From Gemmatimonadota bacterium (GTDB lineage: Bacteria > Gemmatimonadota > Gemmatimonadetes > Palauibacterales > KS3-K002): a stretch of DNA of 64,000 nucleotides. The notes beneath the pieces are model-generated. The model had not been told where the DNA came from, did no database searches, and saw only the letters and a list, made by a program, of their open reading frames with translations. The position numbers were made by a program, and so were the translations under genes. Every line of letters begins with the position of its first letter. Position 1 is the stretch's first letter. Where the stretch lies: assembly GCA_020344015.1 (NCBI GenBank), contig CP070812.1, forward strand, positions 3,579,225-3,643,224, given 5' to 3'. Shown here in pieces: positions 1-64,000 of the stretch.

Positions 1-60
1 GATCTTCAGGACCAGCATGTCGAGGGTCCCCTGCAGCAAGTCGGACCTGACGATCGTCAT
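1..60 (-). CDS. PadR-family transcriptional regulator, N-terminal fragment
   Basis: Only the first 20 codons lie in the window; the gene runs off the left edge. The N-terminus contains SDLLQGTLDMLVLK, typical of PadR-family winged-helix repressors, where this segment forms the first DNA-binding helix. The ATG at 60 is preceded by GAGGAG at ideal spacing, which fixes the start. An imperfect direct repeat (66-122) overlaps this ribosome-binding region. Target genes cannot be told from the fragment; PadR proteins often repress themselves and a neighbouring transporter or enzyme. Confidence 0.75.
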   Translation of the reverse strand, partial: MTIVRSDLLQGTLDMLVLKI

Positions 61-65
61 GGCGT

Positions 66-122
66 CTCCTCTAGATGTTCAACAGAAGATAGGGCGACTC
101 CTGTAGATGGTCAAGAGGAAGA
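66..122. repeat. imperfect 25-bp direct repeat upstream of padR
   Basis: Two copies of a roughly 25-bp word lie at 66-90 and 98-122, offset by 32 bp and sharing the core TAGATGnTCAA. The first copy overlaps the padR Shine-Dalgarno sequence. This could be a duplicated operator or simply a small duplication. Confidence 0.45.
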
Positions 123-132
123 GTGAAAATCA

Positions 133-165
133 CGGCCCGGCCCCCGAATCGCTGGGGCCGGGCCG
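133..165 (-). terminator. hairpin terminator after purH
   Basis: A perfect 12-bp GC stem (133-144 with 154-165, loop 145-153) lies just beyond the purH stop codon and is followed on the minus strand by a short T-rich stretch (GATTTTC). It fits an intrinsic terminator closing the purN-purH unit, although the U-run is short. Confidence 0.6.
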
Positions 166-174
166 GGTCGCGCA

Positions 175-1809
175 CTAGTGCCGGAACAGTCTACGGCCGG
201 TGAAGACCATGGCGAGCTTGTGTTCGTCGGCGGCGGCGATGACCTCATCGTCGCGGATCGAGCCGCCGGGCTCGACGATCGCCGTGACGCCTGCCTCGGC
301 GGCGGCGTCGACACCATCTCGGAAGGGGAAGAAGGCGTCGGAGGCGAGGACGCAGCCTTTCTCGGGGCTGTGTCCGGCCTCCTGGGCTTTGAAGCCGGCC
401 AACTTGGAGGCGTCGACGCGGCTCATCTGGCCGGCGCCGATACCGATGGCCATCTCGTCACGGGCGAGGAGAATGGCGTTCGACTTGACGCCCCAGATGG
501 CAGCCCAGGCGAATCGGAGATCGCGCATCTCGTCGGCTGTCGGCTTGCGGCTGGTCACGACATGCCAGCCCTCGTCCTCGCCGGGCCAGGGCGGGTCGCA
601 GCGAGTTTGGAGGAGCGCGGCGCCGGGGACGCCACGCAGTTCGAGGTTGCCCTCGAGGTGGCCGCGGTCGGCGAGGTAGGCTGCGACGTCATCGGGGTAG
701 CTGAGGATGCGAAGGTTCTTCTTCGCGGTCAGCCGCTCCATCGCGGCGTCGCTGAAGCCGGGCGCGACGACACACTCGACGAACAGCTCGGCCAGCGTCT
801 CGGCGGCCTCGCCGTCGACCTCGTGGGTAAAGGCGATGACCGAACCGAAGGCGCTGGTGGGGTCGGTGGAAAGCGCCCGCTGATAGGCCTGGAGTACGGT
901 ATCACCGACGGCGATGCCGCAGGGCGTGGTATGCTTGATGACGGCACAGGCGGGGCGCTGTGAGCGCGCGAACGGCGCGACTGACATCAGCGCGCCGTCC
1001 AGGTCGAGGATGTTGTTGTACGACAGCTCTTTGCCGTGGTGCTGTACGAGGGAAGCGACGCCCCTGCTTCCCGGCGTGTCGGCGATGCGATAGAAAGCCG
1101 CCGCCTGGTCCGGGTTCTCGCCGTAACGCAGATCTTGGATCTTCTGTAACCTGACCGAGAAGTCGGGCGGAAATTCGCCGGCGCCCTTCGACAGGTAGTG
1201 CGATATCGCCGAGTCGTATCCACTGGTGTGGCGGAAGACTTTGACGGCGAGTTCGCGCCGCCACTCGAGATCGACGTCGCCGGCCTTGAGTTTGGCCAGC
1301 GCGTCATCGTAGTCGGCGGGATCGCAGATCACAGTCACATCGGGGTGATTCTTCGCGGCCTCGCGGAGCATTGTCGGTCCGCCGATGTCTATCTGCTCGA
1401 GCGCATTGCCGAGTGTGACGTCCGGCTTGGCGATCGTCTCCTCGAACGGATAGAGGTTGACGGCGACGACATCGATGGGCTCGATCTTCTGCTTCGCGAG
1501 CTCCTTCATGTCGCTCTTGTTGCCGCGGCGCGCCAGAATGCCGCCGGCGATTACCGGGTGCAGGGTCTTCACCCGCCCGTCCATGATCTCGGGGAAGCCG
1601 GTGACATCGCTGACCCCCGTGACCTCGACCCCGGCGTCGCGCAGCTTTCGCGCGGTGCCGCCGGTGGAAACGATCTGATAGCCGAGTTCCGATAGCCCGC
1701 GGGCGAACTCGACGATGCCCGTCTTGTCGTAGACACTCAGCACGGCGCGTGGCAAAGCTCCCTCCCCTTTGTTTAGCGTTTCCAGGCCGGCCCCACGCTG
1801 TCGAGACAT
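175..1809 (-). CDS. purH: bifunctional AICAR formyltransferase / IMP cyclohydrolase
   Basis: This enzyme carries out the last two steps of IMP synthesis in the cytosol: formylation of AICAR with 10-formyl-THF, then ring closure. The 544-aa length is slightly above the usual 510-530. The N-terminal IMP cyclohydrolase domain opens with RAVLSVYDKTG and is followed by the methylglyoxal-synthase-like fold. The C-terminal transformylase carries the catalytic Lys-His in VIKHTTPCG. The ATG start follows GAGGAGAGG at good spacing and overlaps the end of purN by 37 nt, so the two are cotranscribed purN then purH. A hairpin terminator follows the stop. Confidence 0.97.
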   Translation of the reverse strand: MSRQRGAGLETLNKGEGALPRAVLSVYDKTGIVEFARGLSELGYQIVSTGGTARKLRDAGVEVTGVSDVTGFPEIMDGRVKTLHPVIAGGILARRGNKSDMKELAKQKIEPIDVVAVNLYPFEETIAKPDVTLGNALEQIDIGGPTMLREAAKNHPDVTVICDPADYDDALAKLKAGDVDLEWRRELAVKVFRHTSGYDSAISHYLSKGAGEFPPDFSVRLQKIQDLRYGENPDQAAAFYRIADTPGSRGVASLVQHHGKELSYNNILDLDGALMSVAPFARSQRPACAVIKHTTPCGIAVGDTVLQAYQRALSTDPTSAFGSVIAFTHEVDGEAAETLAELFVECVVAPGFSDAAMERLTAKKNLRILSYPDDVAAYLADRGHLEGNLELRGVPGAALLQTRCDPPWPGEDEGWHVVTSRKPTADEMRDLRFAWAAIWGVKSNAILLARDEMAIGIGAGQMSRVDASKLAGFKAQEAGHSPEKGCVLASDAFFPFRDGVDAAAEAGVTAIVEPGGSIRDDEVIAAADEHKLAMVFTGRRLFRH

Positions 1810-2495
1810 GCCCTCTCCTCGGTCAACTGGAATCCGATGTCACCTGTGGCGAAGCCGCTCTTTCGCACCCGTCCGTCGGGCAGCTGCTCGATCTCGCCGC
1901 GGGCCAGTGCACCGAGCACGGCCGGATAGAGCCGATGCTCGTACTTGAGGACGCGGGCGGCGAGCGAGTCCGCGGTGTCGCTCGGTAGCACGGGGACGGG
2001 CCACTGTGCGATGATGGGCCCGGTATCGTAGCGCTCGTCAACGAAGTGGATCGTAGGGCCCGACACGGCGACACCGGAGTCGAGCACCGCATCGTGCACG
2101 TGGTGGCCCCACATCCCGGAGCCGCCGAAGGTCGGCAGCGGTCCCGGGTGGATGTTGATGATCTTGCCGCGGTAAGCGCCGACCACGTTCTCCGGCACGA
2201 GCTTCAGGTAGCCGGCGAGCGCGACGATATCGATCTCGTGCGTCCCCAGAACATCGAGCAGCGCCTGCCCGAACGCTTCCCGGCTCTCGTACTCCTTGGG
2301 ACGAATCGTCGCCGTCGGCACACCGGCTTTATCCGCCCGATCCAGCGCCCCGATGTCGGGCCGGTCGCTCACGACGAGAGCTATACGGCAGGCGGGATCG
2401 GGGCCGCCGTCGGGACCGCCGAAGGTGTCGAGTAAAGACTGCAGGTTGGACCCGCCGCCGGACGCGAAGACTGCTACTAGCGGGATTGTGGACAC
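1773..2495 (-). CDS. purN: phosphoribosylglycinamide formyltransferase
   Basis: PurN converts GAR plus 10-formyl-THF to FGAR, the third step of purine synthesis. The 240-aa protein shows the N-terminal VAVFASGGGSNLQ loop that binds the substrate phosphate, the catalytic Asn/His in IINIHPGPL and the essential Asp in DERYDTGPI. It is longer than E. coli PurN (212 aa) because of a C-terminal extension. The start is a GTG six bases after GGAGG. It is the first gene of a two-gene unit with purH. A TTGACG/TACAGG pair with 17-bp spacing upstream is a weak promoter candidate. Confidence 0.95.
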   Translation of the reverse strand: MSTIPLVAVFASGGGSNLQSLLDTFGGPDGGPDPACRIALVVSDRPDIGALDRADKAGVPTATIRPKEYESREAFGQALLDVLGTHEIDIVALAGYLKLVPENVVGAYRGKIINIHPGPLPTFGGSGMWGHHVHDAVLDSGVAVSGPTIHFVDERYDTGPIIAQWPVPVLPSDTADSLAARVLKYEHRLYPAVLGALARGEIEQLPDGRVRKSGFATGDIGFQLTEERACLDSVGPAWKR

Positions 2496-2563
2496 AACAC
2501 GCCTCCGATGTTCATCTCCGTACCCAATATCCGACAGTCAATGTCCCTGTAGCTAAGTGGGAT

Positions 2564-2591
2564 TCAAGCGTCAAGTGCCAAGCACCAAGAC
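2564..2591. repeat. degenerate heptamer array A (4 units)
   Basis: Four consecutive 7-bp words are TCAAGCG, TCAAGTG, CCAAGCA and CCAAGAC, consensus YCAAGNN. The array ends one base before the gmhB stop codon, so it sits in the 3' flank of that transcription unit. It belongs to a set of six such arrays in the window, each built from a different word. Confidence 0.6.
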
Positions 2592-2592
2592 T

Positions 2593-3156
2593 TCACCGGC
2601 GTTGCCCGTCAAGACCCGCCACGATCCTATCGGCCGCCTCGGCCAGGTCTCTTGTCCTCTCAAACCCGTCCGGCGCGCCCTGCCCGCCCGCACCGGTGGC
2701 CAGCAGGAACGGTGTTCCTCCCACCTCTTCCGTGACCGCTACGTCACGCCAGCGATCGCCGACGTAGAAGGAGCGGGCAAGGTCGATGGACAGCCGTTCT
2801 GCCGCCCGGCGGTACATGCCGGCGGCCGGTTTGCGGCAATCGCAAGGACCCGTCACATCGGGATGATGCGGGCAATAGAACACGTCATCCAGGTGGGCGT
2901 CGGCCGCGCCGAGTAGCTCGAGCATGCGCTCCTGCACCTCCTCAAACTGCTGCTGCGTGAACACGCCACGAGCGATTCCCGACTGGTTGGTCACCAGCAC
3001 GACGGCGAGGCCCGCATCCTTGAGTTTGCGTACCGCGTCGGCGGCACCGGGCATCAGAGCAACGCCGTCCGGGTCCCCCAAATCGCCGCGCTCCTCGATA
3101 ATCGTGCCGTCCCGATCGAGAAACGCGGCGCGGCGCATAATCGGTTCTTTATCCAT
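2593..3156 (-). CDS. gmhB: D-glycero-beta-D-manno-heptose 1,7-bisphosphate 7-phosphatase
   Basis: This HAD-IIIA phosphatase removes the C7 phosphate of heptose bisphosphate in the ADP-heptose pathway for LPS core. It has 187 aa, the usual family length. The HAD nucleophile motif is FLDRDGT (Asp14, Asp16). The zinc loop is visible as C-x-H-H in FYCPHHP followed by CDC and RKP, which separates GmhB from the related histidinol phosphatase. The start ATG lies inside the final codons of selA (8-nt overlap), so translation is likely coupled. Its presence implies an LPS-bearing outer membrane. No other heptose genes are in the window. Confidence 0.88.
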   Translation of the reverse strand: MDKEPIMRRAAFLDRDGTIIEERGDLGDPDGVALMPGAADAVRKLKDAGLAVVLVTNQSGIARGVFTQQQFEEVQERMLELLGAADAHLDDVFYCPHHPDVTGPCDCRKPAAGMYRRAAERLSIDLARSFYVGDRWRDVAVTEEVGGTPFLLATGAGGQGAPDGFERTRDLAEAADRIVAGLDGQRR

Positions 3157-4546
3157 CTCCCCTCACCGCTTGGCTCACTGAATCGATGAACTCGGTTTCC
3201 TCGCCTGGCAGTACCGTCCGCGGGTCGAGGCAGAGCGCGCCGTCCCGCACGCGCCCGACGACCGCGGGTTGCACTCTGCGGCAGGCCGCCTCGAGCGCTC
3301 GCTCGGATCGACCGGGCACGGTGACCCGTAGGACCCAGGTCTCGAGCTGGAGCCCCGGGTACGAGCCGCCGCCGACCTCGGCGACGTCGGCCGCGACCTC
3401 GATCTCGGCGTCCGGACAGCGTTCGCGCAGGGCCCCCGCCAGACGCTCCGCCCGCTCGCGCAAGGCAACCGGGTCGGCGCCGATCATAGCCAGCGCTGGG
3501 ACCTCGGTTCTCGCAGCTTCCAGATCGCGCCATAGCCTGAGTGTCGCCTCGAGCGCGGCGATGGTCAACTTACCGACCCGCACTGCACGGAGCAGCGAAT
3601 TGCGGCGCAAACGTGCCACGAGATCGGCACTTCCGAGGACCACCCCAGCCTGGGGTCCGCCGAGCAGCTTATCGCCGCTGAAGGTCACGAGGTCGGCCCC
3701 GGCGTCGAGCGAGGCGCGAACGTTGGGCTCCCAGGGGAACCCGAAGGCGCGCTCGGCGTCGGGCAGCATCCCGGAGCCGAGATCGTGAACCACCGGCACA
3801 TCGTGGCGGCGCCCCACTGCGGTCAGCTCCTCGATGGAGACCTCGCTGACGAAGCCCGCCTGTTGGAAGTTGGAGCGGTGCACCTTCAGTAGAGCGCCGG
3901 TCTCCGGCCCTATGGCTTTCTCGTAGTCGCGAGCGTGCGTCCGGTTCGTGGCACCGACCTCTATGACCCGCGCCCCGCTCTTCGCCACGATCTCCGCCAC
4001 ACGGAACGTCTCGCCGATCTCGACCAGTTCGCCGCGTGAGACGATGACCTCGCGACTTTCAGCCAGCTCGTTGAGAGCGAGCACGACCGCGGCGGCGTTG
4101 TTGTTCACCACCAGCGACGCGTCTGCACCCGTGAGCTCGGCGATGATCGCTGCGCAGTGATCGTGTCGCGAGCCGCGCGAACCAGCCTCTAGATCGTACT
4201 CGAGATTGCTATAGCCGCGCGAGACGGCATCCAGCGCCGCCCGGGCAGCGTCCGGGAGTGGTGCCCGGCCCAGGTTCGTGTGCAAGGGGACGCCGGTCGC
4301 GTTGATCAAGTGGCGAAGCGAGGGCGTCGCCCCAGCCACCAGCTCGCGGCGCGTCGCTTCCACGATCTCGCAGGCTTCCGGCGCGACCGCCCGATCGCCG
4401 GCCACAAGTTCATCGCGGAACCCGTCGAGTGTGCGCCTCAGCGAGGTAACGACCAGCGAGCGGGGCCACGCGTCGAGTAGCTCGCCGAACTCCGGCGAAC
4501 CGAGCAGCGCATCTACGCCCGGCAACCCGCGCCGCGCGTCGTTCAC
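3149..4546 (-). CDS. selA: L-seryl-tRNA(Sec) selenium transferase
   Basis: SelA is a PLP enzyme that converts seryl-tRNA(Sec) to selenocysteinyl-tRNA(Sec) using selenophosphate. At 465 aa it has the family length, with the typical INATGVPLHTNLGRAPL segment near residue 82 and the PLP-binding Lys293 in SGDKLLGGPQAG. The GTG start follows GGGAGGGG and overlaps the preceding stop as GTGA. No selB, selD or tRNA-Sec was seen in the window, and no gene here shows an obvious in-frame TGA. It lies between an Ig-like lipoprotein and gmhB, with no functional link to either that I can see. Confidence 0.93.
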   Translation of the reverse strand: MNDARRGLPGVDALLGSPEFGELLDAWPRSLVVTSLRRTLDGFRDELVAGDRAVAPEACEIVEATRRELVAGATPSLRHLINATGVPLHTNLGRAPLPDAARAALDAVSRGYSNLEYDLEAGSRGSRHDHCAAIIAELTGADASLVVNNNAAAVVLALNELAESREVIVSRGELVEIGETFRVAEIVAKSGARVIEVGATNRTHARDYEKAIGPETGALLKVHRSNFQQAGFVSEVSIEELTAVGRRHDVPVVHDLGSGMLPDAERAFGFPWEPNVRASLDAGADLVTFSGDKLLGGPQAGVVLGSADLVARLRRNSLLRAVRVGKLTIAALEATLRLWRDLEAARTEVPALAMIGADPVALRERAERLAGALRERCPDAEIEVAADVAEVGGGSYPGLQLETWVLRVTVPGRSERALEAACRRVQPAVVGRVRDGALCLDPRTVLPGEETEFIDSVSQAVRGDG

Positions 4547-5877
4547 CGTCCCCTCCCTTCGGCGCCCGCCGTGTCGGGCGGAATCTCGGCTGGCTCTTCC
4601 GGCTCCAGCGGCTCCGGCTCGGGCTGCTCGAACGTCACCTCGCTGTCGCCCTGCAGACCGGTCAGATTGAGCAGCCGGTAAACGCGCACCAGATACGAGC
4701 CCGGCGGGATGGGCGCGGCGGCTATCACATAGAGGCGCCGGTCCGGCAGGACGGCTGGCTCCTGGGCTTCCTCCGTCGTCCCTTCCTCTTCCTCGGCGGG
4801 TGGCGTCGGCGGTACGGCAGCCGGCGGCTCCTGCTCGGCCGCCTCTTCCTCGGCCACTTCCTCTTCGACCGCTGCCTGCTCAGCCGCCTGGGCCGCTGCC
4901 GCGGAATCGCGCGCGGCGGCTTCGGCCTCGCTCCGAACCTGCTCGATGGAATCGCTCCAGATCGTGTAGCGCCAGGCGTGGTACACCGTGTCGAGGGCGA
5001 CCGGCGAGCTATCGGCGAGTGCGAGAACCTCGATGGCCTCAGTGCTCGTGGGCACGTCGGGATCGAGGTAGCTGTCGAAGCCCAGCTGGAGGACGAGCGA
5101 ATCGATGGGAGTAACCTCCACGAGCGCGGGGCCCAGGGTATCGTGCTTGAAGACCCGGAACTCCAGGGCGAGCGTGTCGGCCTGTCCCACGCTGACGATA
5201 AGCGTGTCCGACCGATCGAAGTCGTCGGCCCGCATGTTGTTGTTGAGGTCCTCGTAGCCGATGGCGTAGTAATCGCCGACCGGCAGCGTGCCGATGGTGA
5301 AGGCGCCGGAGCTATCGGCGATCGCGCCGTAACGGAGCGTGTCGGGCAGCAAGACCATGTCCACGCGGCCGTTCGGCAGTCGTTCCCCTCTTATCCGATC
5401 GATGACCGAACCGCTCGCCTCGTTCTCCGAGATGGGCATCCCGGTGGAGAGGATGTGATAGATCGGTTCTTCGATCCGATTGCGGAAAAGGTCCTGCACG
5501 ACCGGCTCGATGCGCACGTGGTAAAGCCGGTCGGGGACCCAGCCGGCCCGAGGGCGGACGCGCAGCTCGCGCTTCCCCTTGTCGACGTTGGGGCGCGGCT
5601 CGAACGGGTAGAGGATCGCGGCGATCTGCACGTTCTGCTCCGAGATCGACTCGTCGAACTCGAACTGGACCTTTTCCCTCTTGCCGGTCCAGGCAACGAC
5701 CGCGTAGCTGTCCGGGTACACGGCGATCAGCATCGGAGGGATCGAGTCCGGTGGGCCGCCCGGAGGTACCTGGACATTGGCGCAACTCTCCAGGTTGGCC
5801 AGGGCCAGCGCCGACAGGATGAGCCCTCCCGCGAGCAGGCTGGCGTGCGCCGCGCCGGTCCGCGGGAACCTAATCAC
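4543..5877 (-). CDS. Ig-like domain (Big_5-type) lipoprotein
   Basis: This 444-aa protein is probably an outer-membrane-anchored lipoprotein. The signal peptide ends in a lipobox, LANLESC. The mature start resembles the 'C-A-x-x-x-P-x-GGPxDxxPP' N-terminus of a Bacteroidetes family with a bacterial Ig-like (SbsA/Big_5) domain, here at about residues 45-145 including FEFDESI. A middle segment (about 150-235) looks like a carboxypeptidase-regulatory-type beta domain (SGAFTIGTLPVGDYYAIGYED). Residues about 315-385 form an acidic Glu/Ala/Pro-rich linker. The exact role is unknown. Its stop overlaps the selA start by 4 nt. Confidence 0.7.
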   Translation of the reverse strand: MIRFPRTGAAHASLLAGGLILSALALANLESCANVQVPPGGPPDSIPPMLIAVYPDSYAVVAWTGKREKVQFEFDESISEQNVQIAAILYPFEPRPNVDKGKRELRVRPRAGWVPDRLYHVRIEPVVQDLFRNRIEEPIYHILSTGMPISENEASGSVIDRIRGERLPNGRVDMVLLPDTLRYGAIADSSGAFTIGTLPVGDYYAIGYEDLNNNMRADDFDRSDTLIVSVGQADTLALEFRVFKHDTLGPALVEVTPIDSLVLQLGFDSYLDPDVPTSTEAIEVLALADSSPVALDTVYHAWRYTIWSDSIEQVRSEAEAAARDSAAAAQAAEQAAVEEEVAEEEAAEQEPPAAVPPTPPAEEEEGTTEEAQEPAVLPDRRLYVIAAAPIPPGSYLVRVYRLLNLTGLQGDSEVTFEQPEPEPLEPEEPAEIPPDTAGAEGRGR

Positions 5878-5880
5878 GGT

Positions 5881-8562
5881 CTAGTCACCCTCCAGGATCC
5901 TGCGCTTTTCGTTGACCTTCGCCAGCTGTTCCTCGAGGCCCCGCAGCTTCTGGCGGGCTTGCTCGACCACCTGGTCGGGCGCCTTCTTGACGAAATCCGC
6001 GCTACCGAGTCGCTTGCGCGAGCGTTCGACCACTGCTTCGAGCTCCGCGGCCTGCTTCTCGAGTCGCGCCCGCTCGCGCGCGAGATCGATGAGGCCTTCC
6101 AGCGGCACGTGTACCTCGGCCCCCGTCGAGAGAACAGCCATCGCCTCGGCACCACCGGTCTCGCCGTCGAAGGAGATAGTACTGATCCCAGCCAGCTTGA
6201 CCGTCGCCTCGCCCTCAGCAGCGATCGCGCCACGCAGCGCGTCATCCGCGGCCAATATCCGGACCTCGATCTGCCGGCCATGGGCGACGTTGTACTCGCT
6301 ACGGATGTTGCGGACCGCGCCGAGCATCTCGCGCAGCACGTCGAGCTGGGCCTCGGCCTCTGGATCGTTCCAAGCGGGCCGGGGCTCGGGCCAGGAGGAG
6401 ACCATGATGCTGGCGCCGGCGCGGTTCGGCAGCCTCAACCAGAGTTCCTCAGTGATGAACGGCATGATCGGATGCAGTAGTCTGAGACTGGTGTCGAGGA
6501 CCTCGCGCAGCACCGAGCGCGCCACGACGCGCGCCTCGGGGTCCGATTCGTTGTAGAGTCGCGGCTTCACCAGCTCGAGGTACCAATCGCACAGCTCGCT
6601 CCAGAAGAAGCGGTAGAGCTCGGCCGCCGCTTCATGAAGACGGAAGCGCTCGAGGTCGTGGGTCACCTCGCGGATCGCGCTGTTCAGCCGCGAGAGGATC
6701 CAACGATCGGAGAGCTCCAGCCGGCCGTGCTCCGGTATCGGGTCGACATCACCTTCCAGATGCGGCAGGGCCAGCCGGGCCGCGTTCCAAATCTTGTTGC
6801 CGAAGTTGCGGCCGACGTGGAAGGACTCTTCCAGGTCCTCGTAGTTGAGCTGCAGGTCGGCGCCGATGCCGAGCCCGTTCATCAAAGTGAAGCGGAGTGC
6901 GTCGGCGCCGAATATGCCGACGACCTCGAGCGGATCGATCCCGTTACCCAGCGACTTGGACATGCGGCGGCCGACGTGGTCACGGACCGTGCCGTGCAGG
7001 TAGACATCGTTGAACGGCACCGTGCCCATGAACTCGAGGCCGGCCATGATCATGCGGGCGACCCAGAAGAAGATGATCTCGGGCGCGGTGACCAGCGTGT
7101 GGCCCGGGTAGAAGGTGGCGAGATCATCGGTCTCGTCGGGCCAGCCCAGTGTACTGAAGGGCCAGAGCCACGACGAGAACCAGGTATCGAGGACGTCGGG
7201 GTCCTGCTCGATATCGTCGCTACCGCACTCGCTGCACGCCGTCGGATCGTCGTGCAGCACGAGCATCGCATCGCAGGAACGGCAGTACCAGACCGGGATG
7301 CGGTGACCCCACCAGAGCTGCCTCGAGATGCACCAGTCGCGGACGTTCTCGAGCCAGCCGACGTAGACGCCGCCCCAGTGCTCCGGCGTGAAGCGGATCT
7401 CGCCCTTGCGGAAGGCTTCCAGCGCCGGCTCGGCCAGCGGAGCCATCTTGACGTACCACTGCTCGGAGACCCGAGGCTCGATCATCGTGTGGCAGCGGTA
7501 GCAGTGGCCCACGGAGTGCATGTGCTTTTCGGTCTTCTCGAGCAGACCGGCTTCCTGCAACTCCTTGATCACGGCTTCGCGGGCGGCGAAGCGGTCCATG
7601 CCACGGAAGCGCTCGGGTACCGCATCGCTGAGCGAGGAATCGGGGTTGAATATGTCGACCTGATCGAGGTCGTGTCGTAGGCCAATCTCGAAGTCGTTGG
7701 GATCGTGCGCCGGCGTTACCTTGACGATCCCGGTGCCGAATTCGGGGTCGACGAAATCGTCAGCGATGACCGGAATCTCTCGCTCGGCCAACGGCAGCAG
7801 GGCTTTCTTGCCGAGCAGATCTTGGTGACGGTGGTCTTCAGGATGGATCGCCACTGCGGTGTCGCCCAGCATCGTCTCGGGACGCGTGGTGGCGACGACC
7901 AGGTACTTCCCTCCCTCGCCGATGATCGGATAGCGCTGGTAGTAAAGGGCGCCCTCGACCTCCTCGTGCTCCACCTCTTCGTTCGCCAGCGCCGTGGCGC
8001 AACGCGGGCACCAGTTGACGATGTACTCGCCGCGATAGACCAGACCCTTCTCGTACAGGCGGACGAATACTTCACGGACCGCCCTGCTCAGACCCGGATC
8101 GAGCGTGAAGGCAGTACGATCCCAATCGGCCGAGCTACCGATCGCCTTCAGCTGCTCGAGGATCGTCCCGCCGGTCTCGCGCACCCATCCCCAGACGCGC
8201 TCGACGAACGCCTCACGACCCAGATCCCAGCGCGTCCTACCGTCGGCGGCGAGCTGGCGCTCGACAACGTTCTGTGTCGCAATGCCGGCATGGTCGGTAC
8301 CAGGCACCCAGAGCGCCTCGCGACCCTGCATCCGGCGCCAGCGGATCAAGACGTCCTGGATCGTGTTGTTGAGGCCGTGCCCCATGTGGAGCTCGGCAGT
8401 CACGTTGGGCGGCGGCATGACGATGACATAGGTCTCCCGCGCGCTGCCCGGGTCGGCGCCGAAGTAGCCGCCCTCCGACCAGCGTCGATACGTCGGGTCC
8501 TCGAAAGACCGCGGATCGAATCGCGGAGGAAGCTCCGTGTTCTGCTTCTTGCCCTTTGCCAT
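5881..8562 (-). CDS. valS: valyl-tRNA synthetase
   Basis: ValRS is the class I enzyme that charges tRNA-Val. The HIGH motif is HMGH at about residue 59-62 and the KMSKS motif reads MSKSLGNG. A Cys-rich element (WYCRSCD then CSECG) sits before the catalytic domain's second half. The C-terminal ~70 residues form the expected coiled-coil arm rich in Arg, Glu and Lys. The ATG at 8562 (MAKGKKQ) is preferred; an upstream in-frame start at 8607 would add 15 residues not typical of the family. The resulting 893 aa is normal. It lies 4 bases upstream of the Ig-like lipoprotein gene. Confidence 0.97.
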   Translation of the reverse strand: MAKGKKQNTELPPRFDPRSFEDPTYRRWSEGGYFGADPGSARETYVIVMPPPNVTAELHMGHGLNNTIQDVLIRWRRMQGREALWVPGTDHAGIATQNVVERQLAADGRTRWDLGREAFVERVWGWVRETGGTILEQLKAIGSSADWDRTAFTLDPGLSRAVREVFVRLYEKGLVYRGEYIVNWCPRCATALANEEVEHEEVEGALYYQRYPIIGEGGKYLVVATTRPETMLGDTAVAIHPEDHRHQDLLGKKALLPLAEREIPVIADDFVDPEFGTGIVKVTPAHDPNDFEIGLRHDLDQVDIFNPDSSLSDAVPERFRGMDRFAAREAVIKELQEAGLLEKTEKHMHSVGHCYRCHTMIEPRVSEQWYVKMAPLAEPALEAFRKGEIRFTPEHWGGVYVGWLENVRDWCISRQLWWGHRIPVWYCRSCDAMLVLHDDPTACSECGSDDIEQDPDVLDTWFSSWLWPFSTLGWPDETDDLATFYPGHTLVTAPEIIFFWVARMIMAGLEFMGTVPFNDVYLHGTVRDHVGRRMSKSLGNGIDPLEVVGIFGADALRFTLMNGLGIGADLQLNYEDLEESFHVGRNFGNKIWNAARLALPHLEGDVDPIPEHGRLELSDRWILSRLNSAIREVTHDLERFRLHEAAAELYRFFWSELCDWYLELVKPRLYNESDPEARVVARSVLREVLDTSLRLLHPIMPFITEELWLRLPNRAGASIMVSSWPEPRPAWNDPEAEAQLDVLREMLGAVRNIRSEYNVAHGRQIEVRILAADDALRGAIAAEGEATVKLAGISTISFDGETGGAEAMAVLSTGAEVHVPLEGLIDLARERARLEKQAAELEAVVERSRKRLGSADFVKKAPDQVVEQARQKLRGLEEQLAKVNEKRRILEGD

Positions 8563-8662
8563 TGCCTGCAGATCCGTCCCCTGCCCGTCATCACACCGCG
8601 CCACCAAGACCGCACCGGGTCCGGTGGCATGTGCCGCGAGGGCGCTCGTCAGTGATGCAGGT

Positions 8663-8690
8663 AACTTATCTTGAAAGGACGGTGTGGCAA
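8663..8690 (-). promoter_or_regulatory. candidate sigma70-type promoter for valS
   Basis: On the minus strand TTGCCA (8685-8690) and TAAGTT (8663-8668) are separated by 16 bp, about 100 bp before the valS start. The match is moderate. Confidence 0.4.
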
Positions 8691-8714
8691 TTGCTGCAGG
8701 GCCCTAGGAACCGC

Positions 8715-9548
8715 TCAGTTCGCGCCGGTGGTGTCCCTCTTGGCCGCTCGCTCCGCCTCCTCGCGAGCCTTCCGCTCGCGAATCGCCCGGATCCGCTCGT
8801 CGAATTGGTCGTCGATCGCGCCCTGGCCCGCCTGCCGCTGGATCGCGTTCCAGTCGTCGATGCTTCCCTGGCGGCGGCGCGCCTCGGCCGGGTCGAGGCC
8901 GAAGTAGAGGGGGAGCGGCAACGTGATGCCGCCCAGGTGGATCTTGCCCGGCGAGATCCCCCACTCCTCACCCTCCTCGCCGATAGTCCAGTCGAGGCTT
9001 TCCAACTCGCGGGCCAGTTCGGCGGCCATGCTGTCGTCGTAGGCCTCCAGAACGGCATAGAGGCGGGCGCGGACCAACGCCACTCGCTCCGCCTCCGTCA
9101 GATCGGTGCGTCGCATGATCGGCGGCACGAGCCACAACCTCCAATCGCCCACCCGCGGGCGCAGTCGTTCGGCGGCGCTCACGTATGGCGTCGGTTCGAC
9201 CTCCGCTACCGTCGGTGTCTCCTCGGGCTCGGGCTCGGGCACCGGCTCGACCACTGGCCCCTCGACCACGACGACGTCGATGACGCGCATCCCCTGCTCG
9301 GGCACGACGATCGGAGTCGGCACATAGTAGGCGACATTCGGCTCGAGGTACCTGATGATCAGCGGCGATAGTCGGATGAATAGGATGTGGATCAGTACCG
9401 AGGCGATCAGGCCGACGGCGACGGCGCGTTCGTGACGCCGCACCCGCGAGCGCATCCGGGGCATCACGCGGCGATCGGGTCCAGCGGCGCGTCCGGCCTC
9501 TTCCTCGGGTGGCGCGCCCGGTGGTCGCAGCAAAGTCGTGAGAATCAC
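8715..9548 (-). CDS. single-pass protein with TonB-like N-terminus, function unknown
   Basis: I do not recognise the whole protein (277 aa). A basic N-terminus leads into one transmembrane segment at about residues 43-65 (VAVGLIASVLIHILFIRLSP), then a Pro/Glu-rich stretch at about 100-125 (EPVPEPEPEETP), the architecture of TonB/energy-transducer proteins. The C-terminal part (about 130-277) is Arg/Glu-rich and predicted helical, and does not show a recognisable TonB C-terminal domain. The GTG start at 9548 is uncertain; ATGs lie at about 9464. It is cotranscribed between an aminotransferase gene and valS. Confidence 0.55.
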   Translation of the reverse strand: MILTTLLRPPGAPPEEEAGRAAGPDRRVMPRMRSRVRRHERAVAVGLIASVLIHILFIRLSPLIIRYLEPNVAYYVPTPIVVPEQGMRVIDVVVVEGPVVEPVPEPEPEETPTVAEVEPTPYVSAAERLRPRVGDWRLWLVPPIMRRTDLTEAERVALVRARLYAVLEAYDDSMAAELARELESLDWTIGEEGEEWGISPGKIHLGGITLPLPLYFGLDPAEARRRQGSIDDWNAIQRQAGQGAIDDQFDERIRAIRERKAREEAERAAKRDTTGAN

Positions 9549-9584
9549 TGTGGTTGATACTCCAGACGCGCCATCCTGTTCCGG

Positions 9585-10745
9585 TTACAGCACTTTGGCG
9601 ACGCGCTGCGCCGCCTCCCTCAGCCGCTCCGCCGGCACGGTGAGCGCGACACGGAAGAACCCCTCACCGCCGCCGCCCATGCCGGTGCCCGGAAACAGAA
9701 CCACTCCGGACTCCAGGAGGATCCGGCGCGCGAACTCTACCGCCGGCTCACCGCCAGGGATGGGGACCCAGAGGTAGAGGGTCGCCTTCGGCGAATCGAC
9801 CTCGAACCCGGCCTCGCGGAATGCCTCTACCGCGGCGTCGCGACGTTCCTGGAAGATGGCCACCTGCTTTGGCACGAACTCCTCCCAGACATCCAGGCTG
9901 GCGACTCCTGCAGCCTGGCAGGCGAGGAATACGCCGGTGTCGTAGTAGACCTTTACCTTCGCTAGCGCCTGCACCGCCTCATTTTGCCCGGCCACCCAGC
10001 CGATCCGCCATCCGGTCATATTGAACGTCTTCGACAGCGAGTGGAACTCCACCGCTACCTCGCGCGCACCTTCATACTCAAGGACACTCGGCGGGCGATA
10101 ACCGTCAAAGGCGATTTCAGAGTAGGCGTTGTCGTTGATCAGCAGCAGGCCGTGCTGGTGGCAGAACTCGATCGCACGCTTGAAGTAGTCGTCGGACGCG
10201 ACACCGCCGGTCGGGTTGTTCGGGTAGTTCAGGTAGAGCAGCTTTGCCTTCTTCAGCTTGTTCGCCGGCACCTCGTTCCAGTCGAGCAGATACCCGTTAT
10301 CGCGCCGCAACGGCACCTCGATCACATCGGCGCCGAGCATGTGCGTGCCGCCGAAGTACGGATAGTAGCCGGGGTTCGGAATGATGGCGGCGTCGCCCGG
10401 ATCGAGATAAACGAGCGGCAGGTGCGCGATGCCTTCCTTGGTCCCGATCAGAGGCAGCACTTCGTCGAACGGATCCACGTCGACCCCGAAGCGCAGCTTG
10501 GTCCACTCGGCGATCTTGGTACGGAACTCGGGCAGTCCCCGCTGAAAGGGATAGCGGCTGAAGCGTTCTTTGGTTACCGCATCCTGTATTGCCCTTATCG
10601 TCTGGGGCGGTGGCATCTGGTCGGCGTCGCCCGCCCCCAGGTCGATGACGTCCACGCCCTTGTCGATCAGCTCTGCCTTGATCTTCGGGACATCGGCGAG
10701 CGCATAGGGCGGAAGGCTGGAAAACTGTTTCGAGTAGCTGGGCAT
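9585..10745 (-). CDS. PLP-dependent aminotransferase, LL-diaminopimelate aminotransferase type
   Basis: This is a fold-type I class I/II aminotransferase of 386 aa. Family features are the N-terminal IDLGAGDADQMPPP segment, YPFQRGLPEFR, the conserved NYPNNPTGG and the PLP Lys in SLSKTFNMTGWR. Overall it resembles the DapL2-type enzymes that transfer an amino group to tetrahydrodipicolinate for lysine and peptidoglycan synthesis, but specificity cannot be read from the sequence and other 2-oxo acids remain possible. The start at 10745 follows AAGAGG with 6-nt spacing. It is separated by about 120 bp from the preceding coupled envelope cluster. Confidence 0.8.
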   Translation of the reverse strand: MPSYSKQFSSLPPYALADVPKIKAELIDKGVDVIDLGAGDADQMPPPQTIRAIQDAVTKERFSRYPFQRGLPEFRTKIAEWTKLRFGVDVDPFDEVLPLIGTKEGIAHLPLVYLDPGDAAIIPNPGYYPYFGGTHMLGADVIEVPLRRDNGYLLDWNEVPANKLKKAKLLYLNYPNNPTGGVASDDYFKRAIEFCHQHGLLLINDNAYSEIAFDGYRPPSVLEYEGAREVAVEFHSLSKTFNMTGWRIGWVAGQNEAVQALAKVKVYYDTGVFLACQAAGVASLDVWEEFVPKQVAIFQERRDAAVEAFREAGFEVDSPKATLYLWVPIPGGEPAVEFARRILLESGVVLFPGTGMGGGGEGFFRVALTVPAERLREAAQRVAKVL

Positions 10746-10866
10746 CTGTGTCCTCTTCGATCCGGTTGATGCCGCAGCGAACGGTCCGCGGCGGCATGAC
10801 TTGGTGCGGGACGGCTGGAGCTTCCTGCAATCTTTAAAGCTAGCCAGCACCCTGAACGCGTGCCAG

Positions 10867-12126
10867 TCAGGTCTTCAGGTGCCTCTTCTTGGCCGCCGGG
10901 AACAGCACGTTGTTGAGGATCAGACGGTAGCCCGGCGAATGGGGGTAGAGATCGAGATCGGTCGGCGGGTCCCCGATCACGTGCTGGGGGTCTTCGGGGT
11001 CGTGGCCGCCCAGAAAGGTCCAGGTCCCGTCCCCGTGATTGCCGTGCAGGTACTTTACCCAGGGCGCGCCGGGCTCTTCGGCGAGCACGGTGACGGAAGG
11101 CTTGAGGTGCGAGCGACGGTAGCTCGTCGTCAGCCCGTAGAAGTCACGGATCACGCGCTCGTGGTTCTGGGTCAGCATGGTGGCGACCGGGTCGATCGTC
11201 GCGCTGAAATCGAACAGGCGGAAGGTGCCCAGTGGTTGCCGCATGGGAGTATTCACCAGGTGGCCATCGATATCACTGAAGGCCGAGAGGGCCGGTTCCG
11301 CGAAGACTGCGGCGCCCTCGAAGGCGAACGTACTCTCCCAGTTGAGGCGGGCGCTCGCGTCCACTTCGACCGCATCGCCGTCCGCATAGCTCGCCGCTAT
11401 GTCGACTCCCAGCGCCGCCAGCGCCAGGTCGATCGTCTCGGTCGCCGTGCACATGGCGAAGAGGAAGCCGCCGCCATCGACATACTCCCGAATCTTCACG
11501 GCTACCGCCTTCTTGAGACTCGGCGAGTCGGGTAGCCCGAACGCCCTCGCTACCCGGCGGTTGCGGGACACCTCCTCCTGCAGCCAGGCGGCGCCCGCGT
11601 ACGTCAAGTAGAACTTCGAGTACTGGCCGGTGAAATCTTCGTGGTGCAGATGCAACCAATCGTAGCGGCCCAGTTCGCCGCCCAGCACTTCCGGGTCCCA
11701 CAGTTCCTCGTACTCGATACCCGCGTAGCTGAGTGCCAGCGTCACCGCATCATCCCACGGCTGCGACCCGGGCGGCGTGTAGACGGCGATCCGCGGTGCC
11801 TTTTCCAGGACGACGGCCTCCATGTTCGAGCCGTCGATCTCAGCGCGTATCGCCGCCAACCGTGACGCCCCGACCGGCTCGACCGACACACCGCGGAGCG
11901 CCGCCTCGCGCCGGACCTCGGCCGCATCCGGTAGCAGGAAGGAGCCGGCACGGTAGTTGAGCAACCACTCGACGCGCTCGCCGCGACCCAAGACCCAGTA
12001 GGCGAGGCCATAAGCGCGCAAGTGATTCGATTGCTCGCCGTCCATCGGGGCCAGCAGATACTGGGCCTGCGCGGTCCCGGCGCTGGCCAGAACGACGACG
12101 ATCACCAATGCCAGCCGCCGACTCAC
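10867..12126 (-). CDS. secreted conserved protein ('asparagine synthetase B'-labelled family, not a synthetase)
   Basis: The 419-aa protein has a Sec signal peptide (residues 1-22, cleavage near AQAQ). It matches from memory a Bacteroidetes family commonly labelled asparagine synthetase B, sharing SNHLRAYGLAYWVL, YDWLHLHHEDFTGQYSKFY, GGGFLFAMCTATE, MLTQNH and FLGGHDPEDPQH. It has neither the N-terminal Cys of a glutamine amidotransferase nor the ATP-pyrophosphatase loop of AsnB, so that label is wrong. The GGGFLFAMC segment (Cys226) resembles the nucleophile-elbow region of class I GATase-like folds. The GTG start overlaps the TPR gene's stop as GTGA. The substrate is unknown; it is periplasmic or surface-exposed. 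Confidence 0.75.
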   Translation of the reverse strand: MSRRLALVIVVVLASAGTAQAQYLLAPMDGEQSNHLRAYGLAYWVLGRGERVEWLLNYRAGSFLLPDAAEVRREAALRGVSVEPVGASRLAAIRAEIDGSNMEAVVLEKAPRIAVYTPPGSQPWDDAVTLALSYAGIEYEELWDPEVLGGELGRYDWLHLHHEDFTGQYSKFYLTYAGAAWLQEEVSRNRRVARAFGLPDSPSLKKAVAVKIREYVDGGGFLFAMCTATETIDLALAALGVDIAASYADGDAVEVDASARLNWESTFAFEGAAVFAEPALSAFSDIDGHLVNTPMRQPLGTFRLFDFSATIDPVATMLTQNHERVIRDFYGLTTSYRRSHLKPSVTVLAEEPGAPWVKYLHGNHGDGTWTFLGGHDPEDPQHVIGDPPTDLDLYPHSPGYRLILNNVLFPAAKKRHLKT

Positions 12127-13910
12127 GACCTGGGGACCTCCTCTCGCAGTTCCGCCAGCCGGCGACGCCCGATGGGCGTCAGCGCGCTCTCCGGGTACTC
12201 GATGATCAGCTCTTCCAGCAGGGCTATCGCCTCGGCGCGCCGTCCGTTCAGCGCCAGAGCCTCGGCCAGCATCATCATCGCAACCGGCGCCTCGCCGGAT
12301 TCCGGGTAACGCTCGCCGAGGCGCCCCAGGACAGTTTCCGCACCGTCCAGCGCGTTGCCGGCAATCGCCAACTCGCCGGCCCAGAGGAGGAGCGCCGGGC
12401 GAGCGGGCGAAGGTGTGGCCCGCTGGAGGCCGCGAACCAGTTCGTCGTGGGCTTCCAGCGGGCCTTCCTCTAGGTTCCGCCGGTGAGCCGCCGCCGCCGC
12501 CCGAAGCTCCGCCGCGCTGCCGTGTCGCAGGAACCCGAGGGTGCGCAGCGCCTCGGCGCGCGCCGCTCCACTCAGACGAGCCGCGGCCACCTCGAATCCG
12601 AGGCGCGCCTCCTCGTAGTCGCCGCCGTAGAAGGCCAGAAGGGCGCCCGTCAGCATGAAGGTAGTCGCGACCGTGGGATCTGCACCGGCATCGCTTACGA
12701 GCTCTAGAACCCTAGCTGCTTCCTCCGGCTGGCCGCGCTGTAGGCTCGCATGGGCGACGACGGAGACCAGCGAGGGAAACTCGTCGTCGTCTTCGTAGAT
12801 CCGGGCATAATCCTCGAGCATGTCTCGTGCGTCGGCGTGACCGGCCGCTGCGCGGATGCGGATCAGCAGAGCACTCGCCCAGCGGTGGGTCGGCGTGCCC
12901 GCATCGGCTCGCTCCACGAAGTCGTCGAGCGTACCCTCAGCCGCTGCGGTATCCCCGACGCTCAGATCGTACTCGACGATGCGGCGTGCGACTTCCCAGC
13001 GGGAAGTGTCGGCCGCCAGTGAGCCCAGCATCTCACGGTAGGCCCAGTCCAGAAGTGCCGGCTGCGCCAGATCGGTGGCGACCTCCGAGAAGCGTGCCAA
13101 GAACTCCTGGCGCTCGCGACCTTCGAGTTCATCGGCCAGGGCCTGTGCCTTTCGGCGCGCGACCTCAGGTAGCCCTGCGTAAAGCGCGGCGATTGCTGCC
13201 AACTCGCGTTGCTCGGCTGGTCCCCCGTCGGCCAGCCGCGCCAGCAGCGCTCCAGCGGCGGGGCGCGCGGCGGGTCCCAAGGTGTCGAGCTTGTAGCCGA
13301 CCACATCGCGGCCGACGCGCGGAGAGAAGTCGAGGATGACGATCCAGAGGTCGGCAGCCAGGGCCCAGCGGCGCTGCTGCAGGTAGATGTCGGCGAGCTC
13401 TGAAGCAAGCGTTGTGGGGTCCTCGACCGAGTCGAGCCCGCGCCGCAGCACGCGCTCGGTCTCCACAAGTGACCCCTCACGCCGAAGCGCTATCCCATAC
13501 TCGCGGTAGGCGGCCTCGGATCGCGGTGCCTCAGCCAGCCAGGCCTCCCCAGCCTCCCTGAGCTGCGCCTTCGCGCCGAGATCGACCAGCACACCGAACT
13601 GCAACTGCCGCAGTGCCGGCGACGTCGGAGCGACTTTCACCGCGCGCTCCAGGACCGGGAGCACGTTGCGCAGGGTACCCTGTCGGCGATAGATGCGGAC
13701 GGCAGTGGCCACCGCGCTTGGCTCGGCCGGCCATTCAAGGAGCAGCTCGTCCAGCGCTGCCTGGGCGTCCGACAACTGGCCCACCCGTTCGAGCGACTCG
13801 ATCCGCCGCATCTCCTCCCGGAACTGCTGCCGCTGCTCATCGGTCTGCGCCGCGGCGCCAGGCGCGAGTAGCAGCCAGGCGGTCATCCCGAGGGCGAGCC
13901 TACGAGCCAC
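12123..13910 (-). CDS. secreted TPR-repeat protein
   Basis: This 595-aa protein has a signal peptide (MARRLALGMTAWLLLAPGAAAQ) followed almost entirely by helical tetratricopeptide-like repeats. Examples are the repeats around residues 35-120 (LDELLLEWPAEPSAVATA, LPVLERAVKVAPTSPALRQL) and near the C-terminus (ALNGRRAEAIALLEELIIEYP). It is probably a periplasmic scaffold. The GTG start overlaps the DUF4175-like gene's end by 11 nt, and its own stop overlaps the next start, so it is translationally locked into the rsmI-DUF4159-DUF4175-TPR-'AsnB-like' unit. The binding partner is unknown; the two flanking products are natural candidates. Confidence 0.75.
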   Translation of the reverse strand: MARRLALGMTAWLLLAPGAAAQTDEQRQQFREEMRRIESLERVGQLSDAQAALDELLLEWPAEPSAVATAVRIYRRQGTLRNVLPVLERAVKVAPTSPALRQLQFGVLVDLGAKAQLREAGEAWLAEAPRSEAAYREYGIALRREGSLVETERVLRRGLDSVEDPTTLASELADIYLQQRRWALAADLWIVILDFSPRVGRDVVGYKLDTLGPAARPAAGALLARLADGGPAEQRELAAIAALYAGLPEVARRKAQALADELEGRERQEFLARFSEVATDLAQPALLDWAYREMLGSLAADTSRWEVARRIVEYDLSVGDTAAAEGTLDDFVERADAGTPTHRWASALLIRIRAAAGHADARDMLEDYARIYEDDDEFPSLVSVVAHASLQRGQPEEAARVLELVSDAGADPTVATTFMLTGALLAFYGGDYEEARLGFEVAAARLSGAARAEALRTLGFLRHGSAAELRAAAAAHRRNLEEGPLEAHDELVRGLQRATPSPARPALLLWAGELAIAGNALDGAETVLGRLGERYPESGEAPVAMMMLAEALALNGRRAEAIALLEELIIEYPESALTPIGRRRLAELREEVPRS

Positions 13911-16900
13911 CGGTGCCCTCCCGAGCGTTGAGCCGGTCGAAGTACTCGAGGATGAGACGACGGATCGCCGGCGGGTAGCGACTCAGCACGTCGCTCGCCG
14001 GATGTGGATATGCCCGGCCACGCAATAGCCCGGGCGGTAACTCGCCCGGTCGCAGCACCTCGACGTCGGTAGGTCGCTCAGCACGTCGCTCCCGCTCGAA
14101 CTCGTCCCGCTCGAGGGTGCGACCCGCATCGAGCAGTCGCTGAAAGAGCCTGTTCTGCCGCTCGAGGATCTCTTCGTCCAGCCTTCCCTGCTCGAGCTGC
14201 TGCGCCAGATCCTCTGCCTCCCTCTCCAACGCGTCGAGCTGGCCGAGCACCTGGCCACGCGGGCCGAGCGACTGGTTTATTGCGCCCAGGTCCTGCGCTA
14301 TCGCCCGTTGTTGGTTTGCCAGGCGCTGCAGTTCACGTAGTAATGCGTCGCCCAACGAGCCCGGCGTGATGCCCCCCAACTCCTGGTTCAGAGCGCCCTG
14401 CTGCTCGGCCAGCTGGCCGAGTCGCGCCAGCGCTTCCTGGAGCCCGGTACCCGACTGAGCCATCGCCGCCGCATCGCCGGCCTGCATCAAGCGGTACGCC
14501 AGCTCGGCCAGCCCTTCGCTGGCGCCGTCGCCCAGGCGCCAGTCCGGGGGCCCGGCACGACTGGCGTCGGCCATCTGGCCCACCAGTTCCTCCATCGCCG
14601 CGCCTATCTCGGCCGCCGCCTGCGCCAACCTGGGATCGACGAGCAACGACGACTCCGCGGCATCAGTGAGCTGGTTCTCGACCTGCTGCACCGCGCTGCG
14701 CATCGCGACCTGGTCGGACATGGCGTCCGAGTCTCCTCGCTCAGCCGCCGAGCTCAGCCGCTCATTCAGCTCGCGCTGCCGCCGCGCGAGCTCGAGCGCC
14801 TCCGCCTGGGCCCGCCCCATCGCAGCGACCACATCCTGGCGCCAAGCCTCCTGCATCTCCTGGCGGCCCTCCCGCAGCCCCGAGGCCGCTCGCTGCATCT
14901 GCGCCAGCGCCCGCAGCGAAGCTCCCCGCGCCTCGCGAGGCCGGCTCGGCAGACGGCCGGCCACCTGCTCGTCGGATCCGGCCGCCTCCGACGCCGCGCT
15001 CTGCGCCGCGCTCGCTCGCTCGGCCGCCCGCTCCTCCAGCATGGTCGCCAGCTCTTCAGCCAGCTCGTTCACCGCACGCGCTAGCTCGCCCGCCCGCGCC
15101 CCGAGCTCCGCGGCTTGCCGCGACAGCGGCCCCGCCAGCGAGTCGGCGACCTCCCGACCGCCCGCTGCGGCTGCCGCGTCGGAAACAGCATCGGCGAGCT
15201 CTTCCTGCGCCTCGACCAACTCCTCCGCCTGCGTCTCTAGAGTCAGGAACTGCTGCTCCAGCGCGGCGCGGCGCAGTAACTCGACGGCGCGCTCGACGCG
15301 TGCCCTGAAATCGACGCTACCCTCGCTCAGTTGGCGAATCGCCTCGCGGATCTGATCCGGATCGAGCTGTACCAAGGCCTCGCGCAATTCCTCGAACCGC
15401 TCCTGCAGTTCGGGCGTGAGCAGGCGCTCGAACAGCGACTCGATCTCGGCCAACCGCTCCAGGACGCTCTCGTCATTCAATCCGGCGCGTTCGATGCTCT
15501 CCTGTAGCTCGCGGAGCGACTGCGAGATCTTGCGTGAGGTCTCCAGCAGACTCTCAGCCTCCTCCAAGGCACGACGCGCTTCTTCCGTCTCTCGGAACTC
15601 GACGCCACTCTCAGCGCGCTCCGGCGCCAGATTCGTCCCGGGTGGCGGCTGGATCTCGGTCGAGCGCTCCAGTGCCTCGATCGACTCCTGATGCTCCCGC
15701 GCCCGCTCCGCCAGGCTCTCGGCATCCTCCACGAGGTCGCGGGCGTCGCTGATGGCACGCTCGCGGACTTCGTCCAGGCTCGGCAGCCGCAGGACGTACT
15801 CACGACTCATCCCGATCTGAGGATCGGGAGCGTTGTCGTAGGCGCGGACGAAGTAGCGCAGGGTATCACCGGGCAGGAATCCGCGTCCGCGTGCATCGAT
15901 CAACGCAGCCAGATTGGCTCGCGGCATATCGGAGCCGATGGGCAGCGCTTCGACCTGTTCAGGCCAGCGCTCGCCCCAGGCCGAGACACGCCAGCTCACG
16001 AGCTCGACGAGAGCGAGACCGTAATCGTCGCCGACCTCGACGAGCAGCGGTTGCGTCATGTCGATGCTGAGAAGCGTATCGACGCCTGGGTACGTTATCC
16101 GGACCCGCGGCGCGCTGTCCGCTACGGCCAGAAAACGGAGGGAGTCGGGATTGCCTTCGAGCGCTTCTCCCTGCGAGCCGACTATGTCCCAGCCCCAGGT
16201 CCCCGACGTCACGGCAAACGAGGAGCGGAAACGACGGGCATCACTGACCACGAACGGGATCGTGCGGCCGCGGGAGGAGGTCAGTGCCGCGCGCTCCACC
16301 GGTCGGGTCACGACGCCGCCGACGGTGGCCCGAGTGCCGTCGGGCACCGTAATCACGGCCGGCAGGTCGGAGAACACCTCCGTCTCACGGCGTGTGTGAG
16401 GCGGAAAATGGAGATCGATCCGCAGATCGATGAGCAGAAGCGGATCGATGGTCGCCACGCGCAACGTGTCGCTGAGCGCGCCGTCCGGCGCCATCGCCCA
16501 GATCGCTAGCGGCGCTTCGACCCGCGGCACCACGGCCTCGGCACGTCCTTCGCTAATCCCCAACCAGCGCCGCTGGGCCACCGCGCCGCGCGGCCGCCAG
16601 GCCAACTGGACCGAGTCGCGCAACGGCGCTTCGACGCGCACCCGCAGGTCGCGCCCGCGGCGGATCTCTCGGTCGGCATCCAGACGCACGGGAGGGAACG
16701 GTGGCGCAGAGAGGTGACGAACGGGGTGCAGCACGGCAGCCCACGCCGTGACCGCCTGCTCCCGCGCGCTCAGCCAGATAGCGAGGGACGCGACGAGCGC
16801 GACGAGCGCGAGCGTCGCCGCGACCGCTGCGTGGGCACGTGCGGCACGGGCGACGGCACTGCCCAGCTCGGCCGGGCCAAAACCCTCCAGCGCCTTCGCC

Positions 16901-17283
16901 AGGCGCGACCGGTGCAACTCGACAAGCGAGCGCGAGGTACCCGGCCTTTCCAACCCGGGCTCCAGAGCGCCGCGCACCGACCCGCGCGGCAGCCCGACCC
17001 GCTCTTCGATCTCCGCTGCCGCCGCTTCCCGGTTCCAGCGCGATGCCCTGACGGCGAGGCGCCACACCCATGCGGCCGCCACGGCGACCGCCGAGGTCGA
17101 GAGCACCAGCGGTAGGACGGAAGGCCTCTGCCAGAGCGGGCTGGCTCCGGCCAGCCAACTGAACAGCAGCAGGCCACCAGCGGCCGTCAGGGCGCCGCCC
17201 ACGGCGGCCTGGGCAAGCTGCAGGGCTACGCGCCGCCACAAAGCGCGGACGCGGCTCTCGGGAGAAGGCGCGGTGTGCGTCAT
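13900..17283 (-). CDS. DUF4175-like large membrane protein with periplasmic coiled coil
   Basis: The 1127-aa protein has three predicted transmembrane segments at about residues 20-47, 55-78 and 150-172. They are followed by a beta-rich region (about 190-510) containing DDYGLALVELVSWR and GDTLRYFVRAYDN, which is the DUF4175-type Ig-like portion. Beyond about residue 515 it is a very long Glu/Arg/Gln/Ala-rich coiled coil (for example EQQGALNQELGG, QQRAIAQDLGA) up to about 1080. The layout suggests an inner-membrane anchor reaching far into the periplasm. The start overlaps the DUF4159 stop as ATGA. The function of the family is not established. Confidence 0.75.
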   Translation of the reverse strand: MTHTAPSPESRVRALWRRVALQLAQAAVGGALTAAGGLLLFSWLAGASPLWQRPSVLPLVLSTSAVAVAAAWVWRLAVRASRWNREAAAAEIEERVGLPRGSVRGALEPGLERPGTSRSLVELHRSRLAKALEGFGPAELGSAVARAARAHAAVAATLALVALVASLAIWLSAREQAVTAWAAVLHPVRHLSAPPFPPVRLDADREIRRGRDLRVRVEAPLRDSVQLAWRPRGAVAQRRWLGISEGRAEAVVPRVEAPLAIWAMAPDGALSDTLRVATIDPLLLIDLRIDLHFPPHTRRETEVFSDLPAVITVPDGTRATVGGVVTRPVERAALTSSRGRTIPFVVSDARRFRSSFAVTSGTWGWDIVGSQGEALEGNPDSLRFLAVADSAPRVRITYPGVDTLLSIDMTQPLLVEVGDDYGLALVELVSWRVSAWGERWPEQVEALPIGSDMPRANLAALIDARGRGFLPGDTLRYFVRAYDNAPDPQIGMSREYVLRLPSLDEVRERAISDARDLVEDAESLAERAREHQESIEALERSTEIQPPPGTNLAPERAESGVEFRETEEARRALEEAESLLETSRKISQSLRELQESIERAGLNDESVLERLAEIESLFERLLTPELQERFEELREALVQLDPDQIREAIRQLSEGSVDFRARVERAVELLRRAALEQQFLTLETQAEELVEAQEELADAVSDAAAAAGGREVADSLAGPLSRQAAELGARAGELARAVNELAEELATMLEERAAERASAAQSAASEAAGSDEQVAGRLPSRPREARGASLRALAQMQRAASGLREGRQEMQEAWRQDVVAAMGRAQAEALELARRQRELNERLSSAAERGDSDAMSDQVAMRSAVQQVENQLTDAAESSLLVDPRLAQAAAEIGAAMEELVGQMADASRAGPPDWRLGDGASEGLAELAYRLMQAGDAAAMAQSGTGLQEALARLGQLAEQQGALNQELGGITPGSLGDALLRELQRLANQQRAIAQDLGAINQSLGPRGQVLGQLDALEREAEDLAQQLEQGRLDEEILERQNRLFQRLLDAGRTLERDEFERERRAERPTDVEVLRPGELPPGLLRGRAYPHPASDVLSRYPPAIRRLILEYFDRLNAREGTGGS

Positions 17284-17984
17284 AAGGGCTTGCGCTGCGC
17301 CACGGCATAGGCAAACAGGTTCACACCCATCCGCAGCGCCTGTTCACGGATCTCAACCGGATCGTCGTGTACCTGTGGGTCCTCCCAGCCATCGCCCAAG
17401 TCGGACTGATAGCTGTAGAAGACCATGAGCCGGCCCTCATGGAACAGTCCCAAGCCCTCCGCCGGCAAGCCATCGTGTTCGTGGACCTTGGGCAACCCGT
17501 CGGGGAGCGGGTGAACGATTCGGTAGACGGGATGGTCGAGCGGGACGGCAACGAGCTCCACCTCCGGGAACAGGAGCCGCAGTTCCCGGCGGAGCGACTC
17601 ATCCATCCCGTAGTTGTCGTCCGCGTGTAGGAAACCACCCGCCAACAGGTACGCCCGAAGTGCGGAGAGCTCCGCCTCGTTGAACCGTACGTTACCGTGA
17701 CCCGTCATGTAGACATACGGGTAGTCGTGCAGGTCCGGACTCAACGGCGTGACCACGGCCTCACGCTCGGCCACCGGCAGGCGCGTGTCTCGTGCGATAC
17801 GCTGCAACAGGTTCGGCAACGACGATGGGTTCGCGTACCAATCGCCGCCCCCGTCGTAGTGGAGCCGCGCTATGGTGGGCTGGGTACGGTCCGCCGCCGC
17901 CGGCGACTGTGCGCGGCCCGCCTCCGGGTGGAACAGCAGCGCGATGAAGGCACCCCAGGCCAGTCTGCTCAGCCTCAGTTTCAA
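17280..17984 (-). CDS. DUF4159-domain secreted protein
   Basis: This is a DUF4159 protein of about 234 aa. Signature segments are RLHYDGGGDWYANPS, YPYVYMTGHGNVRF, GGFLHADDNYGMDESLRREL and SDLGDGWEDPQVHDDP. DUF4159 is considered to have a GATase/ThuA-like fold. An N-terminal hydrophobic stretch (WGAFIALLF) followed by AGRAQ acts as a signal peptide. The start is uncertain: a TTG at 17984 overlaps the rsmI stop and lies right behind GGAGG, while longer readings run implausibly through rsmI. It is followed with a 4-nt overlap by the DUF4175-like gene, a neighbour seen with DUF4159 in other phyla. Confidence 0.78.
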   Translation of the reverse strand: MKLRLSRLAWGAFIALLFHPEAGRAQSPAAADRTQPTIARLHYDGGGDWYANPSSLPNLLQRIARDTRLPVAEREAVVTPLSPDLHDYPYVYMTGHGNVRFNEAELSALRAYLLAGGFLHADDNYGMDESLRRELRLLFPEVELVAVPLDHPVYRIVHPLPDGLPKVHEHDGLPAEGLGLFHEGRLMVFYSYQSDLGDGWEDPQVHDDPVEIREQALRMGVNLFAYAVAQRKPL

Positions 17985-18829
17985 CCCTCCTGCGTCACCT
18001 CGAGCGCGATCGCGTAGGCGCGGTTGCGCTCGAGGCCATGACGCTCGCGCAGTGCGCGCACTATTTCCTTCGACGTGGCACCTCGTTCGGCCAAGACACG
18101 TGCATCTGCGCGGGCTGCATCCTCGAGTTCCTCCGCCGATGCCTCGGGTGCCGCCGCCAGACAAACAACCACCTCTCCTAGCGGTGTGTGCTCGTTGTAG
18201 TATGCCGCAACCTCACGCAGCGTCCCCCTCACGAACTCCTCGTGGATCTTCGTCAGTTCCCGGGCGACCACGACGCCGCGTTCCGGACCTAGCTGCCCAG
18301 CGAGCTCCTCTAGCGTGCCGACTAGGCGCTGCGGTGACTCGAAGAGCACCGCCGTGTGACGCAGTGTGGCGAGTTGGGCGAGGGTTTCGCGGCGACGGCG
18401 CCCGCTGCGCGGCAGGAACCCGAAGAAAGTGAACGGCTGGACATCGAGGCCCGAGCCCACCAAAGCCGCCAGGGCGGCGGACGGGCCCGGGACAGGCACG
18501 ACTCGGGCGCCGACCTCGATCGCTGCCCGTACGAGACGCAGACCGGGATCGGAGATCAGCGGCGTACCCGAGTCGGCAACCAGCGACACCGTCTGGCCTG
18601 CTTCAAGGGCGACACGCGTCTCGGACGTCCGGGCAGCCTCGTTATGCTTATGAAAGGACTTCAGGGAGCGAGGCTCGATCGCATAGTGGGCGAGCAAGAC
18701 GCGGGTCCGTCGGGTATCCTCGGCCAGAATGATGTCGCTCTCGCGCAGCGACTGCTCCGCCCTGTGCGTCATGTCGCCGAGATGGCCGATAGGCGTGCTG
18801 ATGAGATAGAGAGTGCCTATCCTTGTCAT
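17981..18829 (-). CDS. rsmI: 16S rRNA (cytidine(1402)-2'-O)-methyltransferase
   Basis: RsmI 2'-O-methylates C1402 in the ribosomal P site using SAM. The 282-aa protein shows all class III tetrapyrrole-methylase-like motifs: LYLISTPIGHLGDMT at the start, AEDTRRTRVLL, SLVADSGTPLISDPG and VPVPGPSAALAAL. The start ATG follows GAGG at short spacing. It is the first gene of a minus-strand series continuing into DUF4159, DUF4175-like, TPR and the 'AsnB-like' gene; the stop overlaps the DUF4159 start. An upstream inverted heptamer array and terminator separate it from trxA. Confidence 0.95.
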   Translation of the reverse strand: MTRIGTLYLISTPIGHLGDMTHRAEQSLRESDIILAEDTRRTRVLLAHYAIEPRSLKSFHKHNEAARTSETRVALEAGQTVSLVADSGTPLISDPGLRLVRAAIEVGARVVPVPGPSAALAALVGSGLDVQPFTFFGFLPRSGRRRRETLAQLATLRHTAVLFESPQRLVGTLEELAGQLGPERGVVVARELTKIHEEFVRGTLREVAAYYNEHTPLGEVVVCLAAAPEASAEELEDAARADARVLAERGATSKEIVRALRERHGLERNRAYAIALEVTQEG

Positions 18830-18878
18830 GGTCCTCGCGCCGTTCAGAGCAACATCTAAACTTAACAGATAGGCTAGA

Positions 18879-18964
18879 GAACATCGAACATCGAACGTCG
18901 CACGTCCAACGCAAGATTATCCAGAACTCGACGTTCGACGTTTAATGTTCAATGTTCTATGTTC
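18879..18964. repeat. degenerate heptamer inverted array B
   Basis: The left arm is four 7-bp words (GAACATC, GAACATC, GAACGTC, GCACGTC; 18879-18906). The right arm is five words in the complementary orientation (GACGTTC, GACGTTT, AATGTTC, AATGTTC, TATGTTC; 18930-18964). The arms can fold into a long imperfect hairpin. It lies downstream of the trxA terminator and upstream of rsmI. Confidence 0.7.
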
Positions 18965-18980
18965 GGTGGCCCATAAAGCG

Positions 18981-19009
18981 AACGCCCCCGCAATGTCTGC
19001 GGGGGCGTT
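18981..19009 (-). terminator. hairpin downstream of trxA
   Basis: A perfect 12-bp stem (18981-18992 with 18998-19009) with a 5-base loop begins 27 bases after the trxA stop. There is no strong U-run, only a T-containing tail on the minus strand. A terminator is the likeliest role. Confidence 0.65.
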
Positions 19010-19036
19010 ATGATCGGGCCGACAGTACCGGCCGTC

Positions 19037-19375
19037 TCAGTCCAAGTGCTGCTTGAGCCTCTGTTCCAGGGCCTGCTTGGGGACATAGCCGATCACCGTG
19101 TCCACGTGCTCCCCGTCCTTGAAGAACAAGATGCTAGGGATCGACCGTATGTTGAACCGAAACGCCGTCCGCTGACTCGCATCGACATCGAGCTTCGCCA
19201 CCTTGACCTGGCCCTCGTACTCTTGTGCCAGATCCTCGACGATCGGCGCCACGAGGCGACAGGGCCCGCACCAGGCGGCCCAGAAGTCGACCATCGCCAC
19301 GCCCTCGATCTGCTCGACCTCCTCAGCGAACGTCTCGTCGGTGACCTCTTTCACCAGCCCCATTACTCTCTCCAT
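19037..19375 (-). CDS. trxA: thioredoxin
   Basis: This is a cytosolic disulfide reductase of 112 aa, the normal length. The active site WCGPC is at residues 35-39 within VDFWAAWCGPCR, and the cis-Pro loop is SIPSILFF. The start at 19375 follows AGGAG with about 6-nt spacing; a second ATG four codons in is possible. It is monocistronic, with an extended -10 promoter on one side and a strong hairpin on the other, and is divergent from the methylmalonyl-CoA epimerase gene. Confidence 0.95.
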   Translation of the reverse strand: MERVMGLVKEVTDETFAEEVEQIEGVAMVDFWAAWCGPCRLVAPIVEDLAQEYEGQVKVAKLDVDASQRTAFRFNIRSIPSILFFKDGEHVDTVIGYVPKQALEQRLKQHLD

Positions 19376-19433
19376 TCCGACGCTCCTAGGTTGCCGACCG
19401 GCGTCCTACGCCAGCCCCTTTCATATGGCAGGT

Positions 19434-19442
19434 ATTATATCA
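19434..19442 (-). promoter_or_regulatory. extended -10 promoter of trxA
   Basis: On the minus strand TGATATAAT is a perfect TATAAT preceded by the TGn extension, about 60 bp before the trxA start. No good -35 is visible, as expected for an extended -10 promoter. The surrounding AT-rich patch stands out in this GC-rich sequence. Confidence 0.6.
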
Positions 19443-19527
19443 TAATCTTCCGGCTCGCGCCGCCGAGGCCAGCAGCGGCTGGCCTCGCATCGGCTCTGTA
19501 ACGTATACCTTCCTCAAGGGGTTCCCG

Positions 19528-19938
19528 ATGGGACTAGAGGCACGTCTCGAGCACGTAGCGATCGCCGTAACGGATCTCGATGCGGCGGTGGCCGTCTACA
19601 ACGCGGTCCTGGGCAGGCCCGCCACGGGCCGCGAGGTCGTCGAGTCGGAACAGGTGCGGATCGCCTTCTTCGACCTCGGTGACTCCAGGCTGGAACTCCT
19701 CGAGCCGACCGTCGCCGATTCGCCCGTGGGACGTTTCCTGGCAAGGCGCGGCCCCGGCCTGCACCACATAGCTCTCGAGGTAGGGGACATAGAAGCAGCG
19801 CTCGAGCGTTGCCAGGCGGCCGGTCTGGCTCCCATCGGTGAGGCTCCGAGGCGCGGGGCCGGCGGCCGGCGGATAGCCTTTCTCCACCCAGCCGGTACCG
19901 GAGGAGTGCTTCTCGAACTCTCCGCTCGGACGGGCTAG
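19528..19938 (+). CDS. mce: methylmalonyl-CoA epimerase
   Basis: This is a vicinal-oxygen-chelate protein of 136 aa, the usual size. It interconverts (R)- and (S)-methylmalonyl-CoA in propionyl-CoA and odd-chain or branched-chain degradation. Metal ligands are the His in LEHVAIAVTDLD, the His in GLHHIALEV and the Glu in LLELS near the C-terminus. The ATG is preceded by AAGGGG. The methylmalonyl-CoA mutase and propionyl-CoA carboxylase genes are not in the window. It is divergent from trxA and convergent with a small lipoprotein gene. Confidence 0.88.
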   Translation: MGLEARLEHVAIAVTDLDAAVAVYNAVLGRPATGREVVESEQVRIAFFDLGDSRLELLEPTVADSPVGRFLARRGPGLHHIALEVGDIEAALERCQAAGLAPIGEAPRRGAGGRRIAFLHPAGTGGVLLELSARTG

Positions 19939-19970
19939 GCGGCCGCCGCCCGCGCCGCGCTGGCAGCGGC

Positions 19971-20465
19971 TCAGCACTCGAACGTTTGCAGCGTGAGAAT
20001 GATCTGCTCGATGTACCAGTGGTCGTCTCTGGCGAGGACGACCCGGAACGGCAGGGTAACGTTCGTCGGCGTGCGGGCGATCTCGGCCGTGACGAGCGAT
20101 TCGCCTCGCTCGCGGGCGGAGAAGTCCGGCTGCGACGTAATACGGAAACTGACGGGGCGCAGACAGGCCGCGAGAACGATCATCCGATCCGTGACTTCCT
20201 GTTCCGGGTAAGCCCTGGAGATCGAGCCCTGGTCCGTGCCGAACACGGCAGCCATCCTTTGGTACGCTACTCGCACCTGCTCGAACTCACCCGCCGCTTT
20301 CGCCTCCTGCGCTTGCTTGGCCGCGCTAAGGAACGCTTCGACTGCCTCTTCCGGAGTCGCCGCACCCACCGGCACGTCGAGGGAAGAGGTACTGCCACCG
20401 CCGCCACAGCCAACCAGCCCTACGAGGACCGCGGCCAACACCGCCACTCGATCAGCCTTACGCAC
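19971..20465 (-). CDS. small lipoprotein, function unknown
   Basis: This 164-aa protein has a lipoprotein signal peptide, VLAAVLVGLVGC, followed by a Gly/Ser linker. The mature part begins with ATPEEAVEAFLSAAKQAQ, resembling the helical opening of NTF2-like/DUF4878-type lipoproteins. It ends in a beta-strand-rich segment (TLPFRVVLARDDHWYIEQI) in which WYIEQI is typical of such folds. I give no definite family. It appears monocistronic. Confidence 0.65.
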   Translation of the reverse strand: MRKADRVAVLAAVLVGLVGCGGGGSTSSLDVPVGAATPEEAVEAFLSAAKQAQEAKAAGEFEQVRVAYQRMAAVFGTDQGSISRAYPEQEVTDRMIVLAACLRPVSFRITSQPDFSARERGESLVTAEIARTPTNVTLPFRVVLARDDHWYIEQIILTLQTFEC

Positions 20466-20586
20466 CTTTGACCCCCAGTAAAGGGAATGATGGAAGTTCG
20501 ATCAAGGACACTTAGAAGAATAGAGTAAATCGGGCCGGTTGTCGACCACACAGGTCCTAGCCAACAGAATCAAAATGGCCAACAGC

Positions 20587-20621
20587 TCGACGTTCGACGT
20601 CCGACATTCGATGTTCGGCGC
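20587..20621. repeat. degenerate heptamer array C (5 units)
   Basis: Five consecutive 7-bp words are TCGACGT, TCGACGT, CCGACAT, TCGATGT and TCGGCGC. The array lies in the 265-bp gap downstream of clpB, and the word is related to that of array B. The rest of the gap holds a 7-bp inverted repeat GCTGTCC/GGACAGC (20692-20698 with 20718-20724) close to the clpB stop, and nothing else recognisable. Confidence 0.6.
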
Positions 20622-20730
20622 TGCCCGTCGGTTATCGGACGTCCAGAGTCGGTGATTGAAGTGCAGCTGGAGAATCGATTATCGGCTGAAGGCTGTCCAG
20701 CGTCGAGCCTTTTTCCCGGACAGCTGGAGC

Positions 20731-23328
20731 TCACCCGGCTTTCCGGAACGACAGCCGATCCTCATCAGACTGGCGATCGACAATAACCGTGTCGCCCTCG
20801 CTAAAGCGACCCTCGAGGACCGCCGTAGACAGCGGGTTGAAGAGCAGCTGCTGGAGCGCGCGCTTCAACGGCCGAGCGCCGAAGGCGGGCTCGTAACCTT
20901 CCGTCGATATCAGGTCACGCGCCGCGTCCGTGACCTCGAGCATCAAATTCTGATCGGCCAGTAGCGAGCCGGCACGTTCGAGTTGCAGGTCGACGATCCG
21001 TCTCAGCTCATCACGGCCCAGCATCTGGTAGATGATGATGTCATCTACACGGTTCAGGAATTCGGGTCTGAAGGTGGCGCGCAGACCGTCCCAAACACGC
21101 TTTTCGACCTCTTCCCAGTCGCCCTCGGCCTCCGGTTCGAGGATCCACTGGCCACCGATGTTGGAGGTCATGATCAGGACCGCGTTGCGGAAGTCCACTG
21201 TCCGGCCGTGACTATCGGTGAGTCTCCCGTCCTCGAGCACCTGCAGCAGGATATTGAAGACGTCGGGGTGTGCCTTCTCGATCTCGTCGAACAGAACGAC
21301 GCTGTAAGGACGGCGGCGAAGGCGCTCGGTCAGCTGACCGCCCTCCTCGTAGCCGATGTAGCCGGGCGGCGCTCCGATGAGCCGGGCCACCGAGTGGCGC
21401 TCCATGTACTCCGACATGTCGAGCCGCACCATCGCCGCCTCGTCATCGAACAGAAACTCGGCCAGCGCCCTGGCGGTCTCGGTCTTACCGACGCCAGTCG
21501 GACCTAGGAATATGAAGCTGCCGACCGGACGATTCGGATCTTGCAGACCTGCGCGGTTACGACGCACGGCGTTGGCCACCGCCTCAACGGCCTGGCTTTG
21601 ATTGACGACGCGCCGGTGCAGGTGCTCCTCGAGCTGGACGAGCCGCTCGCGCTCGCTCTCCATCATCTTGGAAACCGGAATACCCGTCCAACGCGAGACG
21701 ACCGCCGCGATATCTTCCTCGGTCACCTCTTCTTTGAGATAGCGCGACTCTTGCTGGAGCCCGGCGAGCTTCTCGGTCGCCCCCTCCAGCTCCTTCTCCA
21801 AGGCCGGGATCTTGCCGTGCACCATCTCCGCCACCTTGCCGTGCTCGCCGGCCCGCGTCGCCTGCTCGGCATCGACCCGTAGGTTCTCGATCAGGCTCTT
21901 TAGGGTGCGGATGTTCTCGATTGCCTCCTTCTCGGCCTGCCACTTCGCTTTCATGCCGCTGGACCCCTCGCGCAGCTCGGCCAACTCCTTCTCGAGGCGC
22001 TCCAACCGCTTGACGCTCTCCTTGTCCTCTTCCTTCTGCAACGCCTGCTTCTCGATCTCGAGCTGTACTATCCGCCGTTCGACTTCGTCGATCTCAAGCG
22101 GCATCGAATCGATCTCGATCCTCAGCATCGAGGCCGCTTCATCGATCAAGTCGATGGCTTTGTCGGGCAGAAAGCGATCGGCGATGTAGCGATTGGAAAG
22201 CCGTGCCGCCGAGACGATGGCGCCATCGGTGATCCTTACGCCGTGATGAACTTCGTAGCGCTCCTTGAGGCCGCGTAGGATCCCGACCGTATCCTCGACA
22301 CTCGGCTCGGAGGTGAAGATCGGCTGGAAACGCCGCTCGAGGGCCGTGTCGGTTTCGACGTGCTCGCGATACTCATTGAGCGTCGTCGCACCGACGACGC
22401 GCAACTGCCCGCGGGCGAGCAACGGCTTCATCATATTGCCCGCATCTACGGCGCCCTCCGCCGCGCCGGCACCGACGATCGTATGCAGCTCGTCTATGAA
22501 TACAACGTACAGGCCCTCGCTCTCCGTGATCTCCTTCAGCAGCGCCTTGAAACGTTCCTCGAATTGGCCGCGATACTTGGTACCCGCGATCATGCTCGCG
22601 ATATCGACCTGGATGAGCTGCTTGTTGCGCAACGACTCGGGCACATCCCCGTTCACGATACGCTGGGCGAGCCCCTCCACGATCGCCGTCTTGCCGACGC
22701 CGGGCTCACCGATCAGCACCGGGTTGTTCTTCGTGCGTCTTGACAGCACCTGCATCACGCGACGGATCTCCTCGTCGCGCCCGATCACCGGGTCGAGTTT
22801 GCCACGCCGCGCCATGTCGGTCAGGTCAATCGTGAACTTCTGAATCGTCTGATATTTCTCCTCCGCATCCCGGTCGGTCACACGGTGCGGCCCGCGCATG
22901 TCCTGGATCGCCTGCAATAGACCCTCACGCGTCGAGCCCAAACCCTTGAGCAGCGGTCCCGCGGTGCTCGCCGTCTTCGAATGCAGCGCCAGCAGCAGAT
23001 GCTCGCTCGAGACGAACTGGTCGCCGAGCTCCCGCGCCTCCTTCTCGGCCTCATCCAGTACCTGGGCCAGTTCCCGCGACGGCATGGCGCCGGACGCACC
23101 CTCCTGGCGCGCCAGTCGCTCCAACGCCTCGCTCACCTTCTGCCCCAGCTGTTCGTAGCGGACGCCCACACGCCCAAGCAAAGGCCCGGCCACACCACCC
23201 TCCTGGTCCAGCAACGCCTGCAGCAGATGGATGTCCTCCACCGCAGGGTTTCCTCGCCCCGTAGCCAGGGCGATCGAAGCCTGCAGTGCTTCTCCGGCCT
23301 TCACCGTCAGTCGGTCAAACGAGATCAT
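20731..23328 (-). CDS. clpB: ATP-dependent disaggregase chaperone ClpB
   Basis: ClpB is a Hsp100 AAA+ hexamer that resolubilises aggregates with DnaK. The 865 aa show the Clp N-domain (1-145), NBD1 with Walker A GEPGVGKT, a middle coiled-coil domain (about 400-530, [19 protein letters not shown]) that distinguishes ClpB from ClpA and ClpC, and NBD2 with GPTGVGKT and the sensor/arginine-finger region. The N-terminus [16 protein letters not shown] is typical. The ATG lies after AGGAGG/GAGGGG. No CIRCE element was found upstream. The neighbouring Hsp20 genes suggest a heat-shock locus. Confidence 0.97.
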
Positions 23329-23435
23329 CTACCCCTCTGCCCTCCTGCTGGTCGCACTGCGCCGCCCTTCGCTCCCGGCTCAGGTGCAGCGCGACGTCTT
23401 AGAGACCCAAAACCGTTGAGTAAGGGGCAACTCGC

Positions 23436-23471
23436 GTGCCACGGAAAGCTGCCATAACGGCAGTGTGGCAC
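23436..23471. other. nested hairpin between hsp20 and clpB
   Basis: The outer stem is GTGCCAC/GTGGCAC (23436-23442 with 23465-23471). The inner stem is CTGCC/GGCAG (23449-23453 with 23459-23463). It lies in the hsp20-clpB gap without a U-run. It could be an RNA-processing or weak termination element in the leader or 3' flank. Confidence 0.4.
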
Positions 23472-23537
23472 CGCTCGGCGATGGCGAAGAAGGAAGCGGC
23501 CTGGCGCGGGCAGCCGGCCGGGCTACGGTGCTCTTCG

Positions 23538-23930
23538 TCAGTCGACCTCGACCTTGCGCGCCTGTTCGCTGGCGGCCTTGGGCAGGGTGATGCGTACAAT
23601 GCCATCCTCGAGGCCGGCGGAGATGCGCTCGCGATCGAAGGCGGTCTTGAGCCTGAACCGGCGGTAGTAGCCCCAGGGCAGAGTGCTCTCCTCCGCGGCA
23701 CGGCGGGCGGCCTTAGCCTCGATGACGAGCTCGTCGCGCTCAACCGTTATATCGAGGTCGCCCTTCTGGACGCCCGGCATGTCGGCGACGACGACCATCT
23801 CCGACGCAGTCGAATAGATGTCGACGGGCGGTCGCACGTAGCGGCGACGGCGGGCCCGGGCCTCTCGCACTTCTCGGGTGGCCTCGCTCTGCTGCGCCTC
23901 GCGCAGCTCATCCTTGTCGATTCTATCCAT
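23538..23930 (-). CDS. Hsp20/alpha-crystallin small heat-shock protein (second copy)
   Basis: This 130-aa small chaperone binds unfolding proteins without ATP. The alpha-crystallin domain spans about residues 30-125, with PPVDIYSTASEMVVVADMPGV and the conserved A-x-x-x-n-G-V-L-like EDGIVRITLPK. The C-terminal tail ends KVEVD. The preferred start is the ATG at 23930, which sits inside the last codons of the first Hsp20 gene (8-nt overlap) behind AGGAG; an upstream ATG would extend it by 17 residues. The acidic and basic N-terminal arm differs from its neighbour, so the pair are diverged paralogues. Confidence 0.88.
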   Translation of the reverse strand: MDRIDKDELREAQQSEATREVREARARRRRYVRPPVDIYSTASEMVVVADMPGVQKGDLDITVERDELVIEAKAARRAAEESTLPWGYYRRFRLKTAFDRERISAGLEDGIVRITLPKAASEQARKVEVD

Positions 23931-24423
23931 CGGCCTGAGCTCCTGGTTCGCCGTACTCGTTCTCGGATCCCTCTTCGACATCGACGCTACGACCGCGTGC
24001 CCCTTTGGATCCGGGCAAGCGGACGTCCAGAACGCCGTCTCGCATCTGGGCGGCCACAGCGATTGCGTCCACCTCGGAGGGGAGTCGGACGGTCAGCTCG
24101 AACTCACCGGAGGGTCGCTCACTGCGTAGCATCCGGCCGCCGGCCGGCGGCTCGAAGCGCGCTCGCTGGCCGGAGACGGTGAGGGTGCGGCCGACCACAG
24201 ACACGTCGATCTCCTCGCGCTTGAAGCCGGGGAGCTCGATCAAGACTCGGTAGCCGTCGTCTTCGACGCGCAGCTCATGCCTGGGAAACTCGCGCCCGAA
24301 GCCGAGGTCAGGGATCAGGCTGGTCACCTGGCTGCTCACCTGATCGAACAGGTTGGTGACGGCGTCCCTAAATTCAGCCAGCGCACCGCGTCCGGACGCG
24401 TTCGAACCCGATTCGTTTTCCAC
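23923..24423 (-). CDS. Hsp20/alpha-crystallin small heat-shock protein (first copy)
   Basis: The 166-aa protein has a alpha-crystallin domain at about residues 48-145: RHELRVEDDGYRVLIELPGFKREEIDVSV at its start, then MRDGVLDVRLPG. An insert-like loop, FEPPAGGRMLRSER, precedes the dimerisation strand. The N-terminal arm (AVTNLFDQVSSQVTSLIPDLG) is amphipathic. The ATG follows AGGAGG perfectly. It is the first gene of the pair, with clpB further downstream on the same strand. Two dissimilar Hsp20 proteins from one transcript may form mixed oligomers (inference). Confidence 0.88.
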   Translation of the reverse strand: MENESGSNASGRGALAEFRDAVTNLFDQVSSQVTSLIPDLGFGREFPRHELRVEDDGYRVLIELPGFKREEIDVSVVGRTLTVSGQRARFEPPAGGRMLRSERPSGEFELTVRLPSEVDAIAVAAQMRDGVLDVRLPGSKGARGRSVDVEEGSENEYGEPGAQADG

Positions 24424-24440
24424 TGTTCCTCCTGAACTTC

Positions 24441-24483
24441 CAGTTATCGGTGATCAGCAAGTCAGTGATCAGTAGTCACTGCC
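24441..24483. repeat. degenerate heptamer array D (3+3 units)
   Basis: Words are CAGTTAT, CGGTGAT, CAGCAAG, then one extra T, then CAGTGAT, CAGTAGT and CACTGCC. The array lies between the RDD gene stop and the first Hsp20 start, about 50 bp downstream of the former. It contains TGATCA twice. Confidence 0.55.
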
Positions 24484-24534
24484 AGTCTTTCGCGAGCCCG
24501 GCAGACCGGGCGCCACCCAAACTTACGAGGTTTC

Positions 24535-25719
24535 CTACTGCTCTGGTTTCGCGGTCTCAGCCGGACGATCGGCCGCGGCCGCCGTCTCCAGCACGACCAC
24601 CGTGGCGGCGATCCGGTCCTGCATGGCCTGCCGGTTGTCGTCCCAGAACATCTCGAAGAAACCGAGCAGGCCGGTGAAGATCGAAGCGGCGTAGCCGCCG
24701 AAACGGTTCAGAGCGGACCACCAGCCGAGTGGCCTGCCATCCAGCCGCACGATTCGCATCCGCAATAGGCGCTTGCCCGGCGTCCGTCCGCGCCAGATCA
24801 CCGGGAAGAATGTGAAGTATAGAGCCGACCAGCCGAACTCGATGCCGACCTCGTCTAAGATACTCCTGATCAGGCTTATGAGCCCGCGGTCCCTTTCCTG
24901 CTCGAGTCGTTGTTCCAGATCTTCGTTACTCGCAACCAGCTGTTCATTCCGCTCCTCCAGGGCTGCGATCCGGTCAGCGCCGATCGCATCGACCAGCGGC
25001 TCATGCAGCGCGCCCATGGCAGCCGAATCGCCCGCTTGCAGGGCGGCGGCGTAAGCGAAAACGAGCGAGTCGGGTGCGACCGGCTCCCTGACCGTCTCCG
25101 CCTCGAGGCCCAGGTTCGCCAGCGCGGCCGCCATCGCATCCTGCGCCCAGGGTTCCTCCCTGCCCTCCGCGAGTGCGTCCAACGTCGTCCGGATCTCGCC
25201 GCGCTCGACCCCCAAGCTCTGTAACCGTACGCCGAGCCGGGTCGCCGCAGCCGTCAGCTCGGTCTCCGAGCTGGCCGTCTGGACCGCCAGGACATCCCGC
25301 GCCGTCCCGAGGGCATCCATGACGCCCGGTTCCTCTACCGCCTCGCCCTCGACCGGAGCGTCGCCGGTGGAAGCGAGCCAGGCCAGCGGGCTGAAGCCGG
25401 CGAACACCTCGTATCCGGCGATCAGCGTCCCGACCAGTGCCATCGCCGCGAGCGCACCGAAGACGGCGCGGCGGGTACCCTTGCGGAGCGCGCCGACGGA
25501 CGGCCGAATGGCTGCCCGGAAGAAGAGGATCGTGACGGCAAGAAAGAGCAGGAACCACGAGATGCGCAGCCCGGCGATGACGGCGATGAGCAGCAGGTCG
25601 AGCCCCATCGCAACGCCTCTGCGCCACGGTCGGGCTAACGGCGTACCGAGCAGGTCGGGCGCCACCGAGAAGGCGTCAGGGGTGATGATTTCGCGTGGAT
25701 CGCGAGCTTTGCTCGACAT
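24535..25719 (-). CDS. RDD-family membrane protein with internal coiled coil
   Basis: This 394-aa protein has two N-terminal transmembrane segments at about residues 38-70 and one at about 85-112 (ALAAMALVGTLIAGYEVFAGF). A long soluble helical region follows, ending in a coiled coil (AALEERNEQLVASNEDLEQRLEQE). The C-terminal RDD-type membrane domain contains GRTPGKRLLRMRIVRLDGRPLGWWSAL, the hallmark of the family. RDD proteins have varied roles, including ion transport. The long soluble insertion is unusual. It is divergent from the OPT transporter gene. Confidence 0.75.
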   Translation of the reverse strand: MSSKARDPREIITPDAFSVAPDLLGTPLARPWRRGVAMGLDLLLIAVIAGLRISWFLLFLAVTILFFRAAIRPSVGALRKGTRRAVFGALAAMALVGTLIAGYEVFAGFSPLAWLASTGDAPVEGEAVEEPGVMDALGTARDVLAVQTASSETELTAAATRLGVRLQSLGVERGEIRTTLDALAEGREEPWAQDAMAAALANLGLEAETVREPVAPDSLVFAYAAALQAGDSAAMGALHEPLVDAIGADRIAALEERNEQLVASNEDLEQRLEQERDRGLISLIRSILDEVGIEFGWSALYFTFFPVIWRGRTPGKRLLRMRIVRLDGRPLGWWSALNRFGGYAASIFTGLLGFFEMFWDDNRQAMQDRIAATVVVLETAAAADRPAETAKPEQ

Positions 25720-25752
25720 GATCCTTTGGCCCTACTGCAGGAAGCTCAGATT

Positions 25753-25766
25753 CAGGTGCGCACCTG
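25753..25766. promoter_or_regulatory. 14-bp perfect palindrome upstream of RDD gene
   Basis: CAGGTGCGCACCTG reads identically on both strands and lies about 35 bp before the RDD start, downstream of a possible -10 (TATTCT on the minus strand, 25791-25796). It could be an operator or a transcript hairpin in the divergent RDD/OPT region. Confidence 0.4.
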
Positions 25767-25845
25767 GACGACGGACTGTTCTTTCGCACTAGAATACGGG
25801 AGCAACCGCCCCGAAACCAGCGCCGCCGGTGCCCGGCCCCTGCGC

Positions 25846-25874
25846 TTGACACGCCGCCGACGGGGTCCTACCCT
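25846..25874 (+). promoter_or_regulatory. sigma70-type promoter of the OPT transporter gene
   Basis: Consensus TTGACA (25846-25851) and TACCCT (25869-25874) have the optimal 17-bp spacing, about 110 bp upstream of the OPT start codon. Confidence 0.65.
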
Positions 25875-25983
25875 GTCGCGGCTTCACAATCCCTTAACCA
25901 GACCGCGCGCTCGGTGGCGCGGGCCCGAAAGCAGGCCAACACCGCCGAGACGACCGGAATCCCACACCTCGAGGAGGATCTCG

Positions 25984-27987
25984 ATGGATCCGAAACCCTA
26001 CGAGCCCTACGTACCGGCAGACACGCGGATGAAGGAGTTCACGCTGCGCGCGGTGCTGCTCGGCGTAGTGATGGCGGTCATCCTGGGCGCGGCCAACGCC
26101 TACATCGGCATGGTGGCCGGGCTGACGATCGCGGCGACGTTCCCGGCGGCGGTCGTGGCCATGGCCATGCTGCGACCGATGGGCGGGTCGATCCTCGAAG
26201 AGAACGTCGCACGGACCACCGCCTCGGTCGGTGAGGCGCTGGTCGCCGGAGCGATCTTCACGATCCCGGCTTTCGTGATCGCCGGCGTCTGGGAGAGCGT
26301 AAACATCGGGCTCTCCGTCGTGATCATGCTGATCGGCGGCATGCTCGGCGTGTTCTTCGTCATCATCCTGCGCCGCACGCTGGTTGAAGATGCAGGGTTG
26401 CCGTTCCCCGAATCGGTGGCCGCAGGTGAGATCCACAAGGCGGGTCAGAAGGGAGCGACAGGGGGTAGGTATCTGGTCATCGCCGGCCTCACCGCCGCGT
26501 TCCTCGAGGTCATCAGAAACGCTTCCGGCATCCGAGTGCTGCTCAGGAACATGACGGGCTTCTGGTCATGGGGCCAGGCCCGCGTCGCTGGAGGCAACCT
26601 ACCCGAGGCGTACACGGGTGGCATCTATCTCTCCACGCCCTCGGCTTCACCCGCCCTGTTGGGGGTCGGCTACATCATCGGCCCGCGCCTGGCGGCGGTG
26701 GTCTTCGCCGGCGGCGTGCTCGGTTGGTGGTGCCTGGCGCCGGTGATGGGCTTTGTGAACCGCGACCTGGTGGCCCTGGCGACGGACCCGACCTGGTGCG
26801 AGGCCAACCAGGCCGCCGCGCCATGCTGGGCCGCTGTGGCTCAGAACGTGGTGTGGCAGACGATGGTACGCCCGCTGGCGGTTGGGACGATGGTCGTCGG
26901 CGCCTTCTGGACACTATGGAGCATGCGTAAGAGCCTGCTCACCGGCATGGGCCGCGTCTTGGCGGACGTCAAACAGGTCAAGGGAGTTCAAGCCGATAAT
27001 CGCCTGGAGCAGGACCTCAGGTACCGCTGGGTCGTGTTCGGGATCCTCGGCCTGCTCGTCCCGATCTGGGTCCTCTACTACTACTTCAGCGAGAGCTTCG
27101 GCGGTTCGTTCGTCGCCGCTGTCGTGATGGTGGTAGCGGGGATCCTATTCGCCGCCGTCGCCGGCTACCTGGTGGGCGTGATCGGGAGCAGTAACAACCC
27201 GATCAGCGGCCTCACCCTTACGACCCTGATCCTAGCGGCGCTGCTCATGGTGGCCATCGGTCTGACCGGTGACCAGGGCGTGATGGCGGTGCTCGGTGTG
27301 GCGGCCGTCGTTTGCTGCGCAATGGGAATCGCCGGCGACATGATGCAGGACCTGAAGGTCGGTCACATCTTGGGCGGCACACCGTCATCGATGCAGAAGG
27401 GCGAGCTCATCGCGGTGGTCTTCGCTGCACCGGCTCTCGGCGTCGCACTCTGGCTGCTGGGCCGCGCCTACGGATTCGCCGGTGCTCCGGGCGCCGATCC
27501 CAGCCTGGCGCTCCCAGCACCGCAGGCGGGCCTCATGGCGCTGGTCAGCCAGGGCATCGTAGGTGGCGAGATGGTCTGGCCGCTCTTCCTGGCGGGCATG
27601 CTGTTCGGCCTCATGCTCATCCTGGTCAGGGCACCGTCCCCGATGCTGGTCGCCGTCGGCATGTACCTGCCGATCTACAGCACGTTCGCGATCTTCGTCG
27701 GCGGTGTGTTCAAGTGGATTATCGACAGGATCTTGATGGCGAAGAAGTACCCGGATCACGCTATGGAGCGTGCCTCGAACACGGGTATCCTAGTGGCTTC
27801 AGGATTCGTGGCCGGCGAGGCGTTGATGGGGGTGATCATCGCCGGCTTGATCGTCGCCAACATCACGCTCCCGACGATAGTCAGTAACCCACTAGTCCAG
27901 GGCCTGCTTGGGCTCCTGGTGTTCCCGCTGGTCCTGTGGTTCTTCTACCGCTACTCGAACGCCGACGCCAAGGCGGCGTCGCGCTGA
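25984..27987 (+). CDS. OPT-family oligopeptide transporter
   Basis: This 667-aa polytopic inner-membrane transporter has about 14-16 hydrophobic segments. Family features include ANAYIGMVAGLTIAATFPAA near the N-terminus, LPFPESVAAGEIHKAG and, late in the sequence, FVAGEALMGVIIAG. OPT proteins import oligopeptides or metal-siderophore-type compounds; the substrate cannot be inferred. The ATG at 25984 follows GAGGAGG at the right distance, and longer in-frame readings upstream are not needed. A consensus promoter precedes it. The next gene, a small lipoprotein, begins at its stop codon. Confidence 0.9.
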   Translation: MDPKPYEPYVPADTRMKEFTLRAVLLGVVMAVILGAANAYIGMVAGLTIAATFPAAVVAMAMLRPMGGSILEENVARTTASVGEALVAGAIFTIPAFVIAGVWESVNIGLSVVIMLIGGMLGVFFVIILRRTLVEDAGLPFPESVAAGEIHKAGQKGATGGRYLVIAGLTAAFLEVIRNASGIRVLLRNMTGFWSWGQARVAGGNLPEAYTGGIYLSTPSASPALLGVGYIIGPRLAAVVFAGGVLGWWCLAPVMGFVNRDLVALATDPTWCEANQAAAPCWAAVAQNVVWQTMVRPLAVGTMVVGAFWTLWSMRKSLLTGMGRVLADVKQVKGVQADNRLEQDLRYRWVVFGILGLLVPIWVLYYYFSESFGGSFVAAVVMVVAGILFAAVAGYLVGVIGSSNNPISGLTLTTLILAALLMVAIGLTGDQGVMAVLGVAAVVCCAMGIAGDMMQDLKVGHILGGTPSSMQKGELIAVVFAAPALGVALWLLGRAYGFAGAPGADPSLALPAPQAGLMALVSQGIVGGEMVWPLFLAGMLFGLMLILVRAPSPMLVAVGMYLPIYSTFAIFVGGVFKWIIDRILMAKKYPDHAMERASNTGILVASGFVAGEALMGVIIAGLIVANITLPTIVSNPLVQGLLGLLVFPLVLWFFYRYSNADAKAASR

Positions 27988-28349
27988 GGCGTACGCGGGT
28001 TCGTGGCGAGCGCAGGGCGCTCGGGGCTGTGATGGCCCTGGGCGCCCTGCTGTCCTTTGCCGCCTGTCGGAACGGCGAGGACGATCAGCAGATCGGTATC
28101 GGCCGCCAGGAGTACGTCGACACGTACGTGGAGATCCTCCAGGCAGCGGAGGTCGCCGAGGACTCCGTCGCTGCCACGGAAGCCGCCCGCGCGATCCTCG
28201 CACGGCGCGGGCTGACCGAGGACGACTTGCTAGAGTTCGGCCGCCGCTACAGCGAAGACCCCGAATACCTCGCCGAGGTCTGGGAGGAGATCGAGGAGCG
28301 GCTCAGGGAACCTCGACAGCCGGATTCGGCCGGGGAGCAACGGAGATAG
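27984..28349 (+). CDS. small lipoprotein downstream of OPT transporter, function unknown
   Basis: The mature part is a roughly 95-aa acidic helical protein (EYVDTYVEILQAAEVAED, LTEDDLLEFGRRYSEDPEYLAEVWEEIEERL). The lipobox is LSFAAC. The start is unclear. The ATG at 28032 or GTG at 28029 leaves too short a signal peptide. A CTG at 27984, overlapping the OPT stop as CTGA, would give a proper basic n-region (RRTRVRGERRALG). No family recognised. The coupling to the transporter suggests an accessory role (inference). Confidence 0.55.
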   Translation: MRRTRVRGERRALGAVMALGALLSFAACRNGEDDQQIGIGRQEYVDTYVEILQAAEVAEDSVAATEAARAILARRGLTEDDLLEFGRRYSEDPEYLAEVWEEIEERLREPRQPDSAGEQRR

Positions 28350-28353
28350 CGGT

Positions 28354-28374
28354 AGGGGGAATTCGGATTCCCTC
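28354..28374. terminator. hairpin between convergent genes
   Basis: GGGAAT and ATTCCC (28357-28362 with 28367-28372) form a short stem with a TCGG loop, in the 26-bp gap between the plus-strand lipoprotein and the minus-strand Nif3-like gene. It may terminate from both sides. No U-run is present. Confidence 0.4.
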
Positions 28375-28375
28375 C

Positions 28376-29152
28376 TCAGAGCCCCGTCGGATGGTCGATA
28401 AACTCCCACTCTAGCCCGAACTTCTCCGCGACGTGGCGGGCGAGGGCTTTGACGCCCAGCGTCTCCGTCGCGTAGTGGCCGGCGAATAGGACGTTGAGTC
28501 CCCATTCCTGAGCATCGAAGTAGCTGTGATGGGGTCCTTCACCGGTGACGAATGTGTCGAGCCCAGCGTCACGCGCCTGCGAGATCATCGACGCGCCTCC
28601 CCCTGTTACAACGCCGACCCGCCGCACCTCCTCGGGCCCCGCCGCGATCAGGAAGGGCTCCGTTCCGAGCAACTTCTCGAGCCGCGCGCTCAGTTCGCCG
28701 CGGGTCACCTGCAGCTCGCCCCAGAATCCGATCGCCTGACCCTCGTACTCGCCGAAGCGGCCTTCGACGTTCAGTCCTATCCCGCGGGCCAGCTCGATGT
28801 TGTTACCGATCTCGGGGTGCGCATCGAGCGGCAGGTGCGCCGAGTAGAGGGCGATATCCGCCGTGATCAGCTGCCGCACCCGCTGGTAACGGCGGTCGGT
28901 AAGCGGCGTGACGCCTTTACCCCAAAAGAGACCATGGTGCACGAGCAGCAGGTCGGCGCCGAGACCGGCGGCCGCCTCGAAGGTTGCCTGACAGGCATCG
29001 GTGCAGGCGGCGATTCTCTCCACCGTCCCACCGTTCTCCACTTGCAACCCGTTCCAGGCATCGGGGTAGTCGGGAACATTGGCGAGGTCGAGGTAGTCGT
29101 CGAGGTAGGCGACCAGATCGGTGAGTGCGACAGCGGCCACGCTCACTCCCAC
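28376..29152 (-). CDS. Nif3-like dinuclear metal centre protein
   Basis: This NIF3/DUF34 family protein of 258 aa (256 aa if the GTG at 29146, which overlaps the guaA stop as GTGA, is used) matches the family length without the PII-like insertion. Metal ligands are visible in [26 protein letters not shown] and the C-terminal FAGHYATE region, with GEGPHH nearby. Members have been linked to GTP cyclohydrolase-like or metal-insertion chemistry, but the role is not settled. It is the last gene of the unit after guaA. Confidence 0.85.
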
Positions 29153-30708
29153 TCGATGGTCGCCGGCGGCTTCGAGCTCACGTCGTAACAGACGCGATTG
29201 ATGCCGGCGACCTCATTGATGATGCGCGTGGCGATCCGGCCCAGCACCTCGTGAGGGAACTGGTACCAGTCGGCGGTCATACCGTCACGGCTGGTTACCG
29301 CGCGCAACGCGATGACGTTCTCATATGTACGGCCGTCGCCCATGACGCCGACCGATTGCACGGGCAGCAGGACGGCGAACGCCTGCCAGATCTCGTCGTA
29401 GAGTCCCGCGGCGCGGATCTCCTCCAGATAGATCGCATCCGAAGCACGCAGCACGGCCAGCCGTTCGCGCGTGACAGCGCCCACGACGCGCACGGCGAGT
29501 CCGGGGCCTGGGAAGGGGTGCCGGCCGACAAGTTCTTCGGGCAGCCCGAGCTCGCGCCCGACCTGGCGAACCTCATCCTTGAAAAGCTCGCGCAGTGGCT
29601 CGATCAGCTCGAACGGCAGCTTCTCGGGCAGGCCGCCGACATTGTGGTGAGTCTTGATCGTGTCGGAGGGGCCACGCACCGAGAGTGACTCGATGACATC
29701 GGGATAGAGCGTGCCCTGGACGAGGAATCGGACGTCGTGGCCGATCGAACGGGCTTCCTGTTCGAACGCCTCGATGAAAGTGTGGCCGATGATCCGACGC
29801 TTCTCCTCAGGGTCCTCGACGCCCGCCAGCCGGCTAACGAACGTGTCGGACGCGTCTACGACCCGCAGGTCGATGCCGAGGTGCTGACGGAAGGTGCGGG
29901 TGACCCAATCGCGCTCGCCCTTACGCAGCAGTCCGGTATCGACGAAGATGCACGTCAATCTGTCTCCGACTGCACGGTGAACGAGGACGGTGGCCACCGA
30001 CGAATCGACGCCACCCGATAGCCCCGAGATCACGTGCCCGCGATCGTCGACCTGCTCGCGAATCCTTTCCAGCTGATTCTCGATGAACGAGCCCGCGGTC
30101 CAGCTTGGCTCGCAATGACACACGCGGAAGAGGAAGTTCGAGATGATTTCTCCGCCACGCGCCGTGTGGGCGACCTCGGGGTGGAACTGGACGCCGAAGA
30201 TGGGACGGTCCACGCTGCGGAACGCCGCCACCGGTACCGTGTCGGTCGCAGCCAACACCTCGAAGCCGGTCGGCGTCGCCTCAACTCGGTCACCGTGGCT
30301 CATCCAGACTGTGGAGCGCTCGCCAGCCTCGAACCCGTCGAACAGATCGTTGGGTTCGATGACCTCGAGCTCTGCGCGCCCGTACTCGCGCCGGGTCGCG
30401 CTCTCGACCACACCGCCGACCAGCTGCGCTATGAGCTGCATGCCGTAGCAGATACCTAGCAGCGGAACGCCGAGCTCGAGCAACTCGGCATCCGCAGTGG
30501 GCACATCCTCACCGTAGACGCTCGCCGGGCCACCCGACAGGACCACACCGCTGGGCCCCCACTCCCGCACCCAAGCCGTCTGGTGCGTCGGCGGGTGGAT
30601 CTCGCAGTAGACCCGTTCCTCCCGGATGCGCCGAGCGATCAGCTGGGTGTACTGGCTCCCATAGTCGAGGATCAGGATTCGGTCTTCAGGTAGTGTGCCG
30701 CTTCTCAT
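29143..30708 (-). CDS. guaA: GMP synthase (glutamine-hydrolysing)
   Basis: GuaA aminates XMP to GMP. It is 521 aa from the ATG at 30708 ([10 protein letters not shown]), preferred over a start 16 codons upstream. The class I GATase domain has the nucleophile Cys88 in GICYGMQL and the His-Glu pair in GVQFHPEV. The ATP-pyrophosphatase domain has the P-loop SGGVDSSV. The C-terminal dimerisation domain ends in TIEWE, the near-universal GuaA terminus. It lies behind proS, separated by heptamer array E. The purine genes purH and purN are elsewhere in the window. Confidence 0.97.
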
Positions 30709-30732
30709 TCCTTCTCTTCGTTCAGTGAGGTG

Positions 30733-30788
30733 ACCGGTGGCCGGTACGGAATACACTGGCTACCGGCTACCGCATACCGGCTACCGGT
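30733..30788. repeat. degenerate heptamer inverted array E
   Basis: Four tandem 7-bp words, TACCGGC, TACCGCA, TACCGGC and TACCGGT (30761-30788), run into the proS stop codon. An inverted partner of two units (30733-30746, complementary to TACCGGC-CACCGGT) lies to the left. Together they can form a hairpin just after proS. Confidence 0.7.
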
Positions 30789-32245
30789 CAGTACGCCCTT
30801 GCCCATACGACCTCGTACTCAGCCGGTCCACCGCAGATGCATTTGTCCGGCACCTCATCGCTGGCGAAATCTTCATCGGGAATCACCCGAACGGTGGCCT
30901 TCGTATCATCCTTGACTTTCGTTTCGCACTCCTCGGCGCCGCAATAGCCGGTGTGGATGAATCCGCCACCGCCGGAGATGATGCTCTTGAACTCGTCGTA
31001 GTCCGAGACACCACGGTAAGAGTTTTCCTCGCGCCGCCGCAGCGCTGACTCGAGCAGCGCGGCCTGCATCTCATCGAGCAGGGCGGGGATCCGGGCGGTC
31101 ACCTCGCCGTCGGGGATCGGTGTCTTCCGTGCCTTGGGATCCTCTGAGACGCGCAGCACCGCCATGACCTGTTTCTTCTCCAGGTCTTTGGGCCCGATCT
31201 CGATGCGGATCGGTACGCCCTTACCTTCCCACTCGTAGTACTTGGCGCCGGGGTTCAGCGTGTCGCGATCGTCGAACCTGACACGCAAATCACCATTGAG
31301 CGTCTTCTCCAGCCGCGCCCCGGCCTCCAGCACTCGCGTCTTTTCGTCATCCGACTTCCAGATCGGCACTATGACTACCTGGATCGGAGCCAGCTTCGGC
31401 GGTAGAACGAGACCGGTGTCATCGCTGTGCGTCATCACGAGACCGCCGACCAGGCGCGTCGAGACCCCCCAAGACGTGCTCCAGACGTAGTCGTGCTCGC
31501 CATCTTCCGTCTGGTACTTCACGTCGAAGGCGCGGGCGAAGTTCTGGCCGAGGTTGTGCGACGTGCCCGCCTGCAGCGCCCAATTGTCCTGCATCATCGC
31601 TTCGCAGGCGTAGGTTCGGTCGGCGCCGGCGAACTTGTCCCACTCCGTCTTGATCCCGGTCACCGGAGGCATGGCCATATACTCCTCCATGAACTGCCGG
31701 TATAAGCCAAGGATCAGCAGCGTCTCGCGCTGTGCATCGTCCCAGGTGGCGTGGGCTGTATGCCCCTCCTGCCAGAGGAACTCGAGCGTCCGCAGGAACG
31801 GCCGGGTCCGCATCTCCCAGCGGACGATGTTCGCCCACTGGTTGATCAACATCGGCAGGTCACGGTAGCTCTGGATCCAATCGGCCATGATCGGCCAGAT
31901 GATGGCTTCCGACGTCGGGCGTATGACGAGCGGCTCCTCGAGCTCCTTGCCACCCCCGTGTGTGACCAGGGCGATCTCCGGTGCGAACCCCTCGACGTGC
32001 TCGGCCTCTTTCTGCAAGAAGCTCTGGGGCAGGAAAAGCGGGAAGTAGGCGTTCTGGTGACCGGTGGCCTTGAACATCCCGTCCAGCGCTTGCTGCATGA
32101 GCTCCCAGATCGCGTAGCCGTGCGGGCGGATCACCATGCAGCCGCGCACCGGCGAATAGCCGGCCAGCTCGGCGCGCTGGACGACTCCGTTATACCAAGC
32201 GGAGAAATCTTCACTCCGCGGGGTTAGCACTTTGTCTTCAGCCAT
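30788..32245 (-). CDS. proS: prolyl-tRNA synthetase, archaeal/eukaryal type
   Basis: This class II ProRS of 485 aa lacks the large bacterial editing insertion. It has the C-terminal zinc-type domain (GYCGAEECETKVKDD, CICGGPAEYEVVWARAY) and the terminal Tyr characteristic of the archaeal/eukaryal ProRS type, which a minority of bacteria use. Motif 2 lies in NQWANIVRWEMRTRPFLRTLEF and motif 3 near the GWGVSTRLVGG segment. The ATG at 32245 overlaps the end of the preceding membrane-protein gene by 8 nt. It is third in a hisS-membrane protein-proS unit. Confidence 0.95.
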   Translation of the reverse strand: MAEDKVLTPRSEDFSAWYNGVVQRAELAGYSPVRGCMVIRPHGYAIWELMQQALDGMFKATGHQNAYFPLFLPQSFLQKEAEHVEGFAPEIALVTHGGGKELEEPLVIRPTSEAIIWPIMADWIQSYRDLPMLINQWANIVRWEMRTRPFLRTLEFLWQEGHTAHATWDDAQRETLLILGLYRQFMEEYMAMPPVTGIKTEWDKFAGADRTYACEAMMQDNWALQAGTSHNLGQNFARAFDVKYQTEDGEHDYVWSTSWGVSTRLVGGLVMTHSDDTGLVLPPKLAPIQVVIVPIWKSDDEKTRVLEAGARLEKTLNGDLRVRFDDRDTLNPGAKYYEWEGKGVPIRIEIGPKDLEKKQVMAVLRVSEDPKARKTPIPDGEVTARIPALLDEMQAALLESALRRREENSYRGVSDYDEFKSIISGGGGFIHTGYCGAEECETKVKDDTKATVRVIPDEDFASDEVPDKCICGGPAEYEVVWARAY

Positions 32246-32633
32246 CGAGTATCTCTCGGTCTCCTTCGCGCAGGCCAGCGTCATCATCGTCGGCCTGCGG
32301 CTTCAAGTCACTCGCTCTTTGATTTCCAGACAGCAGCCAGAGGGCCACCGGCACCAAAGCAACGGCACCCACCCAACTAATGATCCTGCCGTAGCGCCGG
32401 CCCAAGAGTCTGCGCAGCAACCCCCTCGCGCTTACGATAGCTACGCTGCCCGCAACCGCACCGGCGCTCAACGGACCGAGCCGATCCCAGGCGGGGCCTA
32501 CCACTCGGTCCATCAGCTCATCGGTCATCGCCTCCAGCGCCGTATCCTCATCGACCGCTGTCGCTTCCCAGCGCTCGCGCACACTCGGTCTGCGGGCCGC
32601 GCGCCGTGGTGTCTGCCGCTCGCCGCTAACCAT
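32238..32633 (-). CDS. small membrane protein between hisS and proS, function unknown
   Basis: A protein of about 131 aa starts at the ATG (32633) that overlaps the hisS stop by 8 nt. It has a basic N-terminus, one clear transmembrane segment (ISWVGAVALVPVALWLLSG) and a weaker hydrophobic stretch before it (SAGAVAGSVAIVSA). The C-terminal tail is acidic. No family recognised. It overlaps both neighbours, so it is translated with them, but a role in tRNA charging is not implied. Confidence 0.6.
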   Translation of the reverse strand: MVSGERQTPRRAARRPSVRERWEATAVDEDTALEAMTDELMDRVVGPAWDRLGPLSAGAVAGSVAIVSARGLLRRLLGRRYGRIISWVGAVALVPVALWLLSGNQRASDLKPQADDDDAGLREGDREILDG

Positions 32634-33930
32634 CACCCAACTCCGCGGCCAGCGTTGGGCCCAGTTCGTCAAAGGGAACAACGCGTTCCTCGCCAGTCGA
32701 CATGTCACGTATCCGAGCCTGGCTCGCCTCTATCTCTTGAGGCCCGACGATCACGGCCCGGCGGGCGCCGAGCTGGTCGGCGCTCTTCAACTGGTTGCCG
32801 AGCCGGCGATCACGGAACTCGAATATCGCCGACAGGCCGAGGGCCCTGATGGCTCGAGCGGCGCGGAGCGCCTGGCGGCGGCCGTCGGCGCCGAGCCAGC
32901 AGACAAAACAGTCGAGCGCGCGACCGGGCTCGGGCAGCAACCCGTGGTCGCGCAGCAACTCGGTGAGCACGACGTCGCCCATTCCGAACCCGATCGCCGG
33001 CATGTCGATTCCGGCTATCAGACCGAGGAGATCATCGTATCGGCCGCCACCACATATGGCGCGCAGCTTTCGACCTGCGTCCCAGAGCTCGAAGACGATA
33101 CCGGTGTAGTAGGCCAGCCCGCGGACCACCGAGAGATCGACATCGACGAACTCGACGACACCCAGATTTTCGAGGTGCTCGAGATACGTAGCGAGTTCCG
33201 CGACGCGCTCCGCGACGCTCGGGACGTCACCGAAGCGGGCTCGAAGCTCCTCGATGCCCCGAAGTTCAGTAGCATCGAACACCCCGGCAATCGCGTCCGG
33301 CTCGAGGCCGAGCTCGGCGAGTCTGGCCTCTAGACGGTCGCGAGGCTCGCGATCTAGCTTGTCGACGACCTCGTAGACGGACTCGAGTTTCGTCTCCGGC
33401 ACGCCGATGTGCAGAAAGATCGCCGCCAGGACCCGACGGTCCGAGACCCGTGCCCTAACTTGAGTCGAATCGAGCCCGGTGGCGCGCATGATGTCGATCG
33501 CAGCGGCGAGCAAGTCGGCGTCGGCCAGAACATCTTCCTCCCCAAGGATGTCCAGGTTGAGTTGGAAATGCTCCCGCAGGCGACCGCGCTGTTTGCGCTC
33601 GTAACGGAAGAGCTGCGGCGTCGAGAACCAGCGGACGGGCTTCCGAAGCGCCGCCGCCCGAACTCCAACCATGCGGGCCAGGCTCGGCGTCATCTCAGGC
33701 CGCAGCGCGACCCTGCGCCCACCCTTGTCCTCGAACTCGTAGAGCTGCTGGACAATCTCCTCGCCCGACTTGCGAGTATAAAGCTCCAGCGCCTCGAGCG
33801 GCGGCCCGTCGTACTCCTCGAACCCGTAGCGGCGTGCAACATCCCGCCACACGCCCATCAGGTACGAGCGAGCGGCCAATTCCTCAGGATAGAAATCCCT
33901 AAACCCAGGCAACCCTTTGAGTTCCACCAT
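32626..33930 (-). CDS. hisS: histidyl-tRNA synthetase
   Basis: HisRS is a class II synthetase of 434 aa. Typical segments are LPGFRDFYPEELAAR at the N-terminus, motif 2 (RWFSTPQLFRYERKQRGRLREHFQ), the histidine A-box LAYYTGIVFE and motif 3 (GFGMGDVVL), followed by the anticodon-binding domain. The ATG at 33930 (MVELKGLPGF) lies 8 bases after the folC stop, and upstream in-frame extension would run into folC. It could in principle be a HisZ paralogue, but the intact motifs favour a true synthetase. Confidence 0.95.
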   Translation of the reverse strand: MVELKGLPGFRDFYPEELAARSYLMGVWRDVARRYGFEEYDGPPLEALELYTRKSGEEIVQQLYEFEDKGGRRVALRPEMTPSLARMVGVRAAALRKPVRWFSTPQLFRYERKQRGRLREHFQLNLDILGEEDVLADADLLAAAIDIMRATGLDSTQVRARVSDRRVLAAIFLHIGVPETKLESVYEVVDKLDREPRDRLEARLAELGLEPDAIAGVFDATELRGIEELRARFGDVPSVAERVAELATYLEHLENLGVVEFVDVDLSVVRGLAYYTGIVFELWDAGRKLRAICGGGRYDDLLGLIAGIDMPAIGFGMGDVVLTELLRDHGLLPEPGRALDCFVCWLGADGRRQALRAARAIRALGLSAIFEFRDRRLGNQLKSADQLGARRAVIVGPQEIEASQARIRDMSTGEERVVPFDELGPTLAAELGDG

Positions 33931-33937
33931 CGCGAAT

Positions 33938-35236
33938 CTATCCGACCTTGTTCGTGTCGAGCAAGGAGATCGGCATGCCCAGCTCACGCATCGCGTCGCC
34001 CACCGTATGGTTCGACCCGGTCACTACTATGGTCGATGCGACCTGCGACGCGTGCTGCAGGGCCGCCGCGAAATCCTCGATCACCTCCACCGGATAACTC
34101 GATATAGTCGCTGCCACTGCTTCTGCGTCCCAACGTCTCTCGGGCGGTGAGCTCGGAGCCACTGTAAAGATCGAGACGTCCGCCAGCGCCAATAGCGGCG
34201 GCAGCATCTCGGGCCACGGTTTGTCGCCCAAGATCGCGACGACCAGCGCCAGGGGACCTCGCAGGTCGAGACTCGTAAGCGCCTGTGCGAGCGCTTCGAC
34301 ACCTACGACGTTGTGCGCGACGTCGAACACCCAAGTCCGATCGCCGCGTTCCTCGATCTGCAACCTGCCGGGCCATTGGACATCGGCGATCCCCCGCTGC
34401 AGCGCTGCCGGCGGCGGCCGCCACGGCCGGGGGAGATTCTGCACCGCGAGTGCGGCGAGCCCGACGTTCCATGCCTGATGGTAGCCGACCAACGGACAAC
34501 GTAGAGAGACCGCTTCATCCGAGTCGGGCCCAACGTACTCCAGATCGGTGTGGTCGCGATGGATTCTGATGCGCCGCACACCTGCGTCGTAGCCGATCTG
34601 CGAAAGCGGTGCGCCCACTCGCTCCGCTGTCTGTCTTATGATCCTGCCCGCCTCTGGCTCGAGACGGCCCAGGACCAACGGGACTCCGGGCTTGGCGATC
34701 CCCACCTTCTCCCCGGCGATGGCCGAGAGGGTGTTACCCAGGTACTCGGAATGGTCCCAAGCGACGTTGGTAATCGCCGCCACCTCGGGCAGCAGCACGT
34801 TCGTCGCGTCCAGCCGCCCACCCAAGCCGACCTCCGCGACCGCGAAATCGACCTCCGCTTCCGCGAAACAAAGCAACGCCAGCGCAGTGGCCGTCTCGAA
34901 GAACGTCGCGCCTTCCTTCACGAACGGGCGCAGCCGACCGGCACACGCGGCGAGCGTTTCATCGTCGACCGGGCGCCCATCTACCTGTATCCGCTCCGCG
35001 AACTCAACGAGATGCGGAGATGTGTACAGGCCGACCCGCCGTCCGGCGGCACTCAAGATGCTCGCGACCATCGCCGCCACCGAGCCCTTGCCATTAGTCC
35101 CACCGATGTGAACAGATCGGTAGGCCATGTGCGGCCGGCCCACGCCGTGAAGCATGGCACGGGTCCGCCGAAGACCCCAGTGGATCTGCCCGGTAGGCTG
35201 CAGCCCGAGCAGCTCCGAGAGATCAGAGCTCGTCAC
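33938..35236 (-). CDS. folC: dihydrofolate / folylpolyglutamate synthase
   Basis: FolC adds glutamate to dihydropteroate and folates, using ATP. This Mur-ligase-family protein of 432 aa has the P-loop GTNGKGSVAAMVASIL at about residue 47, the ITNVAWDHSEYLG segment and the C-terminal ligase domain containing WVFDVAHNVVG. It sits between accD and hisS on the same strand. A folC neighbour is common for accD. Confidence 0.93.
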   Translation of the reverse strand: MTSSDLSELLGLQPTGQIHWGLRRTRAMLHGVGRPHMAYRSVHIGGTNGKGSVAAMVASILSAAGRRVGLYTSPHLVEFAERIQVDGRPVDDETLAACAGRLRPFVKEGATFFETATALALLCFAEAEVDFAVAEVGLGGRLDATNVLLPEVAAITNVAWDHSEYLGNTLSAIAGEKVGIAKPGVPLVLGRLEPEAGRIIRQTAERVGAPLSQIGYDAGVRRIRIHRDHTDLEYVGPDSDEAVSLRCPLVGYHQAWNVGLAALAVQNLPRPWRPPPAALQRGIADVQWPGRLQIEERGDRTWVFDVAHNVVGVEALAQALTSLDLRGPLALVVAILGDKPWPEMLPPLLALADVSIFTVAPSSPPERRWDAEAVAATISSYPVEVIEDFAAALQHASQVASTIVVTGSNHTVGDAMRELGMPISLLDTNKVG

Positions 35237-35295
35237 GGCACGACCCTGGATACATGGCGCCTAATAATACGAGACAGCGGGACCGTGGGTAGGTT

Positions 35296-36132
35296 TCAGC
35301 CCACCATATGCTGGAGAAGTCTCGATACCGTAGGCTTCAGCTCCGGTCTCGCCACGACGATGTCCACCATGCCGTGCTCGAGCAGGAACTCGGCGCGCTG
35401 GAACCCGTCGGGCAACTCCTGGCCGATGGTCTGCTCGATGACCCGCGGGCCGGCGAAGCCAATCAGCGCGCCGGGCTCGGCGATGATGACGTCACCGAGC
35501 ATAGCGAAGGAGGCCGTGACGCCACCCGTGGTCGGGTGGGTCAGGATGGAGATGTACGGCAACCGTGATCTATGCATCCGTCCCAAGGCGCTCGATGTCT
35601 TTGCCATCTGCATTAGCGAGAGCACACCCTCCATCATACGGGCACCGCCCGAGGCCGAGACGATTATCAAAGGGTTCTTCTCATCGAGGGCGCGTTCCGC
35701 GACCCGCGCAATCTTCTCGCCGACAACGGAGCCCATCGAGCCGCCGATGAATCCGAAATCCATGACTCCGAACTGGACAGGCATGCCCTCGACATGGCCA
35801 GCGCCCGTGAGAACCGCCTCCTTCGTGCCGCCCTTCTTGATCGCGCGCTCGTAGCGCTCCGCGTACGGCGTCGGTCCGACAAATTCCAGCGGGTCGACCG
35901 ACCGCAGTTCGGAATCGTACTCCTTTTCCAGCGCGTCATCGAGCAGCAGGCGGGCGTAGTCCGCAGGCCCAATGCGGAAATGGTATCCGCACTTGCCGCA
36001 GACGCCGGCGTTCTCGTTCAGCTTCTCACGGTAGATGATCTCGCCGCAGCCGTCGCACTTCTTCCACACGTCCGCCGGCAATTCCCGCTTCTGCTTGACC
36101 AGCTTCTTCTTTTCTTTCCGAAACCAAGCCAT
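35296..36132 (-). CDS. accD: acetyl-CoA carboxylase carboxyltransferase subunit beta
   Basis: AccD, with AccA, transfers the carboxyl group from biotin to acetyl-CoA. The 278-aa protein has the N-terminal zinc ribbon (KCDGCGEIIY and GVCGKCGYHFR) and the crotonase-like domain with SASGGARMMEGVLSLMQMAK and LIGFAGPRVIEQT. The ATG at 36132 (MAWFRKEKKK) is preferred over one 16 codons upstream. accA is not in the window. It is the first gene before folC-hisS. Confidence 0.96.
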   Translation of the reverse strand: MAWFRKEKKKLVKQKRELPADVWKKCDGCGEIIYREKLNENAGVCGKCGYHFRIGPADYARLLLDDALEKEYDSELRSVDPLEFVGPTPYAERYERAIKKGGTKEAVLTGAGHVEGMPVQFGVMDFGFIGGSMGSVVGEKIARVAERALDEKNPLIIVSASGGARMMEGVLSLMQMAKTSSALGRMHRSRLPYISILTHPTTGGVTASFAMLGDVIIAEPGALIGFAGPRVIEQTIGQELPDGFQRAEFLLEHGMVDIVVARPELKPTVSRLLQHMVG

Positions 36133-36283
36133 GTGTTGGGGCTCCATCCTGTGGAGAAGACAGGCTTTGTAAGATCTCACACCTCCGCTTCGCCCGCAAT
36201 GCCCCGCCCGACCTGGCCGCTGCCGGAGTCGACTTCGGCGATTCTAGCCGCGCGACTGTTGGGGGGAACTCTGCCCCGTGCGA

Positions 36284-37510
36284 CTATGCTCCCGTCCTGG
36301 TGTCCACCGCCACGCGCTGGACGATCGCCAGCATGACGAACGACATCAGCAGGAAGCTACCACCGTAGCTCAGGAAGGGCAGAGGCAGACCGGTGATGGG
36401 AAACAGTCCCACCGTCATCCCGACGTTGGCGAAGAGGTGCGCGAACCAGAGCGCGATCACGCCAAACACGACGGTCGACGCGAAGGCGTCATCGGAGCGT
36501 TCGGCGATCAGCAGCACACGCCAGAGCACGATGGCGAAACAGAGCAAGACGAGGCAAATACCGATGAACCCGAATTCCTCTCCCAGGACTGCCACGATGA
36601 AGTCGGTGTGTTGTTCAGGAAGGAAGGCTAGCCGCTTCTGAGTTCCCAGGGTAAACCCCTTCCCCAGCCAGCCACCCGAACCGATGGCGACCTGGGACTG
36701 GATCAAGTGCCAACCGGCGCCCTGTGGGTCGGCCTCCGGCTGCAGGAAAGCTAGGATGCGGGTCTTCTGGTATTCGGCGAGGCTTCGCCAGGCGGGCCGC
36801 ACGAGCACACCCATCGCCACGTTGGCGAAGATGACCGCGAGCGACTCGGTCAAGTATGCGCGAGTCCAGTAGAGGAAGCCGACCAGCAGCAAGAACCAGA
36901 CACCCCAGAGCGGGGTCGAGAACGCCAGGGCGAGGCTGACCAGCGGGCTGAGGAACAGCGCGAGCTTCGAGAACGGGAGTCCCGACCAGTAGAGGGCTGC
37001 GACCAGGATGGCGACGAACACCGAAGCGGTCCCGAGATCGGGCTCCGCCATGATCAAGGCGAACGGTACGAGAACGACCACCAGGTACGGCCAGAGATCC
37101 CAGAGTGTTTCGGGGGACCGCTCGCGGCCGGCATTCAGCTTTGCGAGCATGAGAATGGTGGCGAGCTTGGCGAACTCGGACGGCTGGAACCCGACGGCGC
37201 CGAAGCGAATCCAACTGCGCGGCCCGTCACCGGTCCCCACGATGAGCACGGCGATCAACAGCAGCACAGCGACGCCGTAGGCAATCGGGGCGACCCACTC
37301 GAGCCAGCGGACCGCGACCCGCAGCGTCAAAGCGAAAGCGATCAGAGAGATGGCGAGCCAGATCGCCTGCTTTCGCCAGATGCCGGTCACCGACGACGGG
37401 ACCTCGAGTTCCCCGGCCGAGAAGATCATCGCCACGCCAAAAGCGGCGAGGCCGACAACCAGGGCGAGGACGACGCCGTCCCCTATGCTAAGCGTCACCC
37501 TCTCTCTCAT
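36284..37510 (-). CDS. rodA: rod-shape peptidoglycan glycosyltransferase RodA
   Basis: This SEDS-family polymerase of 408 aa has about ten transmembrane segments. It makes glycan strands with PBP2 in the elongasome. Diagnostic segments include GDGPRSWIRFGAVGFQPSEFAKLA, QSQVAIGSGGWLGKGF (catalytic region), LPEQHTDFIVAVLGEEFGF and the C-terminal GLPLPFLSYGGSF. The start overlaps the mrdA stop as ATGA. It is last in the mreB-mreC-mreD-mrdA-rodA operon. Confidence 0.96.
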   Translation of the reverse strand: MRERVTLSIGDGVVLALVVGLAAFGVAMIFSAGELEVPSSVTGIWRKQAIWLAISLIAFALTLRVAVRWLEWVAPIAYGVAVLLLIAVLIVGTGDGPRSWIRFGAVGFQPSEFAKLATILMLAKLNAGRERSPETLWDLWPYLVVVLVPFALIMAEPDLGTASVFVAILVAALYWSGLPFSKLALFLSPLVSLALAFSTPLWGVWFLLLVGFLYWTRAYLTESLAVIFANVAMGVLVRPAWRSLAEYQKTRILAFLQPEADPQGAGWHLIQSQVAIGSGGWLGKGFTLGTQKRLAFLPEQHTDFIVAVLGEEFGFIGICLVLLCFAIVLWRVLLIAERSDDAFASTVVFGVIALWFAHLFANVGMTVGLFPITGLPLPFLSYGGSFLLMSFVMLAIVQRVAVDTRTGA

Positions 37511-39309
37511 CCGCCTGCTGCCTCGCTGCTGTCGGGACGCACGATGCGTTCTCTCAGATAGAAGTCGATGAGCCGCGACACGATGGGCGCCGCGGCCGAC
37601 GAGCCGTGGCCGCCGGCCTCGACCAACGCAGCAGCCACAATCTGCGGGTCCTCCGCCGGCGCAAAGCCGATGAACCAGGCGTGATCCTCGCCGTGCGGAT
37701 TCTGCGCCGTGCCCGTCTTTCCTGCCAACGTCCAGTCACGCAAACGCGAACCGCGTGCCGTCCCCGTCGGCTCGTTCAGCACAGCGACGAGGGCGCTGTC
37801 CAAGACCGCCAGCTGGTCGGCGTCCAGTGGGAACGACCCGGCAGGTTCCGGAGCCGCCCCGGTCCTCGCCACCCTAGGCGTCGGGAGAGTGCCGCCGTTC
37901 GCCAAGGCGGCGAAGATCTGCGCCATCTTCAAAGGACTCTGTGCGTTTTCGCCCTGCCCGATCGCCAGATTGAGCACGACCGAGTTCGTCCAGCCGCTGC
38001 GACCGTAGCGCTCGTCGTACCATACAGTGTCGGGCGGGTAGGAACCGGCAATGTCAGACGGCAGATCGATACCCGTGGGCTGACCGATCCCGAATTCGCT
38101 CACGCCAGCCAGCACAACCGGCAGGCTCATCTTGAGGCCGAGCTGATAGAAGTACACATCGCAGCTCTGGCGGATCGCGCCGTGGAGGTCGAGCGAACCG
38201 TGGCCGATCGGCGTCCAGTCGTGGAAGACCCGGTTGCCGTACCTGAGCGCTCCCCTGCAGGGGATCTGCATCTTCGTGTCGACCACCGCGTGACCTTCCT
38301 TCAACGCGATCCCCGCCATGATGAGCTTGAAGGTCGAGCCCGGCGCGTAGGCGGCGGTGACAGCACGATTGAAGAGCGGCTGACCCGGGTCCGTGTTGAG
38401 AACTCGCCAGGCGGCCGGCTCGAACCCACCGACGAACAAGTTCGGATCGTAGCTCGGCGCGCTGTACATGGCGAGCACGGCGCCGGTCCTCGGCTCCATG
38501 GCGACGATCGCTCCGGCCATGGTGTCGGGAAACAGCTCGGCCGCACGCTCCTGCAGCGCGAGGTCGATATTCAGGTAGAGATCGCGGCCGGGAACCGGCT
38601 CTACCGTCGGGCGGCCCCTGAACTCGCCTACCACTCGGCCGAGCGCGCTCACCTCCACGTAGCGCACACCCGGAGTACCGGCGAGCAGCCGATCGTAGAC
38701 GCGCTCTACGCCCGTCTGCCCGACGATTCGTCCCGGTTCGTAGCCCTCGAACTCGGGGAGCCTGAGGTCGGCATCGCTGATCTCTGCCACGTAGCCAACG
38801 ACGTGAGCGAGCAGTGAGTTACGCGTGTAGAGCCGTTTGGGAGCCGCCTCGATCACAATACCGCCGGGCAGGTGGGCACGTCGCTCTTCGATAGCAGAGA
38901 CCTCGGCGAAGCTGGCGTTCCGCGCCACGGTGACCGGGCGGTTGGGATGTCGACGATAGTTCTCGACCATGCGATCGAACTGTTCGCCGGACAGCTCGAG
39001 TATCGGCGCCAGTTCATCGAGCACGACGCGCAGCGAGTCTATGGAGAGCGGCAGAAAGGCTATCGAGTAGCCGGGCACGTTCTCCGCGATGACCTCGCCG
39101 TTGCGATCGTAGATCGTACCGCGCGCCGCCGGGACGGGGAGCTGACGGACTCGATTGCCCTCCGACTGCAGCGCGTAGGTGGTGTGTTTGAGGATCTGGA
39201 CCCTGAAGAACTGGACGCCCAGACCGACGATGACCAACAGTGCCAGCCAGCGTGCCAGGCGTCCGCGCCCGCGAATGTACACCTGATGCGACCGTGAGAT
39301 AGTTCTCAT
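37507..39309 (-). CDS. mrdA: penicillin-binding protein 2
   Basis: This is the elongation-specific transpeptidase, 600 aa. It has a short cytosolic N-terminus, one transmembrane anchor (WLALLVIVGLGVQFFRVQIL) and the pedestal domain with RGTIYDRNGEVIAENVPG. The transpeptidase motifs are Ser325-x-x-Lys in GSTFK, SCD (QSCDVYFYQLG) and KTG in LAGKTGTAQNP. It is a target of beta-lactams. It overlaps mreD upstream and rodA downstream by 4 nt each, as expected for this operon. Confidence 0.96.
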   Translation of the reverse strand: MRTISRSHQVYIRGRGRLARWLALLVIVGLGVQFFRVQILKHTTYALQSEGNRVRQLPVPAARGTIYDRNGEVIAENVPGYSIAFLPLSIDSLRVVLDELAPILELSGEQFDRMVENYRRHPNRPVTVARNASFAEVSAIEERRAHLPGGIVIEAAPKRLYTRNSLLAHVVGYVAEISDADLRLPEFEGYEPGRIVGQTGVERVYDRLLAGTPGVRYVEVSALGRVVGEFRGRPTVEPVPGRDLYLNIDLALQERAAELFPDTMAGAIVAMEPRTGAVLAMYSAPSYDPNLFVGGFEPAAWRVLNTDPGQPLFNRAVTAAYAPGSTFKLIMAGIALKEGHAVVDTKMQIPCRGALRYGNRVFHDWTPIGHGSLDLHGAIRQSCDVYFYQLGLKMSLPVVLAGVSEFGIGQPTGIDLPSDIAGSYPPDTVWYDERYGRSGWTNSVVLNLAIGQGENAQSPLKMAQIFAALANGGTLPTPRVARTGAAPEPAGSFPLDADQLAVLDSALVAVLNEPTGTARGSRLRDWTLAGKTGTAQNPHGEDHAWFIGFAPAEDPQIVAAALVEAGGHGSSAAAPIVSRLIDFYLRERIVRPDSSEAAGG

Positions 39310-39779
39310 CGGGCCCTCACGAACGGCAAGGTCAGGTACCCGATGACAGCAGTGGCGAGTCCGTCGAGTGGAGCCCGCAAGAAGATGTAAGACAGCGGGT
39401 CACCGCTGGCACCGAGGATCAGGAAGATCGCGGTCTCGTACACCCACGTTCCGACAAACAGGTAGGTGCCGATGAACAGGGGCTCCTCACCCACGAACGT
39501 GTCGCGTGTCATCGACCCGAGGTAGGCCACCAGAACGAGCAGCAGCGTCGCCAGACCGAAGTGGCTGACGGCCATAGCATCCTCGAGGATACCGAGGGCG
39601 AAGCCGACCGCCGCAGCCGCGCCTGGACGCAGCTGGCGAGCCGAGACGAGAACCGCGCAGAGCAATAGGTTCGGGCTGGCGAACCACGAACCGAAGAGCG
39701 GGGCCAGCACGAAGTGCAGGAAAGTCAGCACCAATATGGCGCCGAGCAATCCGAACCGAGATCCCGTTCGCCCAGCCAC
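39306..39779 (-). CDS. mreD: rod-shape-determining protein MreD
   Basis: This 157-aa inner-membrane protein has five to six hydrophobic segments (LLGAILVLTFLHFVLAPLFG, NLLLCAVLVSARQL, AAVGFALGILEDAMAV). It links MreC to the RodA/PBP2 machinery. The GTG at 39779 directly after the mreC stop is the best start; in-frame extension upstream would run deep into mreC. MreD is poorly conserved in sequence, so operon position is part of the evidence. Confidence 0.85.
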   Translation of the reverse strand: MAGRTGSRFGLLGAILVLTFLHFVLAPLFGSWFASPNLLLCAVLVSARQLRPGAAAAVGFALGILEDAMAVSHFGLATLLLVLVAYLGSMTRDTFVGEEPLFIGTYLFVGTWVYETAIFLILGASGDPLSYIFLRAPLDGLATAVIGYLTLPFVRAR

Positions 39780-39781
39780 GA

Positions 39782-40645
39782 TCAGCGCCCGTCGCCCATC
39801 TCGGACCGCTCCCAGAAGTCCGTCAGGTCTAGGGTATCGGCACGCTCGACCAGCACCATCACCTCGCGCACGGCGTCCGGGTGAACCGCCGGCTCGACCA
39901 GGTAGCTCTTCGCCCAACCGGCCTCTTCCGCCGTCTGCCGGGTGACCCAGCCGATCGGGATACCGCGCGGGAAGATCCCTCCCAGCCCGGACGTCAGCAG
40001 CTCGGTGCCGGCGGGAAGCTCTGCCTGGAACGGGGCACCCTCGAGCAACATGGCCAGGGGCGTGCCAGCGAGCGGTCTGATGATCCCGAATACGCTGCCG
40101 TCCGTCGTCATCACGCTGACTCGGAAATCCGGGTGGGTCCAGAAGTCGCCGGCCGCCTGGGCCGGGAAGACAGATCGCACGATGCCTACCAGTCCGCCGG
40201 GCGCAACAACCGGTGCATCGGTCGCGACACCCACGCCCGACCCCGCATCCAGCACGAACGAGCGCTTCACGCCTTCACCGGCCCGACCTGCCGGTGTCAG
40301 GTTGGCCGGTCGGAAGCGGTCTCTCCCGCGCTCGGCCAGCTCGAGCAGCGCCCGCAGCCGCAGGTTCTCCTCCTCGACCCCCTGCAGCGCCAGCACCCGC
40401 GCGGCCAGGGAATCGCGATCCGCCGCCAGTTGCTGGAAACTCGCGCGAGCTGTCCGTGTGTCCGCCAACCAGGTGTGGAGGTGGAGGACCGGTGCCAGAA
40501 CCGTCGAACGCAACGCCGTCGCCAAGGTAAGCTGACGCTCGTGTGGCAAGGTCATGAGGACGACCGCCCCGAGCAGTAAGAGGAGGAGGGCCAAGAGGTC
40601 ACGGCGCGCCTGCCGTTTCGCCCCAGGCTCCGGAGTCCCGCCCAA
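39782..40645 (-). CDS. mreC: rod-shape-determining protein MreC
   Basis: This bitopic protein of about 287 aa has a transmembrane segment at LLALLLLLLGAVVLMTL, a coiled coil (FQQLAADRDSLAARVLALQGVEEENLRLRALLELAE) and the MreC beta-domain with VVAPGGLVGIV, PDFRVSVMTTDGSVFGI and LLTSGLGGIFPRGIPIG. It scaffolds PBP2 and RodA. The start is uncertain. A TTG at 40645 or a CTG at 40654 overlapping the mreB stop are both close to mreB, whereas the only ATG (40720) would overlap mreB by 70 bases. Confidence 0.9.
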   Translation of the reverse strand: MGGTPEPGAKRQARRDLLALLLLLLGAVVLMTLPHERQLTLATALRSTVLAPVLHLHTWLADTRTARASFQQLAADRDSLAARVLALQGVEEENLRLRALLELAERGRDRFRPANLTPAGRAGEGVKRSFVLDAGSGVGVATDAPVVAPGGLVGIVRSVFPAQAAGDFWTHPDFRVSVMTTDGSVFGIIRPLAGTPLAMLLEGAPFQAELPAGTELLTSGLGGIFPRGIPIGWVTRQTAEEAGWAKSYLVEPAVHPDAVREVMVLVERADTLDLTDFWERSEMGDGR

Positions 40646-40650
40646 TTGAC

Positions 40651-41688
40651 TCAGCTGGACAGCACCCCTCTGTATCTGTGAAGGTCGTCGAGGATGCGTC
40701 CGCCGCCACGGACTACGCACGTCAGTGGTTCCTCGTCCACGTGGATCGGTAAGTTGGTTTCTTCCTGCAGAAGTCGATCCAGCCCGCGGATCAGCGAGCC
40801 GCCGCCGGTCATGACGATCCCGCGATCAACTATGTCGCTGGCCAGTTCGGGCGGCGTGATCTCCAGCGCCCGACGGACCGCCTCGACCACCTGCTGGATC
40901 GGTTCCTGGATGTGTTCCCTGACCTCCTCGGAATGGATGCGCACCGTCTTCGGGATGCCGGAGACGAGATCGCGCCCCTTCACATCCATCTCACGCTCGT
41001 CGCCTACCGGGGCGGCCGAGCCGATCTGGATCTTGATCGCCTCTGCAGTCGGCTCGCCGACAAGCAGATTGTAATTCTTGCGCAAGAATGTGACGATCGC
41101 CGCATCGATCTCGTCACCACCCACCCGGATGGACGTGTCCGAAACGATGCCGCCCAGCGCGATCACGGCGATCTCGGTCGTACCACCACCGATGTCGATC
41201 ACCATGTTGCCGGTCGGCGTCTCAACCGGTAGACCTACACCGATCGCGGCGGCCATCGGCTCCGCCACCATGTAGACTTCCTTGGCACCCGCCGCCTGCG
41301 CACCCGCCCGCACAGCCCGGCGCTCCAGCTCGGTGATGCCCGACGGCACTCCGATCACCACACGCGGCTTCAGCCGAAAGACGCGCTTGGCGGTCACCAT
41401 CCTCAGGAAGTGCCTGAGCATGAGCTCGCTGACGTCAACGTCGGCGATTACACCATCCTTCAGAGGGCGGACCGCCTCTATCCCACCGGGGGTCCGGCCA
41501 AGCATACCCTTCGCCTCCAGCCCGACGCCGAGCACCTTCCCGTTCGACTTGTCGATGGCCACTACCGACGGCTCGTTCAGGACGATACCCTCGCCCTTCA
41601 CGTAGATCAGCGTGTTGGCCGTTCCCAGGTCGACAGCTATATCGTTGACAGGGAGCAGCCTGCCAGTATCGAACCAACCGAAACCCAT
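40651..41688 (-). CDS. mreB: rod-shape-determining actin homologue MreB
   Basis: This 345-aa bacterial actin forms membrane-associated filaments that direct cell-wall elongation. Nucleotide-binding motifs are AVDLGTANTLIYVKG (phosphate 1), VIDIGGGTTEIAVIALGG (phosphate 2) and VMTGGGSLIRGLDRLL (adenosine). The N-terminus MGFGWFDTGRLLPVN is slightly longer than usual. It is the first gene of the rod-shape operon, with its own promoter about 95 bp upstream. Confidence 0.97.
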   Translation of the reverse strand: MGFGWFDTGRLLPVNDIAVDLGTANTLIYVKGEGIVLNEPSVVAIDKSNGKVLGVGLEAKGMLGRTPGGIEAVRPLKDGVIADVDVSELMLRHFLRMVTAKRVFRLKPRVVIGVPSGITELERRAVRAGAQAAGAKEVYMVAEPMAAAIGVGLPVETPTGNMVIDIGGGTTEIAVIALGGIVSDTSIRVGGDEIDAAIVTFLRKNYNLLVGEPTAEAIKIQIGSAAPVGDEREMDVKGRDLVSGIPKTVRIHSEEVREHIQEPIQQVVEAVRRALEITPPELASDIVDRGIVMTGGGSLIRGLDRLLQEETNLPIHVDEEPLTCVVRGGGRILDDLHRYRGVLSS

Positions 41689-41711
41689 GAGATCAGCTCA
41701 TCCTCCCGGCG

Positions 41712-41727
41712 GTGGGCGGGAGCCCAC
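41712..41727 (-). other. hairpin in the mreB 5' leader
   Basis: GTGGGC and GCCCAC (41712-41717 with 41722-41727) form a perfect 6-bp stem with a 4-base loop, just upstream of the GGGAGGA (41701-41707) that serves as the mreB ribosome-binding site. It may affect mRNA stability or access. Confidence 0.35.
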
Positions 41728-41783
41728 GGCTTTCCAGATCCTCACAACCCCCAGGTTGGGCGGACAGGGTAGTCTAGCCTCCA

Positions 41784-41813
41784 ATACTAGACAGAGAGGG
41801 CACGGCGGCGCAA
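41784..41813 (-). promoter_or_regulatory. candidate promoter of the mreB operon
   Basis: On the minus strand TTGCGC (41808-41813) and TAGTAT (41784-41789) are spaced 18 bp, about 95 bp before mreB. It directly abuts array F. Confidence 0.45.
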
Positions 41814-41814
41814 T

Positions 41815-41904
41815 GATTCGGCGATTTGGGGATTTGGGGATTCGGGGATCCGGGGGCCGGAGAGGGACTCTCCAAACCCCCGACTCCCCGACTCCCCGAT
41901 TCTC
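41815..41904. repeat. degenerate octamer inverted array F with G-quadruplex motif
   Basis: The left arm has five 8-bp words: GATTCGGC, GATTTGGG, GATTTGGG, GATTCGGG and GATCCGGG (41815-41854). The right arm has CGACTCCC, CGACTCCC and CGATTCTC (41881-41904), approximately complementary. The right arm abuts the ald stop codon. Four G-runs of 4-5 separated by 4-base loops (41828-41856) make a canonical G-quadruplex motif on the plus strand. Confidence 0.75.
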
Positions 41905-43020
41905 TTACCCGAGGATCTCCCCGATCGGCGTGTAATCCAAGCCGAAGGCCTCCGCAACGCCGGGGCAGGTAACCTTCGACTCGACCGTGTTCACACCCAA
42001 CGCCAGCGCCCCATCCTCGCGGCAGGCCTTATCCCAGCCGTCGTCCGCCAGCTTGAGCGCGTAAGGGAAGGTCGCGTTGGTCAGCGCGAGAGTCGACGTG
42101 CGCGGCACGGCACCGGGCATGTTCGCCACGCAGTAATGGATGACCCCTTCGACCACGTAGGTCGGGTCTTCGTGGGTCGTAGGCTTCACGGTCTCGACGC
42201 ATCCACCCTGGTCGACGGCAACGTCAACGATCACCGACCCGTTCTTCATGAGCTTCAGATCCGCCTTCGATACCAGGTGCGGTGCTTTCGCGCCGGGCAG
42301 CAGTACCGCCCCCACGACGAGATCGGAACGCTTGATCGCGTCCAGAATGTTGTGCCGGTTCGAGTACTCCCCTACGACGTTCTTGGGCATCACGTCATCC
42401 AGGTAGCGCAGCCGCTCCAGGCTGACGTCGAGGACCGTGACGCGAGCGCCCAGTCCGGCAGCCATCCATGCGGCCTGAGTGCCGACCACGCCACCGCCGA
42501 GAATCGCGACCTCTGCAGGATGCACGCCGGGCACTCCGCCCAGCAGGATGCCGAGGCCGCCGAAGGTCTTCTCCAGGTATTTCGCGCCTTCCTGGATCGC
42601 CATGCGGCCCGCGACCTCGCTCATCGGCGTGAGCAATGGCAGTTCGCCGGTCTCGAGCTGGACGGTCTCGTAGGCAATGGTCACGGCGCCGGTCTCGAGC
42701 ATCGCCATCGTCAGCACTTCGTCCGCCGCGTAGTGGAAGTAGGTGAAAATCACATGATCCCGTTTTACGCGTGGGTACTCCTCAGCAATCGGCTCTTTCA
42801 CCTTCACGATCATCTCCGAACCTGCCCAGACATCGTCGGCGCTGTCGATCATTGCCGCACCGGCAGCCTTGTACGCGGCATCATCGAAGCCGCTGCCGAC
42901 TCCGGCGTTCTTTTCGACAAGCACCTTGTGACCGTGGGCGATCAGGGTCTCAACCCCCGCTGGCACCATCGCCACACGGTTCTCCGCCGTTTTGATCTCC
43001 TTCGGTACTCCGACGATCAT
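41905..43020 (-). CDS. ald: alanine dehydrogenase
   Basis: This NAD-dependent enzyme interconverts L-alanine and pyruvate plus ammonia; 371 aa is the family length. Features are [18 protein letters not shown] at the start, the substrate-binding Lys/His region ([21 protein letters not shown]), [10 protein letters not shown] and the NAD fold [14 protein letters not shown]. The start follows GAGG at 8 nt. The stop is directly followed by array F. It is downstream of the M16 peptidase gene. Confidence 0.96.
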
Positions 43021-43079
43021 CTCCCTAGCCTCGCTCGTTAAGGGCCAGATATCTCTAACCGCACAAGACGGACAAATCT

Positions 43080-44369
43080 CTAGTCGGTTGGCTCGGCAGC
43101 TTGGGGCTCGGGGCCGAGGCGGATCACTGCCTGCTGCTCAGGAGCATAGTATTTCCGGCAAAGGTCGGCCACCTCCTTCTCGCCGACCGCATCGATTCGC
43201 CCACAGATCTCGTCCAACGTCAGGTACGGTTCGTCGTAAAGTGCCACACCGGCGAGACGCTGTAGCCGTGCCGATGTCGACTCCAACGAAAGCAGCACCT
43301 GGCCTTTCGTCTGGTTCTTGACCGCCCGCAGCTCTTCACTTGCGAGGCCGGTGCCAGACAGCAGGCCCAGTTCCTCGCGGACCTCCTCGACCGCTCGCTC
43401 GGCGCTGTCGGGCCCGGTCGCCATGTACACGCCGGCCAGGCCACCGCGGGCGTAGAATGATTGGAAGGTGTAGATCGTGTACGCCAGGCCCAGTTCCTCC
43501 CTGACACGCTGGAACAGTCGGCTGCTCATTCCGCCGCCGAGGGCGGTGGAGACGAGAATCGACGCGTAGCGGCGCCGGTCGCTGCGCGGGAAGGTGGGGG
43601 CACCCAGACAGATGTGTGTCTGTGCCGTGTCGCGCTCGACCAGTTTCTTCTCCGGCCCAGCCAGCGCGGGCTCGGGAACGCTCGGCACCTCAACCTGCTC
43701 ACGAGTCTGTGGGAAGTACCGCGCCACCAACTCGAGCAGCTCCTCGTGCTCGATGTTCCCCGCGGCGGCAACCACACAGGCGCCCGGCCGATAAGCGGCC
43801 TGCCAGAGCCGGTGCAGGTCGTCATGCGTAATCGCGCCCACCGTCTCTGCCGTTCCGAGTACCGGGTTGCCATAGGGATGCTGGCCCCACGTGGCACGCG
43901 CGTGCAGATCAAAGACGAGCTCTTCCGGCGTATCCTCGACCCCAGCGATCTCTTCGAGGATTACCCGGCGCTCGATCTCGAGGTCTTGCTCACGCAGTAG
44001 CGGCCTGAAGACTAGGTCCGTCAGTACGTCGGCGGCGATGGGCAGGTGCTCATCCAGGACTTTGGCGTAGCAGGCCGTGTGCTCACGTGACGTGTAAGCA
44101 TCGAGTGACCCACCGATCCCCTCCACTTCGAGCGCGATCTGGCGAGCCGTCCGCCCCTCGGTCCCCTTGAAGATCATATGCTCCAACAGGTGAGACGACC
44201 CCATCCTCTCCGCCGCATCGTGGCTGGCGCCCCAACGGACCCAAATGCCGACTGCCGCAGAGCGCACGGTGGAGATATGCTCGGAAAGCACAACCGGCCC
44301 GCCATCGATTAGGGTTTGGAAGACGGCCTCGTCGAGCTGGACGGTCTGGTCAGCAGCAGCGCTTCTCAT
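43080..44369 (-). CDS. M16-family zinc protease (processing-peptidase-like)
   Basis: This insulinase/pitrilysin-type metalloprotease has 429 aa, the size of the single-chain bacterial M16B type. The inverted zinc motif is HLLEH (His60-x-x-Glu-His64), with the distal Glu in RRVILEEIAGVEDTPEE. It resembles the beta subunit of mitochondrial processing peptidase and Bacillus YmxG, which also lies downstream of pnp. A terminator separates it from pnp here. It is probably cytosolic; no signal peptide. Confidence 0.92.
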   Translation of the reverse strand: MRSAAADQTVQLDEAVFQTLIDGGPVVLSEHISTVRSAAVGIWVRWGASHDAAERMGSSHLLEHMIFKGTEGRTARQIALEVEGIGGSLDAYTSREHTACYAKVLDEHLPIAADVLTDLVFRPLLREQDLEIERRVILEEIAGVEDTPEELVFDLHARATWGQHPYGNPVLGTAETVGAITHDDLHRLWQAAYRPGACVVAAAGNIEHEELLELVARYFPQTREQVEVPSVPEPALAGPEKKLVERDTAQTHICLGAPTFPRSDRRRYASILVSTALGGGMSSRLFQRVREELGLAYTIYTFQSFYARGGLAGVYMATGPDSAERAVEEVREELGLLSGTGLASEELRAVKNQTKGQVLLSLESTSARLQRLAGVALYDEPYLTLDEICGRIDAVGEKEVADLCRKYYAPEQQAVIRLGPEPQAAEPTD

Positions 44370-44385
44370 GGGCCACCACGCAGAG

Positions 44386-44421
44386 CAAAAAGGCCCGCCC
44401 CGTTACAGGCGGGACGGGCCT
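44386..44421 (-). terminator. intrinsic terminator after pnp
   Basis: AGGCCCG pairs with CGGGCCT (44391-44397 with 44415-44421) and an inner CCCG pairs with CGGG across a one-base bulge. On the minus strand five T residues follow. This is a textbook intrinsic terminator 25 bases beyond the pnp stop, ending the rimP-pnp superoperon. Confidence 0.85.
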
Positions 44422-44445
44422 CCTGTACAGCGAGCGGAATCGGCC

Positions 44446-46566
44446 TCACGAGCGCTCGGCCGTTTCCGGTTCTGTCTCCGACGACATCGCCGCCCGGCGC
44501 GAGAGGCGCATGCGGCCGCGGTCGTCGATCGAGATCAGCTTGACCTTGACCGTGTCGCCGCGCTTAACGACATCCTCGGTCTTTTCGACCCGCCCCTCCT
44601 CGAGCTCGGAGATATGGCAGAGTGCCTCGACGCCGGGTAAGATTTCGACGAAGGCGCCGAACGAGGTCGTATTCTTGACGACACCTTCGTAAACGCGGCC
44701 GATCTCCGGCTCCTGTACGATCGCCTCGACAATCTCACGCGCCTTTTCGCCGGCCTCTCCCGACACCGAGGAGATCGTGATCAGCCCGCTGTCCTCTATG
44801 TTGACCTCGGCACCGGTCTGCTCCTCGATTCCACGGATCGTCTTACCCTTCGGGCCGATCACCTCACCAATCTTCTCCGGGTTCACCTGCAGTGTGATGA
44901 TCCGCGGCGCGGTGGGCGACAGGTCGGAGCGCGGCTCGGCCAGCGTCTTGTCCATGATATCCAGAATGTGATTGCGGGCCTCACGCGCGCGCGCCATCGC
45001 CTCGCGCAACAGTTGCGTCGAGATGCCTTCGACCTTGATGTCCATCTGGACCGAGGTGATCCCCTGGCGGGTCCCGGCCACCTTGAAGTCCATGTCTCCA
45101 AGGTGATCCTCGATGCCCATGATGTCGGTCAGGATTTCGACCCTGTCACCTTCCTTTATCATGCCCATCGCCACCCCGGCGCAGGCAGCGCGCACCGGCA
45201 CGCCAGCCTGCATCAGGGCGAGCGAGCCGCCGCACACCGTCGCCATGGACGAGGAGCCATTCGACTCGAGGATGTCGCTCACGACGCGTATCGTGTAGGG
45301 GAAGTCCTCGTAGGCCGGCAGCAGCGGCTGCAGGGCACGTTCTGCCAGGGCGCCGTGGCCGATCTCGCGCCGCGAGGTGCCACGGAACATACGGACCTCG
45401 CCGACCGAGAACGGCGGGAAGTTGTAGTGGAGCATGAACGACTTCGACGTCTCCTGCAGGACATCGATCGTGTCGATCCGCTGTTCATCGCGGCTGGTCC
45501 CGAGAGTCACAACCGACAGCGATTGTGTGCTGCCGCGCGTAAAGAGCGCCGAGCCATGGGTGCGCGGCAACAGACCTATCTCGCAGGAGATCGAGCGCAC
45601 CTCCTCAGGCGTGCGGCCGTCGACTCGCTCCCGCTTCCCGAGGATCTGAGCGCGCAAGGTCTCGTACTCGATCTGGTCGACGACCTTGTTGACCTGCTCC
45701 TCGTAGTTCTCGATCTCCTCGAAGTCGTCGGCTAGCTCATCTATGATGTCCTTGCGCAGAGCGGAGAGTGCCTCGCTGCGCTCTTCCTTGTTGGGAAGGT
45801 TTAGCGCTTCATCCACACGCTGCGACGCGAGATCCTGGACACGCGATACGAGAGCTTCTTTCAAATCGAGCGGGGTCCACTCCATCTTCGGCTTTGCCAG
45901 CGGCTCGACCAGCTCCTTCTGGATCGCCACCAATTCGCGAATCCCCTGGTGCGCGAACTCGAGGGCATCGACGAGCTCATCATCCGAGATCTCGAGGGCA
46001 CCGCCCTCGACCATCACTATCGACTCTGCCGAGCCAGCCACGATTAAGTCGACGTCGGAAAATTCGAGTTGCTGGAATGTGGGATTGAGCACCCACTCGC
46101 CCTCCAGCCGGCCAACCCGCACACCTGCGATCGGGTATGGGAACGGCACGTTCGACAAGTTGAGCGCCGCCGACGCACCGAGCAGGCCGAGGACGTCGGC
46201 ATCGTTTTCCTGGTCGGCGGATAAGATGGTTATGACGACCTGAGTCTCGTTGTTGAAGCCCTTGGGGAAGAGCGGCCGAATCGACCGATCGATCTGACGG
46301 GCCGAGAGAACCTCCTTCTCACCCGGCCGGCCTTCACGCTTGAAGAAACCGCCCGGGATCTTGCCCGCCGCGTAACTCTTCTCGCGGTACTCCACGGTCA
46401 GAGGGAAGAAGGGCAGTTGCGTCGGCTTCTTCTCAGCGACGACAGTTGCGAGTATTGTCGTCTCGCCGAACTGCACGAGGACCGCGCCGTCCGCCTGTCG
46501 GGCCATGCGGCCTGCCTCCATTATCAGAGTGCGGCCGGCGAATTTGCGTTCAATCAGTGTTGCCAT
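44446..46566 (-). CDS. pnp: polynucleotide phosphorylase
   Basis: PNPase is a phosphorolytic 3'-5' exoribonuclease, trimeric, 706 aa. It has two RNase PH domains (the second with the catalytic region ALMQAGVPVRAACAGVAMG), an alpha-helical linker, KH (IGEVIGPKGKTIRGIEEQTGA) and S1 (YEGVVKNTTSFGAFVEILPG) domains. The ATG reads MATLIERKFAGRTL. It lies after rpsO, the classical rpsO-pnp arrangement, with a hairpin between. Confidence 0.98.
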   Translation of the reverse strand: MATLIERKFAGRTLIMEAGRMARQADGAVLVQFGETTILATVVAEKKPTQLPFFPLTVEYREKSYAAGKIPGGFFKREGRPGEKEVLSARQIDRSIRPLFPKGFNNETQVVITILSADQENDADVLGLLGASAALNLSNVPFPYPIAGVRVGRLEGEWVLNPTFQQLEFSDVDLIVAGSAESIVMVEGGALEISDDELVDALEFAHQGIRELVAIQKELVEPLAKPKMEWTPLDLKEALVSRVQDLASQRVDEALNLPNKEERSEALSALRKDIIDELADDFEEIENYEEQVNKVVDQIEYETLRAQILGKRERVDGRTPEEVRSISCEIGLLPRTHGSALFTRGSTQSLSVVTLGTSRDEQRIDTIDVLQETSKSFMLHYNFPPFSVGEVRMFRGTSRREIGHGALAERALQPLLPAYEDFPYTIRVVSDILESNGSSSMATVCGGSLALMQAGVPVRAACAGVAMGMIKEGDRVEILTDIMGIEDHLGDMDFKVAGTRQGITSVQMDIKVEGISTQLLREAMARAREARNHILDIMDKTLAEPRSDLSPTAPRIITLQVNPEKIGEVIGPKGKTIRGIEEQTGAEVNIEDSGLITISSVSGEAGEKAREIVEAIVQEPEIGRVYEGVVKNTTSFGAFVEILPGVEALCHISELEEGRVEKTEDVVKRGDTVKVKLISIDDRGRMRLSRRAAMSSETEPETAERS

Positions 46567-46609
46567 GGTAACCGTTGTTTCCTTACTGCTAAAGAATTGA
46601 ATAGGAAAC

Positions 46610-46631
46610 GCCCCCGAAGGTCATCGGGGGC
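46610..46631 (-). terminator. hairpin between rpsO and pnp
   Basis: GCCCCCGA and TCGGGGGC (46610-46617 with 46624-46631) form an 8-bp GC stem with a 6-base loop, followed on the minus strand by GTTTCC. It could be a partial terminator or the RNase-processing hairpin known for rpsO-pnp in other bacteria. Confidence 0.55.
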
Positions 46632-46639
46632 TTCTCTGT

Positions 46640-46909
46640 CTATCCGCGCAGGCCAAGATCCTTGACTAGCTGCCTGTAAGCCTCGGGGTCAGTCCGGTTG
46701 AGATAGCGAAGCAGGCGGCGGCGCCTGCCAACCCACTTGAGGAGTCCCTGGCGGCTGTGGTGATCCTTCGGGTGCTCGCGTAGGTGCTCCGTGAGATCGG
46801 TGATCCGCCGGGTGAGCAGTGCGATCTGAACCGGCGTCGAACCGCAATCGTTGGGACTTTGCCGGTACTTCTCAATGAGCGCTTCGCGCTCTTGCTTGGT
46901 CATTACCAT
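46640..46909 (-). CDS. rpsO: 30S ribosomal protein S15
   Basis: S15 is a primary 16S-binding protein of 89 aa. Conserved segments are [46 protein letters not shown] and the DLGLRG end. The start could be the first ATG (MVMTKQ) or the ATG two codons later (MTKQEREAL), which matches most homologues. A UUCG-capped hairpin sits in its leader. Confidence 0.97.
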
Positions 46910-46937
46910 CCTGTAGCGACTCTCTGGCTAGAACAGC

Positions 46938-46951
46938 CCGGCCGAAGCCGG
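46938..46951 (-). promoter_or_regulatory. UUCG-capped hairpin in the rpsO leader
   Basis: On the transcript CCGGC-UUCG-GCCGG makes an extra-stable tetraloop hairpin about 30 nt before the rpsO start. Flanking CUGG/CCAG could form an outer helix, giving a structured leader. S15 commonly autoregulates through its leader, so this is a candidate site; homology to known S15 motifs is not shown. Confidence 0.4.
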
Positions 46952-46979
46952 TTTCCAGTGTCTAGATAGACCGACAAAG

Positions 46980-47939
46980 TTATTCCGACCCCCTGTCTAT
47001 GTAAAGGCGGCCCGAGCGGAAGAATTCCACCGCTTCCTCCCGGTCGCGCCTCATCTGCTCGACCAGCTCGGCGGCCGAGGCAAAAGGCTGAATGTCCCGC
47101 AGCCGGGCCAGGAACTCGACCTGCACCAGCTCGCCGTAAAGGTCGCCGTCGAAATCGAGCAGGTGTAGCTCGATCGACGGCGGCGAGCCACGGAACGTCG
47201 GTCGCGGGCCCAAATGCAAGAGGCCGGGTCCCTGATGGGACCTTGAAGCGGCGCTCACCGCGTAGATCCCGTCCCGCGGCAGAAGTTTATCGCTATGGCC
47301 GACGGTAACGTTTGCCGTGGCAAAGCCCAAAGTCCGGCCGCGCCCCTCACCATGAACGACAACCCCGGTCAGCGAGTACGGACGACCCAACCCCTTGGCA
47401 GCCCGCTCGACATCGCCTGCCTGTAGGGCGCTACGGATGCGGCTGGATGAGATGGTCTCGTCGTTCATCAGCGCTGCTCCCAGGACCTCTACGTCGAAGC
47501 CCAAGCGTGCCCCGACCTCGCGGATCGTCTCGGCATCTCCGCTACGATCCCGACCGAAGCCGTGATCATAGCCCACGACCAGTCGTTTCATGCGGAAGCG
47601 CTCGAGCAGGACGTCGCGAACGAATTCCTCTGGCAGATATTGGGAGAGCGATCGAGTGAAGCCCAGGAACACGGCGTAATCGATCCCCGAGAGCGATAGA
47701 ATCCCCTTCTTCTCGTTCGGCGTGGTGAGTAAGCGAGGCGCGATCTCGGGACGCACGATCTTCAGCGGGTGAGGATCGAACGTGATCAGCACACTGTGTA
47801 GGTCGTCCTCGCGAGCCGCCTCGCACAGGCGCTGCAGCACAGCCCAGTGCCCGCGGTGCACCCCATCGAACGTACCGACCGTGATTGCGGCGCCCCGCGC
47901 ATGGGGCGGCAGTCCGTGATTCTCGAGCGTGCGCTCCAA
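46980..47939 (-). CDS. ribF: bifunctional riboflavin kinase / FAD synthetase
   Basis: RibF phosphorylates riboflavin to FMN and adenylates it to FAD. It has 319 aa. The N-terminal nucleotidyltransferase domain shows TVGTFDGVHRGHWAVL and the C-terminal flavokinase domain has GRGRTLGFATANV and a PRDGIYAV segment. It lies between truB and rpsO in the translation superoperon, the usual location of ribF. Confidence 0.95.
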   Translation of the reverse strand: MERTLENHGLPPHARGAAITVGTFDGVHRGHWAVLQRLCEAAREDDLHSVLITFDPHPLKIVRPEIAPRLLTTPNEKKGILSLSGIDYAVFLGFTRSLSQYLPEEFVRDVLLERFRMKRLVVGYDHGFGRDRSGDAETIREVGARLGFDVEVLGAALMNDETISSSRIRSALQAGDVERAAKGLGRPYSLTGVVVHGEGRGRTLGFATANVTVGHSDKLLPRDGIYAVSAASRSHQGPGLLHLGPRPTFRGSPPSIELHLLDFDGDLYGELVQVEFLARLRDIQPFASAAELVEQMRRDREEAVEFFRSGRLYIDRGSE

Positions 47940-47959
47940 CTAGTTCATCCCCCTCGCAC

Positions 47960-48847
47960 TCAATCGACCGGACCTCCGAACACTTTCCTCGGCCATATTC
48001 GAGACTGTCGCTGCTCGACGATGGCTATCAGGGAGCCAGCCACAAATGCGGCGGCCGGGCCAGCGAGCCGTTCCCTGCCCCAACTCGCTGGCCGACCGTG
48101 ACGGACGGCCTCGGCGGTCTCGACGTCGAGATCCAATCGTCTGAGGCCCGCGACCGCCTCTTCGGGCGGCCGGAGCTGGGCACGCAGCTCGTCCGCTGGC
48201 GTGTCACGTTCCAGTTGAAGCGCGTCTTCGACACTGAATGCGCCTATTTGCAGCCTGCGTAACTCCACGAGATGCCCTCCGACGCCCAGCGCCTCGCCCA
48301 CGTCGCGGGCTATCGCTCGTACATAGGTGCCGCTGGAACACGCGACCTCGAAGCGCACATCGGGCAGTGACAGGTCCCGAAGCTCGATGTTCTCAACCTT
48401 CACCCGCCGCGGCTCGAGCTCGACGTCCCCGCCCGCACGCGCCAGCGAGTAGGCTCGCCGGCCCGAGAGTTTCCTGGCCGAAAACGCCGGTGGGAGCTGC
48501 TCGATTTCACCGACCTGGGCCGCCAGTGCTCGCCGTACCGCCGCCGCGTCGAGTTCGCCCCAGTCGTCGCTTCGCCCGATCACCGTTCCTGTCCGATCGT
48601 CGCTGTCGGTGGTCTCACCCAAGCGAATGACACCGCGGTAGACCTTGGGCAACGGGATCAGGTATTCGGCCAGGCGGGTCGCCCAGCCGACGCAGAGCAC
48701 GAGTAGCCCGCTGGCGAACGGGTCGAGTGTCCCGGTGTGACCGACGCGCCGCACCCCGGTGGTTCGACGCACGAGCGCGGCCATATCGTGCGATGTGGGG
48801 CCTTCCGGTTTGTCGACCAAGAGCAGGCCGGCTGCTTCAGCCCCCAT
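47960..48847 (-). CDS. truB: tRNA pseudouridine(55) synthase
   Basis: TruB makes pseudouridine 55 in the T-loop of tRNAs. The catalytic Asp lies in HTGTLDPFASGLL, and other family motifs are LLLVDKPEGPTSHD and the tail helix PUA-like region. The ATG at 48847 has GAGGA at 5 nt and overlaps the end of rbfA by 11 nt. A start seven codons upstream (48868) is also possible; the shorter gives 295 aa. Superoperon context supports the call. Confidence 0.95.
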   Translation of the reverse strand: MGAEAAGLLLVDKPEGPTSHDMAALVRRTTGVRRVGHTGTLDPFASGLLVLCVGWATRLAEYLIPLPKVYRGVIRLGETTDSDDRTGTVIGRSDDWGELDAAAVRRALAAQVGEIEQLPPAFSARKLSGRRAYSLARAGGDVELEPRRVKVENIELRDLSLPDVRFEVACSSGTYVRAIARDVGEALGVGGHLVELRRLQIGAFSVEDALQLERDTPADELRAQLRPPEEAVAGLRRLDLDVETAEAVRHGRPASWGRERLAGPAAAFVAGSLIAIVEQRQSRIWPRKVFGGPVD

Positions 48848-49217
48848 CCTCTTCCTCTTGCGGCTCATCCGGCAGATCGATCTCGGCCAGCAACTCGTGG
48901 ATGCGCGCCGCGCGTTCCTGGGTTCGGTCGATCTCGAAATGCAGCTCGGGGGTCCGGCGAATTCTCAACCCGCGCCCGATGCGGGAGCGGATGAAGCCGG
49001 CGGCGCTGTCCAGACCTGCAATCGCCTCCGCTTTCCGGGTCTCGTCACCATGCACCTGGACGTAGACGGTAGCTTCCTTCAGGTCGGGCGTGACTACGAC
49101 GTCGCTGACGGTGACCTCTCCGATGCGAACGTCTTTGACCTCGCGCTGCAGTAAGCGCGATATCTCTTCCCTCAGCAGAGGACCCAATCTCTGAGTACGC
49201 GAGTACTCTTTTTTCAT
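48837..49217 (-). CDS. rbfA: 30S ribosome-binding factor RbfA
   Basis: RbfA acts late in 30S maturation. It has 126 aa from the ATG at 49217 (MKKEYSRTQRLGPLLREEI), with the KH-type fold and the typical DVRIGEVTVSDVVVTPDLKEATVYV strand region and RIRRTPELHFEID. An acidic tail, EPQEEEDGG, ends the protein and its last codons hold the truB start. No strong Shine-Dalgarno sequence is seen before the start. Confidence 0.94.
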   Translation of the reverse strand: MKKEYSRTQRLGPLLREEISRLLQREVKDVRIGEVTVSDVVVTPDLKEATVYVQVHGDETRKAEAIAGLDSAAGFIRSRIGRGLRIRRTPELHFEIDRTQERAARIHELLAEIDLPDEPQEEEDGG

Positions 49218-49273
49218 CAGATCACCGATGAGACGACTGCAGCCATCCCCGGAATCCGGACAAGTCGTCGGAC

Positions 49274-49555
49274 TCAATAGAAGTAGGTGGCGCTGTCGAT
49301 GATGCGTACCCGGGGCTCCGAGGCGACGACCGAGTCGACGCGGCTCAGTACTTCGTTCGCCCGTCGCCGATCGGCGGACACGGTAGCGGCGCAGATTTCG
49401 GCTCTCTGCCACGTGTCCTGATGGTCTGTCTCGGCCACCGCGACGTTGTGGCGGCCCCGGAGCCGATCTTTGAGGCTCCGCAGTATCGCCCGTTTCTGCT
49501 TCAGGGAAGAACACCCGTCGAGGTGTAGTTCCCATGCTATAACGCCTGTGACCAC
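49274..49555 (-). CDS. DUF503 / YlxP-like protein
   Basis: This 93-aa DUF503 protein begins VTGVIAWELHLDGCSSLKQKRAILRSLKDRL, with the family motif LKxKRxxLxSLxxRL and NVAVAETDHQDTWQRAEI. YlxP-type proteins lie between infB and rbfA in many bacteria, as here, and are thought to assist ribosome biogenesis, though the mechanism is unclear. The start is GTG. Confidence 0.88.
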   Translation of the reverse strand: MVTGVIAWELHLDGCSSLKQKRAILRSLKDRLRGRHNVAVAETDHQDTWQRAEICAATVSADRRRANEVLSRVDSVVASEPRVRIIDSATYFY

Positions 49556-49602
49556 CGCAGTCCGAGGGTCAGGCCGTGCGCGTCGCGCACAGCTAGCTAT
49601 GG

Positions 49603-52230
49603 CTATTTCTCCGCGCCCGATTCACCCTTGCTGGTTACGCCGGCCTGTGCCACACCGCCGTCCAGCGTGCGTGCTATCTGCTCTACCCGGAATGCCTCGA
49701 GGATGTCGCCGACCTTTACATCGTTGAAGTTCTCGACCGACATCCCGCACTCATAGCCGGCTCTCACCTCTTTGACGTCGTCCTTGAATCGCTTTAAGCT
49801 GGCGAGCTTGCCCTCGTAGACGACGACGTGCTCGCGCAGTACCCGTATACGAGCGTTCCGATCGATGACGCCCTCGCTGACATAGCAACCGGCGACCGTT
49901 CCGACCTTGGGCACCTTGAACAATTGCCGGACCTCCGCCGCGCCGACGATGATCTCTTTCTCCTCCGGGGCGAGCATCCCCTCGAGCGCCGCTTTCACCT
50001 CCTCGGCGGCTTCGTAGATGACACGGTAGGAGCGGATATCGACGCCCTCGCGCTCGGCCAACTCGCGGGCCCCACGGTCCGGTCGCACGTGGAAGCCAAT
50101 GATGATGGCCCCGCTCGTCTGTGCCAGCAGCACGTCGCTCTCGTTGACCGCCCCGACGCCTCGGTGGATGACCTGCACCTCAACCTCGTCGGTGGACAGA
50201 CCCTCCAGTTCGTCTGACAGCGCCTGGACCGAGCCGTCGGTGTCCCCTTTGATGATGAGTGCGAGCTGTGTCCGTTCGCCTGCCTGGACGGCCTCGAATA
50301 TGTCCTCGAGGCGGCCGACCTGACTGCGGCGCCGGAAATCCCGCTCGCGCTCGATCTGCTGCCGCTTACCTGTGATCTCGCGGGCGCGTTCGTACTCGAG
50401 GACGATCAGGCTGTCACCGGCCTGCGGGACACCCTCGAATCCGAGCACGCGGGCGGGCATCCCCGGTGTGGCGGACTCCACATTGTGGCCACGCTCATCG
50501 AGTAGCGCCCGAACGCGGCCCGCGTGGATACCGCAGACGAAGCCGTCGCCGACTGCGAGCGTTCCCTCGCCGATCAGAACAGTGGCCACCGGTCCCATGC
50601 CCTTATCGAGCTCGGCTTCGATGACGGTACCGCGGGCGGCGAGGCCCGGATCGGCGCTGAGCTCGAGCATCTCGGACTGCAGCAAGACTTTTTCGAGCAG
50701 GTCATCGATCCCCTGGCCCGTCTTAGCGGAGATCTCGGCGCTCAGCGCTTCGCCGCCGAAGTCCTCGATCACGACCTCGTGCTCGAGCAGTTCTCGTTTG
50801 ACCTTGGTCGGGTCCGCCGCCGGCAGGTCGATCTTATTGACTGCAACGACGATCGGCTTGCCAGCGTTCTTGGCATGGCTGATTGCCTCTCTGGTCTGAG
50901 GCATCACGCCGTCGTCGGCGGCGACGACGAGAATCACGACGTCGGTGACATCGGCACCGCGGGCACGCATCGCAGAGAACGCGGCGTGGCCCGGAGTGTC
51001 GAGGAAGGTGATGCTGCGATCTTCATCCACTTCGACGTGATAGGCACCGACATGCTGCGTGATGCCGCCGGCTTCTCCGGCAATCACGTTCGTTTTGCGA
51101 ATGTGATCGAGCAGTAACGTCTTACCGTGGTCGACGTGACCCATAACGGTCACGACAGGCGGCCTCGGGGCAAGCCGCTCGGGATCTGCTACCTGTACGT
51201 CGGCGATGACGTCGGCGTCGTACTCGTCCTCGCGAGCTGCGGTGAACCCCAGCTCCTCGGTGATCAGCTCGATCTGATCGAAGTCGAGTCGCTGGTTGAT
51301 GGTGACCATCATCCCGAGATTCTTGAAGGCCGAGGTGATGATCTCGTTGGGCGGGACCCCCATGAGATCCGCCAGCTCGGCGACGGTCAGGAATTCCGGC
51401 ACGCGTACCGTCGTCCGTTCCTCTTCCGCCCGCTGGGCTGCCTCGGCCGCTTCGCGCTCGAGTTTCTCCGAGACATCGCGGCGCCGGCGGCGCGTCGGCG
51501 CCGGGCCCTCCATCTTGGCCAGCGTTCGCCGGATGTTCTGCGCCACGGCAGCCTGATCGACTCTCGGCTGCTTTTTCTTCTTGCGGCCGCGCCGGCGGCG
51601 GCGCCCGTCGAGCGTATAGCCCTCAGCCTGGATGCGAACCACACCTGCCGGTGTCTTCGGCGCCTCCGGCGGCTCCCTAAAGACCGGGGTCGGAGGCGGC
51701 GGTCGTGGCGCCGCTGGCTCGGGCGCGGCTTCGGCAGCAAACTCGGGCATCTCCTCGTCGGCAGGCGCGGCCTCGGGGACGAAGTCTTCCGCCGCAAGCT
51801 CCTCCTCCACGGCCGGTTCCGGCTCTTCCTCGGCCGGTTCTGCCTCGCGGTCACCGGGCCAGCGTTTGATCTCAGGCGCCTTTGCAGCGATCTTGACCTC
51901 CGGCACTTCCTCGAGCTCATCCGGCTCCTCTACACCGATCGCCTGCTCCGGCACCTCGGTCAGTTCCTCGGCCGCGACTTCGACCAGCTCCGTCTTCTCC
52001 ACGACGCGCCGACGGCGACGACGACGTGTCGAGCCCTCCGACTTCCCGTCCTTCTTGTCCGGCCGACGTTTGTCCCGCTCTAGCCGCGTGCGGGCGCGGG
52101 CGACCTGCCCCTCATCCAACGCGGACATATGGCTGCGGACGGGGATGTCCATCTCCCTGAGCAGGTGGATCAGGCTTTCGCTCCTGATCTCGAATTCCTT
52201 CGCCAGCTCGTAGACCCGCATCTTCGCCAA
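49603..52230 (-). CDS. infB: translation initiation factor IF-2
   Basis: IF-2 is the GTPase that places fMet-tRNA on the 30S subunit. Its 875 aa comprise an N-terminal IF2-N helical motif ([21 protein letters not shown]), a long low-complexity linker (about 50-290) very rich in Glu, Ala and Pro with RRRRRR-type basic clusters, then a second IF2-N ([19 protein letters not shown]). The G-domain has [13 protein letters not shown] and NKID, followed by domains II-IV. The TTG at 52230 has AGGAGGG at 8 nt; an ATG three codons later is an alternative. Confidence 0.97.
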
Positions 52231-52250
52231 GGGTGAAACCCTCCTGTCCC

Positions 52251-52607
52251 CTAAACTCCTACAGCCTCTGCCAACTCCACTACACGGTCACCGAGCGACC
52301 TGTCGGTTACCGCCATCACGACGACCCGCTCCCGTCCTACCGCACGTCCCAGACGTTCACCGTCCAGCACGACGACCTTGGGCGGTGCATCCCCGGTGAC
52401 AAGCCGCTCCAGCTTGCGCCTGACATTCTCCGGTGCATCGCCGGCGATCACGACGGCCGCAGCGTCACCGCGGCTCACCGACTGCGCCACAGCATCGATC
52501 CCGACCCGCAGGCGGCCCGCCCGTGCAGCCAGACCAAGACTACCCAACAGGCGGCCCGCCGCCTCAGACTCGCTCGTCGGACTCACCTTCTGCGACCGCC
52601 TCGACAT
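52251..52607 (-). CDS. L7Ae/L30e-family ribosomal-associated protein (YlxQ-like)
   Basis: This small RNA-binding protein of about 110-120 aa has the L7Ae core: LLGSLGLAARAGRLRVGIDAVAQSVSRGDAAAVVIAGDAP and the ERLGRAVGRERVVVMAV segment. YlxQ-type proteins usually sit between nusA/ylxR and infB. The start is uncertain (ATG 52607, GTG 52586 or GTG 52616), all inside the 3' end of nusA, so the two genes overlap by at least 23 nt. The usual ylxR (DUF448) gene is absent between them. Confidence 0.82.
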   Translation of the reverse strand: MSRRSQKVSPTSESEAAGRLLGSLGLAARAGRLRVGIDAVAQSVSRGDAAAVVIAGDAPENVRRKLERLVTGDAPPKVVVLDGERLGRAVGRERVVVMAVTDRSLGDRVVELAEAVGV

Positions 52608-54159
52608 CCACCTCACCCGCCGGCCCGGCCTCCTCGACCGCCGTAACCGCTTCTTCAGCTGTTACTTCCGCCTGCTCGGTCGGCTCGCCGTTACCGGTAG
52701 CGGCAGCAGCCGCTTCACCAGCCTCCGCTGCCTCCAACTCAAGCGCATCGGACTCGGCCACCGGTGTTACCTCGACTTCCTCCTCGACTTCCTCCTCGAT
52801 CTCCGGGAACGGCCCGCCCGTCGCCACCGGCTTGGCATCCGCCGGTACCTCCTCCGCCAGTTCGGCCGGTTCCTCGACGATCGTGAGCTCCTCAATCAGC
52901 TTCTCCAGGAGCTCGGCATCCTCGGCGCCCAGTCCGGCTATCCTCAGGAAGTCGTCGCGCTCTAGGTCGATGATGTTGAGGAACGTCTCGTGGCCCACTG
53001 CCTGCAGCGCCGCCAACACGGCCGGCGGAATGTCGAGCTCGGCGAGCGGGAAGTCGGCCGCCCGTTCGTCCTCTTCGCTGCCGCCGAACAGCGCGACCTG
53101 AGCGCCACGCTCCATCCACTCACGACTCGAGTAGAGATCGATCTGCCAGCCGATGAGCTGAGAGGCGAGCCGCACGTTCTGACCGTTCCGTCCGATAGCG
53201 AGCGAGAGCTGGTCCTCGTCGACGATCGCGGTGATGACCTTTTGCTCGGTCTCAGAGATGACCTTGGCCACCTTGGCCGGAGCGAGCGCGCGTTTCGCGT
53301 AGATCTCCGGATCCGGGTGCCAGGGGACGATGTCGATCCGCTCGCCGCTCATCTCCGAGACGACGGCTTGGACGCGTGAGCCCTTGAGCCCAACACAGGC
53401 ACCGACCGGATCGATCGAGTCGTCATTCGAGACAACGGCGATCTTCGTACGGCCGCCGGCCTCCCGGGCGATGTCGATGATCTTGACGACGCCCTGGTAG
53501 ATCTCCGGCACCTCTAGCTTGAAGAGCGAGGCCACGAATTCCGGATCGGCGCGCGAGAGAATCAGGCGCGGGCCCTTCGGGGTCTCCTCCAGCTTCTTGA
53601 GAACTGCTCGGATCGGCTCACCCTGGCGGAATCGCTCGCGCGGGTTCTGCTCGCGCCATGGGATGATCGCTTCGGCTTCGCGCAGAACGTTGAGCATTAC
53701 CACCAGCTTGCCCCGCTCGATGGCCTGCACTTCGCCGGACAACAGTTCGCCGATCTTGTCGGCAAACTCCTCACGTATACGGTTGCGCTCGCCCTCGCGG
53801 ACGCGCTGAATTATCCGCTGCTTCGCGGCGAGGACCGCCGTGCGCCCGAACTCGGAGAACTCAACAGGGATCTCGAGCAGGTCACCGACCTGGAAATCGG
53901 GATCATCCCAGCGTGCTTCCTCGACACTGACCTCGCGGGAGGGATCGATCACATCGGCGACCACTTCCTTGAGAACGATGATATCGATCTTGCCCTTTTC
54001 TTCATCGATGATGATCTCGGCCTGCACGTTAGGACCGTATCGCTTCGCGAGAGCTGCGTGAATCCCATCTTTGATCAAGTCGTGCAGTTCGTCGCGAGAC
54101 AGCGACTTGTGCGCCGTCATCACCCGAAAGGCTTCTAGAACCTGTGACGCGTTGGCCAT
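52564..54159 (-). CDS. nusA: transcription termination/antitermination factor NusA
   Basis: NusA binds RNA polymerase and nascent RNA. It has 531 aa: N-terminal RNAP-binding domain (1-130), S1 domain, KH1/KH2 with DPVGACVGLKGSRVQAV and LSLAIGRNGQNVRLASQL, then a helix-hairpin-helix segment (FLRIAGLGAEDAELL, about 395-420). The last ~100 residues are an acidic low-complexity tail (EEEVEEEVEVTP, GEPTEQAEVTAEEAV), not part of standard NusA. The ATG (MANASQVLEAFR) is clear. Confidence 0.96.
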   Translation of the reverse strand: MANASQVLEAFRVMTAHKSLSRDELHDLIKDGIHAALAKRYGPNVQAEIIIDEEKGKIDIIVLKEVVADVIDPSREVSVEEARWDDPDFQVGDLLEIPVEFSEFGRTAVLAAKQRIIQRVREGERNRIREEFADKIGELLSGEVQAIERGKLVVMLNVLREAEAIIPWREQNPRERFRQGEPIRAVLKKLEETPKGPRLILSRADPEFVASLFKLEVPEIYQGVVKIIDIAREAGGRTKIAVVSNDDSIDPVGACVGLKGSRVQAVVSEMSGERIDIVPWHPDPEIYAKRALAPAKVAKVISETEQKVITAIVDEDQLSLAIGRNGQNVRLASQLIGWQIDLYSSREWMERGAQVALFGGSEEDERAADFPLAELDIPPAVLAALQAVGHETFLNIIDLERDDFLRIAGLGAEDAELLEKLIEELTIVEEPAELAEEVPADAKPVATGGPFPEIEEEVEEEVEVTPVAESDALELEAAEAGEAAAAATGNGEPTEQAEVTAEEAVTAVEEAGPAGEVDVEAVAEGESDERV

Positions 54160-54218
54160 CCGTTCGATACTCCCTTGCTTTCCATCATGCCCCGACCCAT
54201 CGGGACTCTAACTACAGC

Positions 54219-54770
54219 TCAGTCTCGGCTCGCGCGCTGCGGCCGACGCTCCCCGGGCTTACCCCGCTCGTCCCAACGAAAGACCAGCTTCGCCTTGGCG
54301 ATCGCAGAACGGAGGATCGCCACCTCGCTCTGGTCCGGCAGCCGTACCCGCAGCCGCTCGGCGCCGCCCGAGCCCTCCAAGCCAAGCAGGACCCCCTCCA
54401 GCCGCTTGGCGCCTCGTGCCAGCGGCTCATAGCCGCGCAAGGCGATCTCACGGCCCACAGCGCGCTCGAAATCGCGCCGCTTGCGAAGCGGCCGTTCGAC
54501 GCCGGGCGAGGAGACCTCCAGGATGTAACCGGAGGCCAGGCCCTGCCAAGCATCAAGAACTTCCTCTAGTTGACGACTGACTCGCGCGCAGTCGTCGACG
54601 CTGACGCCGTGGCCCGGCTGCGAACCCGCCCGGTCGATCCGAAGACGCAGGATCGGGCGGCTTGTACGGCCGGCGGTCTCCAACTCGACCAGTTCGAACC
54701 CCAGCGCTTCGAGCGTGGCCTCGACCGTTCGCTCGAGCGCCTCATCGATCCGGCCGAACCTCTGATCCAT
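54219..54770 (-). CDS. rimP: ribosome maturation factor RimP
   Basis: RimP is needed for 30S assembly. It has 183 aa from the ATG at 54770 (MDQRFGRIDEALERTV). Family motifs are ALGFELVELE, LRLRIDR, VSVDDCARVSRQLEEVLD and YILEVSSPGVERPL. A C-terminal SH3-like domain follows with an Arg-rich tail. It is the first gene of the superoperon, behind a separate promoter and an attenuator-like leader. Confidence 0.95.
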   Translation of the reverse strand: MDQRFGRIDEALERTVEATLEALGFELVELETAGRTSRPILRLRIDRAGSQPGHGVSVDDCARVSRQLEEVLDAWQGLASGYILEVSSPGVERPLRKRRDFERAVGREIALRGYEPLARGAKRLEGVLLGLEGSGGAERLRVRLPDQSEVAILRSAIAKAKLVFRWDERGKPGERRPQRASRD

Positions 54771-54885
54771 CCCGTCTGCAGTCCCGTGGCCGGGTAGGCC
54801 CCGGCAATAAAAAAGTGGGGTAGGTACTGCGTCCCCACTGCTCAAATGACCTTGCGGCCGTAGCTTAGCGCCTCATCCCACCAGC
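54771..54885 (-). ncRNA. rimP leader RNA with premature intrinsic terminator
   Basis: The region from the predicted transcription start (near 54885) to the rimP start contains a hairpin, AGUGGGG paired with CCCCACU (54814-54820 with 54833-54839, 12-nt loop), followed immediately by a run of U residues (about 54808-54813). That is an intrinsic terminator placed between promoter and first gene, hence probably an attenuator. From memory a 'rimP leader' family with a GUGGG/CCCAC-type hairpin before a U-run is listed in Rfam; membership here is unverified. A tiny reading frame (ATG AGG CGC TAA) lies upstream of it. Confidence 0.6.
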
Positions 54886-54891
54886 GGCGGT

Positions 54892-54920
54892 AATATAGAC
54901 AGGGTACAACGGGAAATCAA
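54892..54920 (-). promoter_or_regulatory. sigma70-type promoter of the rimP superoperon
   Basis: On the minus strand TTGATT (54915-54920) and TATATT (54892-54897) are spaced exactly 17 bp. The -35 overlaps the pgeF stop codon. The AT-rich -10 stands out locally. Confidence 0.7.
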
Positions 54921-55672
54921 CCGGCGGGCCATCCCAGGAAGGCGCACATCCGCCGTCCCCGATCGCCCCCGCGGTAGGAGAAGAAAGACCCAGAATCGCA
55001 GCGTGTACAGGCCGCCGAGGCCGTCAGCCGTTCTTCATCGACCCCGACTTCTGCGAGCCCCCGCGCTATATGGGCGCGCAGGTCGACCTGCCCAGCCTCA
55101 CGCGAGCCACCTAGGGCGGATTGTACCTCAGACCCCACTTCGTAACATCCCCCACATATGGCCGGCCCCAGGTGGACGTACAGCGATTCCGCGCTCGCCC
55201 CCAGACGGCGCATCGCCTCCAAGGTCGCTCCGACAACGCCCGCCGCGATTCCCCGCCACCCCGCGTGCGCCAGCCCCAGCAGCCGCCGCTGGGGATCCAC
55301 CATGAAGACGGGTACGCAGTCAGCGACCGTTATCGTTAAGAGCACTCCTGCCCGGTCTGTGACGATGGCGTCGCCCTGGCCGAGCACCGCAACGCCTGAG
55401 CGGCGCAATCGCTCACAGGTGATCACTTCGGCGCCGTGCACCTGGCTACAGCGGGCGACAGAGTCTACACCGGAGAAGTCCTGTAGGAGTGCCCAGCCGT
55501 CGGAGGACCTGCGATCCGTGTCGGCCGGGTACTGCTCCCGCGTGCCGAAATCGAAATCGCCGGCACGGCCGGTAATCCCCTGTGCCAGATCTGGGAAGCG
55601 GGCGGTCCACCCGGCGTGTTTAAAGACCCGCAGCTTACCCAGCCGGGTCTCGATCTCGGTGGTGGACGTCAC
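54917..55672 (-). CDS. pgeF: YfiH-type purine nucleoside phosphorylase / laccase-domain protein
   Basis: This 251-aa protein is of the DUF152/YfiH family, once called polyphenol oxidase or laccase. Characterised members act as purine nucleoside phosphorylase/adenosine deaminase, and E. coli PgeF edits peptidoglycan precursors. The metal ligands are visible as His in SQVHGAEV, Cys in [11 protein letters not shown] and His in [14 protein letters not shown]. The start is a GTG overlapping the murA stop as GTGA. Pairing with murA fits a peptidoglycan-quality role (inference). Confidence 0.88.
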
Positions 55673-56943
55673 TCGATACGCTCGATAGCGGCACCGAGCG
55701 CCCGCAGCCGCTCGTCGATTCGCTCGTAGCCGCGCTCGATCTGACCGATGTTGTTGATCCTGCTATGCCCTTCGGCGCCAAGCGCAGCGATCAGGATGGC
55801 CATGCCGGCGCGGATGTCGGGGCTCTCCACGATCGAACCGCGCAGCGTTGCTGGCCCGACTACGACGGCACGGTGCGGGTCGCAGATGATGATCCGGGCA
55901 CCCATCGCAGTCAGCTTGTCGGCGAAGAACATCCGTGATTCGTACATCTTTTCGTGGATCAGGACAGTGCCCCGACACTGCGTGGCCAGGACGAGGGCGA
56001 TACTGATCAGGTCCGCCGGGAAGAGCGGCCACGGCCCGTCGTCGATCTTCGGGATCTGCTGGCCGATGTCCATGCGGACTTCCAACGACTGCTCCGCCGG
56101 TACGCGCAGCGTCCGCCCCTCGAGCTCGCAGAAGACACCGAGCCGCTCCAACATGATCCGGATGCTCGACAGGTGGCTTGGCTCGACATCGCCGATCGTC
56201 AGCTCGCTGCGCGTGACCGCCGCCAGTCCAATGAATGAGCCTACCTCGATGTGGTCGGGGCTCACCTCGGCGCTCGCTCCACCCAGTCGTTCGACACCCT
56301 CTATACGCAGCTCGCCCGTCCCGATTCCCGATATCTGGGCACCCATGGCGTTCAGCAGCCTGCAGAGGTCCTGGACGTGCGGTTCCGACGCGGCATTGCG
56401 CAGCACGGTCGTCCCCTCGGCCAAGGCGGCCGCCATGATGGCGTTCTCGGTGCCGGTAACACTCGGCTCGTCCAGGAAGATCTCGGCGCCGCGGAGTCTG
56501 CCGCGAAGCATGAACTCGTCGCCTACCTCGACTTCACCGCCGAGTTTCTGCAGCGTGTCAAAATGCGTGTCGAGGCGCCGCCGCCCGATAACGTCACCGC
56601 CCGGCGGCGGCAGCCGCAACTGGCCGCAGCGGGCAAGCATCGGGCCCGCCAAGAGGATCGAGGCGCGGATGCGGGCGGCGAGCTCAGGCTCCAATGCGGC
56701 GGACCGGACCTCCGCAGCACGTAGCGTCAACGCGCCGGGGGCCGTCCACTCGAACTCGACGCCCAGTGCACCCAGCAGCTCGAGCATCGTCTGGACGTCC
56801 CGTATGTCCGGCAGGTTGGCTAGACGAACCGGCTCGTCGGTGAGCAGCGCCGCCGCCATCATCGGCAGCGCCGCGTTCTTGTTGCCCGCCGGCCGCACAT
56901 GACCGCGGAGCCCGTGACCGCCTTCAACCATGAAACTGCTCAT
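55669..56943 (-). CDS. murA: UDP-N-acetylglucosamine 1-carboxyvinyltransferase with Cys-to-Asp active site
   Basis: MurA catalyses the first committed step of peptidoglycan synthesis, adding enolpyruvate from PEP to UDP-GlcNAc. It has 424 aa from the ATG at 56943 ([16 protein letters not shown]) with the [17 protein letters not shown] start. The position that holds the catalytic, fosfomycin-alkylated Cys (GGCxIG in most MurA) reads [13 protein letters not shown], with Asp117. Asp at this position occurs naturally in some taxa such as Mycobacterium and gives fosfomycin resistance. The rest looks intact. It is divergent from the EIIA gene and has its own promoter. Confidence 0.95.
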
Positions 56944-56951
56944 CGCTGGCC

Positions 56952-56981
56952 AAGTTAGGCCAAGATGCTCACAGCCGTCAA
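56952..56981 (-). promoter_or_regulatory. candidate promoter of murA-pgeF
   Basis: On the minus strand TTGACG (56976-56981) and TAACTT (56952-56957) are spaced 18 bp, just upstream of murA. Confidence 0.45.
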
Positions 56982-56988
56982 TCGCAGC

Positions 56989-57018
56989 TTGACACCGTCG
57001 CCCGCCGGTAGCTATGTG
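56989..57018 (+). promoter_or_regulatory. candidate promoter of the EIIA/PII-like/antiporter operon
   Basis: TTGACA (56989-56994) with TATGTG (57013-57018) at 18-bp spacing lies 28 bp before the EIIA start, back to back with the murA promoter. Confidence 0.5.
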
Positions 57019-57046
57019 AAGGGCGGCTCGCAAATGGTGGACGGAC

Positions 57047-57511
57047 ATGAAGCTGCATAATCTACTCAGATCCGACCTGGTCATTCTCGACCTGCAGAGC
57101 GATGGCGTCGAGAACACCCTGCGTGACATGGTGCACAACCTGGCCGAGCAGGGATATGTGAAAGACGAACACCCGGTTCTCGAAGCACTGCTCAAGCGCG
57201 AGGCAGATCAATCGACCGGCGTCGGCGGCGGCGTCGCGATCCCGCACTGCGTCTATCCCGAACTCGGCTCAACGATCATCGAATTGGCGTTTTCCAGAAA
57301 GGGCATAGACTTTCTCTCGGTCGACGAGAAGCCGGTCCACACTGTCTTCCTTCTCCTGTCGCCGCCAGCCAACAGCGGGACACACATCAAGCTGCTGGCG
57401 CGCATTGCGCGCCTGATGCGGCAACCGGACATCCTGGGCGAACTCCTGAGCGCCAACAGCGCCGATGAAGTGATCGACCGGATCCGGCAATTCGATGAGC
57501 AACACCCGTAG
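57047..57511 (+). CDS. PTS EIIA domain protein, nitrogen-PTS (PtsN)-like
   Basis: This stand-alone PTS_EIIA type-2 protein has 154 aa. The phospho-accepting His67 lies in [13 protein letters not shown], preceded by LLKRE, the family signature. PtsN-type EIIA proteins act by phosphorylation-dependent binding, for example regulating potassium transport in E. coli. No EI or HPr gene is in the window. It is followed after 25 bp by a PII-like gene and then an antiporter, suggesting that EIIA and the PII-like protein together set antiporter activity (inference). Confidence 0.88.
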
Positions 57512-57536
57512 GCACTGGCGATAACCGGACAGGTCC

Positions 57537-57893
57537 ATGCAACTTCTCGTGGCAGTGATCAACCAGCCGGAAGCACTCGACGACATTCTGTCGGGCTTCC
57601 TCGAACTGGGTATCACCGGCGCCACGATCATCAACAGCGAGGGGATGGCACGCGTCCTCACCCACGACATCCCTCTGTTCGCCGGCATCCAGATGCTAAT
57701 ATCGAGATCGCGAGCGCAGAATTACACGATCTTCAGCGTGATCGACGAGCCGGAGAAGGTCGATGCAGCGTTCGCAGTGATCGAAGACGTGTGTGGTAGC
57801 CTGGATGAGCCAGGCACGGGCATCATGTTCACCATCCCGGTGACTCGTGCAGTCGGCGTCGCGCCCGAGCTGGGGGAAGAATCGGAACTGTGA
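57537..57893 (+). CDS. PII-like signalling protein
   Basis: This 118-aa protein resembles P-II family proteins. The N-terminus MQLLVAVINQPEALDDILSG and ELGITGATIINSEGMARVL align with the opening beta-strand/helix of GlnB. The end GTGIMFTIPVTRAVGV resembles the C-loop strand (GDGKIFV...). The classic T-loop with Tyr51 is not recognisable, so it is a divergent PII-like protein rather than GlnB. Its stop overlaps the antiporter start as GTGA, the common layout for PII-like regulators of a transporter. The ligand is unknown. Confidence 0.7.
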   Translation: MQLLVAVINQPEALDDILSGFLELGITGATIINSEGMARVLTHDIPLFAGIQMLISRSRAQNYTIFSVIDEPEKVDAAFAVIEDVCGSLDEPGTGIMFTIPVTRAVGVAPELGEESEL

Positions 57894-59137
57894 ACCCGTT
57901 TGTCGTTGTACTGCTCCTGGCGCTAATCGGCCTGCTGGGGGCCCAGCTGACGTTCGCCAAGCGCGACGTGCCGCTCGGTCCGCGTATCTCGGTAGCAATC
58001 GGGCTGCCGTTCCTCTTCGTTGGATTTGCCCTCGGCCCGCACCTGCTGGAAGTCCTTTCGCCAGATATCGTCGAGCGACTCAACCCAATGCTGGCGCTCG
58101 GGCTGGGGTGGATCGGGTTGCTCTTTGGTCTGCAGCTCGACCGGGATCACCTGCGCCAGTTCCCAGGCCGCTACCTAGCAATCGCCTGGGTGCAAGCGGG
58201 CATCGCATTCGGGATCGTCTTCCTGTTCGGCTATGTGATCGCCGATGCCTGGTTCTCGCTCAGACTGGAGGCGGTTGTACTGGTGGCGGCCGCGACGGCC
58301 TGTGTATCGACGCCAGCCGCGGTCGCGCTCATATCAAACACCTACAGGACTCGGGGACGGGTCTCACGGCTCCTGTTCTACATCGCCAGCCTGGACGCGG
58401 CGGTGGGGATCGTCGCCCTCGGGCTCACACATTCGGCCCATCACAGCGGAGTGCTCGGGGGCCGTGATGCGCTGTCACTGTTCGAGTGGTTCGCCTTCTC
58501 GGTTCTGCTAGGGATGTTCTTCGGAATACTGTTCCTATCGCTGACGCGGATCCGACCCCGCACTCAAGAGCTGTTGCTTTTGCTTATCGGCCTGGTCTTG
58601 TTTGCGGCAGGCACAGCTTTCTATCTATCGCTATCCCCCCTCTTCATCTGCATGATCGCGGGAGTAGTGATCGGCAATATGTCGCCGATGCGGCGGCGGG
58701 TTTACACGGCGTTGTCGGATTGGGAACAGCCCATCTACATAATCATGCTCGTGCTGGCGGGAGCGCTTCTCGAGTTCTCATCCTGGTGGATCCCCCCACT
58801 GGTCGCCGCATACGTCGGCCTCCGCATACTCGCCAAGTGGATGGGCGGCCTGTTGGCCTCGAAGCTGCGTCCCCGAGGGATGACTCTACCTGGCACCTTC
58901 GGGCTCGCGCTCACGCCGCAGGGGGGCATCTCGCTGGCCATGGCAATTTCGTTCGTCCTTATCTACAATCCATCAGGGCCTGAACTGTCGACCGCGATCA
59001 GTGTCTTCTTCGCCACCGTGGTAATCGCCGTCGGTATCAGCGATCTGATCGGGCCGTTCCTGGTTCGGGCGGTGCTCGAGCGGGCCGGTGAACTCGACCG
59101 TGGCCTGGCGAGCGCCGGTGCTGCAGCTGTCGACTAG
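57890..59137 (+). CDS. cation:proton antiporter (CPA2-type)
   Basis: This integral membrane protein of 415 aa has about 12 hydrophobic segments. It is of the Na+/K+:H+ exchanger (CPA2/KefB-like) family. Family-like segments include LGWIGLLFGLQLDRDHLRQFP, ATACVSTPAAVALISNTYRTRG and GTFGLALTPQGGISLAMAISF. The usual C-terminal TrkA-N/RCK regulatory domain of Kef proteins is absent, so regulation probably comes from separate proteins; the adjacent EIIA and PII-like genes are candidates. The GTG start overlaps the upstream stop. Confidence 0.85.
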   Translation: MNPFVVVLLLALIGLLGAQLTFAKRDVPLGPRISVAIGLPFLFVGFALGPHLLEVLSPDIVERLNPMLALGLGWIGLLFGLQLDRDHLRQFPGRYLAIAWVQAGIAFGIVFLFGYVIADAWFSLRLEAVVLVAAATACVSTPAAVALISNTYRTRGRVSRLLFYIASLDAAVGIVALGLTHSAHHSGVLGGRDALSLFEWFAFSVLLGMFFGILFLSLTRIRPRTQELLLLLIGLVLFAAGTAFYLSLSPLFICMIAGVVIGNMSPMRRRVYTALSDWEQPIYIIMLVLAGALLEFSSWWIPPLVAAYVGLRILAKWMGGLLASKLRPRGMTLPGTFGLALTPQGGISLAMAISFVLIYNPSGPELSTAISVFFATVVIAVGISDLIGPFLVRAVLERAGELDRGLASAGAAAVD

Positions 59138-59152
59138 CGCGGGAGGGGTGAC

Positions 59153-59623
59153 GTGGAGGATTGGCTGGGCATAACGATTCAGATCGTCGGAATCGTGGCG
59201 GTCGTGGTCTTGGGCGTCGGGATGATCATCCTGGCCTGGTCCATCAACAGAATAACGCGCCGCCTGCGCAGCGTGGACAAAGCGCTGAACGAGATCGGCC
59301 GCGACGCGCGACCCGTACTCGATCGCGCCCGCGCAGTCGGCGAGAACCTAAACTTCCTCGTCATGTCGGTCCGCAAAGAGGTCGAGCGAGTGAGCGAGAC
59401 GATATCCATCGCCAACGACCGTCTCGAAGACGCATTGGAATCGGCGGACGAGCGCGTTCAAGAACTGGGTGCGCTAATCGATGTCGTTCAAGGCGAGGTC
59501 GAAGACACTCTGCTGACAGCCACGTCGGCACTGCGCGGAATCCGTACCGGCGCACGGATGCTGCGTCGCAGCGGCCGGAACGATGAAGAGGCCGCCGAGG
59601 TAGAAGAAGACGAGGAGGAGTGA
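59153..59623 (+). CDS. DUF948-like single-pass coiled-coil protein
   Basis: This 156-aa protein has an N-terminal transmembrane segment (IQIVGIVAVVVLGVGMIILAWSI) and a long cytosolic helix (SVDKALNEIGRDARPVLDRARAVGENL) with an acidic tail. The pattern matches DUF948 (YtxG-like) proteins, often next to YtxH-type genes, as here. The GTG start follows GGGAGGGG. The function is unknown; in Bacillus the counterpart is a general-stress gene. Confidence 0.65.
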   Translation: MEDWLGITIQIVGIVAVVVLGVGMIILAWSINRITRRLRSVDKALNEIGRDARPVLDRARAVGENLNFLVMSVRKEVERVSETISIANDRLEDALESADERVQELGALIDVVQGEVEDTLLTATSALRGIRTGARMLRRSGRNDEEAAEVEEDEEE

Positions 59624-59629
59624 TCGGGG

Positions 59630-59998
59630 ATGGCCGCTGAGGCACAGCCCGCGGACGACGGCTCCCAGACGATCGGCCGAGGCGAACCCACCAGATACCT
59701 CCTCGCCCTCACGATAGGCGCCCTGGTGGGCGCCGGACTGGCCGCAATCTGGATCCCGGAGCGCCAACGGCGCAGGCTGCCCGCTGTGGCGGCGAAACGC
59801 TATCGCCGCGTCAGGCGCGCCGGATCGGCGGCCCTGGAAGAGATTCGCGAGGCCGGCCGCGAGCTGAGCGGCGAGTTCCGGGAGGAACTCGGCGCCACTC
59901 TGGAGGCTGCCCGAGAGGAGTTCAGAGACATGGTTCGTCAGCAGCTCGAACATGCACGGAAGGCTCTACGCCGGGAGCGTAGGGTGCGGGAGGGCTGA
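59630..59998 (+). CDS. YtxH-like small membrane protein
   Basis: This 122-aa protein has one transmembrane segment at about residues 22-42 (YLLALTIGALVGAGLAAIWIPE) followed by an Arg/Glu-rich amphipathic helix (EEIREAGRELSGEFREELG). The layout matches YtxH/gas-vesicle-like stress proteins. It starts 7 bases after the DUF948-like gene and is cotranscribed with it. The role is unknown. Confidence 0.6.
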   Translation: MAAEAQPADDGSQTIGRGEPTRYLLALTIGALVGAGLAAIWIPERQRRRLPAVAAKRYRRVRRAGSAALEEIREAGRELSGEFREELGATLEAAREEFRDMVRQQLEHARKALRRERRVREG

Positions 59999-60006
59999 GC
60001 CTCCGT

Positions 60007-61026
60007 ATGGGCTGGCTGAGAATTCTTGTCCTGGCAGGTCTTGCCATCCTGCTCGTGCCCGAGCCGGCCTGGGCCTGGGGCCCCGGGATGCACATCCTGG
60101 TCGGCACGGAACTGCTCGGCGCGCTGGCGCTGTTCCCGACGGCGATCGCTGAGATCCTTCGCTGGTACCCTCTCGATTTCCTCTACGGGTCCATCGCGGC
60201 CGACATAACCTTCGGCAAGAAATACGCGCCCGTCGGTCGCAACTGCCATCATTGGCACGTAGGCGAAGAACTCTTCGAGGCCGCCGACACCGATGCGACG
60301 CGCGCCTGCGCACTGGGCTACCTGACGCACCTGGCAGGTGACACGATCGCCCATAACTACTTCCTGCCACGCAAGCTGCTCACTTCGGCGAACACCCAAG
60401 CAATCGGGCATTCGTATTGGGAACACCGGATGGACATCCACCTGGGTCAGGCCTACCTGCGAGCGGCGTTCCATCTACTTCAGGACTTCGACCACGCTCA
60501 TAACGACCGGCTGATGGACCGCGTACTAGATCGTACCGTGTTCAGCTTCCAGACGAATCGCCTGATCTTCAAGGGAATGATCACGCTCGCCGACCACGAC
60601 GGCTGGCGCGCCATGTTCGACCGCGTGCTCGATTACTCCCGCTGGGACGTCGACGACGGCGAGGTCGCAACCTGGCTGCGGTACACCTTCGACTTCGCAG
60701 CCGAGTACCTGATAAACCGCAAGGAATCAGCCGCCATTTTTCTAGATCCGACCGGTGAACGCGCGCTGGGCAAAGCTAAGATGTTGAACCGCACGCACGG
60801 CGGTCGAAAGACGAGCCGGAAGGATGAACTAGAGGGCCTGGCTGATGAGTGGTTCGGGCTGCCAGAGTTTCCTGGATGGTGGGAGCAGCGGCTGGCTGCG
60901 GAAGGAATGTGGATCGATCTCGTCCACCTGAAGGCGATCTTGATGAGACCCAAGCAGAGCGCTTTGATGAGACGGGCAAGGAACGGCGTCGAGAGGATTA
61001 GAAAGAAGGTGCCTCTGCAGGGCTAG
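60007..61026 (+). CDS. zinc-dependent phospholipase C-like protein
   Basis: This 339-aa protein has a signal peptide (ILVLAGLAILLVPEPAWAW). The mature N-terminus begins with Trp-Gly and a His (WGPGMHILVG), as in the zinc-dependent phospholipase C/S1-P1 nuclease fold, where the first residue and several His/Asp bind three zinc ions. More candidate ligands lie in CHHWHVGEE, YLTHLAGDTIAHNYFLP and HSYWEHRMDIH. It is probably periplasmic; the substrate is unknown. It shares its stop quadruplet CTAG with the convergent gatB. Confidence 0.72.
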   Translation: MGWLRILVLAGLAILLVPEPAWAWGPGMHILVGTELLGALALFPTAIAEILRWYPLDFLYGSIAADITFGKKYAPVGRNCHHWHVGEELFEAADTDATRACALGYLTHLAGDTIAHNYFLPRKLLTSANTQAIGHSYWEHRMDIHLGQAYLRAAFHLLQDFDHAHNDRLMDRVLDRTVFSFQTNRLIFKGMITLADHDGWRAMFDRVLDYSRWDVDDGEVATWLRYTFDFAAEYLINRKESAAIFLDPTGERALGKAKMLNRTHGGRKTSRKDELEGLADEWFGLPEFPGWWEQRLAAEGMWIDLVHLKAILMRPKQSALMRRARNGVERIRKKVPLQG

Positions 61027-62477
61027 CCCTTTCCCAAGCGCTCGACTAGTGCCTCACGTGCCCTTGCCGGGTCCGCCTTGCCCTCTGACTTCCGCATAAC
61101 CTGACCGATGAAGAACGCCAGCAGCTTCTCTTCTCCAGCGCGGTAGCGCTCGACCTCCGCCGGGTTCCCGTCGATTGCCTCTCTGACCCAGGCCTCGAGC
61201 TCAGCGCTGCCCGCCAACCGCAGATCCTCTTCCTCCATCACGCGCTCGGCCGACTTCCCCGTCTCGAGCATCTTGCGGAACACCTGCCGGCCCAGGTTAT
61301 GTGATAGTCTCCCCTCCGCCACCAGACCTATGACCTCGGCGAGACCCTTCGGGTCCACGCCAAGCCGCTCGACGGTGAGGCCCAGATCGTTGGCGGCCGC
61401 CAGGACCTCGCCCATCACCCAGTTCGATGCCTCCTTGGCATCCGGCCTCAACCGCGCGACGGCTTCAAATAGATCGGCGAGGGCGCGCGAAGAGCTGAGG
61501 ACCCGAGCGTCGTAGCCAGGCAAACCGTAGTCAGCGACGAACCGCCGCTCCTTCTGCCACGGCATCTCGGGCAAGCCACCGCCGAGTCGCTCGACCAATT
61601 CCTCGGGCACAACCAGCGTCGGAAGGTCGGGCTCCGGAAAGTAACGGTAGTCGTGTACCTCTTCCTTGCCGCGCATCGGCCGCGCTTCGCCCCGCGCCGG
61701 GTCCCAGAGCATGGTCTGGTGCTCGACCTGATCCCCGGATCGGAGGATACGCAGGTGCCGGGCCGCCTCGTACGCTAGTGCTTTCTCCAGTTGGCTGAAT
61801 GAGTTCATGTTCTTCACTTCGGTCTTCGTCATGAACTCGCTGTCACCCGCCGGGCGGACCGAGACGTTCGCGTCGACCCGCAGGCTACCCTCTTCCATGT
61901 TGCAGTCGCTGACCTCCAGATACTCGAGCGCAAGCTTGAGTTGTCCGAGAAACGCTCGGGCGGCTGCCGGCGAGCGGAGGTCCGGCTCCGTAACGATCTC
62001 AACCAGTGGGACACCTGCCCGATTGAGGTCGACCGCCGTCTTGGCTGCAAACCTATCGTGCAGCGACTTCCCGGAATCCTCTTCGACGTGCAGCCTCCGA
62101 ATGCGTACGCGGCCCACGCCGCCTCCCTCATTCTCCTGGAAGTCCAGCCAGCCGTCGGTCGCCAGCGGCCGATCGTACTGGCTGATCTGATAGCCCTTGG
62201 GAAGGTCAGGATAGAAGTAGTTCTTCCGCGCAAAGACGCTGCTCAAGTGCAGTTGGCAGTTCAGCGCCAGCGCGGCACGCACGGCAAGCTCGATCGCGCG
62301 CTGATTGACGACCGGAAGGGCGCCGGGTAGACCGAGGCACACGGGACAAACGTTGGTGTTAGGCGCCGCGCCGAACTCGACTCGGCAACCACAGAACATC
62401 TTGCTGAACGTATTGAGCTGGATGTGGATCTCCAGCCCAATAATCGTATCGTGCGCCGACGTCGCCGAAACCGTCAT
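61023..62477 (-). CDS. gatB: Asp/Glu-tRNA amidotransferase subunit B
   Basis: GatB, with GatA and GatC, amidates Glu-tRNA(Gln) and Asp-tRNA(Asn). It has 484 aa. Features are IIGLEIHIQLNTFSKMFCGC (zinc Cys), CPVCLGLPGALPVVN, KNYFYPDLPKGYQISQYDRP and the C-terminal YqeY-like domain ending in ALVERLGKG. It follows gatA by 6 bases. It implies that Gln-tRNA and/or Asn-tRNA is made by transamidation in this organism. Confidence 0.97.
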   Translation of the reverse strand: MTVSATSAHDTIIGLEIHIQLNTFSKMFCGCRVEFGAAPNTNVCPVCLGLPGALPVVNQRAIELAVRAALALNCQLHLSSVFARKNYFYPDLPKGYQISQYDRPLATDGWLDFQENEGGGVGRVRIRRLHVEEDSGKSLHDRFAAKTAVDLNRAGVPLVEIVTEPDLRSPAAARAFLGQLKLALEYLEVSDCNMEEGSLRVDANVSVRPAGDSEFMTKTEVKNMNSFSQLEKALAYEAARHLRILRSGDQVEHQTMLWDPARGEARPMRGKEEVHDYRYFPEPDLPTLVVPEELVERLGGGLPEMPWQKERRFVADYGLPGYDARVLSSSRALADLFEAVARLRPDAKEASNWVMGEVLAAANDLGLTVERLGVDPKGLAEVIGLVAEGRLSHNLGRQVFRKMLETGKSAERVMEEEDLRLAGSAELEAWVREAIDGNPAEVERYRAGEEKLLAFFIGQVMRKSEGKADPARAREALVERLGKG

Positions 62478-62483
62478 CTACTC

Positions 62484-63950
62484 TTACTCCAACGCCGCCT
62501 CGCCGACCGCCTGCTCCAGCGCCCGGGCTGCCGTGAGCAGCTTCAGCTCGTCGAATTCTCGTCCGAGGAGCTGGCCGCCCACCGGCAGGCCGTATACCCG
62601 ACCGACGGGGATAGATATTGCGGGCAAGCGTGCCAGGTTGGCCGTCACGGTGAACACATCCGACAGGTACATCAGCACGGGGTCATCGATCCGCTCGCCG
62701 AGACGGAACGCTACCGTGGGAGCAGTCGGAGTGAAGATCACATCCACGCCTTCTGCGAACGCTCGCTCGAAGTCCTCGGCGATCAGACGGCGCACCCGCT
62801 GCCCGGTGCCATAGTACGCGTCGTAGTAACCAGCCGAGAGACCATAGGTGCCCAGCACTATCCGCCGCTTGACCTCACGGCCAAAGCCAGCCCCGCGCGT
62901 CTCGCGGTACACAGCGATGGTGCTCTCCGCTCCCGACGACCGCAGGCCGTAGCGCACACCGTCGTAGCGCGCCAGGTTGCTCGACGCTTCCGCGTTCGCC
63001 ACCAGGTAGTAGGCGGGGACCGCGTAGCGGGTATGTGGGAGAGAGATCTCCCGGACTTCTGCGCCGAGCCGCTCGAACCGCTCGATCGCGGCGCGACAGG
63101 CAGCCGCTACCCTCGGATCGAGATCGTCCGGGAAGTACTCGCTGGGTACGCCCACTACCAAACCCTCGGGCCCAGCGTCAAGTGAATCTTGGAAGGCGGG
63201 CACCGGAAGATCGACGGAGGTGGAGTCGAATCGATCGACCCCGGCGATAACGCTCAGCAGCATCGCGATGTCCTCGACGTTGCGAGCCAGGGGGCCTATC
63301 TGGTCCAGGCTCGACGCGAAGGCGACGAGTCCGTAGCGGCTGACCCGGCCGTAGCTGGGCTTCAGCCCGACAACGCCGCAAAACGATGCAGGCTGCCGAA
63401 CCGAGCCACCGGTATCGGAACCGAGGGCCAGCGGCACGAGACCCGCCGCCACCGCCGCCGCCGAACCACCGGAGCTGCCGCCGGGCACTCGCTCCGGGTC
63501 CACAGGATTCCGGGTTGGACCGAAACCGCTGTTCTCGGTAGACGAGCCCATGGCAAACTCGTCGAGGTTGGTCTTACCGACGATCAGCGCTCCCGCCGCT
63601 CTCAGCCTGCGCACCACCGTTGCCTCGTAGGGCGCCATGTAGCCTTCCAGGATCCGCGATCCACAGCTTGTTGGCAGGGACGTGGTGCAGATGTTGTCCT
63701 TAACCGCAACGGGTATTCCCGCGAGTGGGCCGACCTCATCGCCGTTCTCGAAGGCACGATCCAGGTCGGCTACCTGCGTCAGCAGATCCTCTTCGCCCGC
63801 CACCGACAAGAAAGCACCCAGCGGCGGCTCCTTAGCATCTGAACCCGCGATGGTCTGCAGCACAGACCCCAGAAGCTCGTCGACCCGCAGACGTCGCGAT
63901 CGCAACGCCTCTCGCAGCTCGCGGACGCCGGGTATCATCGTCCCAGACAC
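62484..63950 (-). CDS. gatA: Asp/Glu-tRNA amidotransferase subunit A
   Basis: GatA is an amidase-family glutaminase of 488 aa. The catalytic triad is Lys in [11 protein letters not shown], cis-Ser in [15 protein letters not shown] and the nucleophilic Ser in [16 protein letters not shown]. The start may be the GTG at 63950 or the ATG four codons later ([12 protein letters not shown]); gatC would be expected just upstream on this strand. Substrate ammonia is channelled to GatB. Confidence 0.97.
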
Positions 63951-63968
63951 TGAGATTCGTCTCGCGTT

Positions 63969-64000
63969 TTACGCCTCGCCGTCGGCGGCGTCGTCCCCGC
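63969..64000 (-). CDS. C-terminal fragment of an upstream gene
   Basis: A frame open to the window edge ends GDDAADGEA then TAA at 63969-63971, 18 bases before gatA. Position suggests the tail of gatC, but nine residues of acidic sequence cannot identify it. Confidence 0.3.
   Translation of the reverse strand, partial: GDDAADGEA

Follow-up and report, generated by a model that had tools for sequence, protein, structure and literature searches.

Four genes downstream of rsmI in a Gemmatimonadota genome probably form one cell-envelope module with counterparts in other phyla

Four genes that follow rsmI in a Gemmatimonadota genome, encoding a DUF4159 protein, a DUF4175-type membrane protein, a TPR protein and an AsnB-like protein, very probably make up a single functional module in the cell envelope (probability roughly 0.9). 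A functional unit had been proposed in a preliminary description of the locus, and the proposal is borne out by a survey of gene neighbourhoods and, more tellingly, by the joint loss of the four genes in genomes where they are not linked. Four unknown protein families are thereby tied into one module, and the losses of the whole set, together with the scattered form of the module in a Flavobacterium, make its function directly testable in non-pathogenic bacteria that are tractable in the laboratory.

Organization of the locus

The window, a 64,000-nucleotide stretch of DNA, contains no N letters, and the locus runs from position 18829 to 10867 on its minus strand. The genes lie in the order rsmI, DUF4159, DUF4175-type, TPR and AsnB-like, with overlaps between stop and start at all junctions. 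In the DNA letters, the rsmI/DUF4159 junction is TTGA (17984-17981), the DUF4159/DUF4175-type junction is ATGA (17283-17280), the DUF4175-type/TPR junction is an 11-nt overlap (13910-13900), and the TPR/AsnB-like junction is GTGA (12126-12123). The coordinates and junctions of the overlapping five-gene cluster that had been described were therefore confirmed from the DNA, and the four products encoded after rsmI are, as had been proposed, exported or membrane-bound. Among relatives, exact 4-nt overlaps occur at the same four junctions in 31 of 46, 35 of 47, 17 of 43 and 31 of 44 loci, respectively. The preliminary description had taken the strictness of the overlaps as an argument for a stoichiometric complex. 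Overlaps of 4 nt are common in operons, however, and those seen here include the gene for the cytoplasmic RsmI, so that overlaps alone do not argue for such a complex.

The first gene, rsmI, encodes a 16S rRNA 2'-O-methyltransferase (17981..18829, minus strand; TIGR00096, E = 1.1 × 10-65). In the loci that were read, it adjoins the other four genes only in Gemmatimonadota and is missing from the loci of other phyla; its inclusion as a member of the cluster did not stand. Because the four-gene block recurs elsewhere without it, rsmI is an operon passenger in Gemmatimonadota that lies outside the module, and the block itself is old.

Distribution among phyla

The AsnB-like gene was found in 134 of 150 Gemmatimonadota genomes. 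The order rsmI-DUF4159-DUF4175-TPR-AsnB is standard in the class, and of 56 loci drawn from AsnB-positive genomes of the phylum nearly all conform to it. One family (f2) has DUF4159 relocated about 10 kb downstream, and in another (f10) DUF4159-DUF4175 and TPR-AsnB are found on separate contigs. Gemmatimonadota genomes that lack the AsnB-like gene also lack the DUF4159 subtype scoring above 200 bits and a DUF4175 protein scoring above 600 bits, the fragmented genome G131 excepted.

To place the module outside this phylum, species genomes were scanned with the AsnB-like alignment and the best 80 relatives were kept. Among the matches listed, AsnB-like proteins occur in Gemmatimonadota, Eisenbacteria, Krumholzibacteriota, Marinimicrobia, Cloacimonadota, Kapabacteria, Bacteroidota, Latescibacterota, Calditrichota, WOR-3, KSB1, Zixibacteria and unnamed lineages. 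Marinimicrobia, Krumholzibacteriota, UBP1 and several unnamed lineages have the order DUF4159-DUF4175-TPR-AsnB without rsmI; in Latescibacterota, KSB1 and Eisenbacteria the block is incomplete or runs into a contig end. The neighbourhood survey, which had been suggested as a check on the preliminary description, thus supports a functional unit of the four families. The four genes are nonetheless not inseparable, since one Cloacimonadota genome (G157) keeps only the AsnB-like and DUF4159 genes, with no clear match to DUF4175 or to the TPR protein. The most likely history is that the four-gene module is old and was ancestral to the FCB superphylum (Bacteroidota-Gemmatimonadota).

Co-inheritance without linkage

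In Bacteroidota the presence of the AsnB-like protein agrees with that of the DUF4159 protein in 61 of 61 genomes, 44 of which have both and 17 neither. DUF4175 was found in 43 of 43 AsnB-positive and 0 of 8 AsnB-negative genomes of this phylum, and the corresponding counts for the TPR protein are 20 of 20 and 0 of 8. The block is often broken there: by the listed coordinates, 17 of 43 genomes have DUF4159 next to DUF4175 and 10 of 20 have TPR next to AsnB-like, and a Flavobacterium (G150) has its four genes widely spaced or on different contigs. An RpoB tree built from 29 of the Bacteroidota genomes and an outgroup requires at least five independent losses to account for the 17 negatives, which comprise one clade of 13 genomes and four single genomes (G161, G166, G171 and G192). 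Because the losses are independent and the genes are unlinked, as in G150, linkage does not account for the shared inheritance. The missing genes are not an artefact of assembly either, the contigs of G161, G166 and G192 measuring 3.9, 2.85 and 5.1 Mb, approximately the whole genome. Four independent envelope genes that are neighbours by chance, with no functional unit, might show the same strict overlaps, which are ordinary in operons and which rsmI also has, but this explanation is contradicted by at least five joint losses of unlinked genes and is extremely unlikely.

The same genomes bear on whether the module could work for the FCB machinery of type IX secretion or gliding. SprA is present in all 44 AsnB-positive Bacteroidota and missing from 14 of the 17 AsnB-negative ones, and a SprA-like frame of 2072 aa occurs in the genome studied here. 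The three remaining negatives (G166, G171 and G192), however, keep a strong SprA while having lost all four genes, and in Gemmatimonadota a SprA match occurs without the AsnB-like gene (G010) and the AsnB-like gene without a SprA match (G089). The module is therefore not a type IX secretion partner by strict co-occurrence with SprA, and we consider a role in that machinery improbable.

The AsnB-like protein

The last gene encodes an exported protein of 419 aa with a class-I GATase fold (10867..12126, minus strand), as determined from an AF2 model, Foldseek and conservation. The model has a pLDDT of 85.8 and a pTM of 0.87, and 35 Foldseek matches have E ≤ 0.001, with GATase-like proteins and GH42 enzymes ranking at the top. 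Structural similarity to solved members, including STM3548, STM1381, lin1909 and SpuA (E from 5.5 × 10-7 to 4 × 10-4), places the protein in the class-I GATase fold, in agreement with the preliminary description, which had suspected a GATase fold. Extra segments in the AsnB-like protein keep its TMq to the solved GATases at only about 0.3. It shares with these four proteins the fold and the Cys ... His-x-x-Glu order, but differs in being exported, in its length of 419 aa with extra segments, in having no Pfam match and in an identity of 10-15%. Unlike class-I glutamine amidotransferase-like proteins, it has no synthase partner domain.

The label "AsnB" is a misnomer. Asparagine synthetase B has only the name in common with this exported, class-I-fold protein, and no N-terminal class-II GATase or ATP-dependent synthetase domain was found when 54 members were scanned against Pfam and NCBIfam. 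The same scan of 54 members assigned them to no Pfam or NCBIfam family, and the protein has no sequence relative in the PDB.

Cys226 (within GGFLFAMC), together with His375 and Glu378 (in His375-Asp-Pro-Glu378), is the same in all 135 sequences compared. Except for one additional residue, the arrangement Cys ... His-x-x-Glu follows the order known from class-I GATases, and from residue order and conservation we propose these three as a putative catalytic triad. D29, D126, H159, H162, E163, D164, D287, D376 and D379 are also invariant in the 135 sequences, and identity between FCB phyla is about 50-57%. The N-terminus of the window protein carries a Sec-type signal, while Tat signals (MKRREFL/MRRRDFL) are found in about 20 relatives; the protein is therefore exported, and exported in folded form where the signal is of the Tat type. 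An exported and highly conserved protein with catalytic-looking invariant residues thus stands outside all Pfam and NCBIfam families.

The accompanying proteins

The DUF4159 protein (17280..17984, minus strand; 234 aa, with a probable signal peptide) was correctly named in the preliminary description, matching PF13709 with E = 3.3 × 10-65 and 219.9 bits against a Pfam gathering cut-off of 25.9. We take the TTG at 17984 as its start, since this fits the overlap with the rsmI stop; the 294 aa of the mechanical open reading frame are too long. The motifs GGGDWY, GHG and HEHD of the FCB subtype are invariant in 71 sequences, a few rows aside, and are lacking in the two other DUF4159 copies of the genome. 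The nearest structure is that of the uncharacterized protein Hoch_4089 (PDB 4i66; phmmer 1.7 × 10-14), which belongs to the same family but is without the GGGDWY and HEHD motifs and has no assigned function. A profile comparison of the DUF4159 and AsnB-like proteins gave a weak alignment of 15 columns (41% probability) that covers only the strand before the elbow and sets an Asp of DUF4159 at the position of the Cys. A literature search for DUF4159 found no paper, and a paper on Bacteroidetes-Chlorobi signature proteins does not mention DUF4159 or DUF4175.

The DUF4175-type protein (13900..17283, minus strand; 1127 aa) is an inner-membrane protein with three TM helices by hydropathy. The window protein itself has no Pfam match to PF13779 (DUF4175), but 13 of 21 aligned relatives match the family, and a paralogue in the same genome (P0010) that scores above the PF13779 cut-off aligns with it at 8 × 10-43 in hhalign. 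Homology to these proteins places it in the family and upholds the DUF4175-like identity first given to it. Its AF2 model (pLDDT 79.8, pTM 0.52) has three Ig-like domains at about residues 200-500 and a long helical region at 503-1063, so that the "very long coiled coil" of the preliminary description is modelled instead as a long run of alpha-helix behind three Ig-like domains.

The sole studied DUF4175-labelled protein found in our literature search was AdvA of Acinetobacter baumannii, an essential divisome protein that is located at mid-cell and whose depletion leads to filaments (PMC7481262). AdvA shares the label with the window protein and has two predicted TM helices, but its labelled region is much shorter, lying upstream of about residue 203, and it is a protein of Pseudomonadota whose relation to the module would be hypothetical. 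The AdvA phenotype would favour a part for the module in cell division or peptidoglycan remodelling, and the cell wall would be a fitting target for a membrane-anchored periplasmic protein with a fold of amidase type. Against this, the label in AdvA falls on a stretch with two TM helices, any homology of AdvA with the Ig-like and helical part of the window protein is conjectural, and the module is missing from whole clades of relatives; such a part seems to us hardly probable.

The exported all-TPR protein (12123..13910, minus strand; 595 aa) was recognized from Pfam TPR families, a family profile and its place at the same locus in relatives. The Pfam TPR families give it a generic identity only, and it is shortened to about 285 aa in three loci.

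Relationship to MoxR loci and proposed working

A separate locus of the same genome (L170) encodes two DUF4159 proteins, MoxR, DUF58, BatA, DUF4175, a TPR-peptidase and a C13-like peptidase; a VWA protein there also has a weak GATase1_like match. MoxR-DUF58-BatA-DUF4175-DUF4159 loci of this kind (Bat/aerotolerance-type) have DUF4159, DUF4175 and TPR proteins in common with the window module, which differs in having no AAA+ ATPase, DUF58 or VWA protein and in the addition of the AsnB-like protein. The window DUF4159 also belongs to another subtype than the MoxR-locus copies, with the GGGDWY and HEHD motifs and a score of about 220 bits as against about 150. No MoxR, DUF58 or VWA gene was found among the scanned neighbours in the window, and none is recurrent in the loci of other phyla. 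Membership in the MoxR/Bat system was accordingly rejected, the ATPase, DUF58 and VWA partners being confined to L170. Because the DUF4175 proteins of the window and L170 are homologous and DUF4159 is present in both, the module looks like a MoxR-free branch of the MoxR/DUF58/BatA architecture to which an AsnB-like protein has been added.

We tentatively favour, at somewhat less than even odds, a membrane-anchored periplasmic enzyme complex, free of MoxR and VWA proteins, in which the AsnB-like protein is the enzyme. In such a physical complex the DUF4175-type protein would be held in the inner membrane, with its three Ig-like domains and long alpha-helical stalk directed toward the periplasm, and the exported TPR solenoid would serve as an adaptor. 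DUF4159 and AsnB-like would be two GATase-fold subunits, the fold being putative for DUF4159. Under this division of labour the AsnB-like protein would be the catalytic subunit, acting through its Cys-His-Glu set on an envelope substrate, perhaps a polymer or protein; that the bond attacked would be of amide or ester type is a guess from the fold. DUF4159, with Asp at the would-be nucleophile site, may be a partner that regulates, binds or supplies a metal site.

The paralogy with L170, where DUF4159 and DUF4175 relatives sit with MoxR, DUF58 and BatA, and the weak GATase1_like match of a VWA protein there would also suit a derived Bat/MoxR-type chaperone, in which the DUF4175, TPR and DUF4159 proteins assist the folding or assembly of envelope proteins, with AsnB-like as a binding module comparable to the GATase-like domains of VWA proteins and no enzyme. 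This is unlikely given the absence of the MoxR, DUF58 and VWA partners, and the interphylum identity of the AsnB-like protein and its many invariant His, Asp, Glu and Cys residues are more active-site-like than scaffold-like. Returning to the enzyme complex, it may, though less likely than not, be a new one of the FCB group, dating from the group's common ancestor and discarded whole several times since, that modifies an envelope component specific to the group.

Other associations were also considered. There was no PADLOC match to indicate anti-phage defence and no match for plasmid carriage of the AsnB-like gene, and DUF4159, DUF4175 and AsnB-like all lacked the PHROG matches that would point to phage origin. 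A search for recurrent partners found dnaB adjoining the AsnB-like gene in 15 Bacteroidota loci, mostly of Flavobacteriales, which we judge to be a local arrangement.

Gene neighborhood and variants of the module

Downstream of the module and on its strand, window positions 4543-10850 encode an LL-diaminopimelate aminotransferase-like protein, a TonB-like proline-rich protein, valyl-tRNA synthetase and a Big_5 protein. The AsnB-like gene, which encodes an exported protein of class-I GATase fold, is followed by DapL or ValS in many relatives, and in many Flavobacteriales dnaB lies directly upstream of it (loci L123, L133, L139-L142, L146, L148, L150, L157, L166 and L167). In some Gemmatimonadota, at loci L037, L041, L043, L058, L093 and others, the N-terminus of the AsnB-like protein is a canonical twin-arginine signal (MKRREFL, MRRRDFL); most relatives carry Sec-type signals. 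The TPR protein is shortened to about 285 amino acids in three loci (L057, L071 and L079), where the remaining module genes are intact.

Other loci of the same genome

Locus L170, which holds paralogues of the module's DUF4159 and DUF4175 proteins, contains a MoxR-DUF58-BatA-DUF4175 locus whose genes are closely packed, all on one strand (L170 2041-17132; G000:C1:2463040-2478131). Its further genes encode two DUF4159 proteins, a VWA/GATase-like protein, a TPR-peptidase MA protein and a C13 (legumain-like) peptidase.

In the G000 assembly rpoB is split into two pieces (L209, G000:C1:831288-836855; L210, G000:C1:3782000-3793000). The N-terminal piece extends across a 100-N gap and continues there as an unrelated, SusD-like frame, and the C-terminal piece adjoins a second 100-N gap, beside rpoC. 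The two pieces and their gaps point to a chimeric scaffold join.

A 2072-amino-acid frame on the same contig (L211, G000:C1:3167500-3174500) matches SprA_N (PF14349; E = 5.8e-13). This Gemmatimonadota protein resembles a type IX translocon, and further genomes of the phylum have one too.
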